Of a stretch of DNA of 64,000 nt, positions 1 through 64,000 are shown in pieces (position 1 is the first letter of the stretch; each line of letters opens with the position of its first letter). The translations under genes were made by a program, and so were the position numbers. This DNA is from Streptomyces ambofaciens ATCC 23877. Its GTDB lineage: Bacteria > Actinomycetota > Actinomycetes > Streptomycetales > Streptomycetaceae. The notes under the pieces are model-generated. The model was not told the origin of the DNA, searched no databases, and saw nothing but the letters and a program-made list of their open reading frames with translations. The stretch spans positions 7,613,001 through 7,677,000 of the forward strand of contig NZ_CP012382.1 in NCBI RefSeq assembly GCF_001267885.1, in the 5' to 3' direction.

Positions 1-1010
1 ATCCAGGCCAGGTATCCGGCTTGCGGCGGCTCCCAGCCGAGCTGCGGGAACTCCTCGCGCAGCCGGTCGGCGACCATGGCGAGGTTGCCCGCGAGGTACG
101 TGCGCAGGGCGTCCAGCCAGGCCGCACCCTCCCGGTACGCGGCGATGTGCCCGACCAGCGACAGCACGGCGGGGGAGGACAGGCCGTCCGCCTCCTTGAG
201 CTGACGGAGGAAGGCGTCACGCGACGCGGGATCGCCGATGATGCCGTAACTTCCGGTCAGCGCGGGCACGTTGAACGACTTGGAGGCCGAGGTGAGCACG
301 GCCCACCGTCCCTCGCCGCCGTGCCGGGCCCAGGGACGGTGGACGTGCGGGGCGTACGCCAGGTCGGAGTGGATCTCGTCGCTGATGACCGCCACGTCGT
401 ACCGTGCGCACAGCCGGGCCATCCGGTCCAGTTCGTCGGCGGACCACACCCTGCCCGTCGGGTTGTGCGGCGAGCACAGCAGCAGCACGGCCGTGTCGGG
501 GAGCGCCAGGAGCCGCTCGAACTCCGCCCAGTCGTCGATCGGGCACTCCCGGAGCCGCCGTCCGCCCGCCGCCACCGTCTTGGGGAACGCGTCGTACAGG
601 GGGGAGTGGGCGACCACGCCGTCACCGGGCCGCGACCACAGCCGCAGGAGCTGCGAGACCTGGTAGACGACGGAGGGCGCGTAGACGATGGACTCGGGGT
701 CGACCTCCGTGGCGTGCCGCGTCGCGTACCAGTGGACGACGGCGGAGAGGAAGTCGTTCTGGCGCCACCGTGAGTAGCCGAGGACTCCGTGCTCCAGACG
801 GCCGCGGAGCGCCGCCAGGATCTCCGGGGCGGTCTCGAAGTCCATGTCGGAGATCGTGAACGGCAGCAGGTCCGGCACACCGAAGCGGTCCTGGACGTAG
901 TCCCACTGCGTGCACCAGGTGCCGCGCCGGTCCACCGGGGTGTCGAAGTCGTAGGGAGCCGGCGCGCTCTCGCGGGCCGGGCCACCGGAAGGAACGGGGG
1001 AGGGGGCCAT
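1..1010 (-). CDS. MalY/PatB-type PLP aminotransferase / C-S lyase (C-terminus beyond window)
   Basis: A fold-type I PLP enzyme of the MalY/PatB group (cystathionine beta-lyase-like). The visible part is about 336 residues. It opens with DFDTPVDRRGTWCTQWD, followed by the group's F-T-I-S-D-M-D-F stretch. The middle carries CSPHNPTGRVW and ISDEIHSDL (PLP-ring Asp), and the PLP lysine lies in SASKSFNVPAL. The ATG at 1010 is 2 nt beyond the stop of the upstream PTS gene, so the two are co-transcribed. E. coli malX-malY has the same order (PTS permease, then MalY). Known of the family: beta-elimination from cystathionine or cysteine conjugates, with MalY also acting as a regulator of the maltose system. 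The substrate here is not visible. The last part of the protein is cut off by the window edge. Confidence 0.85.
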   Translation of the reverse strand, partial: MAPSPVPSGGPARESAPAPYDFDTPVDRRGTWCTQWDYVQDRFGVPDLLPFTISDMDFETAPEILAALRGRLEHGVLGYSRWRQNDFLSAVVHWYATRHATEVDPESIVYAPSVVYQVSQLLRLWSRPGDGVVAHSPLYDAFPKTVAAGGRRLRECPIDDWAEFERLLALPDTAVLLLCSPHNPTGRVWSADELDRMARLCARYDVAVISDEIHSDLAYAPHVHRPWARHGGEGRWAVLTSASKSFNVPALTGSYGIIGDPASRDAFLRQLKEADGLSSPAVLSLVGHIAAYREGAAWLDALRTYLAGNLAMVADRLREEFPQLGWEPPQAGYLAW

Positions 1011-1012
1011 GG

Positions 1013-2671
1013 TCACCCCACCGGGATCATGGTGGCGATGGCGTCCTTCACCGACTGGACCTGCGGGCCGATGACGACCTGGACGTTGTGGTCGTCGAGC
1101 TTGATGACTCCCACCGCTCCCAGTCGCTTCAGCCGTGCCTCGTCCACCTGCCCGGCGTCGCCGACGGTCATCCGCAGACGCGTGATGCAGTTGTCCAGGG
1201 AGCGGATGTTGTCGGCGCCTCCGATCGCCTCGAGGATGGCGACGGCGTCGTACTTCCCCGCGACCAGCACGCGCTCCGGTTCCGCCACCGCGTCCGATGC
1301 GGCGCCCTCGGCCGCACCGGAGGGCTCGGCCGCACCGGCGGGCCCGTCGCCCTCTCCGTCCGGCTCCCGCCCGTCCTGGGCCGGGGTCTCCTCACGGCCC
1401 GGAGTCCTGAGGTCGAAGCGGGTGATGGCCCAGCGGAAGAGGAAGTAGTACACGGCGAACCACACCGCCGCGATCACGGGGATCAGGTACCACTTGGTCG
1501 TCGAACCCTGGAGGACTCCGAAGACGAGCCAGTCGATGACGTTGCCGTCGGTGTTCCCGATGAAGACGCCGAGCACGGCCGCGGTGAGGAAGCCGAGGCC
1601 CACGAGGACCGCGTGGATGACATACAGCCACGGTGCGACGAAGAGGAAGAGGAACTCCAGCGGCTCCGTGATGCCGCCCACCACGCAGGCCACGACGCCG
1701 GACACGAGCAGGGCCTTGATCTCCGGGCGCATCCGCCGGTTCGCGCAGTGGTACATCGCCAGTGCCGCGCCCGGCAGGCCGCCCAGATAGGCGGCCATCT
1801 TGCCCTGGGAGAGGAAGTGCGTCGCGTCGGTGACGGCCGCGTTCGGCGCGGCCGAGCAGTCGAGGTGGGCGTAGAACATGTTCAGTGCGCCGGAGACCTG
1901 GTCGCCGCACACGGCTCCCGAACCGCCGACGTCCGTGAAGCGGAACATGGCGACGAGGATGTGGTGCAGGCCGATCGGCCGCAGCAGTACCTCGCCCATG
2001 CCGAAGAAGAAGGGGCCGAAGACCCCGGTGTGGCCGATGCCCCGGCCGACGGCGGTGATCCAGCCGTTGAAGGTCGGCCAGACGAGCGGGATGAGCAGAC
2101 CGAGCACGCTCAAGGCCAGGGCCGAGACGATCGGGACGAAGCGCAGCCCGCCGAAGAAGGCCAGCGCGTCGGGCATCCGCTGAGTACGGAAACGCCGGTG
2201 CAGCAGGCTGACAACGATGCCAACGGCCACGGCGCCCAGCAGGCCCGTGTCGATGGACTGCACGCCCAGTACGTCGGCGATCCCGTAGTGCTCGATCGCC
2301 TTCTCGTCCTCGAAGTCGACGCCCTTGGCGGTGAGGTAGAAGTTCACCGCGAGGTTCATGGCGGCGAAGCCCACGAAGCCGGAGAAGGCGGCGACTCCCT
2401 TGTCCTCACGGGCCAGACCGAGCGGAATCGCCATCGCGAAGAGCACGGGCAGGAACGTGAAGGCGACCAGACCGGTGTTGGCCATCCAGGTGAAGACGAG
2501 ATGCCAGCCCTCGCCCTGGAGGAAGGCAACGTTGTCAGTGACGGCCTCGCTGGACAGCGAGGAGCCGATGCCCAGCATGATGCCGCAGAACGCGAGCAGG
2601 GCCACGGGGAGCATGAACGTCTTGCCGAGCCCCTGGAGGAACTCCCAGAGGGCGGCCTTGGTCTTCTGCAT
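1013..2671 (-). CDS. PTS sugar permease EIICB, MalX/glucose family
   Basis: Membrane permease and phosphorylation subunit of a sugar phosphotransferase system, 552 aa in EIIC-EIIB order. The first ~430 residues are multi-spanning EIIC, including the conserved FGMGEVLLRPIGLHHI region and the GGITEPLEF motif (the ITEP sugar-binding signature). An Ala/Gly/Glu-rich linker leads to an EIIB domain whose phosphorylatable Cys495 lies in SLDNCITRLR. No EIIA is fused, so phosphate must come from a separate EIIA (Crr-like). A malY-like gene follows directly, and E. coli malXY is the closest organisational parallel. Sugar specificity (glucose, maltose or another alpha-glucoside) cannot be read from the sequence. 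The start ATG at 2671 lies about 130 bp from an operator-like inverted repeat at 2815-2839. Confidence 0.88.
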   Translation of the reverse strand: MQKTKAALWEFLQGLGKTFMLPVALLAFCGIMLGIGSSLSSEAVTDNVAFLQGEGWHLVFTWMANTGLVAFTFLPVLFAMAIPLGLAREDKGVAAFSGFVGFAAMNLAVNFYLTAKGVDFEDEKAIEHYGIADVLGVQSIDTGLLGAVAVGIVVSLLHRRFRTQRMPDALAFFGGLRFVPIVSALALSVLGLLIPLVWPTFNGWITAVGRGIGHTGVFGPFFFGMGEVLLRPIGLHHILVAMFRFTDVGGSGAVCGDQVSGALNMFYAHLDCSAAPNAAVTDATHFLSQGKMAAYLGGLPGAALAMYHCANRRMRPEIKALLVSGVVACVVGGITEPLEFLFLFVAPWLYVIHAVLVGLGFLTAAVLGVFIGNTDGNVIDWLVFGVLQGSTTKWYLIPVIAAVWFAVYYFLFRWAITRFDLRTPGREETPAQDGREPDGEGDGPAGAAEPSGAAEGAASDAVAEPERVLVAGKYDAVAILEAIGGADNIRSLDNCITRLRMTVGDAGQVDEARLKRLGAVGVIKLDDHNVQVVIGPQVQSVKDAIATMIPVG

Positions 2672-2814
2672 GTGAACGGAAACTTTCGGGCGCGGGGGGA
2701 CGGGGACGGAGGGGACCGTTCCGCCGCACGGATCACATCACAGCCGATCGGCGACTGTCCATGCTCCGACCAGGGGCGAGGCCCGTCCCACCGCACCGTT
2801 AGCATGTTCGAACT

Positions 2815-2839
2815 CACACGTCATCCTTCGTGATGTGTG
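2815..2839. promoter_or_regulatory. Operator-like inverted repeat between the PTS and PAP2 genes
   Basis: Arms CACACGTCA (2815-2823) and TGATGTGTG (2831-2839) pair with one mismatch around a 7-nt spacer. The repeat lies in the divergent intergenic region and touches the proposed GTG start of the PAP2 gene. It does not match the DasR dre element. A role in controlling the PTS operon is inference. Confidence 0.45.
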
Positions 2840-4240
2840 ATCTTGTGTCCGGTATCGAGCAAATGGCCCAGACAATTGAAAAAGACACCAAAGCGCATAC
2901 CCGTGCCGCCGCGCCGCGGCTTCTCGCGCGCCGTCCTGGGTGAGCCGGGGACGAAGCTGTGGGCGTCGGCGGGGGTCGCGGTCCTCGCGTCCCTCCTGGC
3001 GCTGGAGTTCGCCGCCCGACGCCACGGGCACCCGGGCCCGCTCACCGCTCAGTCGCGAGAGGTGATCCTCGCCCCGCACTCGGGACCCCTGCTGTACGCC
3101 GGTCTGGCATTGACGATGGTGGTGCTCACGTGGCGGCAACGGGTCATCGCGGCCGGCGCAGCGATCGGCATCGACATCGCCTTCTGGCTGGTGCGGTGGG
3201 CCGTCGGCGCCGAGATGAACTTCGGCAACGGCGCGCTGTGGGTGGTGCTGGGCTGCGCGGCCGTCGCCGTCACACGCCGTGCCGGCCGGGAACGGGTACT
3301 GCTGCTCAAGGGCGCCGGACTGGGCCTGCTGCTGGTGGCGGGCCACAAGACGGGTGACACCTGGCTGCTCATCACGTCCAAGACCCGCGCCCTGGTGCTC
3401 GACCAGTACCTGGCCACCGCCGATCACGCGCTGGGCAACCCCTCCTGGCTCGTCGGCCGCCTCGTCGACGCCACCGGGCCGGTCGGCGTCCGGACCCTGG
3501 AAGTCGTCTACGGCCAGCTCCCGCTGGCGGCGGCCCTCGTCGGGCTGTACCAACTGCGCCACGTGGCGGCCGAGCGCCGCTTCCCGGCCCACCACATGGT
3601 GCGGACGTTCCTGGTCATCGGGCTCCTCGGCCCGGCCATCTACATGATCTTCCCGGTCGTCGGGCCCGTCTACGCCTTCGGCGCCGAAGGCGGTCACTGG
3701 GCGATGGCCGACGTGTGGCCGAACACGCCTCCGCCCATCGGCGCACCGCTTCCGATGCCCTTCGACGGGATCACCCCGCGCAACTGCATGCCCAGCCTGC
3801 ACACGGCCTGGGCCACCACGCTCTTCATCCACACCCGCAACGGCTCACGGACGATGCGGTACGCGGGTACCTTCTGGCTGGTCGCCACCCTCGGCGCGAC
3901 GCTGGGCTTCGGCTACCACTACGGCGTGGACCTCGTCGCCGGAGTGGTCTTCGCCCTCACCGTCGAGGCGGCGATGCGCTCGCTCGCGCGGGGCTGGGAC
4001 CGCTCGGGAACCCGGCTCGTCGCCTACGGCGCGGTGGTCTTCACCGCGCTCCTGGTGTCGTACCGCTTCCTGCCCGAGGAGATGGCCGCCCACCCGTGGC
4101 TTGCCGGACCGCTGCTCCTCCTGGCGACGGCCTCGGTGATCCTCTTCTACGTGCGGACCACCAGGTCCTGGGAGTCGACGGCCGTACCGGTGCCCCTCCC
4201 CGGACCGAGGACCGTGACACCGCAGCCCGAACTCGTGTGA
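2837..4240 (+). CDS. PAP2-superfamily membrane phosphatase/phosphotransferase
   Basis: Integral membrane protein of up to 467 aa with roughly ten hydrophobic segments. The PAP2_3 type (inositolphosphotransferase/lipid phosphate phosphatase) is shown by GITPRNCMPSLHTAW (catalytic His in the SLH motif) and, about 45 residues on, GFGYHYGVDLVAG (second catalytic His and Asp). The family removes or transfers phosphate on lipid head groups at the membrane; the substrate here is unknown. The GTG at 2837 has no good ribosome-binding site and overlaps an inverted repeat. The in-frame GTG at 2903 (VPPRRGFSRAV) is an equally plausible start and would shorten the basic N-terminus by 22 residues. It is convergent with the ABC operon that ends at 4340. 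Confidence 0.8.
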   Translation: MILCPVSSKWPRQLKKTPKRIPVPPRRGFSRAVLGEPGTKLWASAGVAVLASLLALEFAARRHGHPGPLTAQSREVILAPHSGPLLYAGLALTMVVLTWRQRVIAAGAAIGIDIAFWLVRWAVGAEMNFGNGALWVVLGCAAVAVTRRAGRERVLLLKGAGLGLLLVAGHKTGDTWLLITSKTRALVLDQYLATADHALGNPSWLVGRLVDATGPVGVRTLEVVYGQLPLAAALVGLYQLRHVAAERRFPAHHMVRTFLVIGLLGPAIYMIFPVVGPVYAFGAEGGHWAMADVWPNTPPPIGAPLPMPFDGITPRNCMPSLHTAWATTLFIHTRNGSRTMRYAGTFWLVATLGATLGFGYHYGVDLVAGVVFALTVEAAMRSLARGWDRSGTRLVAYGAVVFTALLVSYRFLPEEMAAHPWLAGPLLLLATASVILFYVRTTRSWESTAVPVPLPGPRTVTPQPELV

Positions 4241-4339
4241 GCCGAGCGGCGCCGTAGGTGAACGGTCGCGGACGGGGCGGCCTCCAGCCACCGGGCACGC
4301 CGGGAGCAGGCGTACGGCCATGACGCCGGCGTCGGCGGG

Positions 4340-5206
4340 TCATCTTCCGGCGCTCTCCGCCGCCTCCCTGCGCCGCCGCTGTGCGGCGACGTCCGCCACG
4401 GGGGCGGCCAGCATCAGCGCCCGGGTGTAGGGGTGCCGTGGTGTGCCGGTGACGTCGGCGGCGTCACCGGTCTCCACGATCTCCCCACGGTGGATCACCG
4501 CCACCCGGTGGCTCATGAAGCGCACCACGGACAGGTCGTGCGTCACGAACAGGTACGCCGTGCCGGTCTGCTCCTGGATGTCCAGCAGCAGGTCGAGCAC
4601 GGCCCGCTGGGTCGTCAGGTCGAGCGCGGAGACCGGCTCGTCGCAGATGACGAGGCGCGGGCGCAGCGCCAGCGCCCGCGCGATGGCGATCCGCTGTCGT
4701 TGACCCCCGGAGAACTCCCGGGGCAACCGGTGGACGGCGTCCGCGGGCAGGTGGACGCGGTCGAGCAGAGCGCGGACCCGGTCCCGGGCCTCCTGCGGCC
4801 TCGTACCGTGCGCGATCAGGGGCTCGGCGAGGATGTCCCCGACGGTGAGGGAGGGGTTCAGGGAGGTGTAGGGGTCCTGGAAGACGACCTGGAGGTCCCG
4901 GCTCAGTGCGCGGCGGCGGGCGCGGCCGGCCCGGTGGATGTGCTCTCCGGCGAAGGCGACCGTGCCGGAGAGCACCGGCACCAGGCCGAGCACGGCCCGG
5001 CCGATGGTGGTCTTACCCGACCCGGACTCCCCGACCAGGCCGAGGGTCTCGCCCGGCCGGACGTCCAGCGACACGCCCTTGAGCACCTCGGTGCGCGCGG
5101 CGCGCCGGTTCCGTCCGGGAAAGGAGACCCGCAGGTCCCGCACCTGGAGAAGGGCGTCCGCGGCGACGGCGGGATCGGTGGTCTCGGTGACGTCGACGGC
5201 GGTCAT
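4340..5206 (-). CDS. Peptide ABC transporter ATPase, DppF/OppF type
   Basis: Cytoplasmic ATPase, 288 aa from the ATG at 5206. Walker A is GESGSGKTT, the signature FSGGQRQRI, Walker B LVICDEPVSALD, and the switch His is in FVTHDLS. The C-terminal HPYTRAL segment is characteristic of oligopeptide/dipeptide importers. The ATG overlaps the stop of the upstream permease-ATPase gene as ATGA (5203-5206), so translation is coupled. It is the last gene of a four-gene operon (SBP, DppB, DppC-D fusion, DppF) and would form the nucleotide-binding heterodimer with the ATPase half of the fusion protein. An upstream extension of the open frame is only read-through of an overlapping frame. Confidence 0.93.
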   Translation of the reverse strand: MTAVDVTETTDPAVAADALLQVRDLRVSFPGRNRRAARTEVLKGVSLDVRPGETLGLVGESGSGKTTIGRAVLGLVPVLSGTVAFAGEHIHRAGRARRRALSRDLQVVFQDPYTSLNPSLTVGDILAEPLIAHGTRPQEARDRVRALLDRVHLPADAVHRLPREFSGGQRQRIAIARALALRPRLVICDEPVSALDLTTQRAVLDLLLDIQEQTGTAYLFVTHDLSVVRFMSHRVAVIHRGEIVETGDAADVTGTPRHPYTRALMLAAPVADVAAQRRRREAAESAGR

Positions 5207-7059
5207 ACGGCGGTGCTCCTCGCCTCTCGGGGCTGCCAGGGATCCCGTGCCGGGGCCTCGTCGAGGACGGCGTCGAGCAGGGTCCGGGTGTAGGGGTCCT
5301 CGGGGGAGTGGAGGACCTGCTGGGTGGTGCCGGTCTCCACGATCCGGCCGCCGTTCATGACGGCGACGCGGTCGCACAGGTCAGCGACCACTCCGAGGTC
5401 GTGGGTGACCAGGAGGACGCCGAGGCCGCGGTCCCGCTGGAGCCTGCGCAGCAGGGCCAGGATCTCCGCCTGGACCCGGACGTCGAGCGCGGTGGTCGGT
5501 TCGTCGGCGATGAGCAGCTCGGGATCGCACGACATCGCGCCGGCGATGAGGACCCGCTGGGCCATGCCCCCGGAGATCTGGTGCGGGTACAGGCGCAGCG
5601 TGCGCTCGGGGTCCGGGATCTCCACCAGGCGCAGCAGGTCGACGGCGCGCCGGGCCGCCTCCCGGCGGGAGAGGCCGAGGGCGTGGCGCATGGGCTCCAT
5701 GAGCTGGCTGCCGATGGTGAAGGCCGGGTCGAGGTTGCTCATCGGCTCCTGCGGCACGTAGGCCACGGTGCGGCCGCGCAGCGCCCGGTGGTCGCGTTCG
5801 GGCAGCCCGACCACCTCGCGTCCCCCGACCAGGACGCTGCCCGCGCCGATCCGGCCCCCGTCGGGCAGGATGCCCAGCACCGCGAAGGCCGTCTGGGTCT
5901 TGCCGGAGCCGGATTCGCCGACGAGCCCGACGACCTCCCCGGCGCGCACGTCGAGGTCGACCCCGTGGACGACCTCCTTCTCGGTGCCGTCCGCCTGTGC
6001 GTAGGCGACGGTGAGCCCGCGCATCGACAGCAGTTCGGCCCGGTCGTCGGCGTCCGCGGACGCGCCGCCCGCCGGGCCGGGACGTCGTGCGTCCCCGGGT
6101 GCCCGCACGGCGCGGCCGCGTCGCGCGGACCGCGGGCGGGCGGCGTCCGGGCGGCCCGCGCGGTCCTCCAGCCCGTCGCGCAGGGCCGAGGCGAGCAGGA
6201 CGAGGGCGCCGTTGGTCAGCCCGAGGGCGAGCCCCGGCCACAGCATGAGCAGAGGCGCGCGCTGGATGTTCTGGAACGCCTCGTTGAGCATCGCGCCCCA
6301 GGTCGCCGCCGAGCCGCCGCCCACCCCCAGGAACTCCAGACCCGCCTGGAGGCCGATCGCGACGCCGGCGACGAGCGCGACCTGGATGATGACGGGGCCG
6401 CGCACCACGATCAGGACGTGCCGGGCCACGATGCGGGCGTCGGAGAGCCCGGAGACCTTCGCCGCGTCGATGTACAGCTCCTTGCGCACGCCCGCGACGA
6501 TGCCCCGCACGAGGCGGTGGAAGCTCGGTGCCGCGAGCACGCCCAGCACGATCATCAGGGCCCACACGTCGGGGCCGAGAATGGCACGGGAGGCGAGAAG
6601 GACCACCATGGCGGGCAGTGCCATGACGAGATCCACCGTCCAGTTGGCGGCGGAGTCGAACCGGCCGCCGCGATAGCCCGCGTACAGCCCGGAGGGCACG
6701 CCGAGGACGAGGGCGATGCCGAGGGCGATCAGCGCGCCGCCCAGGGTGTTGCGCCCGCCGTACAGGATGCGCGAGAGGATGTCGCGGCCCGCCGAGTCCA
6801 TGCCCAGCGGATGTCCGCCGCCGGGGTCGGCGAAGGCCTGGCCGAGCGAAGCGGCAGCGGGGTCCTGCGGTGCCAGCCAGGGCGCCAGGAGGACCGCGGC
6901 GACGAGCAGTACGAGCACCGCGGCGGACCCGGCGCCGAGCGGGTTGCGCAGCAGCCGCCGCAGGACGCGAGGGGCGGGCGCGGTGGGGCTGCCGGCGGAG
7001 GCCGCCCCGGTGCCGGGGCGGCCCGTGCGGGCCGGGTCGGCCGGAAGGTTCTCGCTCAT
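5203..7059 (-). CDS. Fused permease-ATPase (DppC-DppD) of the peptide ABC transporter
   Basis: 618 aa from the ATG at 7059. Residues ~1-310 are a DppC-type permease: a Pro/Ala-rich cytoplasmic N-tail, then LGMDSAGRDILSRILYGGR and six membrane segments with the EAA-loop region (YIDAAKVSGLSDARI). A basic, Ala/Arg-rich linker leads to a DppD-type ATPase with Walker A GESGSGKTQ, signature ISGGMAQRV, Walker B LLIADEPTTALD and the terminal SPEDPYTRTLL. Permease-ATPase fusions occur in actinobacterial Dpp/Opp operons, so this is a natural architecture, not an assembly join. Both ends are coupled: ATGA overlaps with dppB at 7056-7059 and with dppF at 5203-5206. The signature Gln is replaced by Met, as in many DppD proteins. 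Confidence 0.9.
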   Translation of the reverse strand: MSENLPADPARTGRPGTGAASAGSPTAPAPRVLRRLLRNPLGAGSAAVLVLLVAAVLLAPWLAPQDPAAASLGQAFADPGGGHPLGMDSAGRDILSRILYGGRNTLGGALIALGIALVLGVPSGLYAGYRGGRFDSAANWTVDLVMALPAMVVLLASRAILGPDVWALMIVLGVLAAPSFHRLVRGIVAGVRKELYIDAAKVSGLSDARIVARHVLIVVRGPVIIQVALVAGVAIGLQAGLEFLGVGGGSAATWGAMLNEAFQNIQRAPLLMLWPGLALGLTNGALVLLASALRDGLEDRAGRPDAARPRSARRGRAVRAPGDARRPGPAGGASADADDRAELLSMRGLTVAYAQADGTEKEVVHGVDLDVRAGEVVGLVGESGSGKTQTAFAVLGILPDGGRIGAGSVLVGGREVVGLPERDHRALRGRTVAYVPQEPMSNLDPAFTIGSQLMEPMRHALGLSRREAARRAVDLLRLVEIPDPERTLRLYPHQISGGMAQRVLIAGAMSCDPELLIADEPTTALDVRVQAEILALLRRLQRDRGLGVLLVTHDLGVVADLCDRVAVMNGGRIVETGTTQQVLHSPEDPYTRTLLDAVLDEAPARDPWQPREARSTAV

Positions 7060-7997
7060 GCGACCCTCGCCTTGGGGTTGAGCCAGCCGATCATGATGTC
7101 GACCAGAAGGTTGATCAGGACGACGCCGACCACCGTGAGCATGACCAGTGCCATGATCACCGGGATGTCGCCGCGGGTGGTGTAGGTGACGGTCATGCTG
7201 CCGATGCCGGGCAGCCCGAAGATCTGCTCCACGACGACCGCGCCGCCGAGCAGCCCCACGAACTGCATGCCGAGAACGGACAGCGCGGGCGCGCAGGCGT
7301 TGCGCAGGACGTGCCGGAGGACGATCCGGGAGGCGGGCAAACCGCGGGCGCGCAGGGTGCGCACGTAGTCCTGGCGCAGTACGTCGATCACCGCGCCGCG
7401 CACCTGCTGGGAGACGCCGGCCACGGAGGCCACCGACAGGGCCAGCACCGGGAGGGTGATCGTGGACAGCCAGCCGCCGGGCGAGTCGGTGAACGGGATG
7501 TAGCCGATGGCGGGGAACCAGTTCAGCTCGACCGCGAAGACCAGCACGAGGACGAGGGTCACGAGGAAGCCGGGGAGCGCGTAGCCCACGACGCCCAGCA
7601 CCTGCACCACGCGGTCGACGGCGCCGCGACGGACCCCCGCCCAGACGCCGAGCAGGAACGACACGACCGTGGTGACCAGCGTGACGCCGAGCATCAGGCT
7701 GGCGGTGACCGGCAGCCGGCCCAGCACCGCCTGGGTGACGTCCTCGCTGGTGAACCAGGAGGTTCCCAGGTCGCCGCGGACGGCGTGGGACAGCCAGTCG
7801 GCGTACTGCTCCCACACCGGCCGGTCCAGGCCGAGGGAGGTGTTCTTGGCGTCGACGGCGGCCTGGTCGGCCCCCTGGCCGAGGAGTTGCCTGCCGACGT
7901 CGGTGTCGGGGACCGACAGCAGCACGTAGGTGAGGAAGGAGATGACGGCCAGGAGCAGGGCGCCGGAGGCGATCCGGCGGGTGATGAAGGTCAGCAT
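7056..7997 (-). CDS. Peptide ABC transporter permease, DppB type
   Basis: 313-aa inner-membrane permease. It has the family's N-terminal helix (TRRIASGALLLAVISFLTY), a long extracellular loop with the LGLDRPVWEQY segment, and the EAA loop with YVRTLRARGL and the conserved EQIFGLPGIG near the C-terminus. It forms the translocation pore with the DppC half of the next protein. The substrate-binding protein gene lies 73 nt upstream and the fused permease-ATPase overlaps downstream. The peptide or nickel substrate cannot be distinguished. Confidence 0.92.
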   Translation of the reverse strand: MLTFITRRIASGALLLAVISFLTYVLLSVPDTDVGRQLLGQGADQAAVDAKNTSLGLDRPVWEQYADWLSHAVRGDLGTSWFTSEDVTQAVLGRLPVTASLMLGVTLVTTVVSFLLGVWAGVRRGAVDRVVQVLGVVGYALPGFLVTLVLVLVFAVELNWFPAIGYIPFTDSPGGWLSTITLPVLALSVASVAGVSQQVRGAVIDVLRQDYVRTLRARGLPASRIVLRHVLRNACAPALSVLGMQFVGLLGGAVVVEQIFGLPGIGSMTVTYTTRGDIPVIMALVMLTVVGVVLINLLVDIMIGWLNPKARVA

Positions 7998-8070
7998 GGC
8001 ACTCGGTATCCGTGACGGACCGCCGGGGACGGTGCGGGCGTCGGCCGCCCGGCCCGGCCCCGGCCCGGGG

Positions 8071-9600
8071 TCACTTGGCGGGGGAGTAGTTGTAGATCGA
8101 CGGGACGGCCATGCCGGACTGCGGGCGGATGGTCACCGAGCCGTCCGAGACGTGCAGGTACGTCATCCGGTAGAAGGGCACGAACCACGCCTCCTTCACC
8201 AGGTGCTCGCCCAGCGCCCGTACCGCCGCCCCGGCCTGCTCGGCCGTGCCGGACTGGACGCGGGGGACCAGCTCGCGCACGGTGGCGTCGGAGGTGCCGA
8301 ACATGTTGAAGGCCCCCGGGTTGACCAGTTCGTCGACCACGACCCAGTCCGACGAGGACTGGCCCATGTTCATGACCATCCCGGAGTAGGCGCGGTCGGT
8401 GAACACCTTCTGGACCGCCGAGGCTCCGTCGAGGTCGTCCCAGACCAGCTTCACCCCGACGGCCTCGAGGTCGGAGGCGAGCGACGCGGCGAGCGCGTCG
8501 TTGACGATGGCGGCGATGCGGGGGAGCTTCAGCGTGAAGCCCTCGGCGTGGCCGGCCGTCCGCAGCAGCTCCTTGGCCCTGGCCGGGTCGTGGGCGTAGT
8601 ACGTGTCCAGCTTCCGGTCGTACCCGTGCGTGTCGGGGCCGAAGACCTGGGAGGTGATCTCGCCGCGGTTCTGGCGGATCGCCTCGAGCATCGTCTTCCG
8701 GTCGATGGCGAGGTTGAGGGCCTGACGGACGCGGGCGTCCTTCAGCGCCGGGGTCAGCTTCCCGCCCCGGTCGAACAGGAGCAGTCCCTGGAAGTCGAAC
8801 TCCTGCTCCGTCGTCTTCATCCGGGGGTCGGACTCGATGCTGATCTGCTGGTCGGCGCTCTGCAGGAGGGCCGCGTTCACCTGACCGGTCTTCAGGCCGT
8901 TGACGATCGCCGTCTCGTTGTCGAAGAAGCTCATCGTCAGCGTCTCGTAGGGCAGCGGCTCGCCCCAGTAGTCGGGGTTGCGCTGGTAGACCCACTTGGT
9001 GCCGACCGTGGTCTTCGTCCTGTCGAGGCGGTAGGGGCCGGTTCCGTCGGGGGTCGTCTTGAGCCCGTCGCCCTTGTCGAAGGCCGCCGGGTTGGCCATC
9101 AGACCGGCCGCGTCGCTCAGGTAGAACAGCATGGCGGGGTTGGGCTGCCTCAGTTTCAGCGTCACGTGCGTGGGGTCGTCGACCGCCACCGACTCCAGGT
9201 CCTTCAGCCACTTGGCGTCCGCACCCCCACCCGTCTTGAAGCGCTCCATGTTCGCCTTGACCGCAGCCGCGTCGAAGACGGTGCCGTCCGCGAACTTCGC
9301 GTCCTTGCGCAGGGTGAGACCGAGCTCGGTGCGGTCGGCGTTGTACTGCCACTCGGTGGCGAGCATGGGACGCAGCTCGCCGTCGGGCTCACGCTTGACG
9401 AGCGTGTCGTACGTCGCCTGGAAGTACGGCAGGGCACTGCCGACAGCCTGGGCGGGATCGAGGCTCTGCGGGAACGTCATGGTCGCGATGTTCAGCGTCG
9501 ACGTGCCGGTGTCCGCGGTGCCGGAGTCGGTGCATCCCGCGACGGCGAGAGAGGCCGCCAGACAGGCGGCGAGGGCCCCGGTTCGGGTGGTTCTGGTCAT
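8071..9600 (-). CDS. Solute-binding lipoprotein, family 5 (peptide/opine/nickel)
   Basis: 509 aa from the ATG at 9600. The N-terminus is a lipoprotein signal ending in the lipobox LAVAGC, with lipidated Cys23. Family 5 features follow: the TMTFPQSLDPAQ opening, YDTLVKREPDGELRPMLATEW, the GTGPY segment, and RQALNLAIDR with later hinge regions. It captures the substrate at the outer face of the membrane for DppB/DppC. It is the first gene of the operon; a divergent TetR gene and a small palindrome lie upstream. Confidence 0.9.
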   Translation of the reverse strand: MTRTTRTGALAACLAASLAVAGCTDSGTADTGTSTLNIATMTFPQSLDPAQAVGSALPYFQATYDTLVKREPDGELRPMLATEWQYNADRTELGLTLRKDAKFADGTVFDAAAVKANMERFKTGGGADAKWLKDLESVAVDDPTHVTLKLRQPNPAMLFYLSDAAGLMANPAAFDKGDGLKTTPDGTGPYRLDRTKTTVGTKWVYQRNPDYWGEPLPYETLTMSFFDNETAIVNGLKTGQVNAALLQSADQQISIESDPRMKTTEQEFDFQGLLLFDRGGKLTPALKDARVRQALNLAIDRKTMLEAIRQNRGEITSQVFGPDTHGYDRKLDTYYAHDPARAKELLRTAGHAEGFTLKLPRIAAIVNDALAASLASDLEAVGVKLVWDDLDGASAVQKVFTDRAYSGMVMNMGQSSSDWVVVDELVNPGAFNMFGTSDATVRELVPRVQSGTAEQAGAAVRALGEHLVKEAWFVPFYRMTYLHVSDGSVTIRPQSGMAVPSIYNYSPAK

Positions 9601-9674
9601 GGTTTTCGCTCCGTGTGGAGAGCCGGGGAAGGACGTCCCGGACGAGGTGGGCGGTGAGCTTAGCCGCAGAACTG

Positions 9675-9684
9675 ACCACTTGGT
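9675..9684. promoter_or_regulatory. Small palindrome in the SBP/TetR divergent region
   Basis: ACCA-CT-TGGT, a perfect 4-bp-arm palindrome, midway between the SBP start (9600) and the TetR start (9793). The size and position suit a TetR-family operator. That it is the operator for the adjacent TetR protein is inference. Confidence 0.35.
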
Positions 9685-9792
9685 AGGTTTTTCTCGGGTG
9701 CGGCCGGCCGGCTGGTAACTTCCGGGGACCTCGCGCCCTGTCGACGGCGCGGCCCCGCGATCCCTCGGCGACGACGGCAGGAGACCGCAGAA

Positions 9793-10452
9793 GTGAGCGC
9801 ACGACCCCAGGACGCCCCGCGTCGCCCGTCCAAAGGAGAACGGACACGGGCGCGCATCCTGGACTCCGCGGCCGAGTTGTTCTCCCGTTCCGGCTTCAAC
9901 GCCGTGTCGCTGCGGGACATCGCCGCGCACGCGGGGCTGACCCACGCCGGTGTGCTGCACCACTTCTCCGGCAAGGAGTCCCTGCTGACCGCGGTGCTGG
10001 GCCACCGCGACCGGATGGACGCGCAGTCGGTCTTCCCCGGCATCACCCATCCGGGCGCCCCCGAGCCGTCGCCGGCGGAGCGGCTGCGCATGCTCGTCGG
10101 CCTGGTGGCCCGCAACAGTGCGACCCCGGGTCTGGTCGCGCTGTACACGAAGCTGTCCGCCGAGGCCACGGACCCCGGGCATCCCGCCCACCACTACTTC
10201 AAGGAGCGGTACCGCGTCCTGCGGGAGGAGCTGACCGTCCTGGTCGAGGCAGTGCGAGCCGGGTCCGACCGGCCGCCCGCCGTCGATCCGGCGGTCGTCG
10301 CCCGGCAGTTGCTGGCGTTGATGGACGGGCTGCAGACCCAGTGGCTGCTGGAGCCCGGGGCCGTGGCGATGGAGGACCTGGTGCGTGACTACCTGGTCCG
10401 CCTCGGTCTCGATCCGGACGGCGGCGTGCGGGAGGCCGGCGTCAGCGGGTGA
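9793..10452 (+). CDS. TetR-family regulator divergent from the peptide ABC operon
   Basis: 219 aa; a GTG start at 9793 follows AGGAG with good spacing. The helix-turn-helix is near residues 18-62 (RILDSAAELFSRSGF, then SLRDIAAHAGLTHAGVLHHF). The C-terminal part (residues ~75-210) is a ligand-binding region of the type that ends in a hydrophobic dimer helix. Its position, head-to-head with the ABC operon, makes it the likely local repressor of the transporter and of itself. The inducer is unknown. Its 3' end overlaps the convergent SGNH hydrolase gene by 11 bp. Confidence 0.88.
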   Translation: MSARPQDAPRRPSKGERTRARILDSAAELFSRSGFNAVSLRDIAAHAGLTHAGVLHHFSGKESLLTAVLGHRDRMDAQSVFPGITHPGAPEPSPAERLRMLVGLVARNSATPGLVALYTKLSAEATDPGHPAHHYFKERYRVLREELTVLVEAVRAGSDRPPAVDPAVVARQLLALMDGLQTQWLLEPGAVAMEDLVRDYLVRLGLDPDGGVREAGVSG

Positions 10453-11356
10453 GGGCGGCGAGCACCGCATCGGCCGTACTCCGGTGCCCGTCGGCGTTGG
10501 GGTGGAATCCGGCCGCGGCCGCGGTGTCCTCCGGTTCGATCCAGCGCACCCCCGCCGGTCGGCACACCTCGTGCCCCACGGAGGGGCTGTAGGCGTCGAC
10601 GTAGGTGGCGTCGTTCGGAGCGGCCTGTGCGGCGAGCATGGCGTTGAGGTGCTTCGCCTTGTCGCGCAGCCAGGGGAAGTCCCCTTCGGCGAGCGCGACC
10701 GTAGCCCGGCAGGCCGTTCCGTCGTCGGGGAAGATCGCCGGGTACCCGACCACCAGGACCCGGGCGTGCGGGGAGCGGACGCGGATCTCGTCGAGGACGG
10801 CTGCGACGCGCGGTGCCGTGGCGTCGATGCGGGAGGCGATCTCGTCCGCGCCGAGCAGGGTGTAACTCCATTTGCAGGGCGCGCCCTGCGGGGCCAGGTA
10901 CCCGAGGAGTACGCAGCGGGTGATGACGCCGGGCAGGTCGAGGTCGTTGCCGCCGATGCCCAGCGTCACCAGGGTGGTGTCGGGGCGCAGGGCGTCCAGC
11001 TGCGGTGGTACGGCGTCCTGAGGGCCCGTCATGTGGCTCGTCTCGGCGCCCGCGCAGGTCACGTCGGTGAACGACGCGGCGTGCACCGCCCGGGCGACCA
11101 GCGTGGCGTAGTTGGCCGACGAGCGTCCGCAGACCGGGTCGGTCTGTTCGGGGACGCCGGGCCCGGAGCTGAAGGAGTCGCCGAGGGCGACGTAGCGCAC
11201 CTCCGTGATGGCCGGCTCGGCCGCGGGCGCCGGTCCCGTTGCGGAGGCGGCCGTGGTGGCGCCGATCAGGGCGGCGAAGGCCGCGGCGGCGGTGACCGCG
11301 CGTCGCGCCGCTCGTCTTCCGGGTGGCGCGGTGGCCGGCCGGCTGGAGGGAGGCAT
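10442..11356 (-). CDS. Secreted SGNH/GDSL-family hydrolase (esterase/lipase)
   Basis: 304 aa from the ATG at 11356. A twin-Arg-containing N-terminus and a hydrophobic Ala-rich stretch form a signal peptide (residues ~1-45). The catalytic block I GDSFSSGPG has Ser61. Block III is GIGGNDLD, and the terminal His lies in GFHPNADGH. Six or more Cys residues suggest disulfides, as in the Streptomyces SEST lipase/esterase group. The promoter (TTGACG-N18-TACGGT, 11396-11425) is overlapped by an operator that is nearly the reverse complement of the one in the divergent GH3 promoter, so the two genes probably share one repressor. The substrate may be an acylated glycoside or polysaccharide, given the neighbours (inference). 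Confidence 0.88.
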   Translation of the reverse strand: MPPSSRPATAPPGRRAARRAVTAAAAFAALIGATTAASATGPAPAAEPAITEVRYVALGDSFSSGPGVPEQTDPVCGRSSANYATLVARAVHAASFTDVTCAGAETSHMTGPQDAVPPQLDALRPDTTLVTLGIGGNDLDLPGVITRCVLLGYLAPQGAPCKWSYTLLGADEIASRIDATAPRVAAVLDEIRVRSPHARVLVVGYPAIFPDDGTACRATVALAEGDFPWLRDKAKHLNAMLAAQAAPNDATYVDAYSPSVGHEVCRPAGVRWIEPEDTAAAAGFHPNADGHRSTADAVLAALTR

Positions 11357-11393
11357 GGCGGTTCCTCGTTTCGGGCGATGGGGGAGAGTGCGA

Positions 11394-11414
11394 AAACCGT
11401 ACGGTGATCGGTTT
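11394..11414. promoter_or_regulatory. TetR-type operator copy 1 (SGNH promoter)
   Basis: A 21-bp element AAACCG-N9-CGGTTT. Read on the minus strand it matches copy 2 at 11499-11519 at 20 of 21 positions. It covers the -10 hexamer of the SGNH promoter. Confidence 0.75.
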
Positions 11415-11425
11415 CTGGTCGTCAA
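11396..11425 (-). promoter_or_regulatory. Promoter of the SGNH hydrolase gene
   Basis: On the minus strand, -35 TTGACG (11420-11425) and -10 TACGGT (11396-11401) are separated by 18 bp. The operator at 11394-11414 lies across the spacer and the -10, a repressing arrangement. Confidence 0.65.
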
Positions 11426-11488
11426 TAGGGTGCGCCGATATGGGGCGGCGGTGTCGACGAGGGGCGACTACCGGCGGGTAGAAGGTTC

Positions 11489-11517
11489 TTGACAGTAAAA
11501 ACCGATCATCGTACGGT
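11489..11517 (+). promoter_or_regulatory. Promoter of the GH3 gene
   Basis: -35 TTGACA (11489-11494, consensus) and -10 TACGGT (11512-11517) with a 17-bp spacer. The operator at 11499-11519 fills the spacer and the -10. The start codon at 11596 leaves a leader of about 70 nt. Confidence 0.7.
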
Positions 11518-11519
11518 TT
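11499..11519. promoter_or_regulatory. TetR-type operator copy 2 (GH3 promoter)
   Basis: AAACCG-N9-CGGTTT, extended by two A/T pairs on each side so that the outer arms AAAAACCG and CGGTTTTT (11497-11504 and 11514-11521) are perfectly complementary. It sits between the -35 and -10 of the GH3 promoter. Confidence 0.78.
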
Positions 11520-11595
11520 TTGAAACTTCACTCATCCGAACAGGCCCTCACCCCGCCGTACTCACCAGCCTCACCAGAGCCGAACAGGTGCGCGT

Positions 11596-14100
11596 ATGAC
11601 CCAGCAGACCCCGTCGACGCCGTCCCTCCCGCTGCCCGACAAGGCCTCGCTGACCAGTGGCGCGGGTGACTTCGTCACGTCCGGCCTCGGCGCCGCCGAC
11701 GTCCCCGCCGTCACCCTGTCCGACGGTCCGCACGGCCTGCGGCTGCCGAGGGAGAGCGGCGACGGCGGCCAACTCGACCTGCACAGCGCCGCACCCGCCA
11801 CCTGCTTCCCGCCGGCCGTGGCCCTGGGCAGCGGCTGGGACCCCGAGCTGACGCGTCGCGTCGCCGGCGCGATCGCCGCCGAGGCCTCCGCGCACGGGGT
11901 GCACGTGGTGCTCGGTCCCGGCATCAACATCAAGCGGTCGCCCCTGTGCGGGCGCAACTTCGAGTACTTCTCGGAGGATCCCCTGCTGACCGCCGAACTC
12001 GGCGGAGCCATGGTCCGGGGTCTTCAGGAGGCGGGTGTCGGCGCGGCGCTCAAGCACTACGCGGCCAACAACCAGGAGACGGACCGCATGCGCGTCAGTG
12101 CCGACGTCGACGAGCGTCCGCTGCGCGAGATCTACCTGCGCGCCTTCGAACGCATCGTCCGGCGCGACCGCCCCTGGTCCGTCATGGCCTCCTACAACGC
12201 GCTCAACGGCGTCCCGCTGTCGGAGAACACCCGGCTGCTCACCGACATCCTGCGCACGGAATGGGGATTCGACGGCATCGTCCTGTCCGACTGGGGTGCG
12301 GTGCGCGACCGGGTCGCCGCGCTGCGCGCCGGCCTCGATCTCCAGATGCCGGGCACCGGTGGGCGTACCGACCGGGAGGTCGTCGCCGCGGTGACTGGCA
12401 GCCGCCTCGACGAGTCGGTGCTCGATGCCGCGGTCGAGCGCCTCGTCCGCTTCGCCCGGCGCGCGGCGGGCGGTGTCACGGCCGGTCGCCGGTTCTCCGC
12501 CGAGGAGCACCACCGTCTGGCCGGCGAGGCTGCGGACCGGTGCGTGGTGCTCCTCAAGAACGACGGCGGACTCCTGCCCCTCGACCCGGCCGCCGGCAGC
12601 GTGGCCGTCATCGGTGAACTGGCCCGCACTCCCCGCTACCAGGGCGCGGGCAGCTCCCAGGTGACGCCCACCCGCCTCGACACGCCGCTCGACGGCCTCC
12701 GGCGGCTCGCCGACGGCGCTCGTGTGGAGTTCGCCCCGGGGTACACCCTCGACGGCACCGGTGAGGGTGCCGCCGGTGCCATCGAGGACGAGGCGGTGCG
12801 GCTCGCCGCCGGGAGCGACACGGTCGTGCTCTTCCTCGGACTCTCCGCACAGGACGAGTCCGAGGGCTTCGACCGCACCCACATCGATCTGCCCGCCGAC
12901 CAGGTGCGTCTCCTGGAGCGCGTCCGGGCCGTCAACGACCGGGTGTGCGTGGTGCTGTCCAACGGCGGAGCGGTGCGCACCTCGCCCTGGCACGAGACGG
13001 TGCCCGCCGTGGTCGAGGGCTGGTTGCTCGGCCAGGCCGGCGGTGGCGCGCTGGCCCGGGTGCTGTTCGGCACGGTCAACCCCTCCGGCAAGCTGGCCGA
13101 GACGCTGCCGTTGCGCCTGGAGGACTGCCCGAGCCACTTGTCCTTTCCCGGCGAGGAGGGCCGGGTCCGGTACGGAGAGGGGGTCTTCGTCGGCTACCGC
13201 GGCTACGACGCCGCCCGCCGCGAGGTGGCCTTCCCGTTCGGCCACGGGCTGTCCTACACCAGCTTCGCCTACTCCGGCCTGCGCGTGGACCCGCAGGAGG
13301 ACGGCGCGGCGTTCGGCGTCGCGGTGACCGTCACCAACACCGGGGACCGGGCGGGCCGAGAGGTGGTCCAGTTCTACAGCGCGGCACCGGCGGACTCCGA
13401 GGTCGCCCGGCCGCCGAGAGAACTGCGGGCCTTCGCCTCGGTGTCGCTCGACCCCGGTGAGAGCCGCGAGGTGGTGGTCCGACTGACGCGGGCCGACCTG
13501 GCCCACTACAGCGAACGCGAGGGCGGCTGGCGGGTCGAGGGCGGTGTCCACCGCATCGAGGCGGCCGCCTCCTCGCGGGACGTCCGGCTGTCGGCGGAGA
13601 TCACCCTCCAAGGGGACGCCTCGCGGCTGCGGCTGACCGGGCGCAACTCGCTCGCCGAATGGCTGCGCCACCCCGTGGGAGGTCCACTGCTCGCGGAGCG
13701 GTTCGCCCGCGCTCGGGCGGACGCGGCCGGGCCGGGAGCCCTGGAGGACCCGGTGATGCGGCGGTTCCTCGCCGGCATGCCGCTCGACGTGATCTCCGAC
13801 TTCCCGCAGAGCCCCGTATCGCCAGACGACGTGAGGGAGTTGGCCGCCACGGTCGCCGACTCGAGCGCCACCCGGACCACGCCGACCACACCGGGCGCCT
13901 CCACGGAGACCTCGGCGCCTCGGGCCGCGACGGCCGCTTCCGGTCCCGCGCCCGGGACGGCCGGCTCCGCGCCGGCACCTGTGCCCGGGACGGCCGGCTC
14001 CGCGCCCGCACCTGTGCCCCCGCCCGTCACCCCTGTGGCGGCCCCCACCGCCCCGCCGTCCGCCGCCACCGACGACGCGCCCCGCCCCACGGCGCGGTGA
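11596..14100 (+). CDS. GH3 beta-glycosidase
   Basis: 834 aa. An N-terminal GH3 (beta/alpha)8 domain has the substrate-loop KHYAANNQE and the nucleophile Asp232 in GIVLSDWGAV. A GH3_C domain (LLKNDGGLLPL, GNPSGKLAETLP-like NPSGKLAETLPL) and a fibronectin-III-like domain (VTVTNTGDRAGREVVQFY) follow. No signal peptide is visible, so it probably acts inside the cell on imported or diffusible glycosides. The last ~75 residues are a Pro/Ala/Thr/Ser tail containing two copies of PGTAGSAPAPV, not part of the fold. It is expressed from its own operator-covered promoter and translationally coupled to the following hydrolase (GTGA overlap). Specificity (glucoside, xyloside or other) is not determinable. 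Confidence 0.92.
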   Translation: MTQQTPSTPSLPLPDKASLTSGAGDFVTSGLGAADVPAVTLSDGPHGLRLPRESGDGGQLDLHSAAPATCFPPAVALGSGWDPELTRRVAGAIAAEASAHGVHVVLGPGINIKRSPLCGRNFEYFSEDPLLTAELGGAMVRGLQEAGVGAALKHYAANNQETDRMRVSADVDERPLREIYLRAFERIVRRDRPWSVMASYNALNGVPLSENTRLLTDILRTEWGFDGIVLSDWGAVRDRVAALRAGLDLQMPGTGGRTDREVVAAVTGSRLDESVLDAAVERLVRFARRAAGGVTAGRRFSAEEHHRLAGEAADRCVVLLKNDGGLLPLDPAAGSVAVIGELARTPRYQGAGSSQVTPTRLDTPLDGLRRLADGARVEFAPGYTLDGTGEGAAGAIEDEAVRLAAGSDTVVLFLGLSAQDESEGFDRTHIDLPADQVRLLERVRAVNDRVCVVLSNGGAVRTSPWHETVPAVVEGWLLGQAGGGALARVLFGTVNPSGKLAETLPLRLEDCPSHLSFPGEEGRVRYGEGVFVGYRGYDAARREVAFPFGHGLSYTSFAYSGLRVDPQEDGAAFGVAVTVTNTGDRAGREVVQFYSAAPADSEVARPPRELRAFASVSLDPGESREVVVRLTRADLAHYSEREGGWRVEGGVHRIEAAASSRDVRLSAEITLQGDASRLRLTGRNSLAEWLRHPVGGPLLAERFARARADAAGPGALEDPVMRRFLAGMPLDVISDFPQSPVSPDDVRELAATVADSSATRTTPTTPGASTETSAPRAATAASGPAPGTAGSAPAPVPGTAGSAPAPVPPPVTPVAAPTAPPSAATDDAPRPTAR

Positions 14101-15311
14101 CCGTGGGCGCGGTGGTGCGGGGGCGAGTGCGGCCGGGCTGGGAGGCCGTACGCGAGGCCTTCGGACACGGGCAGGCGGACGATCCGGGCGCCGCGCAACT
14201 GGCGGTCCACCACCGGGGCCGGCCGGTCGTCGACCTGTGGACCGAGGACACGGCTGCCGTCCGGCCCACCGGTCCCGACTCGGTCACCGTGCTGATGTCC
14301 GTCACCAAGGGCATGACGGCCGTGTGCGTCCATCTGCTCGCCGAACGCGGTCTGGTGGACCTGGAGGCGCCCGTCTCCCGCCACTGGCCGGAGTTCGCCG
14401 CGGCGGGCAAGGCGGAGACGACCGTGGCCGACCTGCTCGCCCACCGCGCCGGGCTGCCCGCCTTCACCGACGACCCGGCCGGCGTCGGCCTGCCCGCCCT
14501 CCTCGACGACGTCGGCCGCGTGCGCGCCCTCGCGTCGATGCGGCCGGTGTGGAAGCCCGGAACGGCGTACCTCTACCACGCCCTCACCTACGGCCACCTG
14601 CTGGGCGAGGTGGTCCGCCGGGTGACGGGCACGAGCATTGGGGCGTTCTTCGCCCGTGACGTGGCCGGGCCGCTGCGGCTGGACCTGTGGATGGGTCTGC
14701 CCCGGTCGGCGGAGCACCGGTTCGTCCCGCAGACCGCCGTACGGCCGACGCCCGGCGCCGAGCAGATCGACGCGGCGGTCGGCCGCCTCGGCCTGGCGGC
14801 CGGTGACCGGCTGGCCGCCGCCCTGCGCGCCTCGGCGCGTGAACTGGCCTCGGTCGTCGAGGCGTTCGGTACGCGTCGGGGCCGGGCCCACGAGTTCCCC
14901 GCCGCGGGCGGCATCGGCGACGCCCGGTCGTTGTCCCGCCTGTACGCGGCGCTCATCGGGGAGGTCGACGGCGTACGGCTGCTGTCGGCCGCGGCGGTGG
15001 ACCGCGCCCGGGCCCCGCAGACCGATCACCTGCCGCCACCAGGGCCGCTGCGCCGCTTCGACGGACCGGACCGGTCCAGGTTCGGCCTCGGCTTCGAGCT
15101 GCCCCGCCCCGGCGAACCCCTGCTCGGCGAAGGTTCCTTCGGCCACGCCGGAGCGGGTGGCCGACTCGCCATGGCGCACCCGGAGAGCGGCCTGGCGGTC
15201 GGCTACGTCTGCACGGCCATGGCCTGGGAGCCGTCCGCGGGTCCCGATCCGCGCTGGACGCCGTGGACCGCGGCGGTCAGGGAGGCGGCTGCCGGCGTCC
15301 GCCGGGCCTGA
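14097..15311 (+). CDS. Serine hydrolase, beta-lactamase/esterase EstB fold
   Basis: 404 aa from the GTG at 14097, which overlaps the GH3 stop as GTGA. The penicillin-binding/class-C fold is indicated by the opening HHRGRPVVDLW, the SxxK motif Ser68-Val-Thr-Lys71 in LMSVTKGMT, a Tyr-containing second motif in YLYHALTYGHLLGE, and a C-terminal FGHAGAGG segment in place of KTG. No signal peptide is present. Members of the group are esterases or amidases with unknown natural substrates. Tight coupling to GH3 suggests it removes an acyl group from the same glycosides (inference). Confidence 0.85.
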   Translation: MTVGAVVRGRVRPGWEAVREAFGHGQADDPGAAQLAVHHRGRPVVDLWTEDTAAVRPTGPDSVTVLMSVTKGMTAVCVHLLAERGLVDLEAPVSRHWPEFAAAGKAETTVADLLAHRAGLPAFTDDPAGVGLPALLDDVGRVRALASMRPVWKPGTAYLYHALTYGHLLGEVVRRVTGTSIGAFFARDVAGPLRLDLWMGLPRSAEHRFVPQTAVRPTPGAEQIDAAVGRLGLAAGDRLAAALRASARELASVVEAFGTRRGRAHEFPAAGGIGDARSLSRLYAALIGEVDGVRLLSAAAVDRARAPQTDHLPPPGPLRRFDGPDRSRFGLGFELPRPGEPLLGEGSFGHAGAGGRLAMAHPESGLAVGYVCTAMAWEPSAGPDPRWTPWTAAVREAAAGVRRA

Positions 15312-15466
15312 CACCTGGCGGGGCAGGGCCGGTCGCTCGGCCTGGCCGGTCGGCCCGGACCCGCCCTTCACCGCCGGTGGCGCGGCCGGGGGAACGAGGA
15401 TCCGGACGACCGCCTCGGGCCGCTGCCCAGCAGGCCCCGCGCGCCCCACGGCAGCCGGAGAAGACC

Positions 15467-15497
15467 GAGGGCGGGGCCCGGCCCGGGTCCCGCCCTC
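15467..15497. terminator. Hairpin between convergent serine hydrolase and TetR genes
   Basis: A 14-bp GC-rich stem (15467-15480 with 15484-15497, one G-U pair, 3-nt loop), placed 24 bp before the TetR stop. It could end transcription from both sides. Confidence 0.6.
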
Positions 15498-15520
15498 CGC
15501 CACACCGCTCCCCGCCCCGG

Positions 15521-16099
15521 TCAGCCCTCCCGGTCCGGGGCCAGCAGCCGCATGATGTCGTCGATGGGCTGTTCCATGTCCGTCGACCGGTCGATGAGCC
15601 ACTGCAACTGGATGCCGTCGGCCACCGCCAGCAGCAGTACCGCCAGTCGCTCGGGCGGGACGACGGTGGTCATGCGCCCCTCGTCCATGCGCTCGCGCAC
15701 GTACGTCGCCACCCGCTCGCGCAGCACCGGGTAGCGCTCGGCGAAGTGCGCGTGCGCGGGGTGGGCCGTGTCACTGGCGGCCGCCGCCATGGACACGAAC
15801 AGTTCCACCAGACCGGGGGTCCTGGCGCTCTCCCGGATGATCTCCCGGTAGCTCTCGGGGCTGCTCCGTTCGTCCTGCCGCACGCGGGCGGTCTCGTCGC
15901 GCATGCGCAGCACCTGAGTGAGCAGGTCCTCCTTGGAGTCGAAGTAGTGCATCAGCCCGGGCAGGCTGAGATTGCACTGGGCGGCCACCTTCCGCAGCGA
16001 GGTCCCCCGGTATCCCTCGGCCGCGAAGATCTCCAGAGCCGCGTGCAGGATCTCGCTGCGCTTCGCCTCGCCCTTCTCGTACGGGCCGCGTTTCGCCAT
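15521..16099 (-). CDS. TetR-family regulator of the glycosidase block
   Basis: 192 aa. The helix-turn-helix lies at residues ~12-58 (SEILHAALEIFAAEGY, then SLRKVAAQCNLSLPGLMHYF). The C-terminal half resembles sugar/antibiotic-responsive TetR proteins of the AcrR type. It begins 10 bp after the GH1 stop and on the same strand, so it is in the GH1 operon and would regulate itself through the operator at 17443-17463. It is the only regulator gene inside the block that carries three copies of the AAACCG-N9-CGGTTT element, hence the best candidate for binding them (inference). Confidence 0.87.
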   Translation of the reverse strand: MAKRGPYEKGEAKRSEILHAALEIFAAEGYRGTSLRKVAAQCNLSLPGLMHYFDSKEDLLTQVLRMRDETARVRQDERSSPESYREIIRESARTPGLVELFVSMAAAASDTAHPAHAHFAERYPVLRERVATYVRERMDEGRMTTVVPPERLAVLLLAVADGIQLQWLIDRSTDMEQPIDDIMRLLAPDREG

Positions 16100-16109
16100 G
16101 CCGGCCAGC

Positions 16110-17384
16110 CTAACCCGCGCGCGCGACGCCGGCCGCCGAGGTGGCGGGCACCTCCGGCAGGCGCCCGGAACGCGCCACGGAGCCCAGCCAGCGGGCCGAC
16201 TCCTTGGGCCGGCGGGCGAAGGAGTGCGGATCGACCGCTATGAGGCCGAACGTCGGCCGGTAGGAGCCCCACTCGTAGTTGTCCAGGGCGCTCCAGTGCA
16301 GGTAGCCGCGGACGTCCACGCCGTCGCGCAGGGCGGCGGCGAGGCCGGCCAGCGCCCTGCGGGTGTAGGAGATGCGCAGGGCGTCGTCGTCGGTGGCGAT
16401 GCCGTTCTCGGTGACCAGGATGGGCACGTCCGGTCCCACCACGGCGGCGGTGTGCCGTACCGCCTCTCCCAGTGCCTGCGGATACACCTCCCAGCCGGTC
16501 AGTGTGGTCTCGGCGCCCTGCGGCACGGGCAGTGGTCCGTCCGGGCCGATCCGGTGCCGCGTGTACGCCTGCACGCCGACCCAGTCGTCCTCGCGGGCGG
16601 CCTCCAGGAAGACGTCCTCGCGCGGCCCGGCGTACGCGGCGGCGACCTCCTCGGCGCCCGGCTCGGCCTGGTAGACCTGGTTGGCGACGGTCCAGCCCAC
16701 CCGCAGACCCGGGTCGGCGGCCCTGAGTACGCCGCGGGCCGCGCGGTGCGCCCGGATCAGAGCCCGGGTCACGTCGGCGTCCGGTTCCAGGGAACCGGGG
16801 TCGAAGGCCGCCGCGCCCGAGCGCTCGCCGCCGCGTTCCCGGGTGCGGGCGGCCTCGCGCATCAGGGTGTGCATCAGCGCGACCATGTTGGGCTCGTTGA
16901 TCGTGACCACATGACGGACCCCCGCCGCGAGGATCTCGGCGGCCACGCCCGCGTAGGCCGCGAACAGTCCGGCCGACTCGGGCGAGGACCAGCCGCCGAG
17001 TTCACTGAACCACCGCGGCGAGGTGAAGTGGTGCAGCGTCACCACCGGAGTCAGCCCGCGCGCCAGGGCCCCGCGCACCATGTCCCGGTAGTGGGCGACG
17101 GCCGCCCGCGAGATCCGGCCCCGCTCGGGCTCCACACGGGCCCATTCGATCCCGAAACGGTAGGCGTTGAAGCCGAGTTCGCTCAACAGGTCCATGTCCT
17201 GCGGCCAGCGGTGGAAGCTGTCGGCCGCGTCGCCGCTCGGCTCGGCGACGAAGCTGTCCGGCCGGTTCTCCAACACCCACCAGTCGCTGGAGACGTTGTT
17301 CCCCTCGACCTGGTGGGCGGAGGTGGAGGCTCCCATGAGGAAGCCGTGCGGCAGCACGAGACCGGGCCCGGTCGGGGGTGTCAT
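16110..17384 (-). CDS. GH1 beta-glycosidase
   Basis: 424 aa from the ATG at 17384, which follows AAAGGAG with ideal spacing. A retaining family-1 TIM barrel is shown by GASTSAHQVEGNN near the N-terminus, acid/base Glu164 in TINEPN and nucleophile Glu326 in VTENGI, plus the terminal LHWSALDNYEWGSY segment that forms the substrate aglycone site. No signal sequence is present, so it is cytoplasmic. The upstream region holds operator copy 3. The cellobiose operator of CebR (TGGGAGCGCTCCCA) is not present here, so this is not the standard ceb system. Confidence 0.93.
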   Translation of the reverse strand: MTPPTGPGLVLPHGFLMGASTSAHQVEGNNVSSDWWVLENRPDSFVAEPSGDAADSFHRWPQDMDLLSELGFNAYRFGIEWARVEPERGRISRAAVAHYRDMVRGALARGLTPVVTLHHFTSPRWFSELGGWSSPESAGLFAAYAGVAAEILAAGVRHVVTINEPNMVALMHTLMREAARTRERGGERSGAAAFDPGSLEPDADVTRALIRAHRAARGVLRAADPGLRVGWTVANQVYQAEPGAEEVAAAYAGPREDVFLEAAREDDWVGVQAYTRHRIGPDGPLPVPQGAETTLTGWEVYPQALGEAVRHTAAVVGPDVPILVTENGIATDDDALRISYTRRALAGLAAALRDGVDVRGYLHWSALDNYEWGSYRPTFGLIAVDPHSFARRPKESARWLGSVARSGRLPEVPATSAAGVARAG

Positions 17385-17442
17385 GCGGGGCTCCTTTCGC
17401 CTCGGAGCCCGGCCCGGAGGGAGGCGGGGCCGAGCTCCGTGA

Positions 17443-17463
17443 AAAGCGTTCATTGATCGGTTT
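17443..17463. promoter_or_regulatory. TetR-type operator copy 3 (GH1/GH20 divergent region)
   Basis: On the minus strand AAACCGATCA is followed by a weaker half-site ending CGCTTT. It matches copy 2 at 17 of 21 positions. It lies 59 bp upstream of the GH1 start and on the GH20 side of the divergent region. Confidence 0.68.
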
Positions 17464-17674
17464 TCGTGTTAGCGTACAGGCGGAGCCGCTCCGGCAGGAA
17501 GGCGCGCCGGCCGCCCCCCTTCCGGAGCGGCCCGCCGCCCGGGGCCCCCGGCCCACCTGACTCGGCCGCGGGCCCCCGGAGCCGGCGGCCACGGCGACCG
17601 GGCCCGAGCCGCGGCCCCCCGCCAACGGGACCGGCGCAGTGCCGACAACCGCACCAGCCGCGTGGAGGAGAACC

Positions 17675-19276
17675 ATGGACGTCGTCATCCCGGGCCCAGC
17701 GAACCGGACGGCAGCCGCCACCGGAGAGGCACTGGGCCTCGCCGGGCCCTGGCGCGTCGCCACCACCGACCACCGCCTCACCGCGGTCGCCGGGACGGTT
17801 CGCGCGCTCCTCGCCCCCCACCTGGGAGACCGCCTGCTGCCCCCGGACACGACCGGGACCACCGCCACCACCCTCGAACTCGTCCTCGACGCCGCCTCGT
17901 CGGCCCCGCACCGGGCCCCCGTCGGCATCTCGCCGCGCGGCACCGCGGAACCGGGCGACGAGTCGTACCGGATCACGGTCGACGAACACGGCGTCAGGTG
18001 CCGGTCCACCACGCCCGAGGGCGTGTTCCGCGCCGCCACCACGGCGCTCCAGACGCTCGCCGCGGCCACGGGCCCCGTCCCTCGCGGGGAACTGACGGAC
18101 GCACCGCACTACGCGTGGCGCGGACTCATGGTCGACCCGGCGCGCGGCTTCCTGACGCCCGCGGAACTGCGCCGCGTCGTCGACCTCGCGGCCCTGTACA
18201 AACTGAACGTCCTGCACCTGCATCTGACCGACAACGAGGGCTGGCGCCTGCCGCTGCCCGCCGCGGCCGCCACCGGCGGACCGGACGCCGCCGCGCGGCA
18301 GTACTACATTCCCGACGACTACCGCGCCCTGCAGGCCTACGCGGCCGAGCGCTTCGTCACCGTCGTCCCCGAGATCGACCTGCCCGGCCACTGCGCCGCT
18401 CTGCGCGAGGCGGTGCCCGGACTGCCCGCCGCCCCGGCGCCGGAAGGGCTGAAGGGCCGCTTCCCCTACGTGCCGCCACTCGACCTCGCCGATCCCGACA
18501 CCCGGTCCCTGGTGGCCTCCGTCCTCACCGAGGTGTGCGAACTGACCGACGGCCCCTTCGTGCACGTCGGCGGCGACGAGGCGGTCGGCATGACCGCGGA
18601 CAGCTTCGCCCTGGCCGTACGTGAACTACGCGCCCTGGTCCGGGCGGCCGGCAAGCATCCACTGGCCTGGCAGGAGGCGTCACGCGCCGGCATGACCGCG
18701 AACGACATCGCCCAGTTCTGGGTGGACGTGCCGATGATGGACCTGCCCGACACCCAGGAGGAACTCGACCGCCGCCCCGAACTGCTCGCGGCCGGTTACA
18801 CCCCCGAGCTGGTCCGGGCCCTCAAGAGGTTCTTCGCCCCGACCGACGACGACCTCGCCCGGATCCTGGACGGCGGCGGACGCGTCCTGCTCTCCCCGCA
18901 GTCCCACCTCTACCTCGACCGCCGCTACGCTCCGGACATCGTCCCGCCCGGTCAGGCCGAGGACGCCGCCCGGCTGGGCTTCGCCACCTACCGGCCCCGC
19001 GGGGTGCGGCACACCGCCGCCTGGGACCCGGCCGCGTACGGGATTCCCGAGGAGCGGATCGCCGGCATCGCGGCGACGGTCTTCGGGGAGTCGATCCAGG
19101 GGCTCGACGACCTGACCACCCTGCTGCTGCCGCGCCTGCCGTCCGTCGCCCACACCGCGTGGACCGGCCGGGCCCCGGACTGGGACGCCCACCGCGACCG
19201 TGTCGCCCGGCACGGCAGGCTCTGGGAGGACCGCGGGCTCTCCTACCTTGCCTCCACGGAGATCCCCTGGGCGTGA
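17675..19276 (+). CDS. GH20 beta-N-acetylhexosaminidase
   Basis: 533 aa from the ATG at 17675 (GGAGGAG four nt upstream). An N-terminal GH20b-like domain is followed by the catalytic TIM barrel with the signature YKLNVLHLHLTDNEGWRL and the catalytic Asp301-Glu302 pair in HVGGDEAV, used in substrate-assisted hydrolysis of terminal N-acetylhexosamine. No secretion signal is visible. It is divergent from GH1 and possibly shares its operator region. A role in chitobiose or glycan turnover is likely, but no DasR site was seen upstream. Confidence 0.92.
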   Translation: MDVVIPGPANRTAAATGEALGLAGPWRVATTDHRLTAVAGTVRALLAPHLGDRLLPPDTTGTTATTLELVLDAASSAPHRAPVGISPRGTAEPGDESYRITVDEHGVRCRSTTPEGVFRAATTALQTLAAATGPVPRGELTDAPHYAWRGLMVDPARGFLTPAELRRVVDLAALYKLNVLHLHLTDNEGWRLPLPAAAATGGPDAAARQYYIPDDYRALQAYAAERFVTVVPEIDLPGHCAALREAVPGLPAAPAPEGLKGRFPYVPPLDLADPDTRSLVASVLTEVCELTDGPFVHVGGDEAVGMTADSFALAVRELRALVRAAGKHPLAWQEASRAGMTANDIAQFWVDVPMMDLPDTQEELDRRPELLAAGYTPELVRALKRFFAPTDDDLARILDGGGRVLLSPQSHLYLDRRYAPDIVPPGQAEDAARLGFATYRPRGVRHTAAWDPAAYGIPEERIAGIAATVFGESIQGLDDLTTLLLPRLPSVAHTAWTGRAPDWDAHRDRVARHGRLWEDRGLSYLASTEIPWA

Positions 19277-19356
19277 CCCCCCGGACCCGGACGACGGGCG
19301 GGCGTCGGCACACGGTGTCACGCTGGGGTGAACAGGAACTGCGAAAGGGCTCCGCC

Positions 19357-20125
19357 GTGATCACCACTGACTTCGTCCCCGGCTCCCCCTGTTGGCTCGA
19401 CCTCGGCACCCCCGACGTCCGCGGCGCCGCGGCCTTCTACGGCGCCGTGTTCGGCTGGGACTTCGAGTCCATGGGGGAGGACGTCGAGGGCGGCATGTTC
19501 CGCAAGGACGGCAAGATCGTCGCCGGTATCGGCCGGCTCACCGAGGAGGGCGCGCGCTCCGCCTGGATGGTCTACTACTGCGTCGCCGACGCGGACGCCA
19601 CGACCCGGGCCGTGCGGCAGGCGGGCGGTACGGTGCGCGTGGCGCCGATGGATCTGGACCAGTGGGGCCGGATGGCCCAGTACAGTGATCCGGCGGGCGG
19701 TCAGTTCGCCGCGTGGCAGCCGGGCACCAGCCAGGGCGTCGAGCTGGTGGACCAGCCGGGTTCGCTGTGCTGGACGGAGCTGTACACGAGCGACGCGGCG
19801 GCGGCCAAGGAGTTCTACGGCACTGTCTTCGGCTGGCAGTTCGGTGACATGGAGATGCCGGACGGTGGCGGGGGCACGTACTCGCTCATCACTCCCGCCG
19901 GTCTCCCCGAGGAGCGCATGCACGGCGGTCTCATGCAGCTCCGCGAGCAGGACCTCGCCCCCGGTCTTCGCCGTCACCGACTGCGACGCCGCCGTCGCCA
20001 CGGTCCTCGAGAACGGCGGCAGCGTGCAGATGGGCCCGGAGGACGCGGCGGGCGTCGGCCGGCTGGCCCTGTGACTCGATCCGTCGAACGCGGACTTCGT
20101 GGTGCTCGCACCGGCCCAGGCGTGA
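19357..20125 (+). pseudogene. Two-domain VOC/glyoxalase gene, frameshifted and with an internal stop
   Basis: From the GTG at 19357 the first VOC domain is intact (DFVPGSPCWLDLGTPDV onward) and the second begins normally (GSLCWTELYTSDAAAAKEFY). Near 19974 (run of five C) the frame shifts. The family ending VFAVTDCDAAVATVLENGG is read only in the next frame. That frame then meets a TGA at 20072-20074 just before LDPSNADFVVLAPAQA and the natural stop at 20123. One extra C plus one stop mutation explain everything. Two independent lesions argue for real decay rather than one sequencing error. The family holds metal-dependent isomerases, dioxygenases and resistance proteins; no role can be assigned. 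Confidence 0.75.
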
Positions 20126-20266
20126 CGGGACCCGTTTCGGAACGTCGAGCCGGTCGTGCCGTGCCGTGCCGGCAGGGCCGGCCGGCGCCGAGCCCGGGAC
20201 GGCGCGCCCACGCGCCTGTCCGTTGTCCCCGGGCAGGTCCCCGACGCGTTCCGGTGGCAGGTCACG

Positions 20267-21628
20267 TCACCCCTCCGGGCGCAGCCGCATGACCAGCTTG
20301 TTCACGCCCCACAGCGCGACGCCGATGGCGACCAGGACGCCGGCGCGGATGTAGACGTCCGCCTCCCGGTCCGCGAGGGGGCTCGCCAGGACCAGTGCCG
20401 TGAGTGCTCCGAGGACCGGCAGGATCGTCGGTGTGCGGAAGTGCCGGTGCTCCACCCGGTCCTTGCGGAGGACCAGGACGGTCACGTTGACCACGGCGAA
20501 CACGCAGAGCAGGAGGAACGAGGTGGTGTCGCCGAGGCCCTCGATCTCGCCGGTCGACACCAGACCGATGGCGAGGACGGTGACGAAGACGATGCCGGTG
20601 ATCGGCGTGCGCCGGCGGGGGAGCACCTTGCCCATGACGCGCGGCAGGACCCGTTCGTTGGCCAGGCCGTAGCAGAGCCGTGAGGCCATCATGATGTTGA
20701 TCAGCGCGGAGTTGGTGACGGCGAAGAGCGCTATCAGGGCGAACAGCTTGGGCGGGAAGTCGACGCCGCCCGCCTTGACGACCTCCAGCAGCGGGCCGCT
20801 GGACGCCTCCAGGGTGCGGTAGTCCACGAGCAGCGACGACACCAGCGCCACCAGGACGTAGATGACGCCCGTCACGGCGACGCCGGTGAAGATCGCCCGG
20901 GGGAAGGTGCGGACCGGGTTCTGCGTCTCCTCGGCCATGTTGACGGAGTCCTCGAAGCCGACGAAGGCGAAGAAGCCGAGCGCCGTGGCGCCGAGCACTC
21001 CGGTGATCAGCGCGTATCCGGTACCCGATCCCTCGAACTCACCCAGCCTGGACGGCTCGCCGTCACCGCTGAACACCGCCCAGGCCCCGATCCCGAGGAT
21101 CACCAGCAGTCCGGTCAACTCGACGACCGTCAGCACCACGTTGGTCTTCACCGACTCCGACACGCCCCGCAAGGCGAGGGAGGAGAGCGCGAGGAGGAAC
21201 ACGATCGCGATCAGGGTCGGCGGGATCGCGTCGGTGAACTCCTGGAAGTAGTCGCCGCTGAAGGCGCGGGCCGCCGCGCTGGCGGACGACAGGCCCGAGC
21301 ACATCACCATGAAGGCGACGATGAAGGTCAGGAACGGCACCTTGAACGCCTTCTGCGTGTACAGCGCGGCACCGGCGGCCTTCGGGTACTTGCCGACCAG
21401 CTCGACGTACGAGGCGGCGGTGAGGAACGCGACGACGAACCCGATCAGGAACGGCAGCCACAGCGCACCGCCGACCTTGCCCGCCACCTTGCCCGTGGTG
21501 GCGTAGATACCGGTCCCGAGGATGTCACCGATGACGAAGAGGATCAGCAGCTTGGGGCCGATGGCACGCTTGAGCGACGGTGACCCGCCGTCCGCTGCGT
21601 CGGTGGTCCGCGGCTCGGCTGTGCTCAT
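20267..21628 (-). CDS. APC-family amino acid permease
   Basis: 453 aa from the ATG at 21628 (AGAGGGG upstream). Twelve hydrophobic segments are predicted. The APC opening IGDILGTGIYATTG (substrate-binding unwound helix 1) and the ELVGKYPKAAGAALYTQKAF stretch are typical, as is FFAFVGFEDSVNMAEETQNP in helix 6. It imports or exchanges an amino acid or amine by proton or substrate coupling. It is monocistronic between the decayed VOC gene (convergent) and an unknown gene. The substrate is unknown. Confidence 0.88.
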   Translation of the reverse strand: MSTAEPRTTDAADGGSPSLKRAIGPKLLILFVIGDILGTGIYATTGKVAGKVGGALWLPFLIGFVVAFLTAASYVELVGKYPKAAGAALYTQKAFKVPFLTFIVAFMVMCSGLSSASAAARAFSGDYFQEFTDAIPPTLIAIVFLLALSSLALRGVSESVKTNVVLTVVELTGLLVILGIGAWAVFSGDGEPSRLGEFEGSGTGYALITGVLGATALGFFAFVGFEDSVNMAEETQNPVRTFPRAIFTGVAVTGVIYVLVALVSSLLVDYRTLEASSGPLLEVVKAGGVDFPPKLFALIALFAVTNSALINIMMASRLCYGLANERVLPRVMGKVLPRRRTPITGIVFVTVLAIGLVSTGEIEGLGDTTSFLLLCVFAVVNVTVLVLRKDRVEHRHFRTPTILPVLGALTALVLASPLADREADVYIRAGVLVAIGVALWGVNKLVMRLRPEG

Positions 21629-21748
21629 GAGGCCCCTCTCCCGTTCTCCGTGCAGAAGGTTCTGCCCTGCGGGCCGGATGTGATGCATGCAACCGGCCGT
21701 CACACCCGGCCGGGCTCCGACACTTCGGGAGCGGAGGAGATTCGGCCG

Positions 21749-22426
21749 TCAGAGGCCGCGTCGGTTCCCGCCCTGATACCAGCCGAGAGCCCCCGCGCCG
21801 TCGGAGGGGTCGAACGACTGGTGGAGTGCGACCAGCGCGGTGACCAGGCGGGGGTCCCAGCCGGGGGTCAGCACCCGGTAGTCGTCGGCCAGGCCGCGGA
21901 AGACGAGGTGGGCCCGTCCGGTCCCGTCGCGCCAGATCACACGGCGTGGAGGCCCGAACCCGCCGTCACCCTCGCCGAGGAGGGACGTGATCGCCCACAG
22001 CAGGCTGACCACCAGCCCCACCGGCCACCACAGTGCCCACCACACCAGGCGGCCTCGGTAGCCGCGCAGGGCAGGTCCGGCGGCCGGCTCCACGGTCCAC
22101 CTCGTCCGGCCGGGCCGGAAGGAGCGGCGACGCCGCATCGTGATCCTCCCGAGCAACGTGCCGGACGGATCCTCGACACGGTAGACGGCGGCATGCCCGC
22201 TCACGCGTGGGCCGAGGGGCCGTTCGGTGACCACGCGCGCCGACGGGCCCTGCGTGTCGGGGACGACGTGGAAGGCGTGGACGGAGCGGTACCGGTCCGG
22301 GGCAGGGGCGGGGTCGTCAGGGCAGAGCCGGAAGGCCTCTCCTCGGGCCTCGTTTCCGCCCGAACTGACGACGGCGGGCGGAAACACTCCGTACCGCACG
22401 TCGTAGGTCACTCGCCCTGGAGTCAT
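21749..22426 (-). CDS. Uncharacterised protein with a membrane hairpin
   Basis: 225 aa; I do not recognise the family. The N-terminal half is soluble and basic around residues 95-115 (GRITMRRRRSFRPGRTRW). A tryptophan-rich hydrophobic segment at about residues 130-152 (VWWALWWPVGLVVSLLWAIT) could cross the membrane once or form a hairpin. The C-terminal part (RVIWRDGTGRAHLVFRGL, then GWDPRLVTALVALHQS) looks like a small folded domain. Codon use is like its neighbours. It runs in the same direction as the litSAB genes upstream but is separated from them by 191 bp. Confidence 0.6.
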   Translation of the reverse strand: MTPGRVTYDVRYGVFPPAVVSSGGNEARGEAFRLCPDDPAPAPDRYRSVHAFHVVPDTQGPSARVVTERPLGPRVSGHAAVYRVEDPSGTLLGRITMRRRRSFRPGRTRWTVEPAAGPALRGYRGRLVWWALWWPVGLVVSLLWAITSLLGEGDGGFGPPRRVIWRDGTGRAHLVFRGLADDYRVLTPGWDPRLVTALVALHQSFDPSDGAGALGWYQGGNRRGL

Positions 22427-22617
22427 GCTCTACGTCTCCCTCAACCCGCTCGACGGTCCGCTGGGATGCTCTCATCCCGGTGCACGGGGGGAGCGGGGAG
22501 GTTCTCGCAGTGCGGGCGGTGGTGCCGGCGGCCGGTCGGCGAGCGGGCTGCGGTGGGGGACGCGGTGCACGGAGGTGCACACTTCATCGGGGTTTCCAGG
22601 CCGGACGTCCCCGGACG

Positions 22618-23103
22618 TCAGCGGCGCCGACGTCCGGGGTGTGTCCGGGGGGTGGTGCGCGTCCGGGCGTGGAGCTGTCGGGCGGGGCCTCGAAGCCGTC
22701 CCTGGCCGGTCCTTGTCCACCACCGTCGGACGGCAACGGCCGCGGCGGCGGCGCCGGCGGCCAGGGCGACTGCCAGGAGGCCGCCGGGCCCCGTGACGCC
22801 GGCCGGGCGCGTGAGCCGGTCGCCGCATGCCGCCCCGGCGGCGGAGCGCCGTCCCGGATGCGGGAGCGTCCGGGACTCGCGTGTCACCTCCTCGGAGATC
22901 CGCTGCCAGAGGCGCGCGGGGGGCGCCGTCGCCAGGTCCACCGCCTGCGCGTCGCGCGCGGCGTTCACCAGGCGGGTCAGCGCCGTCAGTTCCTCCCGGC
23001 AGAACGGGCACGCGGCGATGTGCCGCAGGGCGCCGGCGTCCTCGTCGCCCGACGTGTTGCCGAGTGCCAGTTCCACCAGGTGCGCCGACTCTACGTGGCC
23101 CAC
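22618..23103 (-). CDS. litB: LitB-like membrane anti-sigma factor
   Basis: 161 aa; a GTG start at 23103 follows AGGAGG by 5 nt. The zinc-type anti-sigma domain is shown by His28-x3-Cys32-x2-Cys35 in RHIAACPFC. One Ala-rich membrane helix (about residues 107-125) follows, with an Arg-rich tail. It would hold the sigma factor encoded two genes upstream. The order sigma, secreted/anchored protein, anti-sigma is that of litS-litA-litB in S. coelicolor (known), and the litR gene is divergent from it as expected. The signal that releases the sigma factor is not visible. Confidence 0.8.
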   Translation of the reverse strand: MGHVESAHLVELALGNTSGDEDAGALRHIAACPFCREELTALTRLVNAARDAQAVDLATAPPARLWQRISEEVTRESRTLPHPGRRSAAGAACGDRLTRPAGVTGPGGLLAVALAAGAAAAAVAVRRWWTRTGQGRLRGPARQLHARTRTTPRTHPGRRRR

Positions 23104-23142
23104 TGCGTCCTCCTGGTCCCTCCCGCGGGCCGACGCGTGGTG

Positions 23143-23970
23143 TCAGCCACGCCGGCCCACGACGCGGCGGGAGACCAGGGCGCCGGTCAGCGTGACGGCT
23201 CCCGCGGCGGCGGCCCAAGCGGACCACTGGGCGGCGGAGTTCGGGGAGACGGCGGTCCCCGCGTGGGAGGTGGGGGACTTCGTTCCCGTGCTGTCGAACG
23301 TCTGGGTGGCCAGCGCCAGGTTCTTGTCCTCGGCGCTGCCCCAGGCGTAGACGACGTTGCTCGTTCCCTCCTTCAGGTTCACGTCGGCGGGGCCGATCGC
23401 GACGGTGTCGGTGCCGGCGAGGACGACGTCGGTGTTGACGGTGCCCGCGTCGACCGTCGCGGTGTCCTGGCCGGGGTTGGTCAGGCCGGTGAAGAGAGGC
23501 TGACCACCGGCGCGTACGTCCACGGCGGGCGCGGCCGCGACGTGACGCACCGTGAGGCGCGCCTTGCCGGCGTCCGGCTGCGAGACGTTGTCGGTGTAGG
23601 CCGTCAGCTGCGGTTCACCGTTCGCGGAGAGGTGTGCGGCGAGCGTGGCGTTGCCGCCTTCGGGTACCTTCACCTCTTTCTCCAGGGCCGGTGCGCCGTC
23701 GGGTCCCTGGCCCGCCTGGAAGATCTGGATGTCGTAGGTCCCGGCATCCAGGGACTGCGGGTCGGTCACCGTGCCGGGCTTGAAGTCGCTGAGAAGTTCG
23801 TCGCCGTTGGCGTAGACGTCGACCGTCATCCCGGGAATGCCGTGGAAGACGGAGACCATGGCCTTGTCCTGCGCCTGCTCGGGTTCTGCCATGGCGGGCG
23901 CGGCCACACCGAGGGCCAGCGCGCAGGCACCGGCCGAGGCGGCCACGGCGAGGGGGGTCCGGGAAGTCAT
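23143..23970 (-). CDS. litA: LitA-like secreted DUF4397 protein
   Basis: 275 aa from the ATG at 23970, chosen over the ATG at 23979 because GAAGGG is correctly spaced only for the former. Signal peptide residues 1-28 end in PAMAEP. Two DUF4397-type beta-sandwich units follow (SVFHGIPGMTVDVYANGDELL, and RLTVRHVAAAPAVDVRAGGQPL). The C-terminus has a hydrophobic helix and Arg residues (VSRRVVGRR), so it is probably anchored in the membrane with its domains outside. It lies between sigma and anti-sigma genes, the place of litA (described as a lipoprotein in S. coelicolor); no lipobox is seen here. Confidence 0.78.
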   Translation of the reverse strand: MTSRTPLAVAASAGACALALGVAAPAMAEPEQAQDKAMVSVFHGIPGMTVDVYANGDELLSDFKPGTVTDPQSLDAGTYDIQIFQAGQGPDGAPALEKEVKVPEGGNATLAAHLSANGEPQLTAYTDNVSQPDAGKARLTVRHVAAAPAVDVRAGGQPLFTGLTNPGQDTATVDAGTVNTDVVLAGTDTVAIGPADVNLKEGTSNVVYAWGSAEDKNLALATQTFDSTGTKSPTSHAGTAVSPNSAAQWSAWAAAAGAVTLTGALVSRRVVGRRG

Positions 23971-24076
23971 GGGGATCATCCCTTCGATACGGTCTCCGCT
24001 GCTGCGGAGTCTCAGTCGTGTTTCCTGGACGAGCGGTGCCGCGGATGCGTCCGCGGCCCTGCTTCCCCCCGATGAC

Positions 24077-24685
24077 CTAGCGGTCCGCGTCCTGTGTGCG
24101 GCCCTGGTCGACGGCCAGGCGCAGCCGGTGCAGTCCGCGGCGGGCGTGACTCTTGACCGTCCCCAGGGGCACACCCGTGCGTTCCGCGATCTGGACCTGG
24201 GTCAGGTCCTCGTAGAAGGCCATGCACAGCACCTCCCGCTGGGCGCGCGGCAGCCGGGACAGGGCGTCGACGAGGAGCACGCGGTCCAGTACGGCCTCCG
24301 GTGCCGGCTCCAGCGACCGATCGGGGTCGCAGTCGCGGGCCACCGAGTCGACGAGGGTCAGGCGCCTCGTCCTGGCGGCCAGCGCGTCGACGATCTTGCG
24401 GCGCGTGATGCCGACCAGCCACGCACCCAGCGCGCCGCGCTCCGGCCGGAAGCCCTGCCGTCCGCGCCAGGCACCGATGAACACCTGCTGGGTCACGTCC
24501 TCGGCCTCGTGCGGGTCACCGAGGGACCGGGTGGCCATGGTGTGGACGAGTGAACCCCAGTGCCGGTAGATGGCCGCGAACGCCTCTTCGTCCGCTGCGA
24601 CGAGGCCACGGGCCAGATCCTCCTCGTACCGGGTCTCCTCCGAGGGCGGGACGAGCGCGGTGGCGGGTCGCACGTTCGTGCTCAT
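24077..24685 (-). CDS. litS: LitS-like ECF sigma factor
   Basis: 202 aa; the ATG at 24685 follows AGGAGG. Sigma region 2 runs over residues ~28-95 (FAAIYRHWGSLVHTMATRSLGDPHEAEDVTQQVFIGAW) and region 4 over ~140-190 (LPRAQREVLCMAFYEDLTQVQIAERTGVPLGTVKSHARRGL). It is divergent from a MerR/B12 regulator and followed by DUF4397 and anti-sigma genes. This matches the litRQ/litSAB arrangement in which LitS directs light-induced transcription of crt genes. A palindrome (24736-24755) lies in its leader and a long inverted repeat further upstream. Confidence 0.88.
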   Translation of the reverse strand: MSTNVRPATALVPPSEETRYEEDLARGLVAADEEAFAAIYRHWGSLVHTMATRSLGDPHEAEDVTQQVFIGAWRGRQGFRPERGALGAWLVGITRRKIVDALAARTRRLTLVDSVARDCDPDRSLEPAPEAVLDRVLLVDALSRLPRAQREVLCMAFYEDLTQVQIAERTGVPLGTVKSHARRGLHRLRLAVDQGRTQDADR

Positions 24686-24735
24686 GGCCTGATTCCTCCT
24701 GCCGTGCCTCGTACGGGCACACAACGTCGTCCCGC

Positions 24736-24755
24736 GGACGGCGTGTACGCCGTCC
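24736..24755. promoter_or_regulatory. Perfect hairpin/palindrome in the litS leader
   Basis: GGACGGCG-TGTA-CGCCGTCC, 8-bp perfect arms with a 4-nt centre, 51 bp upstream of the litS start. It could be an operator or an RNA hairpin in the leader. Confidence 0.5.
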
Positions 24756-24791
24756 TGTCCTGCGGGGTTGCCGTACGTGACTCCAGTCTTG

Positions 24792-24832
24792 GACGCACGA
24801 ACGACGCAGGCAACATGCGTCGGTTGTGCGTC
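24792..24832. promoter_or_regulatory. Long inverted repeat upstream of litR, candidate LitR operator
   Basis: Two 17-bp arms (24792-24808 and 24816-24832), complementary at 15 of 17 positions around a 7-nt spacer; the core half-site is GACGCAC. The downstream arm ends 13 bp before the litR ATG. Size and position fit an autoregulatory site of a MerR-type dimer or tetramer. Confidence 0.65.
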
Positions 24833-24845
24833 GTACAGTGAGGTC

Positions 24846-25853
24846 ATGAGTGTCCTTGTGGACGGTGACGACGAACGGGACGGCCGGGGCGGAGCGGAGG
24901 GCGGCGGGCTGACCACCGGGGAGGTGGCCAGGCGACTGGGCGTGGCGCCCACCACGGTCCGCACCTGGGACCGCCGCTACGGACTCGGGCCCGAGGCGCA
25001 CACCGGAGGGCGGCACCGACGCTGGACCCCCGGGGACGTGGCGCGGCTGGAGCGGATGTGCGCGTTGACGGCGACCGGACTGCCGCCCGCCGAGGCCGCC
25101 CGGCTGGCGCGCCGCGAACAGACGCGGGCCCCGGCTCCCCGCCCTCCGGCGGGTTCCGGCGGGACCGGCGCCCCGGCCCGCGGTCGCAGCCGGGCGGGCA
25201 GCGGGCTGCGGTTGGGTGACGTGCGTCAGGAGTGCAAAGGCATCGCCCGTGCCGCCCTGCGTCTCGACGCCGCCGCGCTGGACGAACTGCTGCTCACCTC
25301 GATCGCGGAGCACGGACTGGTGGCCGCCTGGACCGAGGTGATCGTGCCGACGCTCCAGGCCGTCGGCCGCAAGTGGGAGACGTCGGGCGAGAAGTACGTC
25401 GAGGTCGAGCACTTCCTGTCCTGGCACGTCTCCGGCGCGCTGCGGCGCAGCACGTCCGCCACGGTCGCCGACCGCCCCGGCGCCACCACGCTGCTCGCCT
25501 GCGTGCCGGGGGAGAACCACACGCTGCCGCTGGAAGTGCTGTCGGCCGCCCTCACCGAGCGGGGCCTCCCGGTGCGCATGTTCGGCGGTGCCCTGCCGGT
25601 CGAGTCCCTCGTCGCGGCGGTGCGCAGGACCGGGCCGGCCGCGGTGGGGCTGTGGGCGCAGTCGCGCACCACCGCCAGCAGGCCGCTGGCCCAGCACGTG
25701 GCCGCGATGGAGTGGGGGGTGCGCGGTGCCCGCCGCAGGCCGGTCGTCCTGACCCTCGGTCCCGGCTGGACGGGGCAGAGGGCGGCCGGTCTGGCGCGCC
25801 CGGCGGGACTCGCCGAGGCCGTCGCCGCGGTGGAGTCGGCGCTGTCACGGTGA
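24846..25853 (+). CDS. litR: LitR-like MerR regulator with cobalamin-binding domain (light sensor)
   Basis: 335 aa. The MerR winged helix is at residues ~22-72 (LTTGEVARRLGVAPTTVRTWDRRYG). A four-helix B12 cap follows, with tryptophan and Glu-His (W-x10-E-H in WETSGEKYVEVEHF). A Rossmann domain carries the lower-ligand type His in PGENHTLPLEVL. Known of LitR/CarH: adenosylcobalamin holds the DNA-bound form in the dark, and light releases it to open lit and crt promoters. The W-EH spacing is one residue longer than the W-x9-EH of CarH proteins. The first unit of a tandem repeat overlaps the stop codon, and litQ, expected next, is missing. Confidence 0.88.
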   Translation: MSVLVDGDDERDGRGGAEGGGLTTGEVARRLGVAPTTVRTWDRRYGLGPEAHTGGRHRRWTPGDVARLERMCALTATGLPPAEAARLARREQTRAPAPRPPAGSGGTGAPARGRSRAGSGLRLGDVRQECKGIARAALRLDAAALDELLLTSIAEHGLVAAWTEVIVPTLQAVGRKWETSGEKYVEVEHFLSWHVSGALRRSTSATVADRPGATTLLACVPGENHTLPLEVLSAALTERGLPVRMFGGALPVESLVAAVRRTGPAAVGLWAQSRTTASRPLAQHVAAMEWGVRGARRRPVVLTLGPGWTGQRAAGLARPAGLAEAVAAVESALSR

Positions 25854-25963
25854 CGCGTCCTCCGCCCGGACGGTGACGCGTCCTCCGCCCGGACGGTGAC
25901 GCGTCCTCCACTCGGACGGTGACGCGTCCTCCACTCGGGACGGTGACGCGCCGTCCGCTCGGA
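25848..25963. repeat. Five tandem 23-bp repeats
   Basis: The unit begins CGGTGACGCGTCCTCC and ends in a CGGA. Units start at 25848, 25871, 25894, 25917 (24 bp) and 25941. Units 1 and 2 are identical and units 3 and 4 differ by one extra G. The array starts six bases before the litR coding sequence ends, so the last litR codons and its stop lie in unit 1. Confidence 0.9.
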
Positions 25964-26725
25964 CACGGCGGGCGGGCACCCGGTACCGGGTAGCCAGGCG
26001 CCTCGCCTCGCAGACGTCCCGACACGGGCGGGCGCCCTGCGGTACGGGCCTCCCGGGTCACGGGCTCCTCGCGGCGCGGGCTCCTCGCGACACGGGCGCC
26101 GCGCGACACGGGCGCCGCGCGAGCCGGGCACCGCGAGAGCCGGCCATCCGTGTCACGGGTCGCCCGGCGCGCCCCGGCGGCAACCGTGGCCGCCGGACCA
26201 CGGGACGGTTCCCCCGCCCGGCCGATGCCAGGTTGCGCCGATGCCGGGCGCGAGGTGCCTGGCGCGGACACCGCGCCGGATTCCGCGCCCCTTCCGGCGT
26301 CCACGGCACAGCCGAGCCGTGCCCCCGCGCGACCGGAATCGGACGGGGCCGCCAGGCGCGCCGCGCGGGGAGTACCCGCCGCCCTGGGGTACTGGTGGCG
26401 TCGGTAGGTCAGTCGAGGTCGCCGCATCCAGGGACGGTCGGCGGCCGGAAAGAGGGATCGACGGCGAGCGGTCCGTCGACCCCGGGCTGGAGCGAAGCGT
26501 GGAACTGAGCGGCGCGTGTGTGCCGGTGACCGGTGCCGGAGGACCGGAGCCCCGTGCCCGGCCCCTCGGCACCTGCTGCACCGACCGATCCCCGGCGGGC
26601 GCGGCCCCGCCGCGGGCGGGCGGCGCCCCGCGTCGGACGGCGGACCCCGTCCCGGGCGTACCGGCAGCCGATGCCGGCCTCCCGCGCCCCGGCCCGGACC
26701 GTACGCCCGTCGAACGGCGGACCCG
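25854..26725. other. 872-bp region without a recognisable gene (place of litQ)
   Basis: Between litR and crtY. The open frames crossing it have no recognisable protein similarity and are GC-driven. It holds two tandem repeat arrays (25848-25963 and 26061-26155). S. coelicolor has litQ here. No clear promoter for crtY could be read, although it must lie in this stretch. Confidence 0.7.
26061..26155. repeat. Tandem 16-bp repeats
   Basis: Five 16-bp units of the form CGGGCnCCkCGCGrsv start at 26061, 26077, 26093, 26109 and 26125, with a degenerate 15-bp sixth. Adjacent units are more alike than distant ones, as expected for stepwise duplication. Confidence 0.8.
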
Positions 26726-27940
26726 ATGACCTCCTCGCCCGACGACACGTCCGACGTGGTCGTCCTCGGTGGCGGCGCGGCCGGACTCAGCCTCGCGCAC
26801 CGGCTGACCGAGACCGGGACCGCCAGCGTGACCGTGGTCGAGCCGCCGGACGGCCCGTCGCGCCCGGCGGAGCGCACCTGGTGCTACTGGGACCAGGACC
26901 CGGGCGACCTCGACGACGCCGTCACCAAGTCGTGGTCCGTGCTGCGCGTGCACGGCGCCGACGGCCGGCAGGTCACCGTCGACCCGGCCCCCCTGACGTA
27001 CCGCATGGTGCGCTCCACGTCGTTCGAGCGACTGGTCCACACCCGGCTGGCCCGTTCACCCGGCGGGCGCCTCCTGCGGGCGACGGCGGACACGGTGCGC
27101 GACGTGCCCGGCGGCGCCGAGATCCGCTGCACCCTCCCCGGGGGGCGCCCCCTGACCCTGCGTGCCCGGCGTGTCTTCGACTCACGGCCGCTGCGCGCCC
27201 TGCCGCCGGCCCGGACACAACTGCTGCAGCACTTCCGCGGCTGGTTCGTACGCACCGCCACCGAACGCTTCGATCCCGCGGTCGCCGACCTGATGGACTT
27301 CCGGGTGCCCCAGCCGGCGCACGGGCTCGCCTTCGGCTACGTCCTGCCGCTGACCCCGGACCGGGCGCTCGTGGAGTACACCGAGTTCTCCCGCACCGCG
27401 CTCACCACCCAGGAGTACGAGACGGCGCTCGGCCACTACTGCACCGACATCCTGGGCCTGGGCACGCTCACCGTGGAGCGGACGGAGCAGGGCGCGATCC
27501 CGATGACCGACGCCCGCTTCCCGCGGCGGGCCGGCAAGGCGGTCTTCCGGATCGGCACCGCCGGCGGCGCCACCCGACCGGCCACCGGCTACACCTTCGC
27601 CGCGGTGCAACGGCACAGCAGGGCCATCGCCGCCGCGCTGCGCGAGGGGCACGGGACCGTCCCCGCGCCCCACGGGCGGCGCGCACTGGCCATGGACGCG
27701 ATGCTGCTGCGCGCCCTGGACACCGGGCGGATCGACGGCCCGGACTTCTTCACCGGCCTGTTCCGCGGCGTCCCGGCGGAGCGGCTGCTGCGCTTCCTCG
27801 ACGGCGCCACCTCACTCGGGGAGGAATGGCGCATCGGGCTGCGCACCCCCGTCCGCCCGATGCTCCGCACGGCAGTCGAACTGCCCTTCCTCCCCCGCCG
27901 CTCCCGGACCGACGCACGAAACGGAGACAACCACCGATGA
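26726..27940 (+). CDS. crtY: Lycopene beta-cyclase
   Basis: 404 aa from the ATG at 26726. The N-terminal FAD/NAD-binding motif VVVLGGGAAGLSLAHRL is followed by ERTWCYWDQDPGDLD, typical of CrtY-type lycopene cyclases, and FADFR-like MDFRVPQ further in. The C-terminal half has the ATGYTFAAVQRHS region seen in the family (here TRPATGYTFAAVQRHSRAI). It converts lycopene to beta-carotene at the membrane. It is the first gene of crtYTU, overlapping crtT by ATGA (27937-27940). Since phytoene synthase and desaturase genes are absent from the locus, its substrate must come from elsewhere or not at all. Confidence 0.9.
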   Translation: MTSSPDDTSDVVVLGGGAAGLSLAHRLTETGTASVTVVEPPDGPSRPAERTWCYWDQDPGDLDDAVTKSWSVLRVHGADGRQVTVDPAPLTYRMVRSTSFERLVHTRLARSPGGRLLRATADTVRDVPGGAEIRCTLPGGRPLTLRARRVFDSRPLRALPPARTQLLQHFRGWFVRTATERFDPAVADLMDFRVPQPAHGLAFGYVLPLTPDRALVEYTEFSRTALTTQEYETALGHYCTDILGLGTLTVERTEQGAIPMTDARFPRRAGKAVFRIGTAGGATRPATGYTFAAVQRHSRAIAAALREGHGTVPAPHGRRALAMDAMLLRALDTGRIDGPDFFTGLFRGVPAERLLRFLDGATSLGEEWRIGLRTPVRPMLRTAVELPFLPRRSRTDARNGDNHR

Positions 27941-28668
27941 GCCTGCTGCGCGACCACGACCTGGCCCGCGCCTTCGACCACGCCTCCCACACCTACGACC
28001 GCCTCACCTCGCTCAATCCCGGCTACCGCACCGACCTCCTGCGCTCGGCCCGCCGTCTCCGGCTCCCCGGCGAAGGGGCCGGGCTGCGCGTGCTCGATCT
28101 CGGCTGCGGTACCGGCGCCTCCACCCTCGCCCTGCTCAGGGCCGCGCCCCGCGCCCGGATCACCGCCGTGGACGCGTCGGCGGGCATGCTGCGCCGCGCA
28201 CTGGCCAAGCCGTGGCCCGCACGCGTGCGCTTCCTGCACCTGACCGCGGAGGAGGTCGCGACGGCCGGCGAAGGCCCCTTCGACGCGGTCTTCGCCGCCT
28301 ACCTGTTCCGGAACGTCACCGACCCGGACGCGGTCCTCGGGAGCGTGCGGACCCTGCTGCGGCCGGGCGGCCGGCTCGCCGTCCACGAGTACAGCCTCAG
28401 CGGCTCACCGACGCACCGGGCCCTGTGGTCGGCGGTGTGCCACGGCCTCCTCATCCCGGCGGGCACGCTCACCGGCGACCGTGCCCTCTACCGCCACCTG
28501 CGGCACAGTGTCACCGCCTTCGACACCGCCCCCGCCTTCGCCGACCGGCTGGGGCGAGCCGGCTTCACCGGAGTCCGCGTCGCCCCGGTGGCCGGATGGC
28601 AGACGGGCATCGTGCACACCTTCCTCGCCCGCAACGGCTCGACCACGGAAACGGAGGACACCCGGTGA
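27937..28668 (+). CDS. crtT: SAM-dependent methyltransferase of the carotenoid operon
   Basis: 243 aa. The class I methyltransferase motif I is VLDLGCGTGAST (residues ~51-62) with the acidic end of strand 2 in ITAVDASAGML, motif II around FDAVFAAYLFRNV, and post-motif GGRLAVHEYS. It resembles UbiE-type enzymes. It sits between crtY and crtU with coupling at both ends (ATGA at 27937, GTGA at 28665), the position of crtT in S. griseus and S. coelicolor. Its exact role in isorenieratene synthesis has not been fixed there. Confidence 0.88.
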   Translation: MSLLRDHDLARAFDHASHTYDRLTSLNPGYRTDLLRSARRLRLPGEGAGLRVLDLGCGTGASTLALLRAAPRARITAVDASAGMLRRALAKPWPARVRFLHLTAEEVATAGEGPFDAVFAAYLFRNVTDPDAVLGSVRTLLRPGGRLAVHEYSLSGSPTHRALWSAVCHGLLIPAGTLTGDRALYRHLRHSVTAFDTAPAFADRLGRAGFTGVRVAPVAGWQTGIVHTFLARNGSTTETEDTR

Positions 28669-30236
28669 CCGCCCACCGCACCGGGGCCGCTCGACGGGGC
28701 CGTGACCGCAAGGCCGAGATCCTGACGCCCCCACCCGGCAGGGACCGCTTCCGGCGCGGGGACGCGCCGTCCGTCGCGGTGATCGGTGGCGGGATCGCCG
28801 GTCTCGCCGCGGCCACCCTGCTGGCCGAGCGCGGTGCCCGCGTGACCCTGTACGAGAAGGAGGACGCGCTCGGCGGCCGGCTCTCCGGCGGGCCCACCAG
28901 GCTGGCGGACGGCTCCCCGGCGACCATGACCCGAGGGTTCCACGCCTTCTTCCGCCAGTACTACAACCTTCGCGGTCTGCTCCGGCGCACCGACCCGTCC
29001 CTCGCGCGGCTCACCCCGCTGCCCGACTACCCCCTGCGGCACAGCGGCGGCCTGACGGACAGCTTCGCCCGAGTCCCGAGGACACCGCCGTTCAGCGCGC
29101 TCGGCTTCGTCGCCCTGAGCCCCACGTTCGGCTGGCGGGACCTGGCCGCCATGGACGCCCGGGCCGCGCTGCCCCTGCTCGACGTGCGCGTGCCGGAGGT
29201 CTACGAGCGTTTCGACGAGGTCACCGCCACCGGGTTCCTGGACAGCGTGCGCTTCCCGGAAGCCGCCCACCACCTGGCGTTCGAGGTGTTCTCGCGCAGC
29301 TTCTTCGCCGACCCGCGGGAGCTCTCCGCCGCCGAACTGCTGCTGATGTTCCACATCTACTTCCTCGGGTCGTCCGAGGGCCTGCTCTTCGACGTACCGA
29401 GCGACCCCTTTCCCCAGGCGCTCTGGGATCCGCTGGGCGACTACCTCCAGCGCCTCGGGGCGGACATCCGCACCGGCACCCCCGTGACCGACGTGGTCCC
29501 CCTCGACGACGGAGGTGCGCACGTGCGCACCGACGCGGACGCCCGGCGCCACCAGGCCGTGGTGCTCGCCCTCGACACCCGCGGCCTGCGCCGGATCGTC
29601 AGCGAGTCACCCCGTCTGGGCACGTCCGGCTGGCGCGCCGGCATCGCCGCCCTGCGCACCGCGCCGCCCTTCCTCGTCTCCCGGCTCTGGCTCGACCGGC
29701 CGGTCCGCACCGACCGTCCCGGTTTCCTCGGCACCAGCGGCTACGACGGACTGGACAACATCAGCGTCCTGGAACGGTACGAGGGCGAGGCCGCCCGCTG
29801 GGCCGGGCGGAACGGAGGGTCGGTCGTGGAGCTGCACGCCTACGCCGTGGACACCGGCGCGGAACCGAAGAAGGTGCAGGACCTGCTTGTCGACCAGCTG
29901 CACCGGGTGTATCCGGAGACCCGCGAGGCGCGCGTCGTCGACGCCCGGCACGAATGGCGCTCGGACTGCCCGCTCTTCGCGGTCGGCTCCCACCGGCGCC
30001 GCCCCACCGTACGCACCCCCCACCCCTGGCTGACCCTGGCCGGCGACGCGATCCGCTGCGACCTGCCCGTCGCCCTCATGGAACGCGCCGTCACCACCGG
30101 GTTCCTGGCGGCGAACGCGCTGCTCGCCGACCGGGGGGTGCGGGGCCAGGTGCTGTGGACGGTGCCCCGGACGGGACGCTCCGCCGCACTGAGGGCCCTC
30201 GGTGCCGTCGCCGGACGGGGCCGGGGCGGCCGCTGA
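28665..30236 (+). CDS. crtU: Beta-carotene desaturase/methyltransferase (isorenieratene synthase)
   Basis: 523 aa from the GTG at 28665 (GTGA overlap with crtT). The FAD-binding motif VAVIGGGIAGLAAATLLAERGA near residues 36-58 is followed by YEKEDALGGRLSG. The stretch TRGFHAFFRQYYNLRGLLRR distinguishes CrtU from CrtI. The C-terminal FAD contact is PWLTLAGDAI. It turns the beta-ionone rings of beta-carotene into aromatic rings to give isorenieratene. It is last in crtYTU and ends 34 bp before a strong bidirectional terminator. Confidence 0.9.
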   Translation: MTAHRTGAARRGRDRKAEILTPPPGRDRFRRGDAPSVAVIGGGIAGLAAATLLAERGARVTLYEKEDALGGRLSGGPTRLADGSPATMTRGFHAFFRQYYNLRGLLRRTDPSLARLTPLPDYPLRHSGGLTDSFARVPRTPPFSALGFVALSPTFGWRDLAAMDARAALPLLDVRVPEVYERFDEVTATGFLDSVRFPEAAHHLAFEVFSRSFFADPRELSAAELLLMFHIYFLGSSEGLLFDVPSDPFPQALWDPLGDYLQRLGADIRTGTPVTDVVPLDDGGAHVRTDADARRHQAVVLALDTRGLRRIVSESPRLGTSGWRAGIAALRTAPPFLVSRLWLDRPVRTDRPGFLGTSGYDGLDNISVLERYEGEAARWAGRNGGSVVELHAYAVDTGAEPKKVQDLLVDQLHRVYPETREARVVDARHEWRSDCPLFAVGSHRRRPTVRTPHPWLTLAGDAIRCDLPVALMERAVTTGFLAANALLADRGVRGQVLWTVPRTGRSAALRALGAVAGRGRGGR

Positions 30237-30269
30237 CCGGACCGGCCCCGCGGCACGCCGGGAACGCCG

Positions 30270-30306
30270 GGAGGCGCCGGGGACGGCTGCCCGCCCCGGC
30301 GCCTCC
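30270..30306. terminator. Bidirectional terminator between crtU and crtE
   Basis: A perfect 13-bp stem, GGAGGCGCCGGGG (30270-30282) with CCCCGGCGCCTCC (30294-30306), and an 11-nt loop. It ends immediately before the crtE stop codon. There is no U-tract, as is common in this genus. Confidence 0.8.
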
Positions 30307-31449
30307 TCAGCGCTCGTCCTGAGCGCGACGCGGTGCCACGCCCGACGCGCGTTCGACCAGCGCGGCGAACTCCTGCCGTACGGCCAGGGGAGCGTCGGCG
30401 CGTGCGAAGTGCCGGAGGCCGGCGGCCGCCAGCTCACCGATCTTCGCCTCCACCGCCTCCCGGGCGCCGGTGCGCTCCAGCGCCGCCCGTATCCGCTCGA
30501 CCGCGTACTCCGACCCGGTGTCCGCGTCCGGCGCGAGTACGGCGGCGGCCTGGTGGTCCGCGGTGGCGTCGGCGGTCCGGTGCGCGACGGCCAGGAGGTA
30601 GGTGAGCTTGCGCGACCGCAGGTCGTCGCCGGCCGGCTTCCCGGTCAGCGCCGGGTCACCGAAGGCGCCGAGGAGGTCGTCGCGGAGCTGGAACGCCAGA
30701 CCGGCGCACCGGCCGGCCATGCGCAGCGCCTCCACCGTGCCCTCGTCGGCTCCGGCGAGCGACGCGCCCAGGGCGAGGGGCCGGGCGACCGTGTACAGCG
30801 CGCTCTTCAGGGTGGCGACGGTCAGGGCCTCGTCGACACCGGACGAACGGGCGGCCTGGGCGTGCAGGTCCAGGTACTGCCCCGCGACCATCTCGGTGCG
30901 CATCGCCCGCCACTCCTCGTGCAGGCGCGGACCGTGCGGCGTCCCGAGGGCCGTCTCCGTCAGCAGGTCGTCCGCCCACACCAGCGCCAGGTCACCGGCG
31001 AGCACGGCGGCGGAGGTCCCGAACGTCTCCGCCGACCCGTGCATGCCCGCGGCCCAGTGCCCGCGGGCCAACTCGACGTGCAGGGCCGGGGCGCCCCTGC
31101 GTTGCAGTGACCCGTCCATCACGTCGTCGTGCACGAGGGCGCAGGCCTGGAGCAGTTCGAGCGCGGCTCCGACGCGCAGCACCGCCGCGGGGTCGCCCGA
31201 ACCGCCCGCCGCCCGCCAGCCGCAGCAGGCGAAAGCCGTACGCAGCCGCTTTCCGCCCCGTGCGACCAGCGCGGCGACCCGGTCGGCCACGTCCCGGGCG
31301 AAGACGGGATCGACCGCGCGGGAGTGACGCAGACGCGCGTCGAGAACCTCCTGGAGGACGCTGCCCACGGCGTCCGTCGCAGCGAGCGCGGTGAGGGGGT
31401 CGTCGACGGCCCCGGCGGGTGCGGGAGCCGTCGTCGGCGGTCCGAGCAT
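30307..31449 (-). CDS. crtE: Geranylgeranyl diphosphate synthase
   Basis: 380 aa from the ATG at 31449, preferred over the ATG at 31476 because AAGGGG is well spaced only for it. The first Asp-rich motif is Asp108-Asp-Val-Met-Asp112 in ALVHDDVMDG. The second is LRDDLLGAFGD. GGKRLR near the N-terminus binds diphosphate. It condenses IPP with allylic diphosphates to C20 GGPP, the first committed precursor. In the known crtEIBV operon crtI, crtB and crtV follow; here the gene runs straight into the terminator and the convergent crtU. Confidence 0.9.
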   Translation of the reverse strand: MLGPPTTAPAPAGAVDDPLTALAATDAVGSVLQEVLDARLRHSRAVDPVFARDVADRVAALVARGGKRLRTAFACCGWRAAGGSGDPAAVLRVGAALELLQACALVHDDVMDGSLQRRGAPALHVELARGHWAAGMHGSAETFGTSAAVLAGDLALVWADDLLTETALGTPHGPRLHEEWRAMRTEMVAGQYLDLHAQAARSSGVDEALTVATLKSALYTVARPLALGASLAGADEGTVEALRMAGRCAGLAFQLRDDLLGAFGDPALTGKPAGDDLRSRKLTYLLAVAHRTADATADHQAAAVLAPDADTGSEYAVERIRAALERTGAREAVEAKIGELAAAGLRHFARADAPLAVRQEFAALVERASGVAPRRAQDER

Positions 31450-31472
31450 GCACAACCCCTTCTCACGTCCGG

Positions 31473-31851
31473 TCATCTGTACGACGATGCTTCCGCCGAG
31501 TGCCCTCGTGCGGATGCGCCGATACCTGTCCGGTACGGCGCCCGTCCCGGCCCCGCACCCCGGTGATCCCCGGCGCGCGCCTCACGGCGGTGCACCGGAC
31601 GCCCCCGTGCCGCCCGGTCCAGGCCCTCGCGGTAGGTGTCGGCGCCGACGTACGTGACGCGTTCGCCGAGCTCCGCCGCCCGGTGGCGCATCGCGGACAG
31701 CACCAGGTGCGCCTCGGCCCGGTGGAAGCGGCGCCGCCGGAACACCGAGCGGGCCTCGATGACGAGGACGGGCGTGTCGCGGCCGGGGCCCGCCTCGTCC
31801 GGGGCGAGGAAGTGGGGGGCCGAGCTGATCGCCGAAGAGCCGGTGCACCAC
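31473..31851 (-). pseudogene. Truncated, frameshifted remnant of an FeS-type photolyase/cryptochrome
   Basis: After a GTG-GTG at 31851 with GAGGAGG upstream, one frame reads VHRLFGDQLGP. After a run of six C (about 31822) the next frame continues HFLAP, then VLVIEARSVFRRRRFHRAEA and HLVLSAMRHRAAELGER. This is the N-terminus of the FeS-BCP photolyase-related family (normally about 500 aa). One C too many explains the shift. Similarity ends near residue 85 (YVGADTYREGL) and the frame stops at 31473, directly before crtE. Most of the gene is therefore deleted. It lies 10 bp after phr, so both were probably one operon. Confidence 0.75.
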
Positions 31852-31861
31852 CGCTGCCTCC

Positions 31862-33235
31862 TCAGTCGCGCCCGCGGGCGTGCCGGAACCGGTCCAGCCC
31901 GTCGGCGAGGTCGATGAGCGGGGCGGGGTAATCGAGCGCGGCGCGCTGATCCTCCGGGAGCCGCCAGGGCTCGTGCACCCTCTTCCCGTCCACGTCCCTC
32001 AGTTCGGGCACCCAGCGGTGCACGTAGGCGCCGTCGGGATCGAAGCGCCTGCCCTGCACCACGGGGTTGAGGACGCGGTGGGGCCGGGTGTCGGTGCCGG
32101 TACCGGCGACCCACTGCCAGTTGAGCTGATTGTTGACGATGTCGCCGTCCACGAGGAGGTCCAGGAAGTGCCGGGCGCCGATCCGCCAGTCCACGTACAG
32201 CGTCTTGGTCAGGAAGCTCGCCACCAGCAGGCGCGCCCGGTTGTGCATCCAGCCCTCGTGACGCAACTGGCGCATGGCCGCGTCGACGACGGGATACCCC
32301 GTGCGTCCCTCCCGCCACGCGGAGATGTCCGCGGCGGCGTCCTTCTCGCCCCGCCAGTGGTCGTGGCGCGTCCGGTAGTCCTCCGCGGACGCCTTCGGCC
32401 GCGCGGCCAGCACCTGGTGGTGGAAGTCCCGCCAGCACAGCTGACGCACGAACGCCTCCGCTCCGGGGCCGCCCCGCCTACGGGCCCGGTGCACGAGCTC
32501 CACCGCTGAGAGAGCCCCGAAGTGGAGGTACGGCGACAGCCTCGAGGTCGCGTCCCCCGCCAGGTCGTCGTGCCGGTCCTCGTAGGCGGACATCCCGGCC
32601 CGCGACCACAGCGAGAACCGGTCACGCCCCGCCGTCTCCCCTCCGTCCGGAAGACCCGGCGAGGTGCCCGGTACCTCCGCGCGGTCGGGCAGTGGGCCGC
32701 CGCGCACACCGTCGGGGACGCGCACGGTACGCGGCGCGCCGAAGGGCTCCCGCAGCGACTCCCGGGCCCAGCGGCGGAAGTAGGGGGTGAACACGGCGAA
32801 GTGGTCGGAACCGGCCGGCGTCACCGCACCGGGGGCGACGACGGTCGTCACGGTCTCGTGGGCGTGCAGGGCCACGCCGCTGCCGCCGAGCCCCTCGCGC
32901 AGCCGTTCCTCACGGTGGTGCGCGTAGGCGGTGACACCCGCGGCCAGATGCACCTCGCCGGCCCCGCACTCGGCCACGACCTCGCGGACCACCCGGACGA
33001 CCGGTCCCGAACGGACGACGAGCCGCCCGGCGCGACGGCGCAGCGAGGCGTCGAGGTCGTGCAGGCAGTCGGCGAGGAAGGCCCGCCGGTTGGGGGCGTC
33101 GAAGCCGGCCGCGTGGATGCCGGGATCCAGCACGAACAGCGGCACCACCTCGTCCGCCGCCCTGAGCGCGGCGCGCAGCGGCGGATGGTCGTGCAGACGC
33201 AGGTCCGCGGTGAACAGGACGACCGCGACGCTCAT
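31862..33235 (-). CDS. phr: CPD photolyase
   Basis: 457 aa. The N-terminal Rossmann antenna domain begins SVAVVLFTADLRLHDHPPL. The C-terminal FAD-binding domain has the family signature TGYPVVDAAMRQLRHEGWMHNRARLLVASFLTK and WRIGARHFLDLLVDGD, with the tryptophans of the electron-transfer chain (DWRIGAR, NWQWVAG). It repairs UV-made cyclobutane pyrimidine dimers with blue light. It follows an SDR-type gene by 30 bp on the same strand. Its place beside crtE is conserved in the light-induced locus of S. coelicolor. Confidence 0.92.
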   Translation of the reverse strand: MSVAVVLFTADLRLHDHPPLRAALRAADEVVPLFVLDPGIHAAGFDAPNRRAFLADCLHDLDASLRRRAGRLVVRSGPVVRVVREVVAECGAGEVHLAAGVTAYAHHREERLREGLGGSGVALHAHETVTTVVAPGAVTPAGSDHFAVFTPYFRRWARESLREPFGAPRTVRVPDGVRGGPLPDRAEVPGTSPGLPDGGETAGRDRFSLWSRAGMSAYEDRHDDLAGDATSRLSPYLHFGALSAVELVHRARRRGGPGAEAFVRQLCWRDFHHQVLAARPKASAEDYRTRHDHWRGEKDAAADISAWREGRTGYPVVDAAMRQLRHEGWMHNRARLLVASFLTKTLYVDWRIGARHFLDLLVDGDIVNNQLNWQWVAGTGTDTRPHRVLNPVVQGRRFDPDGAYVHRWVPELRDVDGKRVHEPWRLPEDQRAALDYPAPLIDLADGLDRFRHARGRD

Positions 33236-33265
33236 GGCTGGCTCCTGGTGCGGTGGTGCGGGGCG

Positions 33266-34795
33266 CTACGGTCGGCCACGGCGTCGGCCTCGTCGTCGGC
33301 TGCGCGCGGCGGCCCGGGTGATGTTGCGGGCCATGCCGCCGAAGACGACGGCATGGAAGGGGGAGACGGACCACCAGTAGGCGTGGCCGAAGAGACCTCG
33401 CGGGTGGAACAGCGCGCGCTGCCGGTAACGGGTGCCTCCTCCGTCGTCCGTCTCGTCGTACATCTCCAGCCAGGCCAGTCCCGGCAGCCGCATCTCCGCC
33501 CGCAGCCGCAGCAGGTGTCCCGGCTCGATCTCCTCGACGCGCCAGAAGTCCAGCGAGTCGCCGACGCGCAGCCGCTCGGCGTCACGTCGTCCGCGGCGCA
33601 GGCCGACGCCGCCGACGAACCGGTCCAGCCAGCCGCGGACCGCCCAGGCCAACGGGAAGGAGTACCAGCCGTTGTCACCCCCGATGCCCTCCACCACCTT
33701 CCACAGCGCTTCCCGGGACGCGTCCACGGGCAGCTGCCGCTCGTCGGTGTAGAGGCTGCCTCCGGCCCAGTCGGGGTCGGTGGGCAGGGGGTCGCTGGGG
33801 GCGCCCGGGTAGGAAGCGGACGACCAGCGGGTGGCGACCTGCGCCTCGCGCACTTTCCGCAGGGCCAGGCCCAGCGCTTCGTCGAAGGGCAGAGGCCGGC
33901 CCGGGGGATCGGGGACGTAGCGGGCGATGTCGTGTTCGTGGCAGACGACCTCGTGCCGCAGGGACTCCGTGAGGGGCCGCGCGATGGAGGCCGGCACGGG
34001 GGTCACGAGACCGACCCAGTGGCTGGACAGCCGTGGGGTGAGCACGGGGACCGGCACGATGACCCGTCGCCGGAGCCCGGCGACGACGGCGTAGCGGCGC
34101 ATCATCTCGCGGTAGGTGAGCACGTCCGGTCCGCCGATGTCGAAGGCCCGGTCGACGTCGTCCGGCATGGTGGCCGACCCGACCAGGTAGCGCAACACGT
34201 CGCGGACCCCGATGGGCTGCGTGAGGGTGTGCACCCAACTGGGGGTGACCATGACCGGCAGCCGCTCGGTCAGATAGCGCAGCATCTCGAACGAGGCGGA
34301 TCCCGAACCGATGACGACCGCGGCCCGGAGCACGGTGGCGGGCACCTCGGACTCGAGGAAGATCCGCCCCACTTCGGCGCGGGAGCGCAGATGGGGGGAG
34401 AGCGACCGCTCGGGCACGTTCCGCGGAGTGAGACCGCCCAGGTAGACGATCCTGCGGACACCGGCCGCACGCGCCTGCCGGGCGAAGACCGACGCCGCGC
34501 GACGGTCGGTCTCCTCGAAATCCGCGCCCGAACCGAGGGCGTGCACCAGGTAGTAGGCGACGTCGACACCGCGCATGGCCTCGGCCACCGACTGCGGGTC
34601 GGTGACGTCCCCCCGCACGGTCTCCACGTCCGCCGCCCAGGGCTGGTCGCGCAGTTTGCCGGGGGAGCGGGCCAGGCACCGGACCCGGTGACCGGCTGCC
34701 AGCAGCTCCGGGACCAGGCGCCCGCCGATGTATCCGGACGCGCCGGTCACCAGAGAGTGCAGCCGCTCCACGTCCCGCCGTCCGTTCGTCTCCAC
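33266..34795 (-). CDS. NAD(P)-binding extended SDR fused to a DUF2867-type domain
   Basis: 509 aa from a GTG at 34795 (GGAGG 7 nt upstream); a longer open frame upstream has no support. Residues ~12-290 are an atypical extended SDR (LVTGASGYIGGRLVPELL, then DVAYYLVHALGSG and VVIGSGSASFEMLRYL). Residues ~330-490 match the DUF2867 type (EALWKVVEGIGGDNGWYS, LRLRAEMRLPGLAWLEMYD), a START-like pocket. This fusion is frequent in actinobacteria near photolyase or carotenoid genes; its reaction is unknown. It probably heads a unit with phr. Confidence 0.82.
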   Translation of the reverse strand: METNGRRDVERLHSLVTGASGYIGGRLVPELLAAGHRVRCLARSPGKLRDQPWAADVETVRGDVTDPQSVAEAMRGVDVAYYLVHALGSGADFEETDRRAASVFARQARAAGVRRIVYLGGLTPRNVPERSLSPHLRSRAEVGRIFLESEVPATVLRAAVVIGSGSASFEMLRYLTERLPVMVTPSWVHTLTQPIGVRDVLRYLVGSATMPDDVDRAFDIGGPDVLTYREMMRRYAVVAGLRRRVIVPVPVLTPRLSSHWVGLVTPVPASIARPLTESLRHEVVCHEHDIARYVPDPPGRPLPFDEALGLALRKVREAQVATRWSSASYPGAPSDPLPTDPDWAGGSLYTDERQLPVDASREALWKVVEGIGGDNGWYSFPLAWAVRGWLDRFVGGVGLRRGRRDAERLRVGDSLDFWRVEEIEPGHLLRLRAEMRLPGLAWLEMYDETDDGGGTRYRQRALFHPRGLFGHAYWWSVSPFHAVVFGGMARNITRAAARSRRRGRRRGRP

Positions 34796-34901
34796 GGCCC
34801 GTCCTCCGGTTCGTCCCAGTCCACCCGGCACCCCTGCGTGCTCAGCACCTGTTCGCACCCCGCGCCTGCGGCGGATGCACGAGGCGCGCGCCGCCGTCCC
34901 G

Positions 34902-35795
34902 TCATCCGGGCGGGACCTCGTCGCCCGCCCTCCGTCCCGCCCGGCCGCCGGCGCCGAGGAGCCCCGTCGCCGAGAACGGCTCCGCGGCGGCGAGCCGCGG
35001 CAGCTCGCGCCGCGACAGCCAGGTGACGACGGGCGGCATCGCGCCGCGTACGAGCTGGGTCGAGCGCAGCCATCCCGGTACGTAGACCGACGGCCGGCGT
35101 CGCTCGACGGCGTCGACCAGCCGGCCCGCCACGTACGCCGCCGGGTACACCTTGCGCGCCGGCGGCGGCATGTGCCCGCGCAGCTCCCGCAGCACGGCTT
35201 GCTCGTCGGCGTCACGCACCATGTCGGTGTCCGTCCAGTTGATGTAGGCGATCCCCACACCCACGCGCCGATGGGCGACCTCGGCGCGCAGCGCGTGGGC
35301 GAACGACTCGACTCCGGCCTTCGAGGCGCAGTACGCGCTCATCATCGGAGCCGCTCCGATGGACGCGAGGGAGGCCACCTGCAGGAAATAGCCCCGCGTG
35401 TCGAACAGGTCGGGCAGGAACGACCGGGCGGTGACGGCGCTGCCGACGAGGTTCACCTCCACGACGCGGCGCCACACCTGGGGGTCCGACTCGGCGAAGG
35501 GACCGCCCTCGGCCACACCGGCGTTGGCGACCACCACCGACGGAGGGCCGAGTCGCGCGCGGATGTCGGCGCCCGCCAGCCTCATGCCCCGGTCGTCGGT
35601 GACGTCAACCTCCCAGCAGTCGGAGGTGCCCGGCAGCGAGTCCCTGACCAGCGCCAGCGTCCTCTCCTCACGGCCCAGCAGCGCCACCTTCGCGCCCCGT
35701 TCGACCAGGACCCGGGCCATGGCGGCGCCGAGACCGCGCGCGGCTCCGGTCACGACGGCGACGCGACCGTGCAAGGGCTTCCGGGCGACCGGCAT
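34902..35795 (-). CDS. Short-chain dehydrogenase/reductase
   Basis: 297 aa. The classical SDR cofactor motif VVTGAARGLGAAMARVL is at residues ~13-29, NAG at about 89-91, the catalytic Ser in QVASLAS and Tyr-x3-Lys in YCASKAGVE. The C-terminal ~50 residues extend beyond the core fold (VYVPGWLRSTQLV onward), a type seen in SDRs that act on lipophilic substrates. It is on the same strand as, and 106 bp from, the SDR-DUF2867 gene. The substrate is unknown. Confidence 0.88.
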   Translation of the reverse strand: MPVARKPLHGRVAVVTGAARGLGAAMARVLVERGAKVALLGREERTLALVRDSLPGTSDCWEVDVTDDRGMRLAGADIRARLGPPSVVVANAGVAEGGPFAESDPQVWRRVVEVNLVGSAVTARSFLPDLFDTRGYFLQVASLASIGAAPMMSAYCASKAGVESFAHALRAEVAHRRVGVGIAYINWTDTDMVRDADEQAVLRELRGHMPPPARKVYPAAYVAGRLVDAVERRRPSVYVPGWLRSTQLVRGAMPPVVTWLSRRELPRLAAAEPFSATGLLGAGGRAGRRAGDEVPPG

Positions 35796-35958
35796 GGAAG
35801 GTTCCTTTCCGCGGTGGCTCCTGCCCGGCCCACGCTAGACGCGTACCCGCGCCGGGGCATGCCGGCCGCTGCTGGGCGGGCGGCCGTGGCCCGGCGCGGG
35901 GCGGCGGACCGGCCGTGGCCCTGGCGGGCGCGTCACCGCTCCGGGACCGCCGAGGGGC

Positions 35959-36849
35959 TCAGTGAACCACCCCCGGACCCGGCAGCTCCGCCGCCGCGAG
36001 CCGGACCGGGTCCACCACCACCGTGATGTCGGTGATGCGGCCGCCGGCGATGGTGAACGCGACGACCGAGAGCGGGGAGCCGTCCGCACGCCAGGACATG
36101 ACACCGGGACGACCGTTGACGAGCACCGCCCTCCCCCGTACGGCCGCGTCGGCCGACAGCCGTGCGCCGGCGGCGACCTCGGTGGCGCCGAGGGTGACGA
36201 CCACGCCGTCGGAGGTCTCGACGGTCCGTCGCACGTCGGGGTCGAGCACGCGCAGCAGGCCCTCGAAGTCGCCGCGGCGGGCCGCGGCCAGGAAGGCCTC
36301 GACCACTTCCCGCTGCTCCCTGCCGACGGCCGCCGGGCGCTCCGTCGCCTGCACCTTGCCGCGGGCGCGGCTGGCGAGCATCTTGGCGGCGTTGGTGGAT
36401 CGGCCGAGGATCTGGCCGATCTCGTCGAACGGCACGGCGAACAGGTCGTGCAGCACGAACGCCAGCCGCTCGCTCGGCCCGAGCGAGTCCAGGACGACGA
36501 GGAGGGCGAGTCCGACCGAGTCGGCGAGCGCCACGTCGTCCTCCGGCGCGGGGCCGTCGTCGGCGATGACCACCAGCTCGGGCAGCCGGTCGTCGTAGGA
36601 CGCCTGCGGGTGGGCCTGGCGCGACCGCAGCACGTCGAGACTGAGCCGGCCGACCACCGTGGTGAGCCAGCCCGCCAGATTGCGGATGGCCGCCGGGTCG
36701 TCCTGGCGGGAGAGCCGCAGCCACGCCTCCTGGACGACGTCCTCGGCGTCGGCGTGCGAGCCGAGCACGCGGTGGGCGACCGCGCGCAGCCGGCCGCGCT
36801 GGGCCTCGAACGCCTCGGCCAGCGGGTCCTTCGGGCTGCTCTCGGACAT
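35959..36849 (-). CDS. ECF41-type sigma factor with C-terminal SnoaL-like domain
   Basis: 296 aa. Sigma region 2 (QRGRLRAVAHRVLGSHADAEDVVQEAWLRL) and region 4 (LGPSERLAFVLHDLFAVPFDEIGQILGRSTNAAKMLASRARGKV) are followed by a SnoaL-like domain (residues ~185-290). In ECF41 factors that domain replaces a separate anti-sigma and regulates activity in cis. The family's NPDKL-like terminal motif is weakened here to VDPVRL. The divergent gene encodes a carboxymuconolactone-decarboxylase-like protein, the standard ECF41 partner and target. Two adjacent palindromes lie between them. Confidence 0.9.
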   Translation of the reverse strand: MSESSPKDPLAEAFEAQRGRLRAVAHRVLGSHADAEDVVQEAWLRLSRQDDPAAIRNLAGWLTTVVGRLSLDVLRSRQAHPQASYDDRLPELVVIADDGPAPEDDVALADSVGLALLVVLDSLGPSERLAFVLHDLFAVPFDEIGQILGRSTNAAKMLASRARGKVQATERPAAVGREQREVVEAFLAAARRGDFEGLLRVLDPDVRRTVETSDGVVVTLGATEVAAGARLSADAAVRGRAVLVNGRPGVMSWRADGSPLSVVAFTIAGGRITDITVVVDPVRLAAAELPGPGVVH

Positions 36850-36874
36850 GTCGTTACCTTCCTCCGGTGCGCTC

Positions 36875-36905
36875 CGTCATGTGGATGACGTGCCCGGACG
36901 GGCAC
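36875..36905. promoter_or_regulatory. Two adjoining palindromes in the ECF41 / CMD intergenic region
   Basis: CGTCAT-GTGG-ATGACG (36875-36890) shares its last G with GTGCCCG-GA-CGGGCAC (36890-36905); both have perfect arms. They fill the 82-bp divergent region. The published ECF41 promoter form (TGTCACA with CGTC) is not present in that form. Confidence 0.5.
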
Positions 36906-36931
36906 AGGTAACCGACGAGGGAGCAGGACTG

Positions 36932-37381
36932 ATGGAAGCACGGATGAAGAGCCCGGCGAATCCGGACGTGATCACGGCGATTCAGCACCTCATGAAGGCG
37001 ATGCACTCCGGCGGCGTCGATCCGCGCCTGCTGGATCTGGTCCACCTGCGCGCCAGCCAGATCAACGGTTGCAGCCCCTGTGTCTTCGCCGGTGTCGAGG
37101 GGGCGAAGAAGCACGGAGAGACCGAGGAGCGGCTGCACAACGTGGTCGCGTGGCGGGAGACGCCCTTCTACACCGACGAGGAGCGGGCGGCGCTCGCGCT
37201 GACCGAGGCGGCCACCCGGCTCCAGGACGGTGCGCCGGGCGTGACGGACGAGATCTGGGATGCCGCGGCCGACCACTTCAGCGAGGAGCAGCTGTCCGCG
37301 ATCATCCTGGACATCGCGGTGACCAACTTCTTCAACCGGATCAACCGCACGGTCCGGGATCAGGCCGGCAAGACCTGGTGA
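36932..37381 (+). CDS. Carboxymuconolactone decarboxylase-family (AhpD-like) protein
   Basis: 149 aa from the ATG at 36932 (GGGAG 8 nt upstream); the ATG at 36944 is the alternative. The AhpD-like fold has the redox/catalytic Cys47-x2-Cys50 in QINGCSPCV and the downstream His in AKKHGETEERL. Proteins of this kind are peroxidase-like or decarboxylases and are the usual target gene of ECF41 sigma factors, so its expression likely depends on the divergent sigma factor. Confidence 0.88.
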   Translation: MEARMKSPANPDVITAIQHLMKAMHSGGVDPRLLDLVHLRASQINGCSPCVFAGVEGAKKHGETEERLHNVVAWRETPFYTDEERAALALTEAATRLQDGAPGVTDEIWDAAADHFSEEQLSAIILDIAVTNFFNRINRTVRDQAGKTW

Positions 37382-37537
37382 GACGAGCGGGCGGCACCCG
37401 CCCGGGCCGGCGCCGGCGTCCGCTCCACCGGACGCCGGCGGCCGGCGCTCGACGACCGCCGCCGGCGTCCGGGCGCGCTCCCTCCCGCGGACGGCATTGC
37501 TAGGGTGCGCTGACGACGAGAGGGGGGCAGGGCCGCG

Positions 37538-38389
37538 ATGCAGGGGTCTCAGTTCTCGCGGGCGGTGGCGGCGGCCAGGGACACGGCCTCGTCACTCGGC
37601 CTGGAAGCCGACGACGCGGTCGTGCTCCACGACTCGAACAAGCTCACCCTGCGTCTGCTCCCGAGCGACGTCCTGGCCCGGGTGGCGCCCGTGGCCCAGC
37701 AGGTCGCGCGCTTCGAGGTCGACCTCGCCCTGCGGCTGGCCGAAGCCGGGTGCCCGGTGGCGGCACTCGACCCGCGGGTGGAGCCCCGCGTCCACGAACG
37801 CGACGGTTTCGTGGTCACGCTGTGGACCCACTACGAGCCCGTGACACCCCGCGAGATGCCGCCGGCCGACTACGCCGGTGCGCTCGGCCGGTTGCACGCC
37901 GGCATGCGGAGACTCGACGTCCCGACGCCGCACTTCACGGACCGGGTGGAGCAGGCGCGACGGCTCCTGACGGACCGCGACCGCACGCCCGCGCTCGCCG
38001 ACGCGGACCGGGAGCTGCTCACCCGCACGCTGAGCGGCCTGAGCCGGGTGGCCGGCGAGAGCGGCGGCCGCGAGCAGCTGCTGCACGGCGAGCCGCACCC
38101 GGGCAACCTCCTCGCCACGGAGCACGGCCCGCTGTTCATCGACTTCGAGACGTGCTGCCGCGGGCCCGTCGAGTTCGACCTCGCGCACGCTCCCGACGAG
38201 GTCGGCGAGCACTACCCGGGAGCGGACCAGGAGTTGCTGCGCACGTGCCGGCTGCTCGTCCTGGCGATGATCACGACGTGGCGCTGGGACCGGGACGACC
38301 GGTTCCCCGACGGGCACCGGCTGGGCACCGAGTGGCTCGGCCGGATCCGAGCGGCGGTCGACGGCAACGGCCCGGACTCCCACAACTGA
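37538..38389 (+). CDS. Aminoglycoside phosphotransferase-family (APH) protein
   Basis: 283 aa with a protein-kinase-like fold. The catalytic loop is LLHGEPHPGNLL, where the canonical Asp of HGDxHPGN is replaced by Glu. The metal-binding Asp follows in LFIDFETCC. An N-lobe Lys is not obvious (the HDSNKLTLRL strand carries one candidate). The changed loop residue leaves it doubtful whether it is an active small-molecule kinase. It stands alone, with no resistance gene nearby. Confidence 0.78.
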   Translation: MQGSQFSRAVAAARDTASSLGLEADDAVVLHDSNKLTLRLLPSDVLARVAPVAQQVARFEVDLALRLAEAGCPVAALDPRVEPRVHERDGFVVTLWTHYEPVTPREMPPADYAGALGRLHAGMRRLDVPTPHFTDRVEQARRLLTDRDRTPALADADRELLTRTLSGLSRVAGESGGREQLLHGEPHPGNLLATEHGPLFIDFETCCRGPVEFDLAHAPDEVGEHYPGADQELLRTCRLLVLAMITTWRWDRDDRFPDGHRLGTEWLGRIRAAVDGNGPDSHN

Positions 38390-38522
38390 GCGCCGGCCGA
38401 AGGGGATTGGTTCGCCACGTCCCGACGCACTCTGGCGTACGCGCGTAGACCTCGGGCACCATCGTCGTGCACCGCATGCTCAACCACCCCACAGGCGGCA
38501 TGACGTACTGCATGGAGGTCCG

Positions 38523-39089
38523 ATGAAGTCTCCGACCGTCCCCGGCGGCACCTCGACGGCACCGAAGAGAAGGCGGCACCGCACGACCGGCACGCGCGTC
38601 CGGTCGGTGGTCACGGCCCTCGCGCTGGTGGCCGCACCGGGCGCCGCCGTCGTCGGCAGTGCCGGCGACGCCTTCGCGGCCACCAAGATCAGCCACGCCA
38701 CCGCGACGTCGATGTTCCGCGACGTCGGCATCACCTGGTCGTCCTCCGGCAACTGCTCCAACCGGAACAACTCGACCTGCACCTCCTTCGACCAGCTCAA
38801 CCTCGCCACCGCTCAGGGCGCCCAGACCCTCAAACGGGCCAGCGGATGCGCGCTGAACATCACGGGCGGAACCGAGACGGGACACGCCTCCGGCACCTAC
38901 TCGCACTGGAACGGCTACAAGCTGGACTTCAGCAAGTACACGTGCGTCGGCAACTACATCAAGAACACCTTCACCTACATCGGCGTCCGCGGTGACGGCG
39001 CTCCGCAGTGGCGATCCGGCTCCGGCAACGTGTACGCCGACGAGGGCAACCACTGGGACGTGACGTACCACAACTGCGGCGGCTGCTGA
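38523..39089 (+). CDS. Secreted M15-type (VanY-like) zinc peptidase
   Basis: 188 aa; GGAGG precedes the ATG at 38523. Residues 1-52 form a signal peptide with an Arg-rich n-region and cleavage near AFA-A. The mature part has the M15 arrangement: Ser127-His128-x2-Gly131-x3-Asp135 in YSHWNGYKLD, and Glu174-x2-His177 in DEGNHWDV. These are the zinc ligands His128, Asp135 and His177 with catalytic Glu174. Six Cys residues suggest disulfides. It probably cleaves D-Ala peptides of peptidoglycan. At about 135 mature residues it is short for the family. Two other wall-enzyme genes lie just downstream. Confidence 0.72.
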   Translation: MKSPTVPGGTSTAPKRRRHRTTGTRVRSVVTALALVAAPGAAVVGSAGDAFAATKISHATATSMFRDVGITWSSSGNCSNRNNSTCTSFDQLNLATAQGAQTLKRASGCALNITGGTETGHASGTYSHWNGYKLDFSKYTCVGNYIKNTFTYIGVRGDGAPQWRSGSGNVYADEGNHWDVTYHNCGGC

Positions 39090-39117
39090 GGCGCCACCGC
39101 GGTCGGCGACACGGGAT

Positions 39118-39161
39118 CGGGACACGTGCGCGACGCCCACCCGGGCCCGGCGCGTGTCCCG
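39118..39161. terminator. Hairpin after the M15 peptidase gene
   Basis: Perfect 9-bp arms CGGGACACG (39118-39126) and CGTGTCCCG (39153-39161) with a 26-nt loop that is itself GC-rich. Confidence 0.5.
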
Positions 39162-39229
39162 AGGGCCGTTCACGGCTGACGGGCGGAGTGCGCGACGACT
39201 CCGCCCCCTCGGGAGTGGAGTGGTACGGA

Positions 39230-40270
39230 GTGCTTCAGGTCGACTTCGACGAAGGCGCGTTGGCCCGGTTACGGGTGGCGCGAGGTGCCGACCCCCTGTG
39301 GGAGACGGTACTGAGCCTTCATCTCCTGCAGACCGGACAGGAGTCCCTGGCCTACGACGGCTGGCGGCGCGAGGTGCGCGGCGCGTTGCACCGCACGGGA
39401 CTCGCCGACGACGTGCGGGCGCTGATGCCGCTGTGCCCGCCCACCGGGTACTTCCCGGACTTCCTCACGCCCGGCCGCGGCGACCTCGACCTGGAGGACG
39501 GCGTGGACCGTGTGCGGTCGACGCCCCGGCGCAGGCTCGTCACCGAACTGAGCCGGCTCTGCACGGACCTGCGAGGTCCGGTGCCGCGCAGCGTGCGCTG
39601 GGTGGCCACGGGCGACGCGACCGCGCTGCGCTGGCTCGGCAGCACCCTGCGGCGGTACCACGCGGTGGCCGTGGCACCGTACCTGCCGGCGATCTGCGCC
39701 CGGGCGGGGGCGGACCGCGCCCGTCGTACCGAGGCGGTCCTCGGCGGCGGCGCGGAGGCCCTGCTCGCCGACTACGCGGAACTGCCCGGCTGGCGGCGGC
39801 AGGCCACCCGGCTCGCGGCGCCCTACCCCGAGCGTCGGCTGCTGCGGCTGCGCGGACGCCCGTTGACGCTGGTACCCGGCTTCTTCTGCGTACGGGCTCC
39901 CCTGGTCCTCGTGGACGAGTCGCTGCCGTTGGTGCTGGTGCACCCGCTGCCCCCGGCGCCGGGCTGGCTTCCCCGGCTGCGCGCGGGCACGGCCCGGCCG
40001 TCCGTCGCGCAGTTGATCGGTGCCTCGCGGGCCCGGATGCTGGAGACGCTGGGCACGCCGATGACGACGACGGCGCTGGCGGCGGCGCTGAGCCTGGCGC
40101 CCTCCACGGCGAGCCGGCACGCCGCGGTGCTGCGCGAGGCCGGACTGGTGGCCGCGCACCGGGAGGGCAACCGGGTGCTGCACCGTCGCACCGCGCTGGG
40201 CGGCGCACTGCTGGACGGGGCGGCCCCTGCGGCGGGCGCCGCCCCGTACGCGCCGCGCGGCGCCCGCTGA
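39230..40270 (+). CDS. ArsR-like regulator with C-terminal winged helix, TTA codon near the start
   Basis: 346 aa from the GTG at 39230 (GGAG 9 nt upstream); in-frame GTGs at 39188 and 39215 are less likely. The C-terminal winged helix is at residues ~258-325 (MLETLGTPMTTTALAAALSLAPSTASRHAAVLREAGLV), like other DUF5937/ArsR proteins. The long N-terminal region (LQVDFDEGALARLRVA onward) probably senses a ligand. Leu14 is encoded by TTA (39269-39271), so translation should need the bldA tRNA, pointing to a role in development or secondary metabolism. Confidence 0.78.
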   Translation: MLQVDFDEGALARLRVARGADPLWETVLSLHLLQTGQESLAYDGWRREVRGALHRTGLADDVRALMPLCPPTGYFPDFLTPGRGDLDLEDGVDRVRSTPRRRLVTELSRLCTDLRGPVPRSVRWVATGDATALRWLGSTLRRYHAVAVAPYLPAICARAGADRARRTEAVLGGGAEALLADYAELPGWRRQATRLAAPYPERRLLRLRGRPLTLVPGFFCVRAPLVLVDESLPLVLVHPLPPAPGWLPRLRAGTARPSVAQLIGASRARMLETLGTPMTTTALAAALSLAPSTASRHAAVLREAGLVAAHREGNRVLHRRTALGGALLDGAAPAAGAAPYAPRGAR

Positions 40271-40283
40271 GGCGCTCGCGGGG

Positions 40284-41576
40284 TCAGCAGGTGGGCACGC
40301 CCGGGAGCCAGGCGTCAGCGACGTCGATGAAGATGTTGGAGACGTAGCCGCCGTAGTCGGGCAGGTACGACCACGCGTCGTTGCTGTAGCCGTCGTGGTT
40401 CACCAGCTGACCGTGGACCTGGCATCTCACCCGCACGGTCGTGGGACCGGGCAGGTTCGCCACGCGGGTCGATGCGGTCGTCGCCTGCTGCCGGACGCCC
40501 ACGTCGGTGCCCCACGTCGGGAAGGACGTGGTGTCGCCCCCGCTGTCCGTCCACAGATAGGTGACGGTCACCCAGCCGTTGTCGTCGAGGCCCACGTTGT
40601 AGAAGGTGCCGTCGGCCAGGTCGATGCCCGCCGGGTTGGCGACCTGCCGGCCGAACTCGTCGCGTCCGCCGTTGTAACCGTCCTCGTAGGCGGCCTGGGC
40701 CTCGGGCAGGCCCCGTGGCAGGTCCTTCCACTGCTCGCGCTGCGCCGACGGGTTCCAGTGGTCGTCGTGCGTGTTCCAGGGGCCGACGTCCCACACGGGC
40801 GCCGTCTCGCAGCGGACCGGACCGCACACCTGCACCGAGTACTGGCCGCTGCCGGCCGGAGACAGCGCACGGCGCGAGGGCAGTGCCACGAAGTGGTCGT
40901 TCTCGCGGATGACGTGGCCGTTGGCGGTGGTGTGCCCGACCAGACCCTCGCGGGTGGCGTAGACCCGGGCCGAGAAGGCGGAGGCCGCCGTCATCCCGGG
41001 TCCGGCGGGGACGCTGCCCGTGTCGTCCGCCGTCAGCGTCAGTCCCCTCACGGCGGCGGTGGCCCCGCCCTCGGCGTTCCACAGGGTGAGCCGGGCCTGG
41101 ACGTCGACGACACGGCGCGGCAGTTGCGTCGGGGCGCCGGTCGCCGCGCTCCGCCACTCGGTCCACGCTCCGTCGGCCGACCGGCCCCGCACGTCGACCT
41201 CGGCGCTCGCCGCCGCGGGCACCGTCGCGTCGAGGGCCACCGTGACCCGGTTCACCGGCCGGTCCACGCGGTGCGCCGCCAGCACGGCGGAGGCGTACCC
41301 GCCGTCGCGGTCCAGGGAGGCGGGGCTGACGGAACCGTCACGCACCCGCAGGGCGCCCTCCCGGTACTGGACGTTGACGTCGTCGGTGCCGGTCCGGGAC
41401 AGGTCCGGCTGCCAGGACACCGGGGCGGGCGACGAGGTCTCGGCGGCCGGTGCCGGCGCCGAGGCCAGCGCCGTACCGGCGAGGGCGATCAGGCACACCG
41501 CGCCGGCCAGCAGGGGCGTGGACCGCGTTCCGCGGCGCGGGGCGGAACTCCGGTACGAGGGGGGAGGGGTCAGCAT
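40284..41576 (-). CDS. Secreted protein: DPBB/RlpA-like region plus C-terminal SH3-like domain
   Basis: 430 aa. The signal peptide runs to about residue 45 (ASAPAPAAE). A beta-rich region (residues ~50-200) precedes a double-psi beta-barrel-like part: VGHTTANGHVIRENDHFVALPSR and YSVQVCGPVRCETAPVWDVGPWN, as in RlpA/expansin-type wall proteins. The last ~80 residues (FPTWGTDVGVRQQ to LPGVPTC) are the domain shared with the amidase and the M23 protein nearby. Its ATG overlaps the amidase stop by 7 bp. The likely role is in the wall; the enzymatic activity is uncertain. Confidence 0.78.
   Translation of the reverse strand: MLTPPPSYRSSAPRRGTRSTPLLAGAVCLIALAGTALASAPAPAAETSSPAPVSWQPDLSRTGTDDVNVQYREGALRVRDGSVSPASLDRDGGYASAVLAAHRVDRPVNRVTVALDATVPAAASAEVDVRGRSADGAWTEWRSAATGAPTQLPRRVVDVQARLTLWNAEGGATAAVRGLTLTADDTGSVPAGPGMTAASAFSARVYATREGLVGHTTANGHVIRENDHFVALPSRRALSPAGSGQYSVQVCGPVRCETAPVWDVGPWNTHDDHWNPSAQREQWKDLPRGLPEAQAAYEDGYNGGRDEFGRQVANPAGIDLADGTFYNVGLDDNGWVTVTYLWTDSGGDTTSFPTWGTDVGVRQQATTASTRVANLPGPTTVRVRCQVHGQLVNHDGYSNDAWSYLPDYGGYVSNIFIDVADAWLPGVPTC
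40300..40396. repeat. Direct repeat A, copy 1 (encodes the shared C-terminal domain)
   Basis: 97 bp matching 41586-41682 at 95 positions. It encodes the last part of the shared SH3-like domain of the DPBB protein. Confidence 0.88.
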
Positions 41577-43045
41577 GTGGGGACTCCCGGGAGCCAGGCG
41601 TCAGTGACGTCGATGAAGATGTTGGAGACGTAGCCGCCGTAGTCGGGCAGGTACGACCATGCGTCGTTGCTGTAGCCGTCGTACTCCACCGGTGCGCCGC
41701 GCACCTGGCAGGCCACGCGGACGGACGTCGGTCCGGGCAGCGTCGCCACCCGGGCGGAGTCCTGCGAGGGCTGCTGACGGACGCTCACGTCCGTGCCCCA
41801 TGTCGGGAACGGGGTCCCGCCGGCGCCGTCGTCGCCGCGGACCAGGCTCATGTAGTAGGCCCAGTCCCAGTGCGGTCCGGGATCGGTGTGGTCGTTGCCG
41901 GGCACCTCGTTGTGCCCGACGATGTGCGCGCGGTCCCGGGGGATGCCGTACTTGGCGGTGAGGTGGCGGGTCAGCGCCGCCGACGAGCGGTACATGGCGT
42001 CGGTGAACCAGGCGGGGTCGCTGACGTAGCCCTCGTGCTCCACGCCCACGGAGTAGGGGTTCGCCGAGCGGGCGTGCCAGGCGGTGTCGCTCTCCCGGAC
42101 CGACTGGGTGATCTGTCCGTCGGAGGACCGCACCACGTAATGGGCGCTCACCTGCGCGTCCGGGTTCTGGAACCAGCTGATGGAGCCGGCGTACGAGCCC
42201 TGCGTGACATGGACGACCACGGTGGTGATCGCCGAGCCGCGTCCGGCGGCGTAGTTGCCGGAGTACGCCGGATTCCAGAGCGCCGACGGGTAGTCGCCGT
42301 CCTGCCCGAGCGACGCGCCGGGCCGGGTGCCGGCGTACGGTCCGCGCCGGGGCCGCACCTCGCGCGGGGCGACGGTGACCTGCTCGCCGCCGGCGACGCG
42401 GGCCCGGACGCCCTCGCCGAGGACGTCGTACACGGCGTCGGCGTAGAGGCGGCCGGCGGTCTTGCTGCCGGGGGCTCCGTAACGGGCGGCGACCGGGTAC
42501 CAGGCGTCGACCCGGTCCCGGTCCGCGGCGTCCAGTCCGGCCTCGTCGGCCAGGGCGCGCAGCACGGCCGCGGCGCCGTCGATGTTGGCGCCGGTGTCCC
42601 GCCTGAGCTCGGCGACGCTCGCGCCGGAGAGCCGGGCGGCCCGTTCGAGGGTGCGCCGTTCGGAGTTGCTGACCAGGTGCATCACACCGTAGCCGTTGTC
42701 CTGGCTGGGCAGGTCGGCGTGACCGTCGAGGCGGGTCTCGCCGTACCCGACGGCGACCAGGAGGTCGCGGGGGACGTCGTGGACGGCTGCCGCCCGTGCG
42801 AAGGCCGCGCCCAGGGACGCGTCGGGTGCCGGCGGCGGGGGAGCGGCGGCGGCCGGGGCCGCGTGGCCGGTGAGGGCCAGGGCGGCGGTCACGGCCAGGG
42901 CGCACAGCGCGGTCCGTGCGCGTCGCAAGCGCACGACGCGTCCGACACCCCCGGCGTCTCCGAGGCGCGCGACGCGCCTGCCGGAGGTGTCGGATGTGTC
43001 GAGCCTGGTGGGCCTGTCGCGTCTGACGGGGAGTCCGGAGGGCAT
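41570..43045 (-). CDS. Secreted N-acetylmuramoyl-L-alanine amidase with SH3-like C-domain
   Basis: 491 aa from the ATG at 43045; an open frame reaching further upstream has no ribosome-binding site or signal peptide sense. An Arg-rich n-region and hydrophobic helix (CALAVTAALALTG) form the signal. Residues ~95-230 resemble a lytic-transglycosylase-like fold (AVGYGETRL, NGYGVMHLV, NIDGAAAVL; inference). The Amidase_2 domain follows (residues ~255-405), with zinc ligands in VVVHVTQGS, the HEGY segment and HTDPGPHW. The last ~80 residues are the shared domain. It cleaves the lactyl-amide bond of peptidoglycan outside the cell. It is co-transcribed with the DPBB gene. Confidence 0.88.
   Translation of the reverse strand: MPSGLPVRRDRPTRLDTSDTSGRRVARLGDAGGVGRVVRLRRARTALCALAVTAALALTGHAAPAAAAPPPPAPDASLGAAFARAAAVHDVPRDLLVAVGYGETRLDGHADLPSQDNGYGVMHLVSNSERRTLERAARLSGASVAELRRDTGANIDGAAAVLRALADEAGLDAADRDRVDAWYPVAARYGAPGSKTAGRLYADAVYDVLGEGVRARVAGGEQVTVAPREVRPRRGPYAGTRPGASLGQDGDYPSALWNPAYSGNYAAGRGSAITTVVVHVTQGSYAGSISWFQNPDAQVSAHYVVRSSDGQITQSVRESDTAWHARSANPYSVGVEHEGYVSDPAWFTDAMYRSSAALTRHLTAKYGIPRDRAHIVGHNEVPGNDHTDPGPHWDWAYYMSLVRGDDGAGGTPFPTWGTDVSVRQQPSQDSARVATLPGPTSVRVACQVRGAPVEYDGYSNDAWSYLPDYGGYVSNIFIDVTDAWLPGVPTC
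41586..41682. repeat. Direct repeat A, copy 2
   Basis: 97 bp matching 40300-40396 at 95 positions, in the amidase 3' end. Identity at silent sites far exceeds that in the rest of the two domains, which indicates recent gene conversion. Confidence 0.88.
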
Positions 43046-43391
43046 GTGGGGGTTCTCCGCTCTCTCCGGTGCCCTTCGTGTGGGGGGTCCGCCCGCGGGT
43101 GGCCAGGGACCGGTGCCGACCGCGGGGTTCGCCGGCCGCGCGGGCACCGGAATGCGCGGTCGACCGGGGGCTGGGCCGAACAGGACTACCGCGCGCGGAA
43201 GTTCACGGCCCGGCGGTGGAAGCAGGATGGACCGCCCGACTTGACGTGAGCAAGTCATTGCAGCCTGAGCGAAAGACCCCGGCGCGGCCTTGCCGTACGA
43301 AACCGCGCCTCCCTACCTTGTGCCGCGGCCCGCCGTCCGGACCGGCGGCGGTCTCCTGCTGCTGCTTTCCCCCACGAAGGAGCGATCCGCC
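43046..43391. other. Divergent regulatory region between amidase and M23 genes
   Basis: 346 bp without a supported gene. A 6-bp-arm inverted repeat GACTTG-N7-CAAGTC (43238-43256) is present, with a TTGACG inside it that could be a -35. No clear -10 was identified. Confidence 0.5.
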
Positions 43392-44204
43392 ATGCCATTC
43401 AGACGCTTGTGGGCGACGACCACCGTCGTGCTGTGCGCGCTGGCCGGTCTGTTGCTCGGCCTCGTCCCGTCGGCCGGCGCGGCCGCCTCCGGCACGGCCG
43501 TGGCCGCCGCCCCCGACTTCAAGGCCCCCTACCCCTGCGGCCAGCGCTGGACCTACAGCCACCACTCGGCCGAGGTCCGCCGGGCACTGGACTTCGTCCG
43601 CGCCGACGGTGGCACCACCGACGGCACTCCGGTCCTCGCCTCCGCGGCGGGCACCGCCCGCCGCCACCACCAGGCGAACGGCGCCGGCAACTACGTCTCC
43701 ATCGAGCACGGCGGCGGCTGGCGCACCTACTACTTCCACCTGTCCGCCTTCGGTGTCCCCGACGGTGCCCAGGTGGCCCAGGGACAGCAGATCGGGAGCA
43801 CCGGGAGCACCGGCAACTCCAGCGGCCCCCACATCCACTACGAGCAGCTGTACAACGGCGTCGGCCAGGACATCCGCATCAACGGCAGCGCGCTCGCCTA
43901 CCCGGGCGGCTACCACCAGTACTTCCTGACCAGCGACAACGGGTGCGGGGGGAGCGGCACACCGTTCATGACCTGGGGCAGTGGGACACGGGTCCGGGCC
44001 GACGCCCGCCTCAGCGCGCCGGTGGTGACCACGCTCGCCGGTCCCACCAGCGTCCGGGTGCTGTGCCAGAAGCAGGGCGACACGGTGAACGCCGAGGGCT
44101 ACACCAACAACTGGTGGAGCAAGCTGCGCGACCAGAACGGCTTCATCAGCAACATCTACATCGACCATCCGGCGGCTCAGCTGCCCGGAGTCCCCCTCTG
44201 CTGA
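43392..44204 (+). CDS. Secreted M23 (LytM-like) endopeptidase with SH3-like C-domain
   Basis: 270 aa from the ATG at 43392 (AGGAG 10 nt upstream). The signal peptide is residues ~1-30 (LVPSAGAAA). The M23 domain (residues ~38-175) has the first zinc ligands in YSHHSAEVRRALDF (His and Asp), TYYFHLS and the HxH pair in GPHIHYEQ. The last ~80 residues (FMTWGSGTRVR to LPGVPLC) are homologous to the C-terminal domains of the divergent amidase and DPBB proteins. It cleaves peptide crosslinks of the wall; the shared domain probably provides binding to the wall. Confidence 0.88.
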   Translation: MPFRRLWATTTVVLCALAGLLLGLVPSAGAAASGTAVAAAPDFKAPYPCGQRWTYSHHSAEVRRALDFVRADGGTTDGTPVLASAAGTARRHHQANGAGNYVSIEHGGGWRTYYFHLSAFGVPDGAQVAQGQQIGSTGSTGNSSGPHIHYEQLYNGVGQDIRINGSALAYPGGYHQYFLTSDNGCGGSGTPFMTWGSGTRVRADARLSAPVVTTLAGPTSVRVLCQKQGDTVNAEGYTNNWWSKLRDQNGFISNIYIDHPAAQLPGVPLC

Positions 44205-44365
44205 CCGCACGCCTCGGCCTCCGGCGGCCGGGCCGCGCGGGTGGCCCGGCCCGGTGTCGCGTGGCGCGGGCGGCAGGACGGCGTTGTCGGGTGCGGGGGC
44301 TTTTCGGACCGCCTGGCCTGGGAACACGGTCGCTGACTTCGCTCCACGAGACACAGGAGGCCGAT

Positions 44366-45256
44366 GTGGCGGGCGATCAGCGTCACCAGCAGGACCCGAC
44401 GGATCAGTACCCGCGCCCCGACTTCGCGGCGCAGGACCAGCCGCACCCCGGATGGACCGGGCCGATGGACCCGCCGCCCGACCACGGTGAGGAGTCGTAC
44501 CGCGGGTCGGGCCGTCTGGTGGGCCGCAGGACCGTCGTCACGGGCGGCGACTCGGGCATCGGCCGGGCCGTGGCACTGGCCTTCGCCCGGGAGGGCGCCG
44601 ACGTGCTGTTCACCTACCTCGAGCAGGAGGAGGACGAGGCCCGGGAGACGTCCCGCCTGGTGGAGGAAGCCGGGCGCAAGGCCGTGGCCGTCTCCTGCGA
44701 CATCCGTGAGGAGGAGAACTGCCGGGCGCTGATCGACCGGGCCGTCGCGGAGTTCGGCGGCATCGACGTCCTGGTGAACAACGCGGCCTACCAGATGTCC
44801 CAGCCGGACGGCATCGAGGCGATCCCGACGGAGCAGTTCGACCGGGTCATGCGGACGAACCTCTACGGCATGTTCTGGCTGACGAAGTTCGCCGTGCCGC
44901 ACATTCCCGCGGGCGGCAGCGTCATCAACACCACCTCGGTCCAGGCGTACAAGCCCAGCCCGCACCTGCTGGACTACGCGATGACCAAGGGCGCGATCGT
45001 GACCTTCACCCAGGGTCTCGCCCAGATGCTCGCGGAACGCGGCATCAGGGTGAACGCGGTGGCGCCCGGGCCGGTGTGGACCCCGCTGATCCCGGCGACG
45101 CTGCCGGACACGGCCGAGTTCGGCAAGCAGAGCCCGCTGGGACGGCCCGCGCAGCCCGCCGAGCTGGCACCCGCGTACGTCTACCTCGCCTCGCAGGAAG
45201 CCGGCTACGTCACGGCGGAGATCATGAACGTGACCGGTGGCACGCCCCTGCCCTGA
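44366..45256 (+). CDS. General-stress short-chain dehydrogenase (YhdF/GSP39-like)
   Basis: 296 aa from the GTG at 44366 (AGGAGG 5 nt upstream). The N-tail DPTDQYPRPDF with GWTGPMDPPPDHGEESYRG is typical for the general stress SDR group. Cofactor motif VVTGGDSGIGRAVALAF; NNAAY; catalytic Ser in NTTSVQAY and Tyr-x3-Lys in YAMTK. It is an NADP-dependent oxidoreductase of unknown substrate, linked in Bacillus to the general stress response. It is monocistronic. Confidence 0.88.
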   Translation: MAGDQRHQQDPTDQYPRPDFAAQDQPHPGWTGPMDPPPDHGEESYRGSGRLVGRRTVVTGGDSGIGRAVALAFAREGADVLFTYLEQEEDEARETSRLVEEAGRKAVAVSCDIREEENCRALIDRAVAEFGGIDVLVNNAAYQMSQPDGIEAIPTEQFDRVMRTNLYGMFWLTKFAVPHIPAGGSVINTTSVQAYKPSPHLLDYAMTKGAIVTFTQGLAQMLAERGIRVNAVAPGPVWTPLIPATLPDTAEFGKQSPLGRPAQPAELAPAYVYLASQEAGYVTAEIMNVTGGTPLP

Positions 45257-45367
45257 CCCCGTACGAGGCGCGGGCCGGTCACGGGCGCCGGGAACGCCGA
45301 CGAGTTTCGTCCGTTTCGGGAGTCGGTACAGGTGTACGGACGCGACTCGCAGCGAAAGGCCGTCATC

Positions 45368-45715
45368 ATGTCCTTCACCCATGTGCTCGCGGTCGCCCCG
45401 GTGAGTGACATCGAGCCCGCGGTGGCCTGGTACGAGCGGCTCCTCGGCAGGCCGGCCGACGCGAGGCCGATGCCGGGGCTCGCCGACTGGCACATCAGCC
45501 CGTCCGGCTGGCTCCAGGTGTTCCAGGACCCCGAGCACGCCGGGGCGTCACTGGTCAACCTCGTGGTGGACGACCTGGACCAGACCCTGTCGGACCTCGC
45601 CGGCCGCGACATCGCCGCCGGGGCGGTCCAGCCGGGTTCCCGGAACGTGCGGTTCGCCGCCGTCCACGACCCCGACGGCAACCGCGTCACGCTGATCGAG
45701 AACCCGGTCTCGTAG
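45368..45715 (+). CDS. Single-domain VOC/glyoxalase-like protein
   Basis: 115 aa from the ATG at 45368 (GAAAGG upstream). One VOC unit pair: HVLAVAPVSDIEPAVAWYERLLGRP and the second beta-alpha-beta-beta-beta ending in VHDPDGNRVTLIE. Metal ligands are not complete at the usual positions (Glu present in LIEN, His near the start). The substrate is unknown. Confidence 0.82.
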   Translation: MSFTHVLAVAPVSDIEPAVAWYERLLGRPADARPMPGLADWHISPSGWLQVFQDPEHAGASLVNLVVDDLDQTLSDLAGRDIAAGAVQPGSRNVRFAAVHDPDGNRVTLIENPVS

Positions 45716-45731
45716 CCGCGGTGCCCGGATC

Positions 45732-45770
45732 GCCGGGCGGCTGGGCCGTCGGACGGCTGGACCGCCCGGC
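45732..45770 (+). terminator. Hairpin after the VOC gene
   Basis: Perfect 9-bp arms GCCGGGCGG (45732-45740) and CCGCCCGGC (45762-45770), 21-nt loop, 16 bp after the stop. Confidence 0.5.
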
Positions 45771-46060
45771 GGCCTGATCGCCGGACCGCCGGACCGCCCG
45801 ACGGCTGGGTCCCGGAGCGCCGCCCGGCCGGCCCCGTGGCCGAGAACGCCGACCGCTTCGACACCCACGGGCCGCGCGCCCTCGCGCCCACGGAGCCGGT
45901 CGGGGAGGACCGGATCGCCCAGCGCCCGCTCCGGGGACCGGACGGGGAGCACGGTCCGGCCAGGCCGGCGTGACGACGCTCGATCGGGGCCACGCACGCC
46001 CCGGGGCACGCACCCGCGGAGGCGGTGACCACCGCCTTGTCACCGTGACGACAACAGATG

Positions 46061-46075
46061 TATAACGTTGTAAAA
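46061..46075. promoter_or_regulatory. LacI-type operator A (lacI promoter region)
   Basis: TATAACGTTGTAAAA, centred on CG as is usual for LacI sites, 85 bp upstream of the regulator start. It shares AACGnTGTAAAAC with operator B. Confidence 0.6.
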
Positions 46076-46160
46076 CCAACGCACGGGCTCGGCGCACGGC
46101 TCACGGTGAGGGCACCGGTTCCGCACCGACCCGAGTCGGGTCGCTCAGGAAGGGAACGCC

Positions 46161-47174
46161 GTGCGGGTCAGCCTCAAGGACGTCGCCGCGCACGCGGGAG
46201 TCTCCATCAAGACCGTCTCCAACGTGGTGAACAACTTCCGGCACGTCACGCCCGCCATGCGAGAACGCGTCCAGCGTTCCATCGACGAGCTCGGCTACCG
46301 GCCCAACCTGACCGCCCGGCACCTGCGCGCCGGCCGCACGGGCATCATCGCCCTCGCCCTGCCCGAACTCGGCAACCCCTACTTCGCGGAACTCGCCGCG
46401 GCCGTCATCGACACGGCGGCCGAGCACGACTACACCGTGCTCCTTGACCACACGGGCGGACGACGCGAGCAGGAACTCCTGGTCAGCCAGGGGTTCCGGG
46501 CACGGGTCATCGACGGGCTGATCCTCAGTCCCATCGAGTTGGAGGCCGAGGACCTGCGCGACCGCGCGGAGAACGTGCCGCTGGTGCTGCTGGGCGAGCG
46601 GGACTACGACCTGCCGTACGACCACATCGCCATCGACAACGTCGCCGCCGCGCGCGCGGCGGTCGGGCACCTGATCGCTCTGGGGCGCCGGGAGGTGGCG
46701 TTCATCGGCGCCCGGCGCGGCGGGAACGAACCCGCCCAACTGCGGGTACGCGGTTGGCGCGAGGAGCTGACGGCCGCCGGACTCCCCGTGGACGACGGGC
46801 TCGTCGCCGCCACCGACGGCTGGGGGCACGCCGATGGCGCGGCGGCCATGACCCGCATCCTCGACGCCGGAAGGCGTCCCGACGCGGTCTTCGCCTACAA
46901 CGACCCGATGGCCATAGGCGCGATGCGGGTGCTCCACGCGCGGGGACTGCGGGTGCCGGAGGACATCGCGGTGGTCGGCTTCGACGACGTGGTCGAGGGG
47001 CGGTTCGGCGCGGTGACCCTCACCTCCGTCTCGCCGGACAAGGGGGCCATCGGCCGCCTCGCGGTGGAGTCGGTCCTCGCCCGGCTCGGCGGCGCCGCTC
47101 CCGAACCCCGGCGCGTGTGGGCGGAGTACCGCCTGGTCGAGCGCGAGAGCACGCTGGGCCGCGGCGCGGTGTGA
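46161..47174 (+). CDS. LacI-family regulator of the GH43/GH2 genes
   Basis: 337 aa; GTG at 46161 after AGGAAGGG. The LacI helix-turn-helix and hinge lie at residues 3-60 (VSLKDVAAHAGVSIKTVSNVVNNFRHVTPAMRERV, then YRPNLTARHLRAGRTG). The periplasmic-binding-protein-like effector domain follows (IIALALPELGNPYF, VPLVLLGERDYD, VAFIGARRGGN, FAYNDPMAIGAMRVL). An operator upstream suggests autoregulation. Similar operators precede the GH43 and GH2 genes, so the inducer is probably a sugar released by those enzymes (inference). Confidence 0.9.
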   Translation: MRVSLKDVAAHAGVSIKTVSNVVNNFRHVTPAMRERVQRSIDELGYRPNLTARHLRAGRTGIIALALPELGNPYFAELAAAVIDTAAEHDYTVLLDHTGGRREQELLVSQGFRARVIDGLILSPIELEAEDLRDRAENVPLVLLGERDYDLPYDHIAIDNVAAARAAVGHLIALGRREVAFIGARRGGNEPAQLRVRGWREELTAAGLPVDDGLVAATDGWGHADGAAAMTRILDAGRRPDAVFAYNDPMAIGAMRVLHARGLRVPEDIAVVGFDDVVEGRFGAVTLTSVSPDKGAIGRLAVESVLARLGGAAPEPRRVWAEYRLVERESTLGRGAV

Positions 47175-47293
47175 CGGGGCGGCGCCCGGACGGCGAGACC
47201 GTCGTCCGGGCGCCCCGCGCGGAGCGGCGGGCAACCGGCATGAGCCCCACTCGCGTGAGCCGGGCCGGACGGTGCCGCCGGGTCCGCGTGCGC

Positions 47294-47728
47294 TCAGTCG
47301 AGACAGAACTCGTTGCCCTCGACGTCCTGCATGTTGAGGCACGACTCGTTCTCGTCGTCGGCGAGCAGCAGGCGTCCGCGCACGGCGCCGAGCGGGACGA
47401 GCCGCGCGCACTCGGCCTCGAGTGCGGCCAGGCGCTCCTCGCCCACCAGGCCGGTGCCCACCCGTACGTCCAGATGCACCCGGTTCTTGACCACCTTGCC
47501 CTCGGGAACCCGCTGGAAGAACAGGCGCGGGCCCACGCCCGAGGGGTCCTGGCACGCGAACGCCGCGCCCTGACGCTCGGGCGGCAGCGAACGATCGTAG
47601 TCGCCCCACGTGGCGAACCCCTCCGGCGGCGGCGGTACGACGTACCCCAACACCTCGCACCAGAAGCGGGCCACACGCTCGGGCTCCGCGCAGTCGAAGG
47701 TGACCTGGAACTGCTTGATCGACGTCAT
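47294..47728 (-). CDS. VOC/glyoxalase-like protein
   Basis: 144 aa of the Glyoxalase_6 type: FQVTFDCAEPERVARFWCEVLGY at the N-terminus and LNMQDVEGNEFCLD at the C-terminus, a common actinobacterial family without known substrate. It lies between, and convergent with, lacI and is not part of the GH genes' regulon by any visible operator. Confidence 0.85.
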   Translation of the reverse strand: MTSIKQFQVTFDCAEPERVARFWCEVLGYVVPPPPEGFATWGDYDRSLPPERQGAAFACQDPSGVGPRLFFQRVPEGKVVKNRVHLDVRVGTGLVGEERLAALEAECARLVPLGAVRGRLLLADDENESCLNMQDVEGNEFCLD

Positions 47729-48139
47729 CGGGTCATCGTAGGGGCGGGGTTCGCCGCTGTCTCCGTCGTTTCGCTCCCGGTGGGATCGCGACGAACGGTT
47801 CGCACCCGGGGGTGCGACGAGGCCGAGGCCACCTGGCCGGTCGCGCCCCCGCCGCGTTCCGCGCGGCCCACCCGCAGGTCACGTCCAGGGGGTTTACAGC
47901 CTTCTTTCAACGATGTAAAACGTCAGTGCGACGGACCTGATCGGCGCCCTCCTGACCCTCGTCGTGATCGCCCAGACCTGGCTGGGCCGCAGACGGCACC
48001 TGATGTGACAAGCCCGGACGCGACAGCCGTGCCCCGCACACCCGGCTGCCGCCTCCGGCGCCGGGCGGGCCGACCGTCCGGCGGTGCGGCCTCAGCTCGC
48101 CCCCCGTCCGCCCACGTGTCCCCTCCGCGGAGGTCCCCC
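47729..48139. other. Intergenic region upstream of GH43
   Basis: 411 bp. It holds operator B at 47914-47930. From 47929 a 27-codon open tail (NVSATDLIGALLTLVV, ending at 48008) with no start codon reads like the last helix of a lost membrane protein, but this is too short to claim. Confidence 0.45.
47914..47930. promoter_or_regulatory. LacI-type operator B (GH43 promoter region)
   Basis: CTTTCAACGATGTAAAA, preceded by TT like operator C and followed by the C shared with operator A. It lies 210 bp upstream of the GH43 start. Confidence 0.62.
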
Positions 48140-49642
48140 ATGACCGTCAGAACGACCGGGTTCGTAGCCAAGTCCTGCGCCTCGCTGCTCGTCGGCGGGC
48201 TCCTCGCCCTGCTCACCCCCACCGCCGCCGTCGCCGCCCCCGAGTACGCGACCTCCGAGGCCGGCAATCCCTTCGTCGACGGCTGGTACGCCGACCCCGA
48301 CACCGAGATCTACGACGGCCGCTACTGGGTCTACCCGACGACCTCGAAGAGCTACGCCGAGCAGACCCGGCTCGACGCCTTCTCCTCGACCGACATGGTC
48401 AACTGGACCAAGCACCCCGACGTGCTGACGACGGCGGACATCCCCTGGGCCGAGTACGCCCTGTGGGCCCCGGCGCCGGTGCAGCGCAACGGCAAGTACT
48501 ACCTGTACTTCGCCGCCAACGACATCCAGAGCGACTCGGAGCCGGGCGGCATCGGGGTCGCCGTCGCCGACCGGCCGGAGGGACCCTACGAGGACGCCCT
48601 CGGCAAACCGCTCATCTCCCGGTTCCACAACGGCGCGCAACCCATCGACCAGGACGTCTTCATCGACGACGACGGCCAGGCGTACATGTACTACGGCGGC
48701 TGGCACCACGCCAACGTCGTCAAGCTCAACCCCGACATGACGAGCCTCGGCACCTTCGCCGACGGCTCGACGTACAAGGAGATCACCCCGGAGAACTACA
48801 CCGAGGGCTCCTTCATGTTCAAGCGGAACGGCACGTACTACCTGATGTGGTCCGAGGGCGGCTGGACCGGCCCGGACTACTCGGTGTCCTACGCCATGTC
48901 CGACTCGCCCACCGGCCCCTTCAGGAAGATCGACAGGGTGCTCGCGCAGGACCCGGCCGTCGCCAGGGGCTCCGGGCACCACTCCGTCGTCAACGTGCCC
49001 GGCACCGACGTGTGGTACATCGTCTACCACCGCCGCCCCCTCAGCGAGACCGACGGCAACCACCGCCAACTCGCCTACGACCGCTTGCACTTCAACGCGG
49101 ACGGCACCATCCGCCGGGTGCGGATGCAGGTGAAGGACAACTTCGCGGACCGCAACGCGCTGGGCTGGAAGACGTACGGCGGCACCTGGTCGGCCGGCGA
49201 CGGAAGCTACCGGGTGGGCCGTTCCCAGGGCGGCAAGGCGCTGCTCGACACGGACTTCGCGGACTTCACCCAGGACGCCGACGTCACGGTCACCTCGGGC
49301 GCCGGCGATGCCGGCCTGGCGTTCCGGGTGACCCGGCCGTCGGTCGGCTGGGACAGCTACTCGGGGTACTACGCGGGCATCAGTCCCGACGGCAGGGTGC
49401 TGTTGGGCCGGGCGAACGACGACTGGACCCCGCTGGGCACCGCACGGATGCCGATCGCCCCCGGTTCCACCCATCGCCTGCGCGTCAGCGCCGTGGGTTC
49501 GTCCATCAAGGTGTACGTCGACGACATGACGACGCCGAAGATCTCCGTCACCGACGGCACCTACCGCAGCGGAGCGAACGGCGTCCGGGTCTTCGACGCC
49601 GCCGCCTCCTTCGACGACGTGGCGGTGAGCCCGGCACCGTGA
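48140..49642 (+). CDS. Secreted GH43 glycosidase with C-terminal beta-sandwich domain
   Basis: 500 aa; ATG at 48140 after GGAGG. The signal peptide ends at AAVAA (about residue 33). The five-bladed GH43 propeller has the general-base Asp in WYADPDTEIYDGRY, the modulating Asp in DQDVFIDDDGQAYMYYGG and the acid Glu in TEGSFMFKRNGTYYLMWSEGG. Residues ~330-500 (VKDNFADRNALGWKTYGGTWS onward) form a laminin-G/DUF1080-like beta-sandwich, possibly carbohydrate-binding. It acts outside the cell on arabinose- or xylose-type side chains, subtype unknown. Operator B indicates LacI control together with GH2. Confidence 0.9.
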   Translation: MTVRTTGFVAKSCASLLVGGLLALLTPTAAVAAPEYATSEAGNPFVDGWYADPDTEIYDGRYWVYPTTSKSYAEQTRLDAFSSTDMVNWTKHPDVLTTADIPWAEYALWAPAPVQRNGKYYLYFAANDIQSDSEPGGIGVAVADRPEGPYEDALGKPLISRFHNGAQPIDQDVFIDDDGQAYMYYGGWHHANVVKLNPDMTSLGTFADGSTYKEITPENYTEGSFMFKRNGTYYLMWSEGGWTGPDYSVSYAMSDSPTGPFRKIDRVLAQDPAVARGSGHHSVVNVPGTDVWYIVYHRRPLSETDGNHRQLAYDRLHFNADGTIRRVRMQVKDNFADRNALGWKTYGGTWSAGDGSYRVGRSQGGKALLDTDFADFTQDADVTVTSGAGDAGLAFRVTRPSVGWDSYSGYYAGISPDGRVLLGRANDDWTPLGTARMPIAPGSTHRLRVSAVGSSIKVYVDDMTTPKISVTDGTYRSGANGVRVFDAAASFDDVAVSPAP

Positions 49643-49676
49643 CCTCCGGCCCGGCCGCCCCGGGCCGCACGCGCGT

Positions 49677-49706
49677 GGTCCCGGCGAGTGGTCGCTCGCC
49701 GGGACC
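49677..49706. terminator. Bidirectional terminator between GH43 and GH2
   Basis: A perfect 12-bp stem, GGTCCCGGCGAG with CTCGCCGGGACC, and a 6-nt loop, between two convergent genes. Confidence 0.82.
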
Positions 49707-49722
49707 TTCGCGCACCGGACGC

Positions 49723-52700
49723 CTACGGCTTCTGCTCGGCGTGGAGGGCGCTCACCTCCTCGGCGGTGAGTGCCCTGTCGTAGGCCCGGACCTCGTCGAC
49801 GCCACCGTTCCAGAAGTCGGTGTCGGTGCCGTTCCACTGGGCGCGCCCCACCGCGAGGGGGCCGGAGCCGAGGTGGTTCGGGCCTGCCGTCGCGGTCGAG
49901 GCCGGCTTTCCGTCGACGTAGAGCCTGATCTCGTTGCTCGCGCCGTCGCGTACCCCCACCAGGTGGTACCAGCGCCCCGTCTCCGGTGTGATCGCCAGCC
50001 GGGCCCGCTGCTCGCCGGGCGTGCTGAAGGCGAAGGCGCCCCGGCCGTACTGGAGGTAGAACGGACTGGCCTGGCGTCGGCCGTCCTGGCTCACGGCGGT
50101 GGCGTAGTTGCCGGGAAGCTCGTCGAGGCTCACCCAGGCGGAGACCGAGTAGCTGCCGGTGGTGTCGAGCACCGGCCCGTCGGTCTCGGCGTGCTGTCCC
50201 TCGCCGTCGAACCTCAGCGCGCTGCCGCTGACCCCGGAGGTCCAGGTGGTGCCCTCGGAGAGCGTCAGCGCCGAGCCGTTCGGGCCCGCGTCACCGGCGG
50301 TGCTGCCCGCGCCCTCGTCCAGGGCCCAGTGCCCGCCGCCCTTCAGTTCCTCCCGGTCACCGGCGGCGGCACCGGCCGCGATGACCTTGCGGTTGATCTC
50401 GCGGACCCTGACCGGGTCGACCTTGATCTCCCGTCGGTCGTAGGTGTACAGGCCGTTGAGCTCGTTCTCCAGGTCGGAGATCTGCGTGTACACGGAGCCG
50501 GACAACTCGGCACCGGCCTGGTCGAGGTAGAACCTCTCGGTGTTCTCGACGTACTTGCGGGTCAGCGCCTCCTTGTCGGCGACGCCGCTGTAGATCACGG
50601 TCGGGGCACCCGGCCACATGTGTCCGGGGGTGCGCAGGGTGAAGCCGCCGTGTTCACCGTCCATCGCGGCCCGGTGGTCGGGGAACGGCGGGTCCTCGTT
50701 GTTGTAGTCGTGGTGGTCGATGATGTCGCCCTTGCCCGAGTCACCCTTGGAGTTGCAGCAGTTCACACCGCTGTGGGCGTTGACGATCCGGGACGGGTCG
50801 GCGGCCTTGACGGCTTCGGCGATACGGCCGCTCTCCTCGCGGTCCCACTCGCCCCAGCCCTCGTTGAAGACGATGTTGCCGATGACGGAGGGAGCGTCGT
50901 GGTGCTGCCGCATCGCCTCCATGCCCTGGTCGACGAACGCCTTCCGGCCGGTCTCGTCGGTGACGTCGCCGGAGACGAAGTCCTGCCAGACCAGCAGACC
51001 GAGCTTGTCCGCGTGGTGGAACCACCGTGCCGGCTCCACCTTGATGTGCTTGCGGACGGCGTTGAAGCCCAGCTCCTTGTGGGCCTTCAGGTCGAAGGCG
51101 AGGGCCTCGTCGCTGGGCGCCGTGTACAGGCCGTCGGGCCAGAAGCCCTGGTCGAGGGTGGCGAGGGAGAAGACGGGCTTCCCGTTGAGCACCAGCTTCT
51201 GGTAGCCGCCGACCTTCTCGATGCCCACCTCGCGCATGCCGAAGTAGCTGCCCACCTGGTCCCTCGACCTGCCGTCGGTGAGCGTCACGTCGAGGTCGTA
51301 GAGGTAGGGGTCGTCAGGGCTCCAGAGGTGCTGCTTCGCCACGGGGAGGCGCAGCTCCTCGTTGGCCGGCCCGCTGATCCGCCCGACGACCTTGCCGCGC
51401 TTGTCGCGGGCGACGGCCTCGACGCGCGCCCTGGCGGAGGCACCCTCGGACTCGACGGTCACGGCCAGACGGCCGGTGTCGATGTCGGGGGTCGTGACTA
51501 CGTTGTCAATGGACGTCTCCGCGACCGGCTCCATCCACACCGTCTGCCAGATACCCGAGGACTGGGTGTAGAAGATGCCGCCGGGACGGGTGGACTGTTT
51601 GCCCATCGGCTGGTTGGCGCCGCCGGTGTCGGTGACCGCGACGACGACCTCCTGCGGGCCCTTGCCTCGCAGGGCGTCGGTGATGTCGGCGCTGAACGCG
51701 GTGTAGCCGCCGGTGTGTTCGGCGACCTCCTGACCGTTGACCCACACGCGGGCCTGGTAGTCCACCGCCCCGAAGTTGAGCTTCAGCCGGTCGCCCTTGC
51801 CGCCTTTGCCGACCTTCCAGTTCTTCGGCACGTCGACGAGCTTGCGGTAGAACATGTGGTCCTCGTGCCGCTCCAGCCCGGAGAGCTGCGACTCGACCGG
51901 GAACGGCACGACGATGCGCTCGTCGAGGTCCTTGCCGAAGACCGGTTGCTCGCCCGCCTCGGCGGCGGCGAACTGCCAGGGCCCGTTGAGGTTCTTCCAG
52001 GCGGAACGCGTCTGCTGCGGGCGCGGGTACTCCGGCAGCGGACGCTTCTCGTCGAGCTCGTCGCCCCACTCGGTGGTGAGCCGGTGGGTCGAGTCGTTCT
52101 GCGCGTAGCGAATGATCGACGGTACGGTCGCGCCACCGGAGGTGAGACCGCCCTGGCCGTCGTAGGTGAGCTTGACCTGCTGGTTCTTCTGAACGGGCTC
52201 CGCGAGGGTGATCTGCAGGACCTTGCGGTCGCCGGGGGAGACCACGACCGACTCGACCGGCATGGGCGTGGTGTCGGCCTCGATCTCCAGGTGGTCGGCC
52301 AACGCCTCGACGTCACCGCCCACCTCGCCCTCGAACCGGGCCTGCACCCGCCGGCCGTCCTCGGCCACCGACGGCTCGACCGGGTACACCTCGAACCCTG
52401 CCGGGGGCGTGAACGCCGACATCGGCACGACCTGCTTGGGCATGGCCGGAGTGGACCAGCGCAGGAACATGTTGGCGCCGCCGGTGTCCTGGAACATCTC
52501 CAGACGGAACCGGTGCTTCTCCCCGGCGGCGAGCCTGACCGACGCGCTGGTCTGCTCGTTGTCCCAGTCCGGTTCCCAGTGGTCGATGACGGGTTCGTCG
52601 TCGATGAACAGCCGGAAGCCGTTGTCGCCGCTGGCGTGGAAGGTGTAGTCCCCGGTCGCCGGTGCTTCGATCTGCCCGGTCCAGCGGGCGGTCGTGTGCT

Positions 52701-52998
52701 CCGTCCTGCCGGTCAGTTCCTGGAACGTGCCGGTCAGGCCGGAGAAGTTGATCTGCGGGTCGAGTACGGTGCCACCGAGCTCGGCGAAGTCCCTGGCGCC
52801 CGGCGCCGACATGGCGAAGTACTCGCCCTTCAGGCCGTGCACCGCGACGGCGGCCTGCTCGGCCGCGGGGGCGGAGACGCCGGCGGGTGTCTCGGCGGCC
52901 GACGCGGTGGGCATCAGAGCGGTCGTGGGCAGTACCAGGGCCGCGGTGGTCAGCAGAGCCCACGCTCTTGCTCGTGGGCGTGCGGTACGTCTTGTCAT
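49723..52998 (-). CDS. Secreted PA14-GH2-LamG glycoside hydrolase
   Basis: 1091 aa; ATG at 52998 with AGGAAGG upstream. The signal peptide is residues ~1-35 (PTASAAE). A PA14 carbohydrate-binding domain follows (KGEYFAMSAPGARDF to FLRWSTPAMPK, ~55-175), then a linker with two beta modules. The GH2 sugar-binding, Ig and TIM-barrel domains occupy ~310-880, with the acid/base Glu in the Asn-Glu pair FNEGWGEWD. A LamG domain (~905-1070: SGSALRFDGEGQHAET, YHLVGVRDGASNEIRLYVDGK) is last. It hydrolyses beta-linked galacto-, manno- or glucurono-type residues of polymers. Operator C lies upstream. Confidence 0.9.
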   Translation of the reverse strand: MTRRTARPRARAWALLTTAALVLPTTALMPTASAAETPAGVSAPAAEQAAVAVHGLKGEYFAMSAPGARDFAELGGTVLDPQINFSGLTGTFQELTGRTEHTTARWTGQIEAPATGDYTFHASGDNGFRLFIDDEPVIDHWEPDWDNEQTSASVRLAAGEKHRFRLEMFQDTGGANMFLRWSTPAMPKQVVPMSAFTPPAGFEVYPVEPSVAEDGRRVQARFEGEVGGDVEALADHLEIEADTTPMPVESVVVSPGDRKVLQITLAEPVQKNQQVKLTYDGQGGLTSGGATVPSIIRYAQNDSTHRLTTEWGDELDEKRPLPEYPRPQQTRSAWKNLNGPWQFAAAEAGEQPVFGKDLDERIVVPFPVESQLSGLERHEDHMFYRKLVDVPKNWKVGKGGKGDRLKLNFGAVDYQARVWVNGQEVAEHTGGYTAFSADITDALRGKGPQEVVVAVTDTGGANQPMGKQSTRPGGIFYTQSSGIWQTVWMEPVAETSIDNVVTTPDIDTGRLAVTVESEGASARARVEAVARDKRGKVVGRISGPANEELRLPVAKQHLWSPDDPYLYDLDVTLTDGRSRDQVGSYFGMREVGIEKVGGYQKLVLNGKPVFSLATLDQGFWPDGLYTAPSDEALAFDLKAHKELGFNAVRKHIKVEPARWFHHADKLGLLVWQDFVSGDVTDETGRKAFVDQGMEAMRQHHDAPSVIGNIVFNEGWGEWDREESGRIAEAVKAADPSRIVNAHSGVNCCNSKGDSGKGDIIDHHDYNNEDPPFPDHRAAMDGEHGGFTLRTPGHMWPGAPTVIYSGVADKEALTRKYVENTERFYLDQAGAELSGSVYTQISDLENELNGLYTYDRREIKVDPVRVREINRKVIAAGAAAGDREELKGGGHWALDEGAGSTAGDAGPNGSALTLSEGTTWTSGVSGSALRFDGEGQHAETDGPVLDTTGSYSVSAWVSLDELPGNYATAVSQDGRRQASPFYLQYGRGAFAFSTPGEQRARLAITPETGRWYHLVGVRDGASNEIRLYVDGKPASTATAGPNHLGSGPLAVGRAQWNGTDTDFWNGGVDEVRAYDRALTAEEVSALHAEQKP

Positions 52999-53102
52999 CG
53001 AACCTTCCTCGCTGTGGGTCCCGGACCGGGACGGCGGGCGGCACCGGCTGGGCGGCGCCGTGCGGGCGTGGGGCGCGAGCGTTCGTCGGGTCGGCGAGGC
53101 GT

Positions 53103-53119
53103 TCTTTCAACGTTGGAAA
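53103..53119. promoter_or_regulatory. LacI-type operator C (GH2 promoter region)
   Basis: TTCTTTCAACGTTGGAAA spans 53102-53119; it shares TTCTTTCAACG with operator B and is centred on AACGTT. It lies about 105 bp upstream of the GH2 start. Confidence 0.65.
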
Positions 53120-53255
53120 TCGCACGACAGCGGAATGACAACACGTCGGTCCGTCACTGTCCAGACCCCCGGATCCGTTTCGTGGAACGCCAGTTGGCCG
53201 CCCGCGACGCGTCCTTCCGCCCGCCATGAGGTCACCGCACCAGAGTGGGCGGACC

Positions 53256-53669
53256 ATGCCGGATCTCCTCGGAATCAACCATCTGACCCTGTCCACGACC
53301 GACCTCGACCGGCTCCACTACACCGGGCTGCTCGGCGCCTCGCTCGCCTTCGAGCGCGCCGCGACCGGCTCGGACCCTCGGATCGCGGTCGTCGACGTCG
53401 GCGGGGACGACCACCTGATGTTCGTCGAGACCGCGACCGCACCCGGTACGGAGCCCGACCCCCTCGGTGGCGCGGGATGGGGCTTGCGCGTGGCGACACA
53501 CGCGCGACTGGGCGAGGTTCGCGAGCGAATCCTGCGGGCCGGGTTCCCGGTCGGACGGATCGAGACCCTGCCCACGCAGTGGACCATGACGGCCCGTGAC
53601 CCCGACGGGCGCCCCGTGGACGTCCGGGCCCACCGCCCTGGCACCGCACCGTCATCTCCGACCGGCTGA
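53256..53669 (+). CDS. VOC/glyoxalase-like protein
   Basis: 137 aa from the ATG at 53256. One VOC unit pair: LLGINHLTLSTTDLDRLHYTGLLG with a metal-ligand His in NHLTL, then DDHLMFVE, and TMTARDPDGRPVDVRAH. The family includes fosfomycin-thiol transferases and dioxygenases; the substrate here is unknown. It is divergent from the GH2 gene. Confidence 0.8.
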   Translation: MPDLLGINHLTLSTTDLDRLHYTGLLGASLAFERAATGSDPRIAVVDVGGDDHLMFVETATAPGTEPDPLGGAGWGLRVATHARLGEVRERILRAGFPVGRIETLPTQWTMTARDPDGRPVDVRAHRPGTAPSSPTG

Positions 53670-53769
53670 GGACGGTCCCGGCCTCCGGGGCCTCAGGTCC
53701 GGCGGGTCCGGCACCGGAACTCAGCGCCGGACCAGTGCCAGCAGACTCAGCCCGAACATCAGGGCGCCG

Positions 53770-53961
53770 GGGCTCGAACTCCTGGAGCGGTCGGTCAACG
53801 GGGTACCGGGCCTGGTGGCCCGGCGCGCCGGCGTCGTGATGACCGTCGCCTCGTTCGGCGTCTCCGAGGGCCGCGTCACCCGGATCCGGGTGGTGCGCAA
53901 CCCGGAGAAACTGCGGCCCTGGGCGTGGGAGGAGACCGAAGTCGAGGATTCTTCGCGGTAG
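53770..53961 (+). pseudogene. C-terminal fragment of an ECF41/SigJ-type sigma factor
   Basis: The frame reads LELLERSVNGVPGLVARRAGV, then VTRIRVVRNPEKLRPW. This is the SnoaL-like C-terminus of ECF41 sigma factors with the conserved NP-x-KL motif. No region 2 or 4 precedes it. Just upstream, on the opposite strand (53721-53765), a 15-codon hydrophobic tail (ALMFGLSLLALVRR) ends in a stop like the last residues of a membrane-anchored protein. The two tails meet, consistent with a deletion scar. Confidence 0.65.
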
Positions 53962-53999
53962 TCGACCACGGACATACAGCTCTGTGTGAAGCTTTCCCC

Positions 54000-54803
54000 A
54001 TGACTCATCCGCGCGAAGAAGTCAGGGCCAGACTTCAGACCGATCGCCCGCACTCGGCCCGTGTCTGGAACTACCTGCTGGGAGGCAAGGACAACTATCC
54101 CGTCGACAGTGAGGCCGGCGAGGTCATCCTGACGACGTTCCCGGAGTTCGCCGCCGTCGCCCGGGTGCAACGACGCTTCCTCGCGCGCGCCGTGCGCTTC
54201 CTGGCGGGAGAGGCCGGGGTCCGCCAGTTCCTCGACATCGGCACCGGCCTGCCCACCGCGGACAACACGCACGAGCTGGCCCAGCGCATCGCGCCGGAGA
54301 GCCGCATCGTGTACGTGGACAACGACCCCCTCGTCCTGGTCCACGCGCAGGCACTGCTCACCAGCAGCGACGAGGGCGCGTGCGCCTACATCGACGCCGA
54401 CGTCAGGGACCCGGAACGCATCCTGGCCGAAGCCGCGAAGACCCTGGACCTCAGCCGACCGGTCGCCCTGACCATGCTGGGGATCATGGGTCAGATCTCC
54501 GACGCCGAACGCCCCGCGGAACTGGTGAGTTCGCTGCTGTCGGGTCTGCCGGCGGGGAGCTATCTCGCCCTGAGCGACGGCACGAACACCAACGAGGCGC
54601 TCAACACGGCGGTCGGTGTCTACAACGGCCAGTCGGCCAACACCTACCATCTGCGGTCGCCGCAGGAGATCGCCTCCTTCTTCACCGGGCTGGAACTGGT
54701 GGAGCCGGGGGTCGTGTCGACGGCTGCCTGGAGGCAGGACCCCGAGCAGGCCGCGGAGTCGACGGCCGACGTCTCCGTCTGCGGTGTCGCGATCAAGCAC
54801 TGA
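54000..54803 (+). CDS. SAM-dependent methyltransferase, DUF574 type
   Basis: 267 aa from the ATG at 54000. The opening PHSARVWNYLLGGKDNYPVDSEAGE is the hallmark of DUF574 (Methyltransf_19), a family greatly expanded in Streptomyces. Cofactor motif FLDIGTGLPTADNTHELAQ, acidic end of strand 2 in RIVYVDNDPLVL. The C-terminal HLRSPQEIASFFTGLELVEPGVV is also family-typical. Targets are unknown. No clear ribosome-binding site is visible before the start; an upstream in-frame start at 53925 is less likely, because it overlaps the sigma-factor remnant. Confidence 0.88.
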   Translation: MTHPREEVRARLQTDRPHSARVWNYLLGGKDNYPVDSEAGEVILTTFPEFAAVARVQRRFLARAVRFLAGEAGVRQFLDIGTGLPTADNTHELAQRIAPESRIVYVDNDPLVLVHAQALLTSSDEGACAYIDADVRDPERILAEAAKTLDLSRPVALTMLGIMGQISDAERPAELVSSLLSGLPAGSYLALSDGTNTNEALNTAVGVYNGQSANTYHLRSPQEIASFFTGLELVEPGVVSTAAWRQDPEQAAESTADVSVCGVAIKH

Positions 54804-55016
54804 AGCGTCTCTGCCGCAGATCGAGCGGGAGGCGTAGGCCTGGGTGCCGCTGTCCGCACGGACAGCGGCACCGCACCTCGCGCGATCGCCACCCACCGCG
54901 GCCTCGCCCTCGGTCTTCCGTCGGACGAAACATTGTGCGTACACCCGTTGCTGGGTATCCTCGGCCGCAGTTGCGCATGGTGGAGGTAAGCGCACCTTTG
55001 GGTGAGTGGGGCATTT

Positions 55017-55520
55017 GTGGCGGTTGGCAAGATCATTCGGTTTGACGAGTTCCGGGGCTACGGATTCATCGCGCCCGACAACGGTGGCGAGGATGTGTTC
55101 ATTCACGTCAACGACCTCGCCTTCGACAAGAGGCTGCTCGGTCCCGGAATGAAGGTGGAGTTCGACGTCGAGGAGGGCGACCGCGGCCTCAAGGCCAGCA
55201 GGGTACGCATCCAGAACGGGAGCGCCGAGCGTGAGCGCCCGGGTTCGCTGCCGGTGAGGTCGTTCTCGGCTCCCGCCGGTCCCTCGGGCCTCCTCCCGGA
55301 GGACGGACTGTGTGACGTCCTCTCGGTGAAGGAGTACATCGAGGAGGTCACCGAGACCATTCTCCGGACCGCTCCGACCGTGACCTCCGAGCAGATCCTG
55401 CAGGTCCGTCAAGGCCTCGTGCAGGTCGCACTGTCGCACGGCTGGATCGACGCGGAGCCCGGGGCGGACACCCGGGCCGGCGGACCGGTGCCGTCGGCCG
55501 GCGCCGGCATGACGGGCTGA
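55017..55520 (+). CDS. Cold-shock-domain protein with C-terminal extension
   Basis: 167 aa from the GTG at 55017. The GTG at 55002 is an alternative. The cold-shock domain occupies residues ~1-70 with RNP1-like RGYGFIAP and RNP2-like DVFIHVNDL, binding single-stranded nucleic acid. The remaining ~95 residues have no known domain. They include a Ser/Pro-rich linker and a predicted helical part (LSVKEYIEEVTETILRTAPTVTSEQ, about residues 105-150) ending in a small acidic tail. Normal CspA proteins are 65-70 aa, so the extra part probably adds a partner-binding function (inference). Confidence 0.82.
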   Translation: MAVGKIIRFDEFRGYGFIAPDNGGEDVFIHVNDLAFDKRLLGPGMKVEFDVEEGDRGLKASRVRIQNGSAERERPGSLPVRSFSAPAGPSGLLPEDGLCDVLSVKEYIEEVTETILRTAPTVTSEQILQVRQGLVQVALSHGWIDAEPGADTRAGGPVPSAGAGMTG

Positions 55521-56031
55521 CACCGGACCCGTTCCGAGGCAGGCCCGCACCGACAGGCAGTACCTGTTTCTGCGAAACGACGGTTGTCGCAGCGCGCCAG
55601 CGCGCCAGCGCGCCAGCGCGCCGGTCGCAGTGACGCCTCACGCCGGTCGTCGATGACGCGTCGCCTCTTCTCCATGAGCCGGACCGCTGCGCCCTCTGGC
55701 CGGAAGAAGTGAAACCGCCGCTTGCGGCGGGCACGACCCCGTGCTCGCCGCCATCGCGCTCTCCTCTGGTCGGATCACCGGTTACAAGAGGCATACTTCA
55801 CGACTGCAAATATTGACGAGTGTCGTATTGGCGAGTTTGTCGGCGTCGCCCTCCTGACCTTTCGCGCCCGGCGGCGAGCGCGCTTTGTGAAGGCTGAGGA
55901 CTTAGTCGTGGCGGTAGACGACATCACGCGGTGAGCGATACTCTCGATCCTGACTTCGGCATGATCTCGGTTGAGTGGCGGCCCGCCCGGTCCATCCCGA
56001 GTTCATCATCGGAAACGGGGGGTTAACCAGC
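55521..56031. other. Boundary region between the cold-shock gene and the biosynthetic cluster
   Basis: 511 bp. It holds an 8-bp tandem array (55591-55622). A 70-codon open frame (55722-55934) is not convincing. An imperfect direct repeat TATTGACGAGTGTCG / TATTGGCGAGTTTGTCG lies at 55811-55842 in a stretch of clearly lower GC (55780-56030). The change in composition marks the likely cluster edge and holds the rfbA promoter. Confidence 0.55.
55591..55622. repeat. Four tandem AGCGCGCC units
   Basis: Four perfect 8-bp copies in a row; no function visible. Confidence 0.88.
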
Positions 56032-56904
56032 ATGAAAGGGATCGTTCTGGCCGGGGGGAGCGGAACGCGACTTTATCCGCTCACCCATGCCGTGTCCAAG
56101 CAGTTACTGCCCGTCTACAACAAGCCGATGATCTACTATCCGCTCTCGGTCCTCATGCTCGGCGGCATCAAGGACATCCTGGTGATATCGACTCCCTCGC
56201 ACACAGGTCTCTTCCGGGAGCTGCTGGGTGACGGGAGTCGACTCGGTCTCTCCATCGAATACGCTGAACAGCCGCGGGCCAACGGCATCGCGGAGGCCTT
56301 CGTCATCGGTGAAAAATTCATCGGCGATGACTCGGTGGCGCTGATTCTGGGTGACAACATCTTTCACGGTCCCGGTCTTTCGGACCTGCTGAACGATCAG
56401 TGCAAAAACGTCGACGGATGTGTGCTGTTCGGCTACGCGGTGAAGGACCCGGAACGCTACGGCGTCGGGGAGACCGATGGCCGGGGTGAGCTGATATCGC
56501 TGGAGGAGAAGCCAGTCGCCCCCCGATCGAACCTGGCTGTCACCGGACTTTATCTCTACGACAACGGCGTAGTGGACATCGCGCGGCACGTTCGGCCGTC
56601 GGCCCGTGGCGAACTGGAGATCACGGACGTCAACCGGGCTTATCTCCAGCAGGGCCGGGCCAGAATGGTCAACCTGGGCCGCGGATTCGCCTGGCTCGAC
56701 ACCGGAACACACGATTCACTGCTCCAGGCCGGTCAGTACATCCAGGTTCTGGAGGAGCGCCAGGGCGTGCGGATCGCCTGCCTGGAGGAGATCGCCTTCC
56801 GTATGGGATTCATCGACTCCGCCGCCTGCTACGCCCTGGGCGGCCAGCTGGGCACATCCGAGTACGGTGCCTATCTCATGGCCATCGCGAGCGCGGATCA
56901 CTGA
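56032..56904 (+). CDS. rfbA: Glucose-1-phosphate thymidylyltransferase
   Basis: 290 aa; ATG at 56032. It makes dTDP-glucose from glucose-1-phosphate and dTTP. The nucleotide-binding motif [18 protein letters not shown] and [18 protein letters not shown] are at the N-terminus. The metal/sugar-binding parts are [13 protein letters not shown] and [10 protein letters not shown]. It is the first cluster gene, 9 bp from rfbB, so one operon. Leu25 is a TTA codon (56104-56106), so the gene should depend on bldA. It supplies a deoxysugar for a glycosylated product. Confidence 0.93.
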
Positions 56905-56913
56905 GGGGGCGGC

Positions 56914-57903
56914 ATGCGTATCGTCGTGACCGGCGGCGCCGGGTTCATCGGTTCCCACTTCGTCCGGCAGGCCGTGACCGGCGCGTACACCGGCGGTACC
57001 GCGCCCGAGGTGGTGGTGCTGGACAAACTCACCTACGCCGGCAACAGGGCCAACCTGGCTCCGGCGGAGGACTACCCGGGACTGACCTTCGTACGCGGCG
57101 ACATCTGTGACCCCGCACTGGTCGCGGATGTACTCACGGGCTGCGACCTGGTCGTGCATTTCGCCGCGGAATCACATGTGGACCGCTCGATCAGCGGATC
57201 CGAGGAATTCATCCGGACCAATGTCCTCGGCACCCAGGTACTGCTGGACGCCTCCCTGCGCGCCGAGGTGCAGAAGTTCGTCCACGTCTCGACGGACGAG
57301 GTCTACGGCTCGATCGACGAAGGTTCGTGGAGCGAGGACCGGCCACTGGAGCCCAACTCCCCCTATTCGGCGTCCAAGGCATCCTCCGATCTCCTGGTGC
57401 GCGCTTTTCATCGCACCCACGGACTGCCGGTCTGCGTCACCCGGTGTTCCAACAACTACGGCCCGTACCAGAACCCCGAGAAGATGATCCCGCTCTTTGT
57501 GACCCAGTTGCTGGACGGGCGGAAAGTGCCGTTGTACGGGGATGGCGGTCACGTGCGGGACTGGTTGCACGTGGACGACCACTGCCGGGCCATCGCGCTG
57601 GTGGCGGAAAAGGGAGAAGCGGGCGAGGTCTACAACATCGGCGGCGGTACCGAGCTGGCCAACCGTGACCTCACCGAGCGGCTGCTGCGCATGGTCGGCG
57701 CTGATTGGTCCATGGTGGAGAACGTGGCGGACCGAAAGGGCCACGACCGTCGGTACTCGGTCGACATCGCGAAGATTTCCACGGAACTCGGCTACCGCCC
57801 GCGGGTCTCTTTCGAGGAAGGGCTGGCGGAAACCGTCGAGTGGTACAGGAAGCAGCGAGACTGGTGGGAGCCGCTGAAGAAGCGCGGCAGTACCCTTCGG
57901 TAG
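56914..57903 (+). CDS. rfbB: dTDP-glucose 4,6-dehydratase
   Basis: 329 aa. An extended SDR with NAD motif VVTGGAGFIGSHFVRQ, the family's VVHFAAESHVDRSI, catalytic Tyr-x3-Lys in YSASKASSD and the STDEVYGS stretch (Thr-Asp-Glu triad). It converts dTDP-glucose to the 4-keto-6-deoxy intermediate of 6-deoxysugars. It follows rfbA by 9 bp. No further sugar genes lie in the window, so the rest of the pathway must be elsewhere in the cluster. It is convergent with the thioesterase gene. Confidence 0.94.
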   Translation: MRIVVTGGAGFIGSHFVRQAVTGAYTGGTAPEVVVLDKLTYAGNRANLAPAEDYPGLTFVRGDICDPALVADVLTGCDLVVHFAAESHVDRSISGSEEFIRTNVLGTQVLLDASLRAEVQKFVHVSTDEVYGSIDEGSWSEDRPLEPNSPYSASKASSDLLVRAFHRTHGLPVCVTRCSNNYGPYQNPEKMIPLFVTQLLDGRKVPLYGDGGHVRDWLHVDDHCRAIALVAEKGEAGEVYNIGGGTELANRDLTERLLRMVGADWSMVENVADRKGHDRRYSVDIAKISTELGYRPRVSFEEGLAETVEWYRKQRDWWEPLKKRGSTLR

Positions 57904-58077
57904 ACGCAAGGACGACCGGCCGCTGTTCCAGACCGTGCGTTCATCCCCTGCCCCATGCATTTCCGTGTCATTTCGCATATCCGACGGCGAGAGCACGTCG
58001 ATACTCATCGCCGCAACGGACGGCTGGTGTAAATTCAACGTTCGCGTAGGGAAACCCGCCGGAGGAGAATCCGCGCG

Positions 58078-58845
58078 CTAGCGGCCGGCGGTGGCGGCAG
58101 GTACCAGCCATGCGGCGATCTCCTCGGTCACCGCCGGAGCATGGGCGTTGAGATAGAAGTGACCACCCGGATACACGTTCATCTCGAAGCGTCCCGTGGT
58201 GTGGTCGGCCCATGCGCGGACCTCGTCCGTGGTGGCCTTGGGGTCCGAGTCCCCTGTCAGGGCATAGACGGGCGTCGACAGCGGCGGGCCGGGCTCGTAA
58301 CGGTAGGTCTCGGCGGCCTTGTAGTCGGCGCGGATCGACGGCAGGACCATGCGCCTGATCTCGTCGTCCTCGAGCAGTTGGGACTGGGTGCCGTCCAGTC
58401 GCCTGATCTCCGCCAGCAGGCCCTCGTCGTCCCGCAGGTGGACCCGCTCGTCCCGGGGCGCGCTCGGGGCGCGGCGCCCGGACGCGATGAGCGCCAGGGG
58501 CAGGCTGCCCCGTGCTTCCAGACGCAGAGCCACCTCGAAGGCGACGGTGGCACCCAGACTGTGCCCGAACAACGCCAGTGGCTTGTCCTGCCACGGGCCG
58601 AGGACCTCGACGATCCGGTCGGCCAGGTCCCGCACCGACTCCAGGCACGACTCGTTCCTGCGGTCCTGCCTGCCCGGGTACTGCACGGCCAGGGTCTCGA
58701 CGCGCGGAGCGAGACGTTGTGAGACCGGGAAGTAGTAGCTCGCGGAGCCGCCCGCGTGCGGCAGGCAGAGCAGCCGGACCGGTGCCTGGGGTGCGGGATG
58801 GAAGCGGCGCACCCACAGGTCGCTCGCGTCGCTGCTCGTCGCCAT
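58078..58845 (-). CDS. Type II thioesterase
   Basis: 255 aa alpha/beta hydrolase. It opens with LLCLPHAGGSASYYFP (oxyanion part). The nucleophile Ser96 is in FGHSLGAT, Asp near residues 199-201 in TGDSDPKAT, and His229 in YPGGHFYLN. It clears wrong or stalled acyl groups from the carrier proteins of a modular polyketide or peptide synthase. A single gene on the minus strand, with TAGGGG-type boxes upstream. Confidence 0.92.
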   Translation of the reverse strand: MATSSDASDLWVRRFHPAPQAPVRLLCLPHAGGSASYYFPVSQRLAPRVETLAVQYPGRQDRRNESCLESVRDLADRIVEVLGPWQDKPLALFGHSLGATVAFEVALRLEARGSLPLALIASGRRAPSAPRDERVHLRDDEGLLAEIRRLDGTQSQLLEDDEIRRMVLPSIRADYKAAETYRYEPGPPLSTPVYALTGDSDPKATTDEVRAWADHTTGRFEMNVYPGGHFYLNAHAPAVTEEIAAWLVPAATAGR

Positions 58846-59192
58846 CGCGTTCGTCGTCCCTTCAAACCGGTGTCGTCCGCCCCCGGAGGGGAGATGTCCT
58901 CAACGTTCGCCGTCCACGCCGCCACCGGCGCGCGGCCGCACATCGGCCCAGGCTCAGACGATCTCAGTGCCACCAACCGCCGACAACCCCTAACGATCGC
59001 GGACAACCGCCGGGCCGGCGACGAATTAGGGGGTGTGTGGCGGGACGGCGGCCGGTGCCCGTCGTGGGCAGGCTCTGCTCTCTCCAAGGCTTCCGGCGGA
59101 CGGTGTCAACCACCGGGCGCGGTACGGCCGTCGACGCGCCTCCGGCCGAGACCGCGGTGCGCGGCCCCGGCCGGACGCCGTGCTCGGTCGGC
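58846..59192. promoter_or_regulatory. Region upstream of the thioesterase with two TAGGGG-type boxes
   Basis: GTTAGGGGTT on the minus strand (58985-58994) and ATTAGGGGGTG on the plus strand (59025-59035), in opposite directions. The same core recurs upstream of the carboxylase gene. A second GACAACC follows the first by 20 bp (58982 and 59002). The region holds no supported gene. Confidence 0.5.
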
Positions 59193-62069
59193 CTAGGCCA
59201 TCGGCTCGGCAAGGGCCATGAGCCGGTTCGGCAGGTCCGTGCGGCTCTTGACGTCCAGCTTCCGGTACACCCGGGTGAGGTGCTGCTCCACCGTACTCAC
59301 CGTGATGTAGAGCTCGTTGGAGATCTGCCGGTTGGTACGCCCCCGTGCCGCCAGTACCGCGACCCTTCGCTCGGCCTCGCTCAGCAGACCGTCCTGATCC
59401 CGGGACTCGAAGCCGTCCGAAGACGCATCCGAGGAGGAACCCCCCGTCGGCGCCGCGTCGCTGGGCGCGGACCGTCGCTGCACCTGCTGCGGCAGCGCTG
59501 GAGCCCGGCCCGAGGCCTGTGCCAGCCGGCCGGCGCGACGTACGAACAGCCGGGCCCGTGGGGCGTCACCGGTCTGTGGGAGCGTCTGACTCGTGTCGGA
59601 CAGGGCCCGGGCCAGCTCCTGCTGGTCACTGCATGCCTGCAACACGGTCACCGCCTTGGACAGCAGCTTGCGCCGCAGAACCGGCGTGGCCGTGGAAGCC
59701 AGCAGCCGCAGCGCCCGCCCGCGAGTACGGTCGTCCAGCCCGCGGGACACCTGCAGCTGCTCCTGCAGCAGTTGCGCGGCGTGCGTTCTGTGGCCGAGGC
59801 TGAGCTGTACCCGGGCCAGCTCCAGGCGCCACGGAACCAGTCCGGCCACGTCGATGCCCCAGGAACGGACCAACTCACCGCTGCGGTGCAGATCGGCCGC
59901 GGCCGCCTGGTGCTGTCCCATGGCCAGATGGTGCCGGCCCCGGGCGATCAGATAGTGGGCGCCCACCGGAGTGCGGAAGACGCCGGCCGGTACCGGCTGC
60001 GACAGCCAGCGTTCGGCCTCGAACAGCCGGCCACTCTCGGTCGTGCAGGTGATCAGGGTGCCCAGGGGACCACCGACGGCCACGCCCCACGCAGGCGCGG
60101 GCAGATCCTCCAGCGCCAACCGCGCGCCCCGCTCCGCCGCGTCCATGTCTCCCAGCCGCAGCGTCGCTTCCGCGTGGATCGCCCGTATGACACCCCGCCA
60201 GGCCGGTGTGTGCTGGACACCCTGTCGTGCCAGCAGCCGTTCGCCCCAGACCGCGACCCGGTCGGCGGGGCCGGCACAGAGCAACGCCAGGAGGGGGGCG
60301 GTCAACAGACCCAGGGAGCCACTGTCCGTATGATGCCGCTCCAGCAGCTGCTCCGCGGCGGCCACGGTGTCCACCCCGCCGGTCGGCATCAGCGCGTTGC
60401 CGAGCACCGACACGGCCTGCAGCAGCGGACTGGCGGAGTCCGGTGCCGTCGCCGCCCGCGTCCAGGAGCTCGGGTCCTCCCGTACCGTCCCCAGGTAGTC
60501 CGGATGGGACAGCGCGATCAGCAGGCGGGTCAGCCGCAGCTCGTTCGACGCGGGGCCGTGGTCGCCCGCACCACAACCGCTGATCGCCTCGGCCGCCTCC
60601 TCCGCCCGTCCCTGCCACAACAGGTACGGCACCGCGGACACGGCCGTGGAAGGGGACGACTCGTCGGCCCGCGCCGCCTCCACCAACTGACTCACCTGAC
60701 CGGTCACGGCCAGCGGATTCACCTGCCACCGGGCGGTGATCAGCATCGCCATCAGAGAGTTGCGCCGGTCCTTGTCGGTCTCGGCTCGACCGCCCAGGCG
60801 CAGACACGCGGCGGCGTGGTCGGGGCGGCCGGTGGACAGCGCGTGCGCCGCGGCGTCCCGGAGGACGGGCACCACCCAGGCACCGTCCGTCCACGCCGAG
60901 GCCACCAGATGCTCGGCGACCACGCTCGCTTCCGCACCGTTCTCGTGCAACACCTCGGCCGCCCGCTGGTGCAGCCGCCGCCGTTCCTCGGCCGGCATGT
61001 CGGAACGCACCGCGAGCACGATCCGTGGATGGCGCAGCCGGCCCGCGTGGACGAGCCCCGCGCCCTCGAGGACGCGGACGGCGGGCACGGTGGAGTCGGG
61101 CAGCACGTCGAGCAGTTGACCGAGCAGCTCCGGTGAGGCCGGGCGGTCCAGCGCGGCGAGCGCCTGGGCCACCAGGCGAACGCCCGGCTCGTGGCGATAG
61201 AGGCAGTCGAGCACGGCCCTCTCGAAGGTGTCGCCGGCCCTCGCTCCGGTATCGGGGGCGCTGTCCGTCCCGCGGTGGGCCCGTTCGTCGACCAGCGCCT
61301 GGGACAGCAGCGGATTGCCGCCGGTCACCCTCAGGATCCGCCCGGCCTCCTCGCGTACGTCCGGTGCCCCGGCCCCGTCGCCGCGTACGTCGGGTGTCCC
61401 GGCCTCCTCGCCGAGCAGCCGGGAGACGGAGTCGGCGGTGAGGAGCGGCAGGGTGACCCGGGTGAAGCGAGGCAGGCTGCGCAGCTCCGCGTGGAAGAGC
61501 GGATGCGCCGGACGCAGCGTCGTCGCCTCCGAGAGCAGCACCATGATGCGTGCGTTTCTGAGTCTTCGGGTGACGTAGAGCAGACAGTGCAGTGAGGCGG
61601 CGTCCGTGTGCTGGAGGTCGTCGACCGCCAGCACCAGAGGCCCTCGGCCGGCCAGGGTCAGGAACGTGTCGAAGGCGGTCCGCAGCAGTGGCGCCCAGAG
61701 CCCGTCCGCTGTCAGGGCCTCGGCTAAGGTCTCGGGCGCCGCGCCGCTTCGGGCCTCCGCCGTGGGCACCGCCAGCGCGACCTCGCGTATCAGCTCCTCG
61801 ACCTCCCGGATCCCCTCCGGTTTGAGCCGCGCGCTGTGCAGGAGTTGCCCGAGCACTCCGAAATGGAGTCCCTGCTCGGCGCGTGACCCGGCGGCGCTCA
61901 GCACCTGCCCACCGGCGGTGGCAGCCCACTCCCCGAAGGTCTCCAGCACCTGGGTCTTACCGCTGCCCACAGCGCCGGTGACCAGCGCCACCTGTCCGTG
62001 TCCGTGCTTCTCACAGGCGTGGAACGCCCAGCGTAGATGGGCCAGTTGTTCGTCTCGATGGACCAGCAT
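59193..62069 (-). CDS. LAL-family (large ATP-binding LuxR) pathway regulator
   Basis: 958 aa; ATG at 62069. The N-terminal AAA-type domain has Walker A Gly32-x4-Gly-Lys38-Thr39 in GAVGSGKT and a Walker B-like VLAVDDL (LVLAVDDLQHTDAASLH). A long helical/TPR-like middle follows. The C-terminal LuxR helix-turn-helix (residues ~880-950) reads RVAVLAARGRTNRQISNELYITVSTVEQHLTRVYRKL. Such regulators activate macrolide and polyene clusters. Leu115 is encoded by TTA (61725-61727 on the plus strand), so bldA control is likely. It is divergent from the carboxylase gene. Confidence 0.93.
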   Translation of the reverse strand: MLVHRDEQLAHLRWAFHACEKHGHGQVALVTGAVGSGKTQVLETFGEWAATAGGQVLSAAGSRAEQGLHFGVLGQLLHSARLKPEGIREVEELIREVALAVPTAEARSGAAPETLAEALTADGLWAPLLRTAFDTFLTLAGRGPLVLAVDDLQHTDAASLHCLLYVTRRLRNARIMVLLSEATTLRPAHPLFHAELRSLPRFTRVTLPLLTADSVSRLLGEEAGTPDVRGDGAGAPDVREEAGRILRVTGGNPLLSQALVDERAHRGTDSAPDTGARAGDTFERAVLDCLYRHEPGVRLVAQALAALDRPASPELLGQLLDVLPDSTVPAVRVLEGAGLVHAGRLRHPRIVLAVRSDMPAEERRRLHQRAAEVLHENGAEASVVAEHLVASAWTDGAWVVPVLRDAAAHALSTGRPDHAAACLRLGGRAETDKDRRNSLMAMLITARWQVNPLAVTGQVSQLVEAARADESSPSTAVSAVPYLLWQGRAEEAAEAISGCGAGDHGPASNELRLTRLLIALSHPDYLGTVREDPSSWTRAATAPDSASPLLQAVSVLGNALMPTGGVDTVAAAEQLLERHHTDSGSLGLLTAPLLALLCAGPADRVAVWGERLLARQGVQHTPAWRGVIRAIHAEATLRLGDMDAAERGARLALEDLPAPAWGVAVGGPLGTLITCTTESGRLFEAERWLSQPVPAGVFRTPVGAHYLIARGRHHLAMGQHQAAAADLHRSGELVRSWGIDVAGLVPWRLELARVQLSLGHRTHAAQLLQEQLQVSRGLDDRTRGRALRLLASTATPVLRRKLLSKAVTVLQACSDQQELARALSDTSQTLPQTGDAPRARLFVRRAGRLAQASGRAPALPQQVQRRSAPSDAAPTGGSSSDASSDGFESRDQDGLLSEAERRVAVLAARGRTNRQISNELYITVSTVEQHLTRVYRKLDVKSRTDLPNRLMALAEPMA

Positions 62070-62220
62070 GACTGGCGTCTGCCTCCCCGTTAGCAGTTCC
62101 GAACGGGGATTGCCAGACGCTGGTCGGCACAGCTTCCGTACCTTCCCCGTTCACACGTGTCCGAGCGCGTGCAAGGGTGACCCCTGGGCCGCGTGGGCGG
62201 CCCTTCTGAACTGTTTCGAA

Positions 62221-62253
62221 CTCGATTCGTCCTCGACTCGCCCTCGACTTGGA
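62221..62253 (-). promoter_or_regulatory. SARP-box-like direct repeats upstream of the LAL gene
   Basis: Three units starting CTCGA at 62221, 62232 and 62243, exactly 11 bp apart. On the minus strand (toward the LAL gene) they read as TCGAG heptamers with 4-nt spacers, the format bound by SARP regulators. No SARP gene is in the window. Confidence 0.55.
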
Positions 62254-62495
62254 CAAGTTTTTTGAGAATCTTTCACAGTTACCGGCCATGCCACAACGGC
62301 ATCGCCGTTAACAACGTGACGGATGACACGACGAGTTGTCGACCGGACGGCGGAGCAAGCCGCGAAACCGCTGGTCGTCGTTCCGCCGTCGGTGAGCGAC
62401 GTGGTCGTGTCGACTCACGGTCGTGTTCACTGGTCCGCCGCCCGCGCAGGACGGTGCCCTGGCCGGTTCCGTGCCGTCCGATACCGGCCGGCGCG

Positions 62496-62526
62496 TCTAG
62501 GGGCGTGCCCGGGCGATTAGGGGTGC
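62496..62526 (+). promoter_or_regulatory. Pair of TAGGGG boxes upstream of the carboxylase gene
   Basis: TCTAGGGGCGTG (62496-62507) and GATTAGGGGTGC (62515-62526). The TAGGGG cores are 20 bp apart in direct orientation, ending 64 bp before the carboxylase start. They match the boxes upstream of the thioesterase. Confidence 0.55.
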
Positions 62527-62589
62527 TGCCGATGGCCTGATTCGAGGAGGATCGGAGGCAGGGTCGTCGTGTTGGAAGGTAGGGCTGGT

Positions 62590-64000
62590 ATGTCGCTCCA
62601 GGAGCCTGTCTCGCCGGTCGAGGAGTCGCCCACGTCCACGGCGGACCGCATCGCCGATCTGGCCGCCCGGCACGAAGAGGCCGTCGTCCTCGCCGAGAAG
62701 AAGGCCGCGGACCGGCAGCACCTCAAGGGGAAGCTCACCGCCCGCGCGCGCATCGACCTGCTGCTCGACCCCGGCTCGTTCGTCGAACTCGACGAGTTCG
62801 TGCGCCACCGGACCGTCGAAGCAGGCATTCCGCGCCCCTATGGCGACGGGGTGGTGACCGGACACGGCACCATCGACGGCCGCCAGGTGTGCGTCTTCTC
62901 CCACGACTTCACCACCCTCGGCGGCAGCATGGGCGAGGCCTTCGGCAGCAAGGTCGTGAAGATCTACGACTTCGCCATGAGCGTCGGCTGCCCCGTCATC
63001 GGCATCAACGACTCCGGCGGCGCCCGCATCCAGGAAGGCGTGATGTCCATCGCCTACTACACCGAACTGGGCGTCCGCAACGTTCACTCCTCCGGCGTGA
63101 TCCCCCAGATCTCACTCATCATGGGCCCCTGCGCGGGCGGTTCGGTCTACTCGCCGGCCCTCACCGACTTCACGGTCATGGTCAAGGACATCTCCTACAT
63201 GTTCGTCACCGGACCCGAGGTCGTCTCCGCCGTCATGGGCGAGCAGGTGACCGCCGAGCAACTCGGCGGTCCCGCCGTCCACGCCGAGGTCTCCGGCAAC
63301 GCGCACTACGTCGGCGACGACGAGCAGGACGCCATCTCGTGGGTCCAGACCCTCCTCGGCTACCTGCCGCCCAACAACCTGGACCCGGCCCCGGTCTACG
63401 ACCACGACTGCGCCCCCGGCATCACCGAAGCGGACCTGGCTCTCGACACCGTCATCCCCGACAGTGAGCAACAGGTGTACGACATGGCCGACGTCATCAC
63501 CGCGGTCCTCGACGACGGCGACTACCTCGAGATCCATCCGGACTTCGCCCGCAACATCATCTGCGCGCTCGGCCGGGTCGAGGGCCACTCGGTGGCCGTC
63601 GTCGCCAACCAGCCGAGACACCTCGCCGGCGTGCTGGACATCGACGCCTCCGAGAAGGCCGCCCGCTTCATCCGCTTCTGTGACTCCTTCAACATTCCGG
63701 TCCTCACCTTCATGGACGTGCCCGGCTACCTGCCTGGCGTCGGACAGGAGCACCAGGGCATCATCCGGCGCGGCATCAAGCTCTTCTACGCGTACGCCGA
63801 GTCCACCGTCCCCAAGATCACCGTCATCACCCGCAAGGCCTACGGCGGCGGGTACGCGGTGATGGGTTCCCGGCAGATCGGCGCCGACCGCGTGATGGCC
63901 TGGCCCACCGCCGAGATCGCCGTGATGGGCGCCAACAGCGCCGTGCCCATCCTGCACCGCCGCGAGCTGGCCGCCGTCCCGCCCGAGGAGCGCGCGGCGG
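62590..64000 (+). CDS. Acyl-CoA carboxylase beta (carboxyltransferase) subunit, 3' end beyond window
   Basis: 470 residues visible from the ATG at 62590 (a GTG at 62569 is the alternative). Carboxyltransferase core of PccB/AccD type: KLTARARIDLLLDPGSFVELDEFV, PYGDGVVTGHGTIDG, the acyl-CoA oxyanion glycines in GGARIQEGV and the biotin-site GPCAGGSVYSPAL. The second half has FMDVPGYLPGVGQEHQGII and KAYGGGYAVMGSR, which shape the acyl pocket. It makes malonyl-, methylmalonyl- or a similar CoA extender from acyl-CoA with a biotinylated partner. Its place in the cluster suggests supply of polyketide extender units. Confidence 0.92.
   Translation, partial: MSLQEPVSPVEESPTSTADRIADLAARHEEAVVLAEKKAADRQHLKGKLTARARIDLLLDPGSFVELDEFVRHRTVEAGIPRPYGDGVVTGHGTIDGRQVCVFSHDFTTLGGSMGEAFGSKVVKIYDFAMSVGCPVIGINDSGGARIQEGVMSIAYYTELGVRNVHSSGVIPQISLIMGPCAGGSVYSPALTDFTVMVKDISYMFVTGPEVVSAVMGEQVTAEQLGGPAVHAEVSGNAHYVGDDEQDAISWVQTLLGYLPPNNLDPAPVYDHDCAPGITEADLALDTVIPDSEQQVYDMADVITAVLDDGDYLEIHPDFARNIICALGRVEGHSVAVVANQPRHLAGVLDIDASEKAARFIRFCDSFNIPVLTFMDVPGYLPGVGQEHQGIIRRGIKLFYAYAESTVPKITVITRKAYGGGYAVMGSRQIGADRVMAWPTAEIAVMGANSAVPILHRRELAAVPPEERAA

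What the first reader, a model, noticed from the sequence alone, without database searches (positions are those of the whole stretch)
25854..31449. Carotenoid locus lacks crtI, crtB, crtV and litQ while its remaining order is intact
In S. coelicolor the order is phr, crtEIBV, convergent crtUTY, litQ-litR, litSAB. Here phr, crtE, crtUTY, litR and litSAB stand in the same order. Between crtE and crtU only a 70-bp terminator region remains, and between litR and crtY there is an 872-bp gene-free stretch of repeats. Without phytoene synthase and desaturase the locus alone cannot make lycopene, so CrtY, CrtT and CrtU have no local substrate. This is either a locus in decay or a rewired pathway with crtI/crtB elsewhere.
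Basis: partly seen in the sequence, partly recalled or inferred. Interest (0 to 1): 0.7.

Follow-up and report, generated by a model that had tools for sequence, protein, structure and literature searches.

The report
Carotenoid pathway split between chromosome arms
This Streptomyces appears to descend from one with two pigment gene clusters that lost opposite halves, so that one full set of genes now lies in two places 6.8 million bases apart, possibly under one light switch.

Summary
In detail: crtI, crtB and crtV are absent between crtU and crtE, and litQ between litR and crtY. The window has no N. "Decay" is not supported; "rewired" is, and the history can be read.

crtI-crtB-crtV lie intact together 6.85 Mb away on the same contig, in a second carotenoid locus (B). 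In relatives, including the nearest (G219), locus B also carries the crtY-crtU operon; here it is cleanly deleted, with the old crtI-crtY intergenic DNA left as a scar. Locus A (the window) has crtIBV in 18 of 20 other A loci fetched; the other 2 are contig-cut. A named relative, CCM_MD2014, still has full A plus crtVBI-Y-U at B. So one copy each of E, I, B, V, Y, T and U remains, a mosaic of two deep lineages.

Two further genomes (S. calvus T3018; unnamed G366) show different complementary partitions, so reciprocal loss recurs. A promoter motif conserved at A-type crtE/crtY promoters occurs 5 times in 8.39 Mb; three sites precede crtE, crtY and the distant crtI. The light sigma factor LitS may therefore join the halves in trans (inferred). 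Pigment production is untested.

The parts
24077..24964 (-). litS, ECF sigma factor ORF (annotated start uncertain; the domain matches begin well inside the ORF)
   Evidence: Sigma70_r2 2.3e-19 and Sigma70_r4 1.5e-16; 60-82% identical to litS of lit-linked A loci with a hit; name by synteny
24795..24840 (.). putative LitR operator between litS and litR (ACGACGCA..ATGCGTCG..TGCGTCGTA; limits approximate)
   Evidence: most conserved block in the alignment of 12 litS-litR intergenic regions; core words at 24801 (-) and 24827 (+); function inferred
24846..25853 (+). litR, MerR/B12-binding photoregulator
   Evidence: MerR_1, B12-binding_2 and B12-binding Pfam matches; CarH model far below its cut-off; mostly 72-86% identical in A loci
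25854..26725 (.). gene-free stretch where litQ stands in most A loci: tandem repeats at its left, DNA similar to the litQ-crtY intergenic region of relatives at its right
26424..26451 (+). LitS-type promoter motif GCATCC-N16-CGGAAA, 302 bp upstream of crtY
26726..27940 (+). crtY, lycopene cyclase, intact
   Evidence: PF05834 1.9e-116; the other 6 matches in the genome reach at most 27.5 bits
27937..28668 (+). crtT, methyltransferase, intact
   Evidence: UbiE-type methyltransferase matches; synteny
28665..30236 (+). crtU, FAD-dependent desaturase/methyltransferase, intact, A-type
   Evidence: PF01593 3.6e-39; CrtU tree places it in the A clade; name by synteny
30237..30306 (.). deletion junction where crtV-crtB-crtI stand in A relatives; holds a perfect 13-bp inverted repeat (arms 30270-30282 and 30294-30306), a likely two-way terminator
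   Evidence: DNA similarity to relatives stops near 30217 (30247 for one) and resumes from 30293 on; arms located; fold of 30230-30320 -57.3 kcal/mol, z -2.24, 6 of 200 shuffles as good
30307..31476 (-). crtE, polyprenyl (GGPP-type) synthase, intact
   Evidence: PF00348 5.5e-46; 60-80% identical in the 20 A loci where hit
31490..31517 (-). LitS-type promoter motif GCATCC-N16-CGGAAG upstream of crtE
31862..33235 (-). phr, deoxyribodipyrimidine photolyase
   Evidence: PRK10674 7e-85, below its curated cut-off

Best explanation
The window locus is half of a working but split isorenieratene-type carotenoid pathway. An ancestor held two redundant clusters: locus B (glycosylase - crtVBI / crtYTU - SDR - FAD oxidoreductase - SRPBCC) and locus A (lit genes - crtYTU / crtVBIE - phr). 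Redundancy was removed reciprocally: A lost crtIBV and B lost crtYTU. One intact copy each of E, I, B, V, Y, T and U remains. CrtI/CrtB made from the distant locus should supply lycopene to CrtY, CrtT and CrtU made from the window. The parts stay coordinated because LitR (light) switches on litS, and the LitS sigma factor acts in trans on three promoters: crtE and crtY here, crtI 6.85 Mb away. Shown: gene content, complementary gaps, the scar at B, the two-lineage mosaic, purifying selection. Inferred: coexistence of both clusters in this lineage, LitS use of these motifs, pigment production.
For: (1) One crtB-type and one crtI-type gene sit together on the other arm with a Rieske/DUF5914 gene at the crtV position. 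(2) The same island in seven other genomes carries crtVBI plus crtY and crtU: G219, G239, G142, G214 (= L086), G157, and named CB02414 (L072) and CCM_MD2014 (L090); crtT is there in G219, G157 and CB02414. (3) L012 aligns to G219 through the crtI-crtY intergenic region, then jumps to just after the crtU stop: about 3.75 kb deleted, scar left. (4) CCM_MD2014 has full A (L015) and, at B, crtVBI, crtY and crtU. (5) CrtU of this genome is in the A clade and CrtI in the B clade, each split 100/100. (6) dN/dS 0.10-0.40. (7) Different complementary partitions in G235 (= S. calvus T3018) and G366. (8) GCATCC-N16-CSGAAR has 5 sites in 8.39 Mb, three of them upstream of crtE, crtY and the distant crtI; the distant crtI's form CCGAAG is the commonest at crtY in 28 A loci that exclude this genome. 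(9) A passage of PMC12173525 says the S. coelicolor crtE and crtY promoters depend on LitR and LitS.
Against: No transcript, protein or pigment data. The motif is exact in only 19 of 28 crtE and 12 of 27 crtY promoters of the A loci and in 4 of 22 crtI genes without crtE upstream, this genome's own included; four of the six full B loci aligned lack that promoter segment. The reversed control pattern gives 6 genome sites, about the same total, so only the positions are informative. crtE shows more amino-acid change on the G000 side (dN 0.136-0.144 against 0.075-0.115 between relatives) and crtY slightly higher dN/dS (0.29-0.40 against 0.24-0.26), so some relaxation in A is not excluded. A could have arrived already lacking crtIBV. 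CrtU of A is not closest to the A copies of the rpoB siblings, so A's history includes transfer. The double-cluster relative lacks crtT at B.
Confidence: 0.8

Rival explanations
1. The window locus is decaying: crtIBV and litQ are gone and the rest is on its way out.
For: crtIBV and litQ are absent; crtE and slightly crtY show somewhat more change than in relatives; a really decayed B locus exists in a relative, G270, with crtV-crtI and crtY-crtU fragments.
Against: The window genes are open and full length; dN/dS 0.17-0.40 for crtY, T, U and E; the missing genes are intact elsewhere; promoter motifs and operator are kept.
Confidence: 0.07
2. Simple translocation: crtIBV was moved out of the window locus to the other arm.
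For: crtI, crtB and crtV are together and in the same order at the other site.
Against: The distant CrtI belongs to the B lineage, not to A; its neighbours are those of locus B in other species, and the site keeps the crtI-crtY intergenic relic.
Confidence: 0.03
3. Two pathways with different products: the distant locus makes lycopene or another acyclic pigment, and the window genes act on some other substrate.
For: Locus B keeps an SDR, an FAD oxidoreductase with a CrtO-type match far below its cut-off and an SRPBCC protein, which could make another product.
Against: These three genes also stay where the crt genes are gone (G160, G301, G224, G307), so they are not tied to carotenoids there; no other crtI or crtB was found for the window genes.
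Confidence: 0.1

Closest known systems
Streptomyces coelicolor crt/lit locus (crtEIBV and crtYTU, LitR, LitS; passage in PMC12173525)
   Same: Same genes, convergent operon layout, litR and litS beside it, motif-bearing crtE and crtY promoters
   Different: crtIBV and litQ absent; crtIBV supplied by a second, differently descended cluster 6.85 Mb away
[quoted passage not shown] passages seen, one of them from the abstract)
   Same: Gain or redundancy followed by lineage-specific loss
   Different: There between lineages; here reciprocal loss inside one genome between two whole clusters, leaving a chimeric pathway, seen in three genomes with three partitions
Second Streptomyces carotenoid locus (crtVBI / crtY(T)U - SDR - FAD oxidoreductase - SRPBCC), e.g. 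L072 (with crtT) and L090 (without)
   Same: The distant half of this genome's pathway sits in this island
   Different: The crtY-crtU operon is deleted here and intergenic DNA is left

Membership tests
lit-controlled Streptomyces crtEIBV-crtYTU cluster | crtE and crtYTU in convergent layout beside litR/litS and phr | tested here: met
lit-controlled Streptomyces crtEIBV-crtYTU cluster | crtI, crtB and crtV between crtU and crtE | tested here: not met
   present in 18 of 20 other A loci fetched, 2 contig-cut
lit-controlled Streptomyces crtEIBV-crtYTU cluster | litQ between litR and crtY | tested here: not met
   a 72%-identical homologue lies at G000:C1:~7.228 Mb
lit-controlled Streptomyces crtEIBV-crtYTU cluster | light-dependent carotenoid production | not testable with these tools
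   needs culture and pigment analysis
complete isorenieratene-type pathway (whole genome) | one intact gene each for crtE, I, B, V, Y, T and U | tested here: met
   crtV, crtT and crtU named by position; copy number of crtE, crtT and crtV in the whole genome not searched
reciprocal loss of two redundant clusters | complementary absences, each with relatives that carry the missing part at that site | tested here: met
reciprocal loss of two redundant clusters | pieces belong to two separate gene lineages | tested here: met
   CrtU in clade A, CrtI in clade B, 100/100
LitS regulon | LitS promoter before each of the three operons | tested here: inconclusive
   motif present at all three, but it is defined here by conservation, not by experiment

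The most novel reading that the evidence does not exclude
Because an ECF sigma factor (LitS) acts in trans, physical clustering is not needed for control of this pathway. When a resident and an incoming carotenoid cluster meet, redundancy is repeatedly resolved by reciprocal loss into chimeric pathways split between distant loci. 'Incomplete' biosynthetic clusters in Streptomyces would then at times be halves of a working pathway.
Probability: 0.5. Interest if true: 0.72.

Novelty: new variant of a known kind. Interest (0 to 1): 0.62.

Why it matters
A reader or program judging either locus alone would call it incomplete, yet the genome has a full gene set. The case shows, with scars, how two redundant biosynthetic clusters collapse into one pathway, with three different outcomes in one genus and a relative that still holds both loci. 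It makes testable whether a trans-acting light sigma factor is enough to keep a dispersed pathway together.

Tried and rejected
Assembly gap at the crtU-crtE junction: rejected (0 N; single 8.30-Mb contig). Hidden second crtB: the two other SQS_PSY matches lie beside an HpnE-like ORF, a polyprenyl synthase ORF and what I read as a squalene-hopene cyclase, so I take them as hopanoid genes (no profile was run on these ORFs). Simple translocation: spoken against by the CrtI tree. Remnants of litQ in the 872-bp stretch: tblastn at E <= 10 gave no hit there; the nearest hit is the start of crtY. Literature on split carotenoid clusters or reciprocal cluster loss in Streptomyces: the ten searches listed no paper whose title or printed abstract start describes it; I read passages of three papers only, and only open-licence PMC papers are held, so this is no proof of novelty. 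The motif was first scanned in a stricter form (CGRAA) that missed the distant crtI; I widened it to CSGAAR after seeing B loci, then found that A-locus promoters alone give that form. G349, G123 and G017 also have CrtU and CrtI apart, but on contigs that break close by; they are not counted as splits. G354 has crtEIBV and crtYTU on different contigs, without evidence of a second cluster.
Full report
WHAT IS THERE. The window is G000:C1:7613001-7677000 of a 2-contig, 8.39-Mb, 100%-complete assembly. The finding's gene order is correct: litS, litR, [872 bp], crtY-crtT-crtU, [70 bp], crtE, phr. crtY rests on PF05834 (1.9e-116), crtE on PF00348, litR on MerR plus B12-binding domains, litS on sigma-70 regions. 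crtT and crtU have family matches but no equivalog above its cut-off and are named by synteny with the lit-linked cluster. There are no N in the window. In the 70-bp gap lies a perfect 13-bp inverted repeat (arms 30270-30282 and 30294-30306) in a stretch that folds strongly.

THE MISSING GENES. Three own-genome family searches scored every first-look candidate (9 of 9, 52 of 52 and 95 of 95). SQS_PSY has 3 matches: one at G000:C1:793986-794801 and a tandem pair at 6.91 Mb that I read as hopanoid genes. Amino_oxidase has 17 matches; the strongest, at 794930-796345, adjoins the first SQS_PSY gene. With this CrtI as query, G000 has one match at E <= 1e-150 with 25 candidates scored. In L012 (G000:C1:784001-804000) the minus strand reads SRPBCC - FAD oxidoreductase - SDR - crtI - crtB - Rieske/DUF5914 - pyrimidine-dimer glycosylase. 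CrtI passes the crtI_fam cut-off (575 against 238 bits); CrtB passes no NCBIfam equivalog cut-off and is named by Pfam and place. The Rieske/DUF5914 gene holds the crtV position in the canonical loci; that it is the published crtV is by position. The only strong crtY match in the genome is in the window. CrtU has one match in G000 at E <= 1e-150 (3 candidates per genome scored).

LOCUS B IN RELATIVES. Around the same SDR/FAD island I fetched 18 unnamed loci and compared them with three named ones and L012. Five unnamed (G219, G239, G142, G214, G157) and the three named (L072, L086, L090) carry crtV, crtB, crtI, crtY and crtU beside the island; L086 is the same DNA as G214's L147, so these are seven genomes. 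crtT is present in G219, G157 and L072 and absent in G239, G142, G214 and L090, where the crtY-crtU gap is too short for it. Four (G160, G307, G301, G224) have the glycosylase near the SDR with the crt genes gone. G270 has remnants: the last 44 codons of crtV beside the first 98 of crtI, and an early part of crtY beside the last 140 codons of crtU. G307 keeps a 36-codon crtU-like piece and intergenic DNA. L150 (G176) is contig-cut, but its other contig L206 shows crtVBI, crtY and the start of crtT. Six (G241, G225, G026, G237, G085, G148) have the island without crt genes in the stretch fetched, and G259 has crt genes beyond the SDR in another layout. Of these 22 loci, only that of G000 has crtIBV without crtY-crtU.

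THE SCARS. L012 aligns to G219 (L143) from crtI through the crtI-crtY intergenic region, stops about 114 bp before the crtY hit, and resumes about 40 bp after the crtU hit: about 3.75 kb lost, intergenic DNA left. So B once held crtYTU. At A, the window aligns to relatives up to about 30217 near the crtU stop (30247 for L184) and again from 30293 or later at the crtE end, so the crtVBI block is gone. Of 20 A-type loci fetched, 18 have crtI, crtB and crtV beside crtU and 2 are contig-cut. Counter-examples among A-type loci are those of the two other split genomes, below.

BOTH TOGETHER. Streptomyces sp. CCM_MD2014 (one chromosome record) has a full A (L015) and, at B, crtVBI, crtY and crtU without crtT (L090). 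Its rpoB is 98% identical to that of G000. The rpoB tree puts G000 in a supported group of 12 (100/99) with G219, G142, G160, G270, G307, G239, G214, G301, G224, CB02414 and CCM_MD2014, in which genomes where I saw A with B gone, B alone, both, and split are intermixed. In the CrtU and CrtI trees A and B are separate clades with 100/100 support; CrtU of G000 is A and CrtI of G000 is B. CrtU of G000 groups with L016 and L020 (98/93), not with the A copies of its rpoB siblings, which suggests that A has been exchanged between species.

HOW UNUSUAL. In 392 genomes of the genus (drawn evenly from a larger group) CrtU matches in 195 at E <= 1e-150, CrtI in 194 at 1e-200 and CrtB in 197 at 1e-90. 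The listings print only about 150 places each, so placement could be judged for part. Of 115 genomes with CrtU and CrtI both printed, 108 have them within 15 kb; of 113 with CrtU and CrtB, 108; of 127 with CrtI and CrtB, 125. The exceptions are G000; G235 and G366 (below); G354 (operons on different contigs); and G123, G017 and G349, which are contig-limited. G227 lists two each of CrtU, CrtI and CrtB, a likely second double-cluster genome that I did not study; G162, G222 and G380 also list some doubles (the last two at 5 and 7% contamination).

TWO MORE PARTITIONS. G235 is Streptomyces calvus T3018 (19,001 bp identical to L067). Its B-type locus has crtY, T, U and crtB but no crtI or crtV; its A-type locus has crtE, crtI and crtV but no crtB or crtYTU. 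G366 (86% complete, 330 contigs) has at B crtY, T, U, crtB, crtV and only the last 65 codons of crtI, and at A crtE and crtI without crtB or crtV. No stop lies inside these hits. The trees put CrtI of both in clade A and CrtU of both in clade B, the reverse of G000. In each of the three genomes the six genes I, B, V, Y, T and U were found intact once, in one of the two loci. Losses are in blocks, so I give no probability. Caveats: G366 is incomplete, only 3-5 candidates per genome were scored in the genus searches, and V, T and Y were not searched in the rest of G235 and G366.

NOT DECAY. Pairwise dN/dS is 0.10-0.30 for crtI, B and V of G000 against G219 and CB02414, and 0.17-0.40 for crtY, T, U and E against L016, L020 and L171; pairs of other loci give 0.13-0.30 and 0.13-0.33. 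Against this reading, crtE has higher dN on the G000 side (0.136-0.144 against 0.075-0.115) and crtY slightly higher dN/dS (0.29-0.40 against 0.24-0.26). These pairwise values mostly reflect time before the losses, so they show open, constrained genes, not strict proof of present function.

CONTROL. A paper passage states that in S. coelicolor the crtE and crtY promoters depend on LitR and LitS (PMC12173525); another that LitR promotes transcription of litS and sigma-LitS transcribes from the crtE promoter (PMC12705666, passages). The alignment of A loci shows a conserved litS-litR operator-like block and, before crtE, GCATCC-N16-CGGAAG. In 28 A loci excluding the window, the hexamer after GCATCC-N16 is mostly CGGAAG or TGGAAG at crtE and CCGAAG or CCGAAA at crtY; the form CSGAAR occurs in 19 of 28 crtE and 12 of 27 crtY promoters. 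In the whole genome that pattern has 5 sites (reversed control: 6): window 26424 before crtY, window 31490 before crtE, G000:C1:796535-796562 before the distant crtI (GCATCC-N16-CCGAAG, about 140 bp upstream), one before a small ORF that resembles an ATP-binding anti-sigma protein by eye, and one over the start of an ORF of the other strand. Over 2.40 Mb of loci (some fetched twice) there are 73 sites: within 450 bp upstream of crtE in 33 of 84 loci, of crtY in 21 of 105, of a crtI without crtE in 4 of 22, of phr in 1 of 22, and of none of the other eleven gene kinds tested. The crtI site is shared with the full B loci L143 and L072, but four of the six full B loci aligned lack that segment. 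I conclude that trans control by LitS is likely but unproven.

VERDICT. It is a new variant of a known kind of thing (gain followed by differential loss), notable because it recurs and because one regulator may hold the halves together.

Noticed in passing
G235 (Streptomyces calvus T3018), L200 and L201: Complementary carotenoid loci: B-type has crtY,T,U,B; A-type has crtE,I,V.
   Followed up: partly
G366, L202 and L203: Third complementary partition; B-type keeps only the last 65 codons of crtI; the genome is 86% complete.
   Followed up: partly
G270, L148 8509-9940: Broken-down B locus: crtV and crtI fragments and crtY and crtU fragments side by side, with an intact A locus elsewhere.
   Followed up: partly
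L090, L145, L146, L147: B loci with crtY and crtU but no crtT between them.
   Followed up: partly
G000:C1:7228272-7229576 (L250 8272-9576): LitQ-like gene, 72% identical to LitQ of an A locus, without lit/crt neighbours in 18 kb apart from weak family matches; relocated litQ or a separate paralogue.
   Followed up: partly
window 34902-35795 and L012 12775-13668: An SDR gene beside locus A (past phr) resembles by eye the SDR of locus B.
   Followed up: no
window 25847-25964 and 26029-26135: Tandem repeats (23 bp x 5.1; 16/32 bp) where litQ stands in most relatives.
   Followed up: partly
G000:C1:1903845-1903872 (L246): Further LitS-type motif about 70 bp before a small ORF that resembles an anti-sigma-type ATP-binding protein; possible further target.
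   Followed up: no
G354, L204 and L205: crtEIBV and crtYTU on different contigs, without evidence of a second cluster.
   Followed up: no
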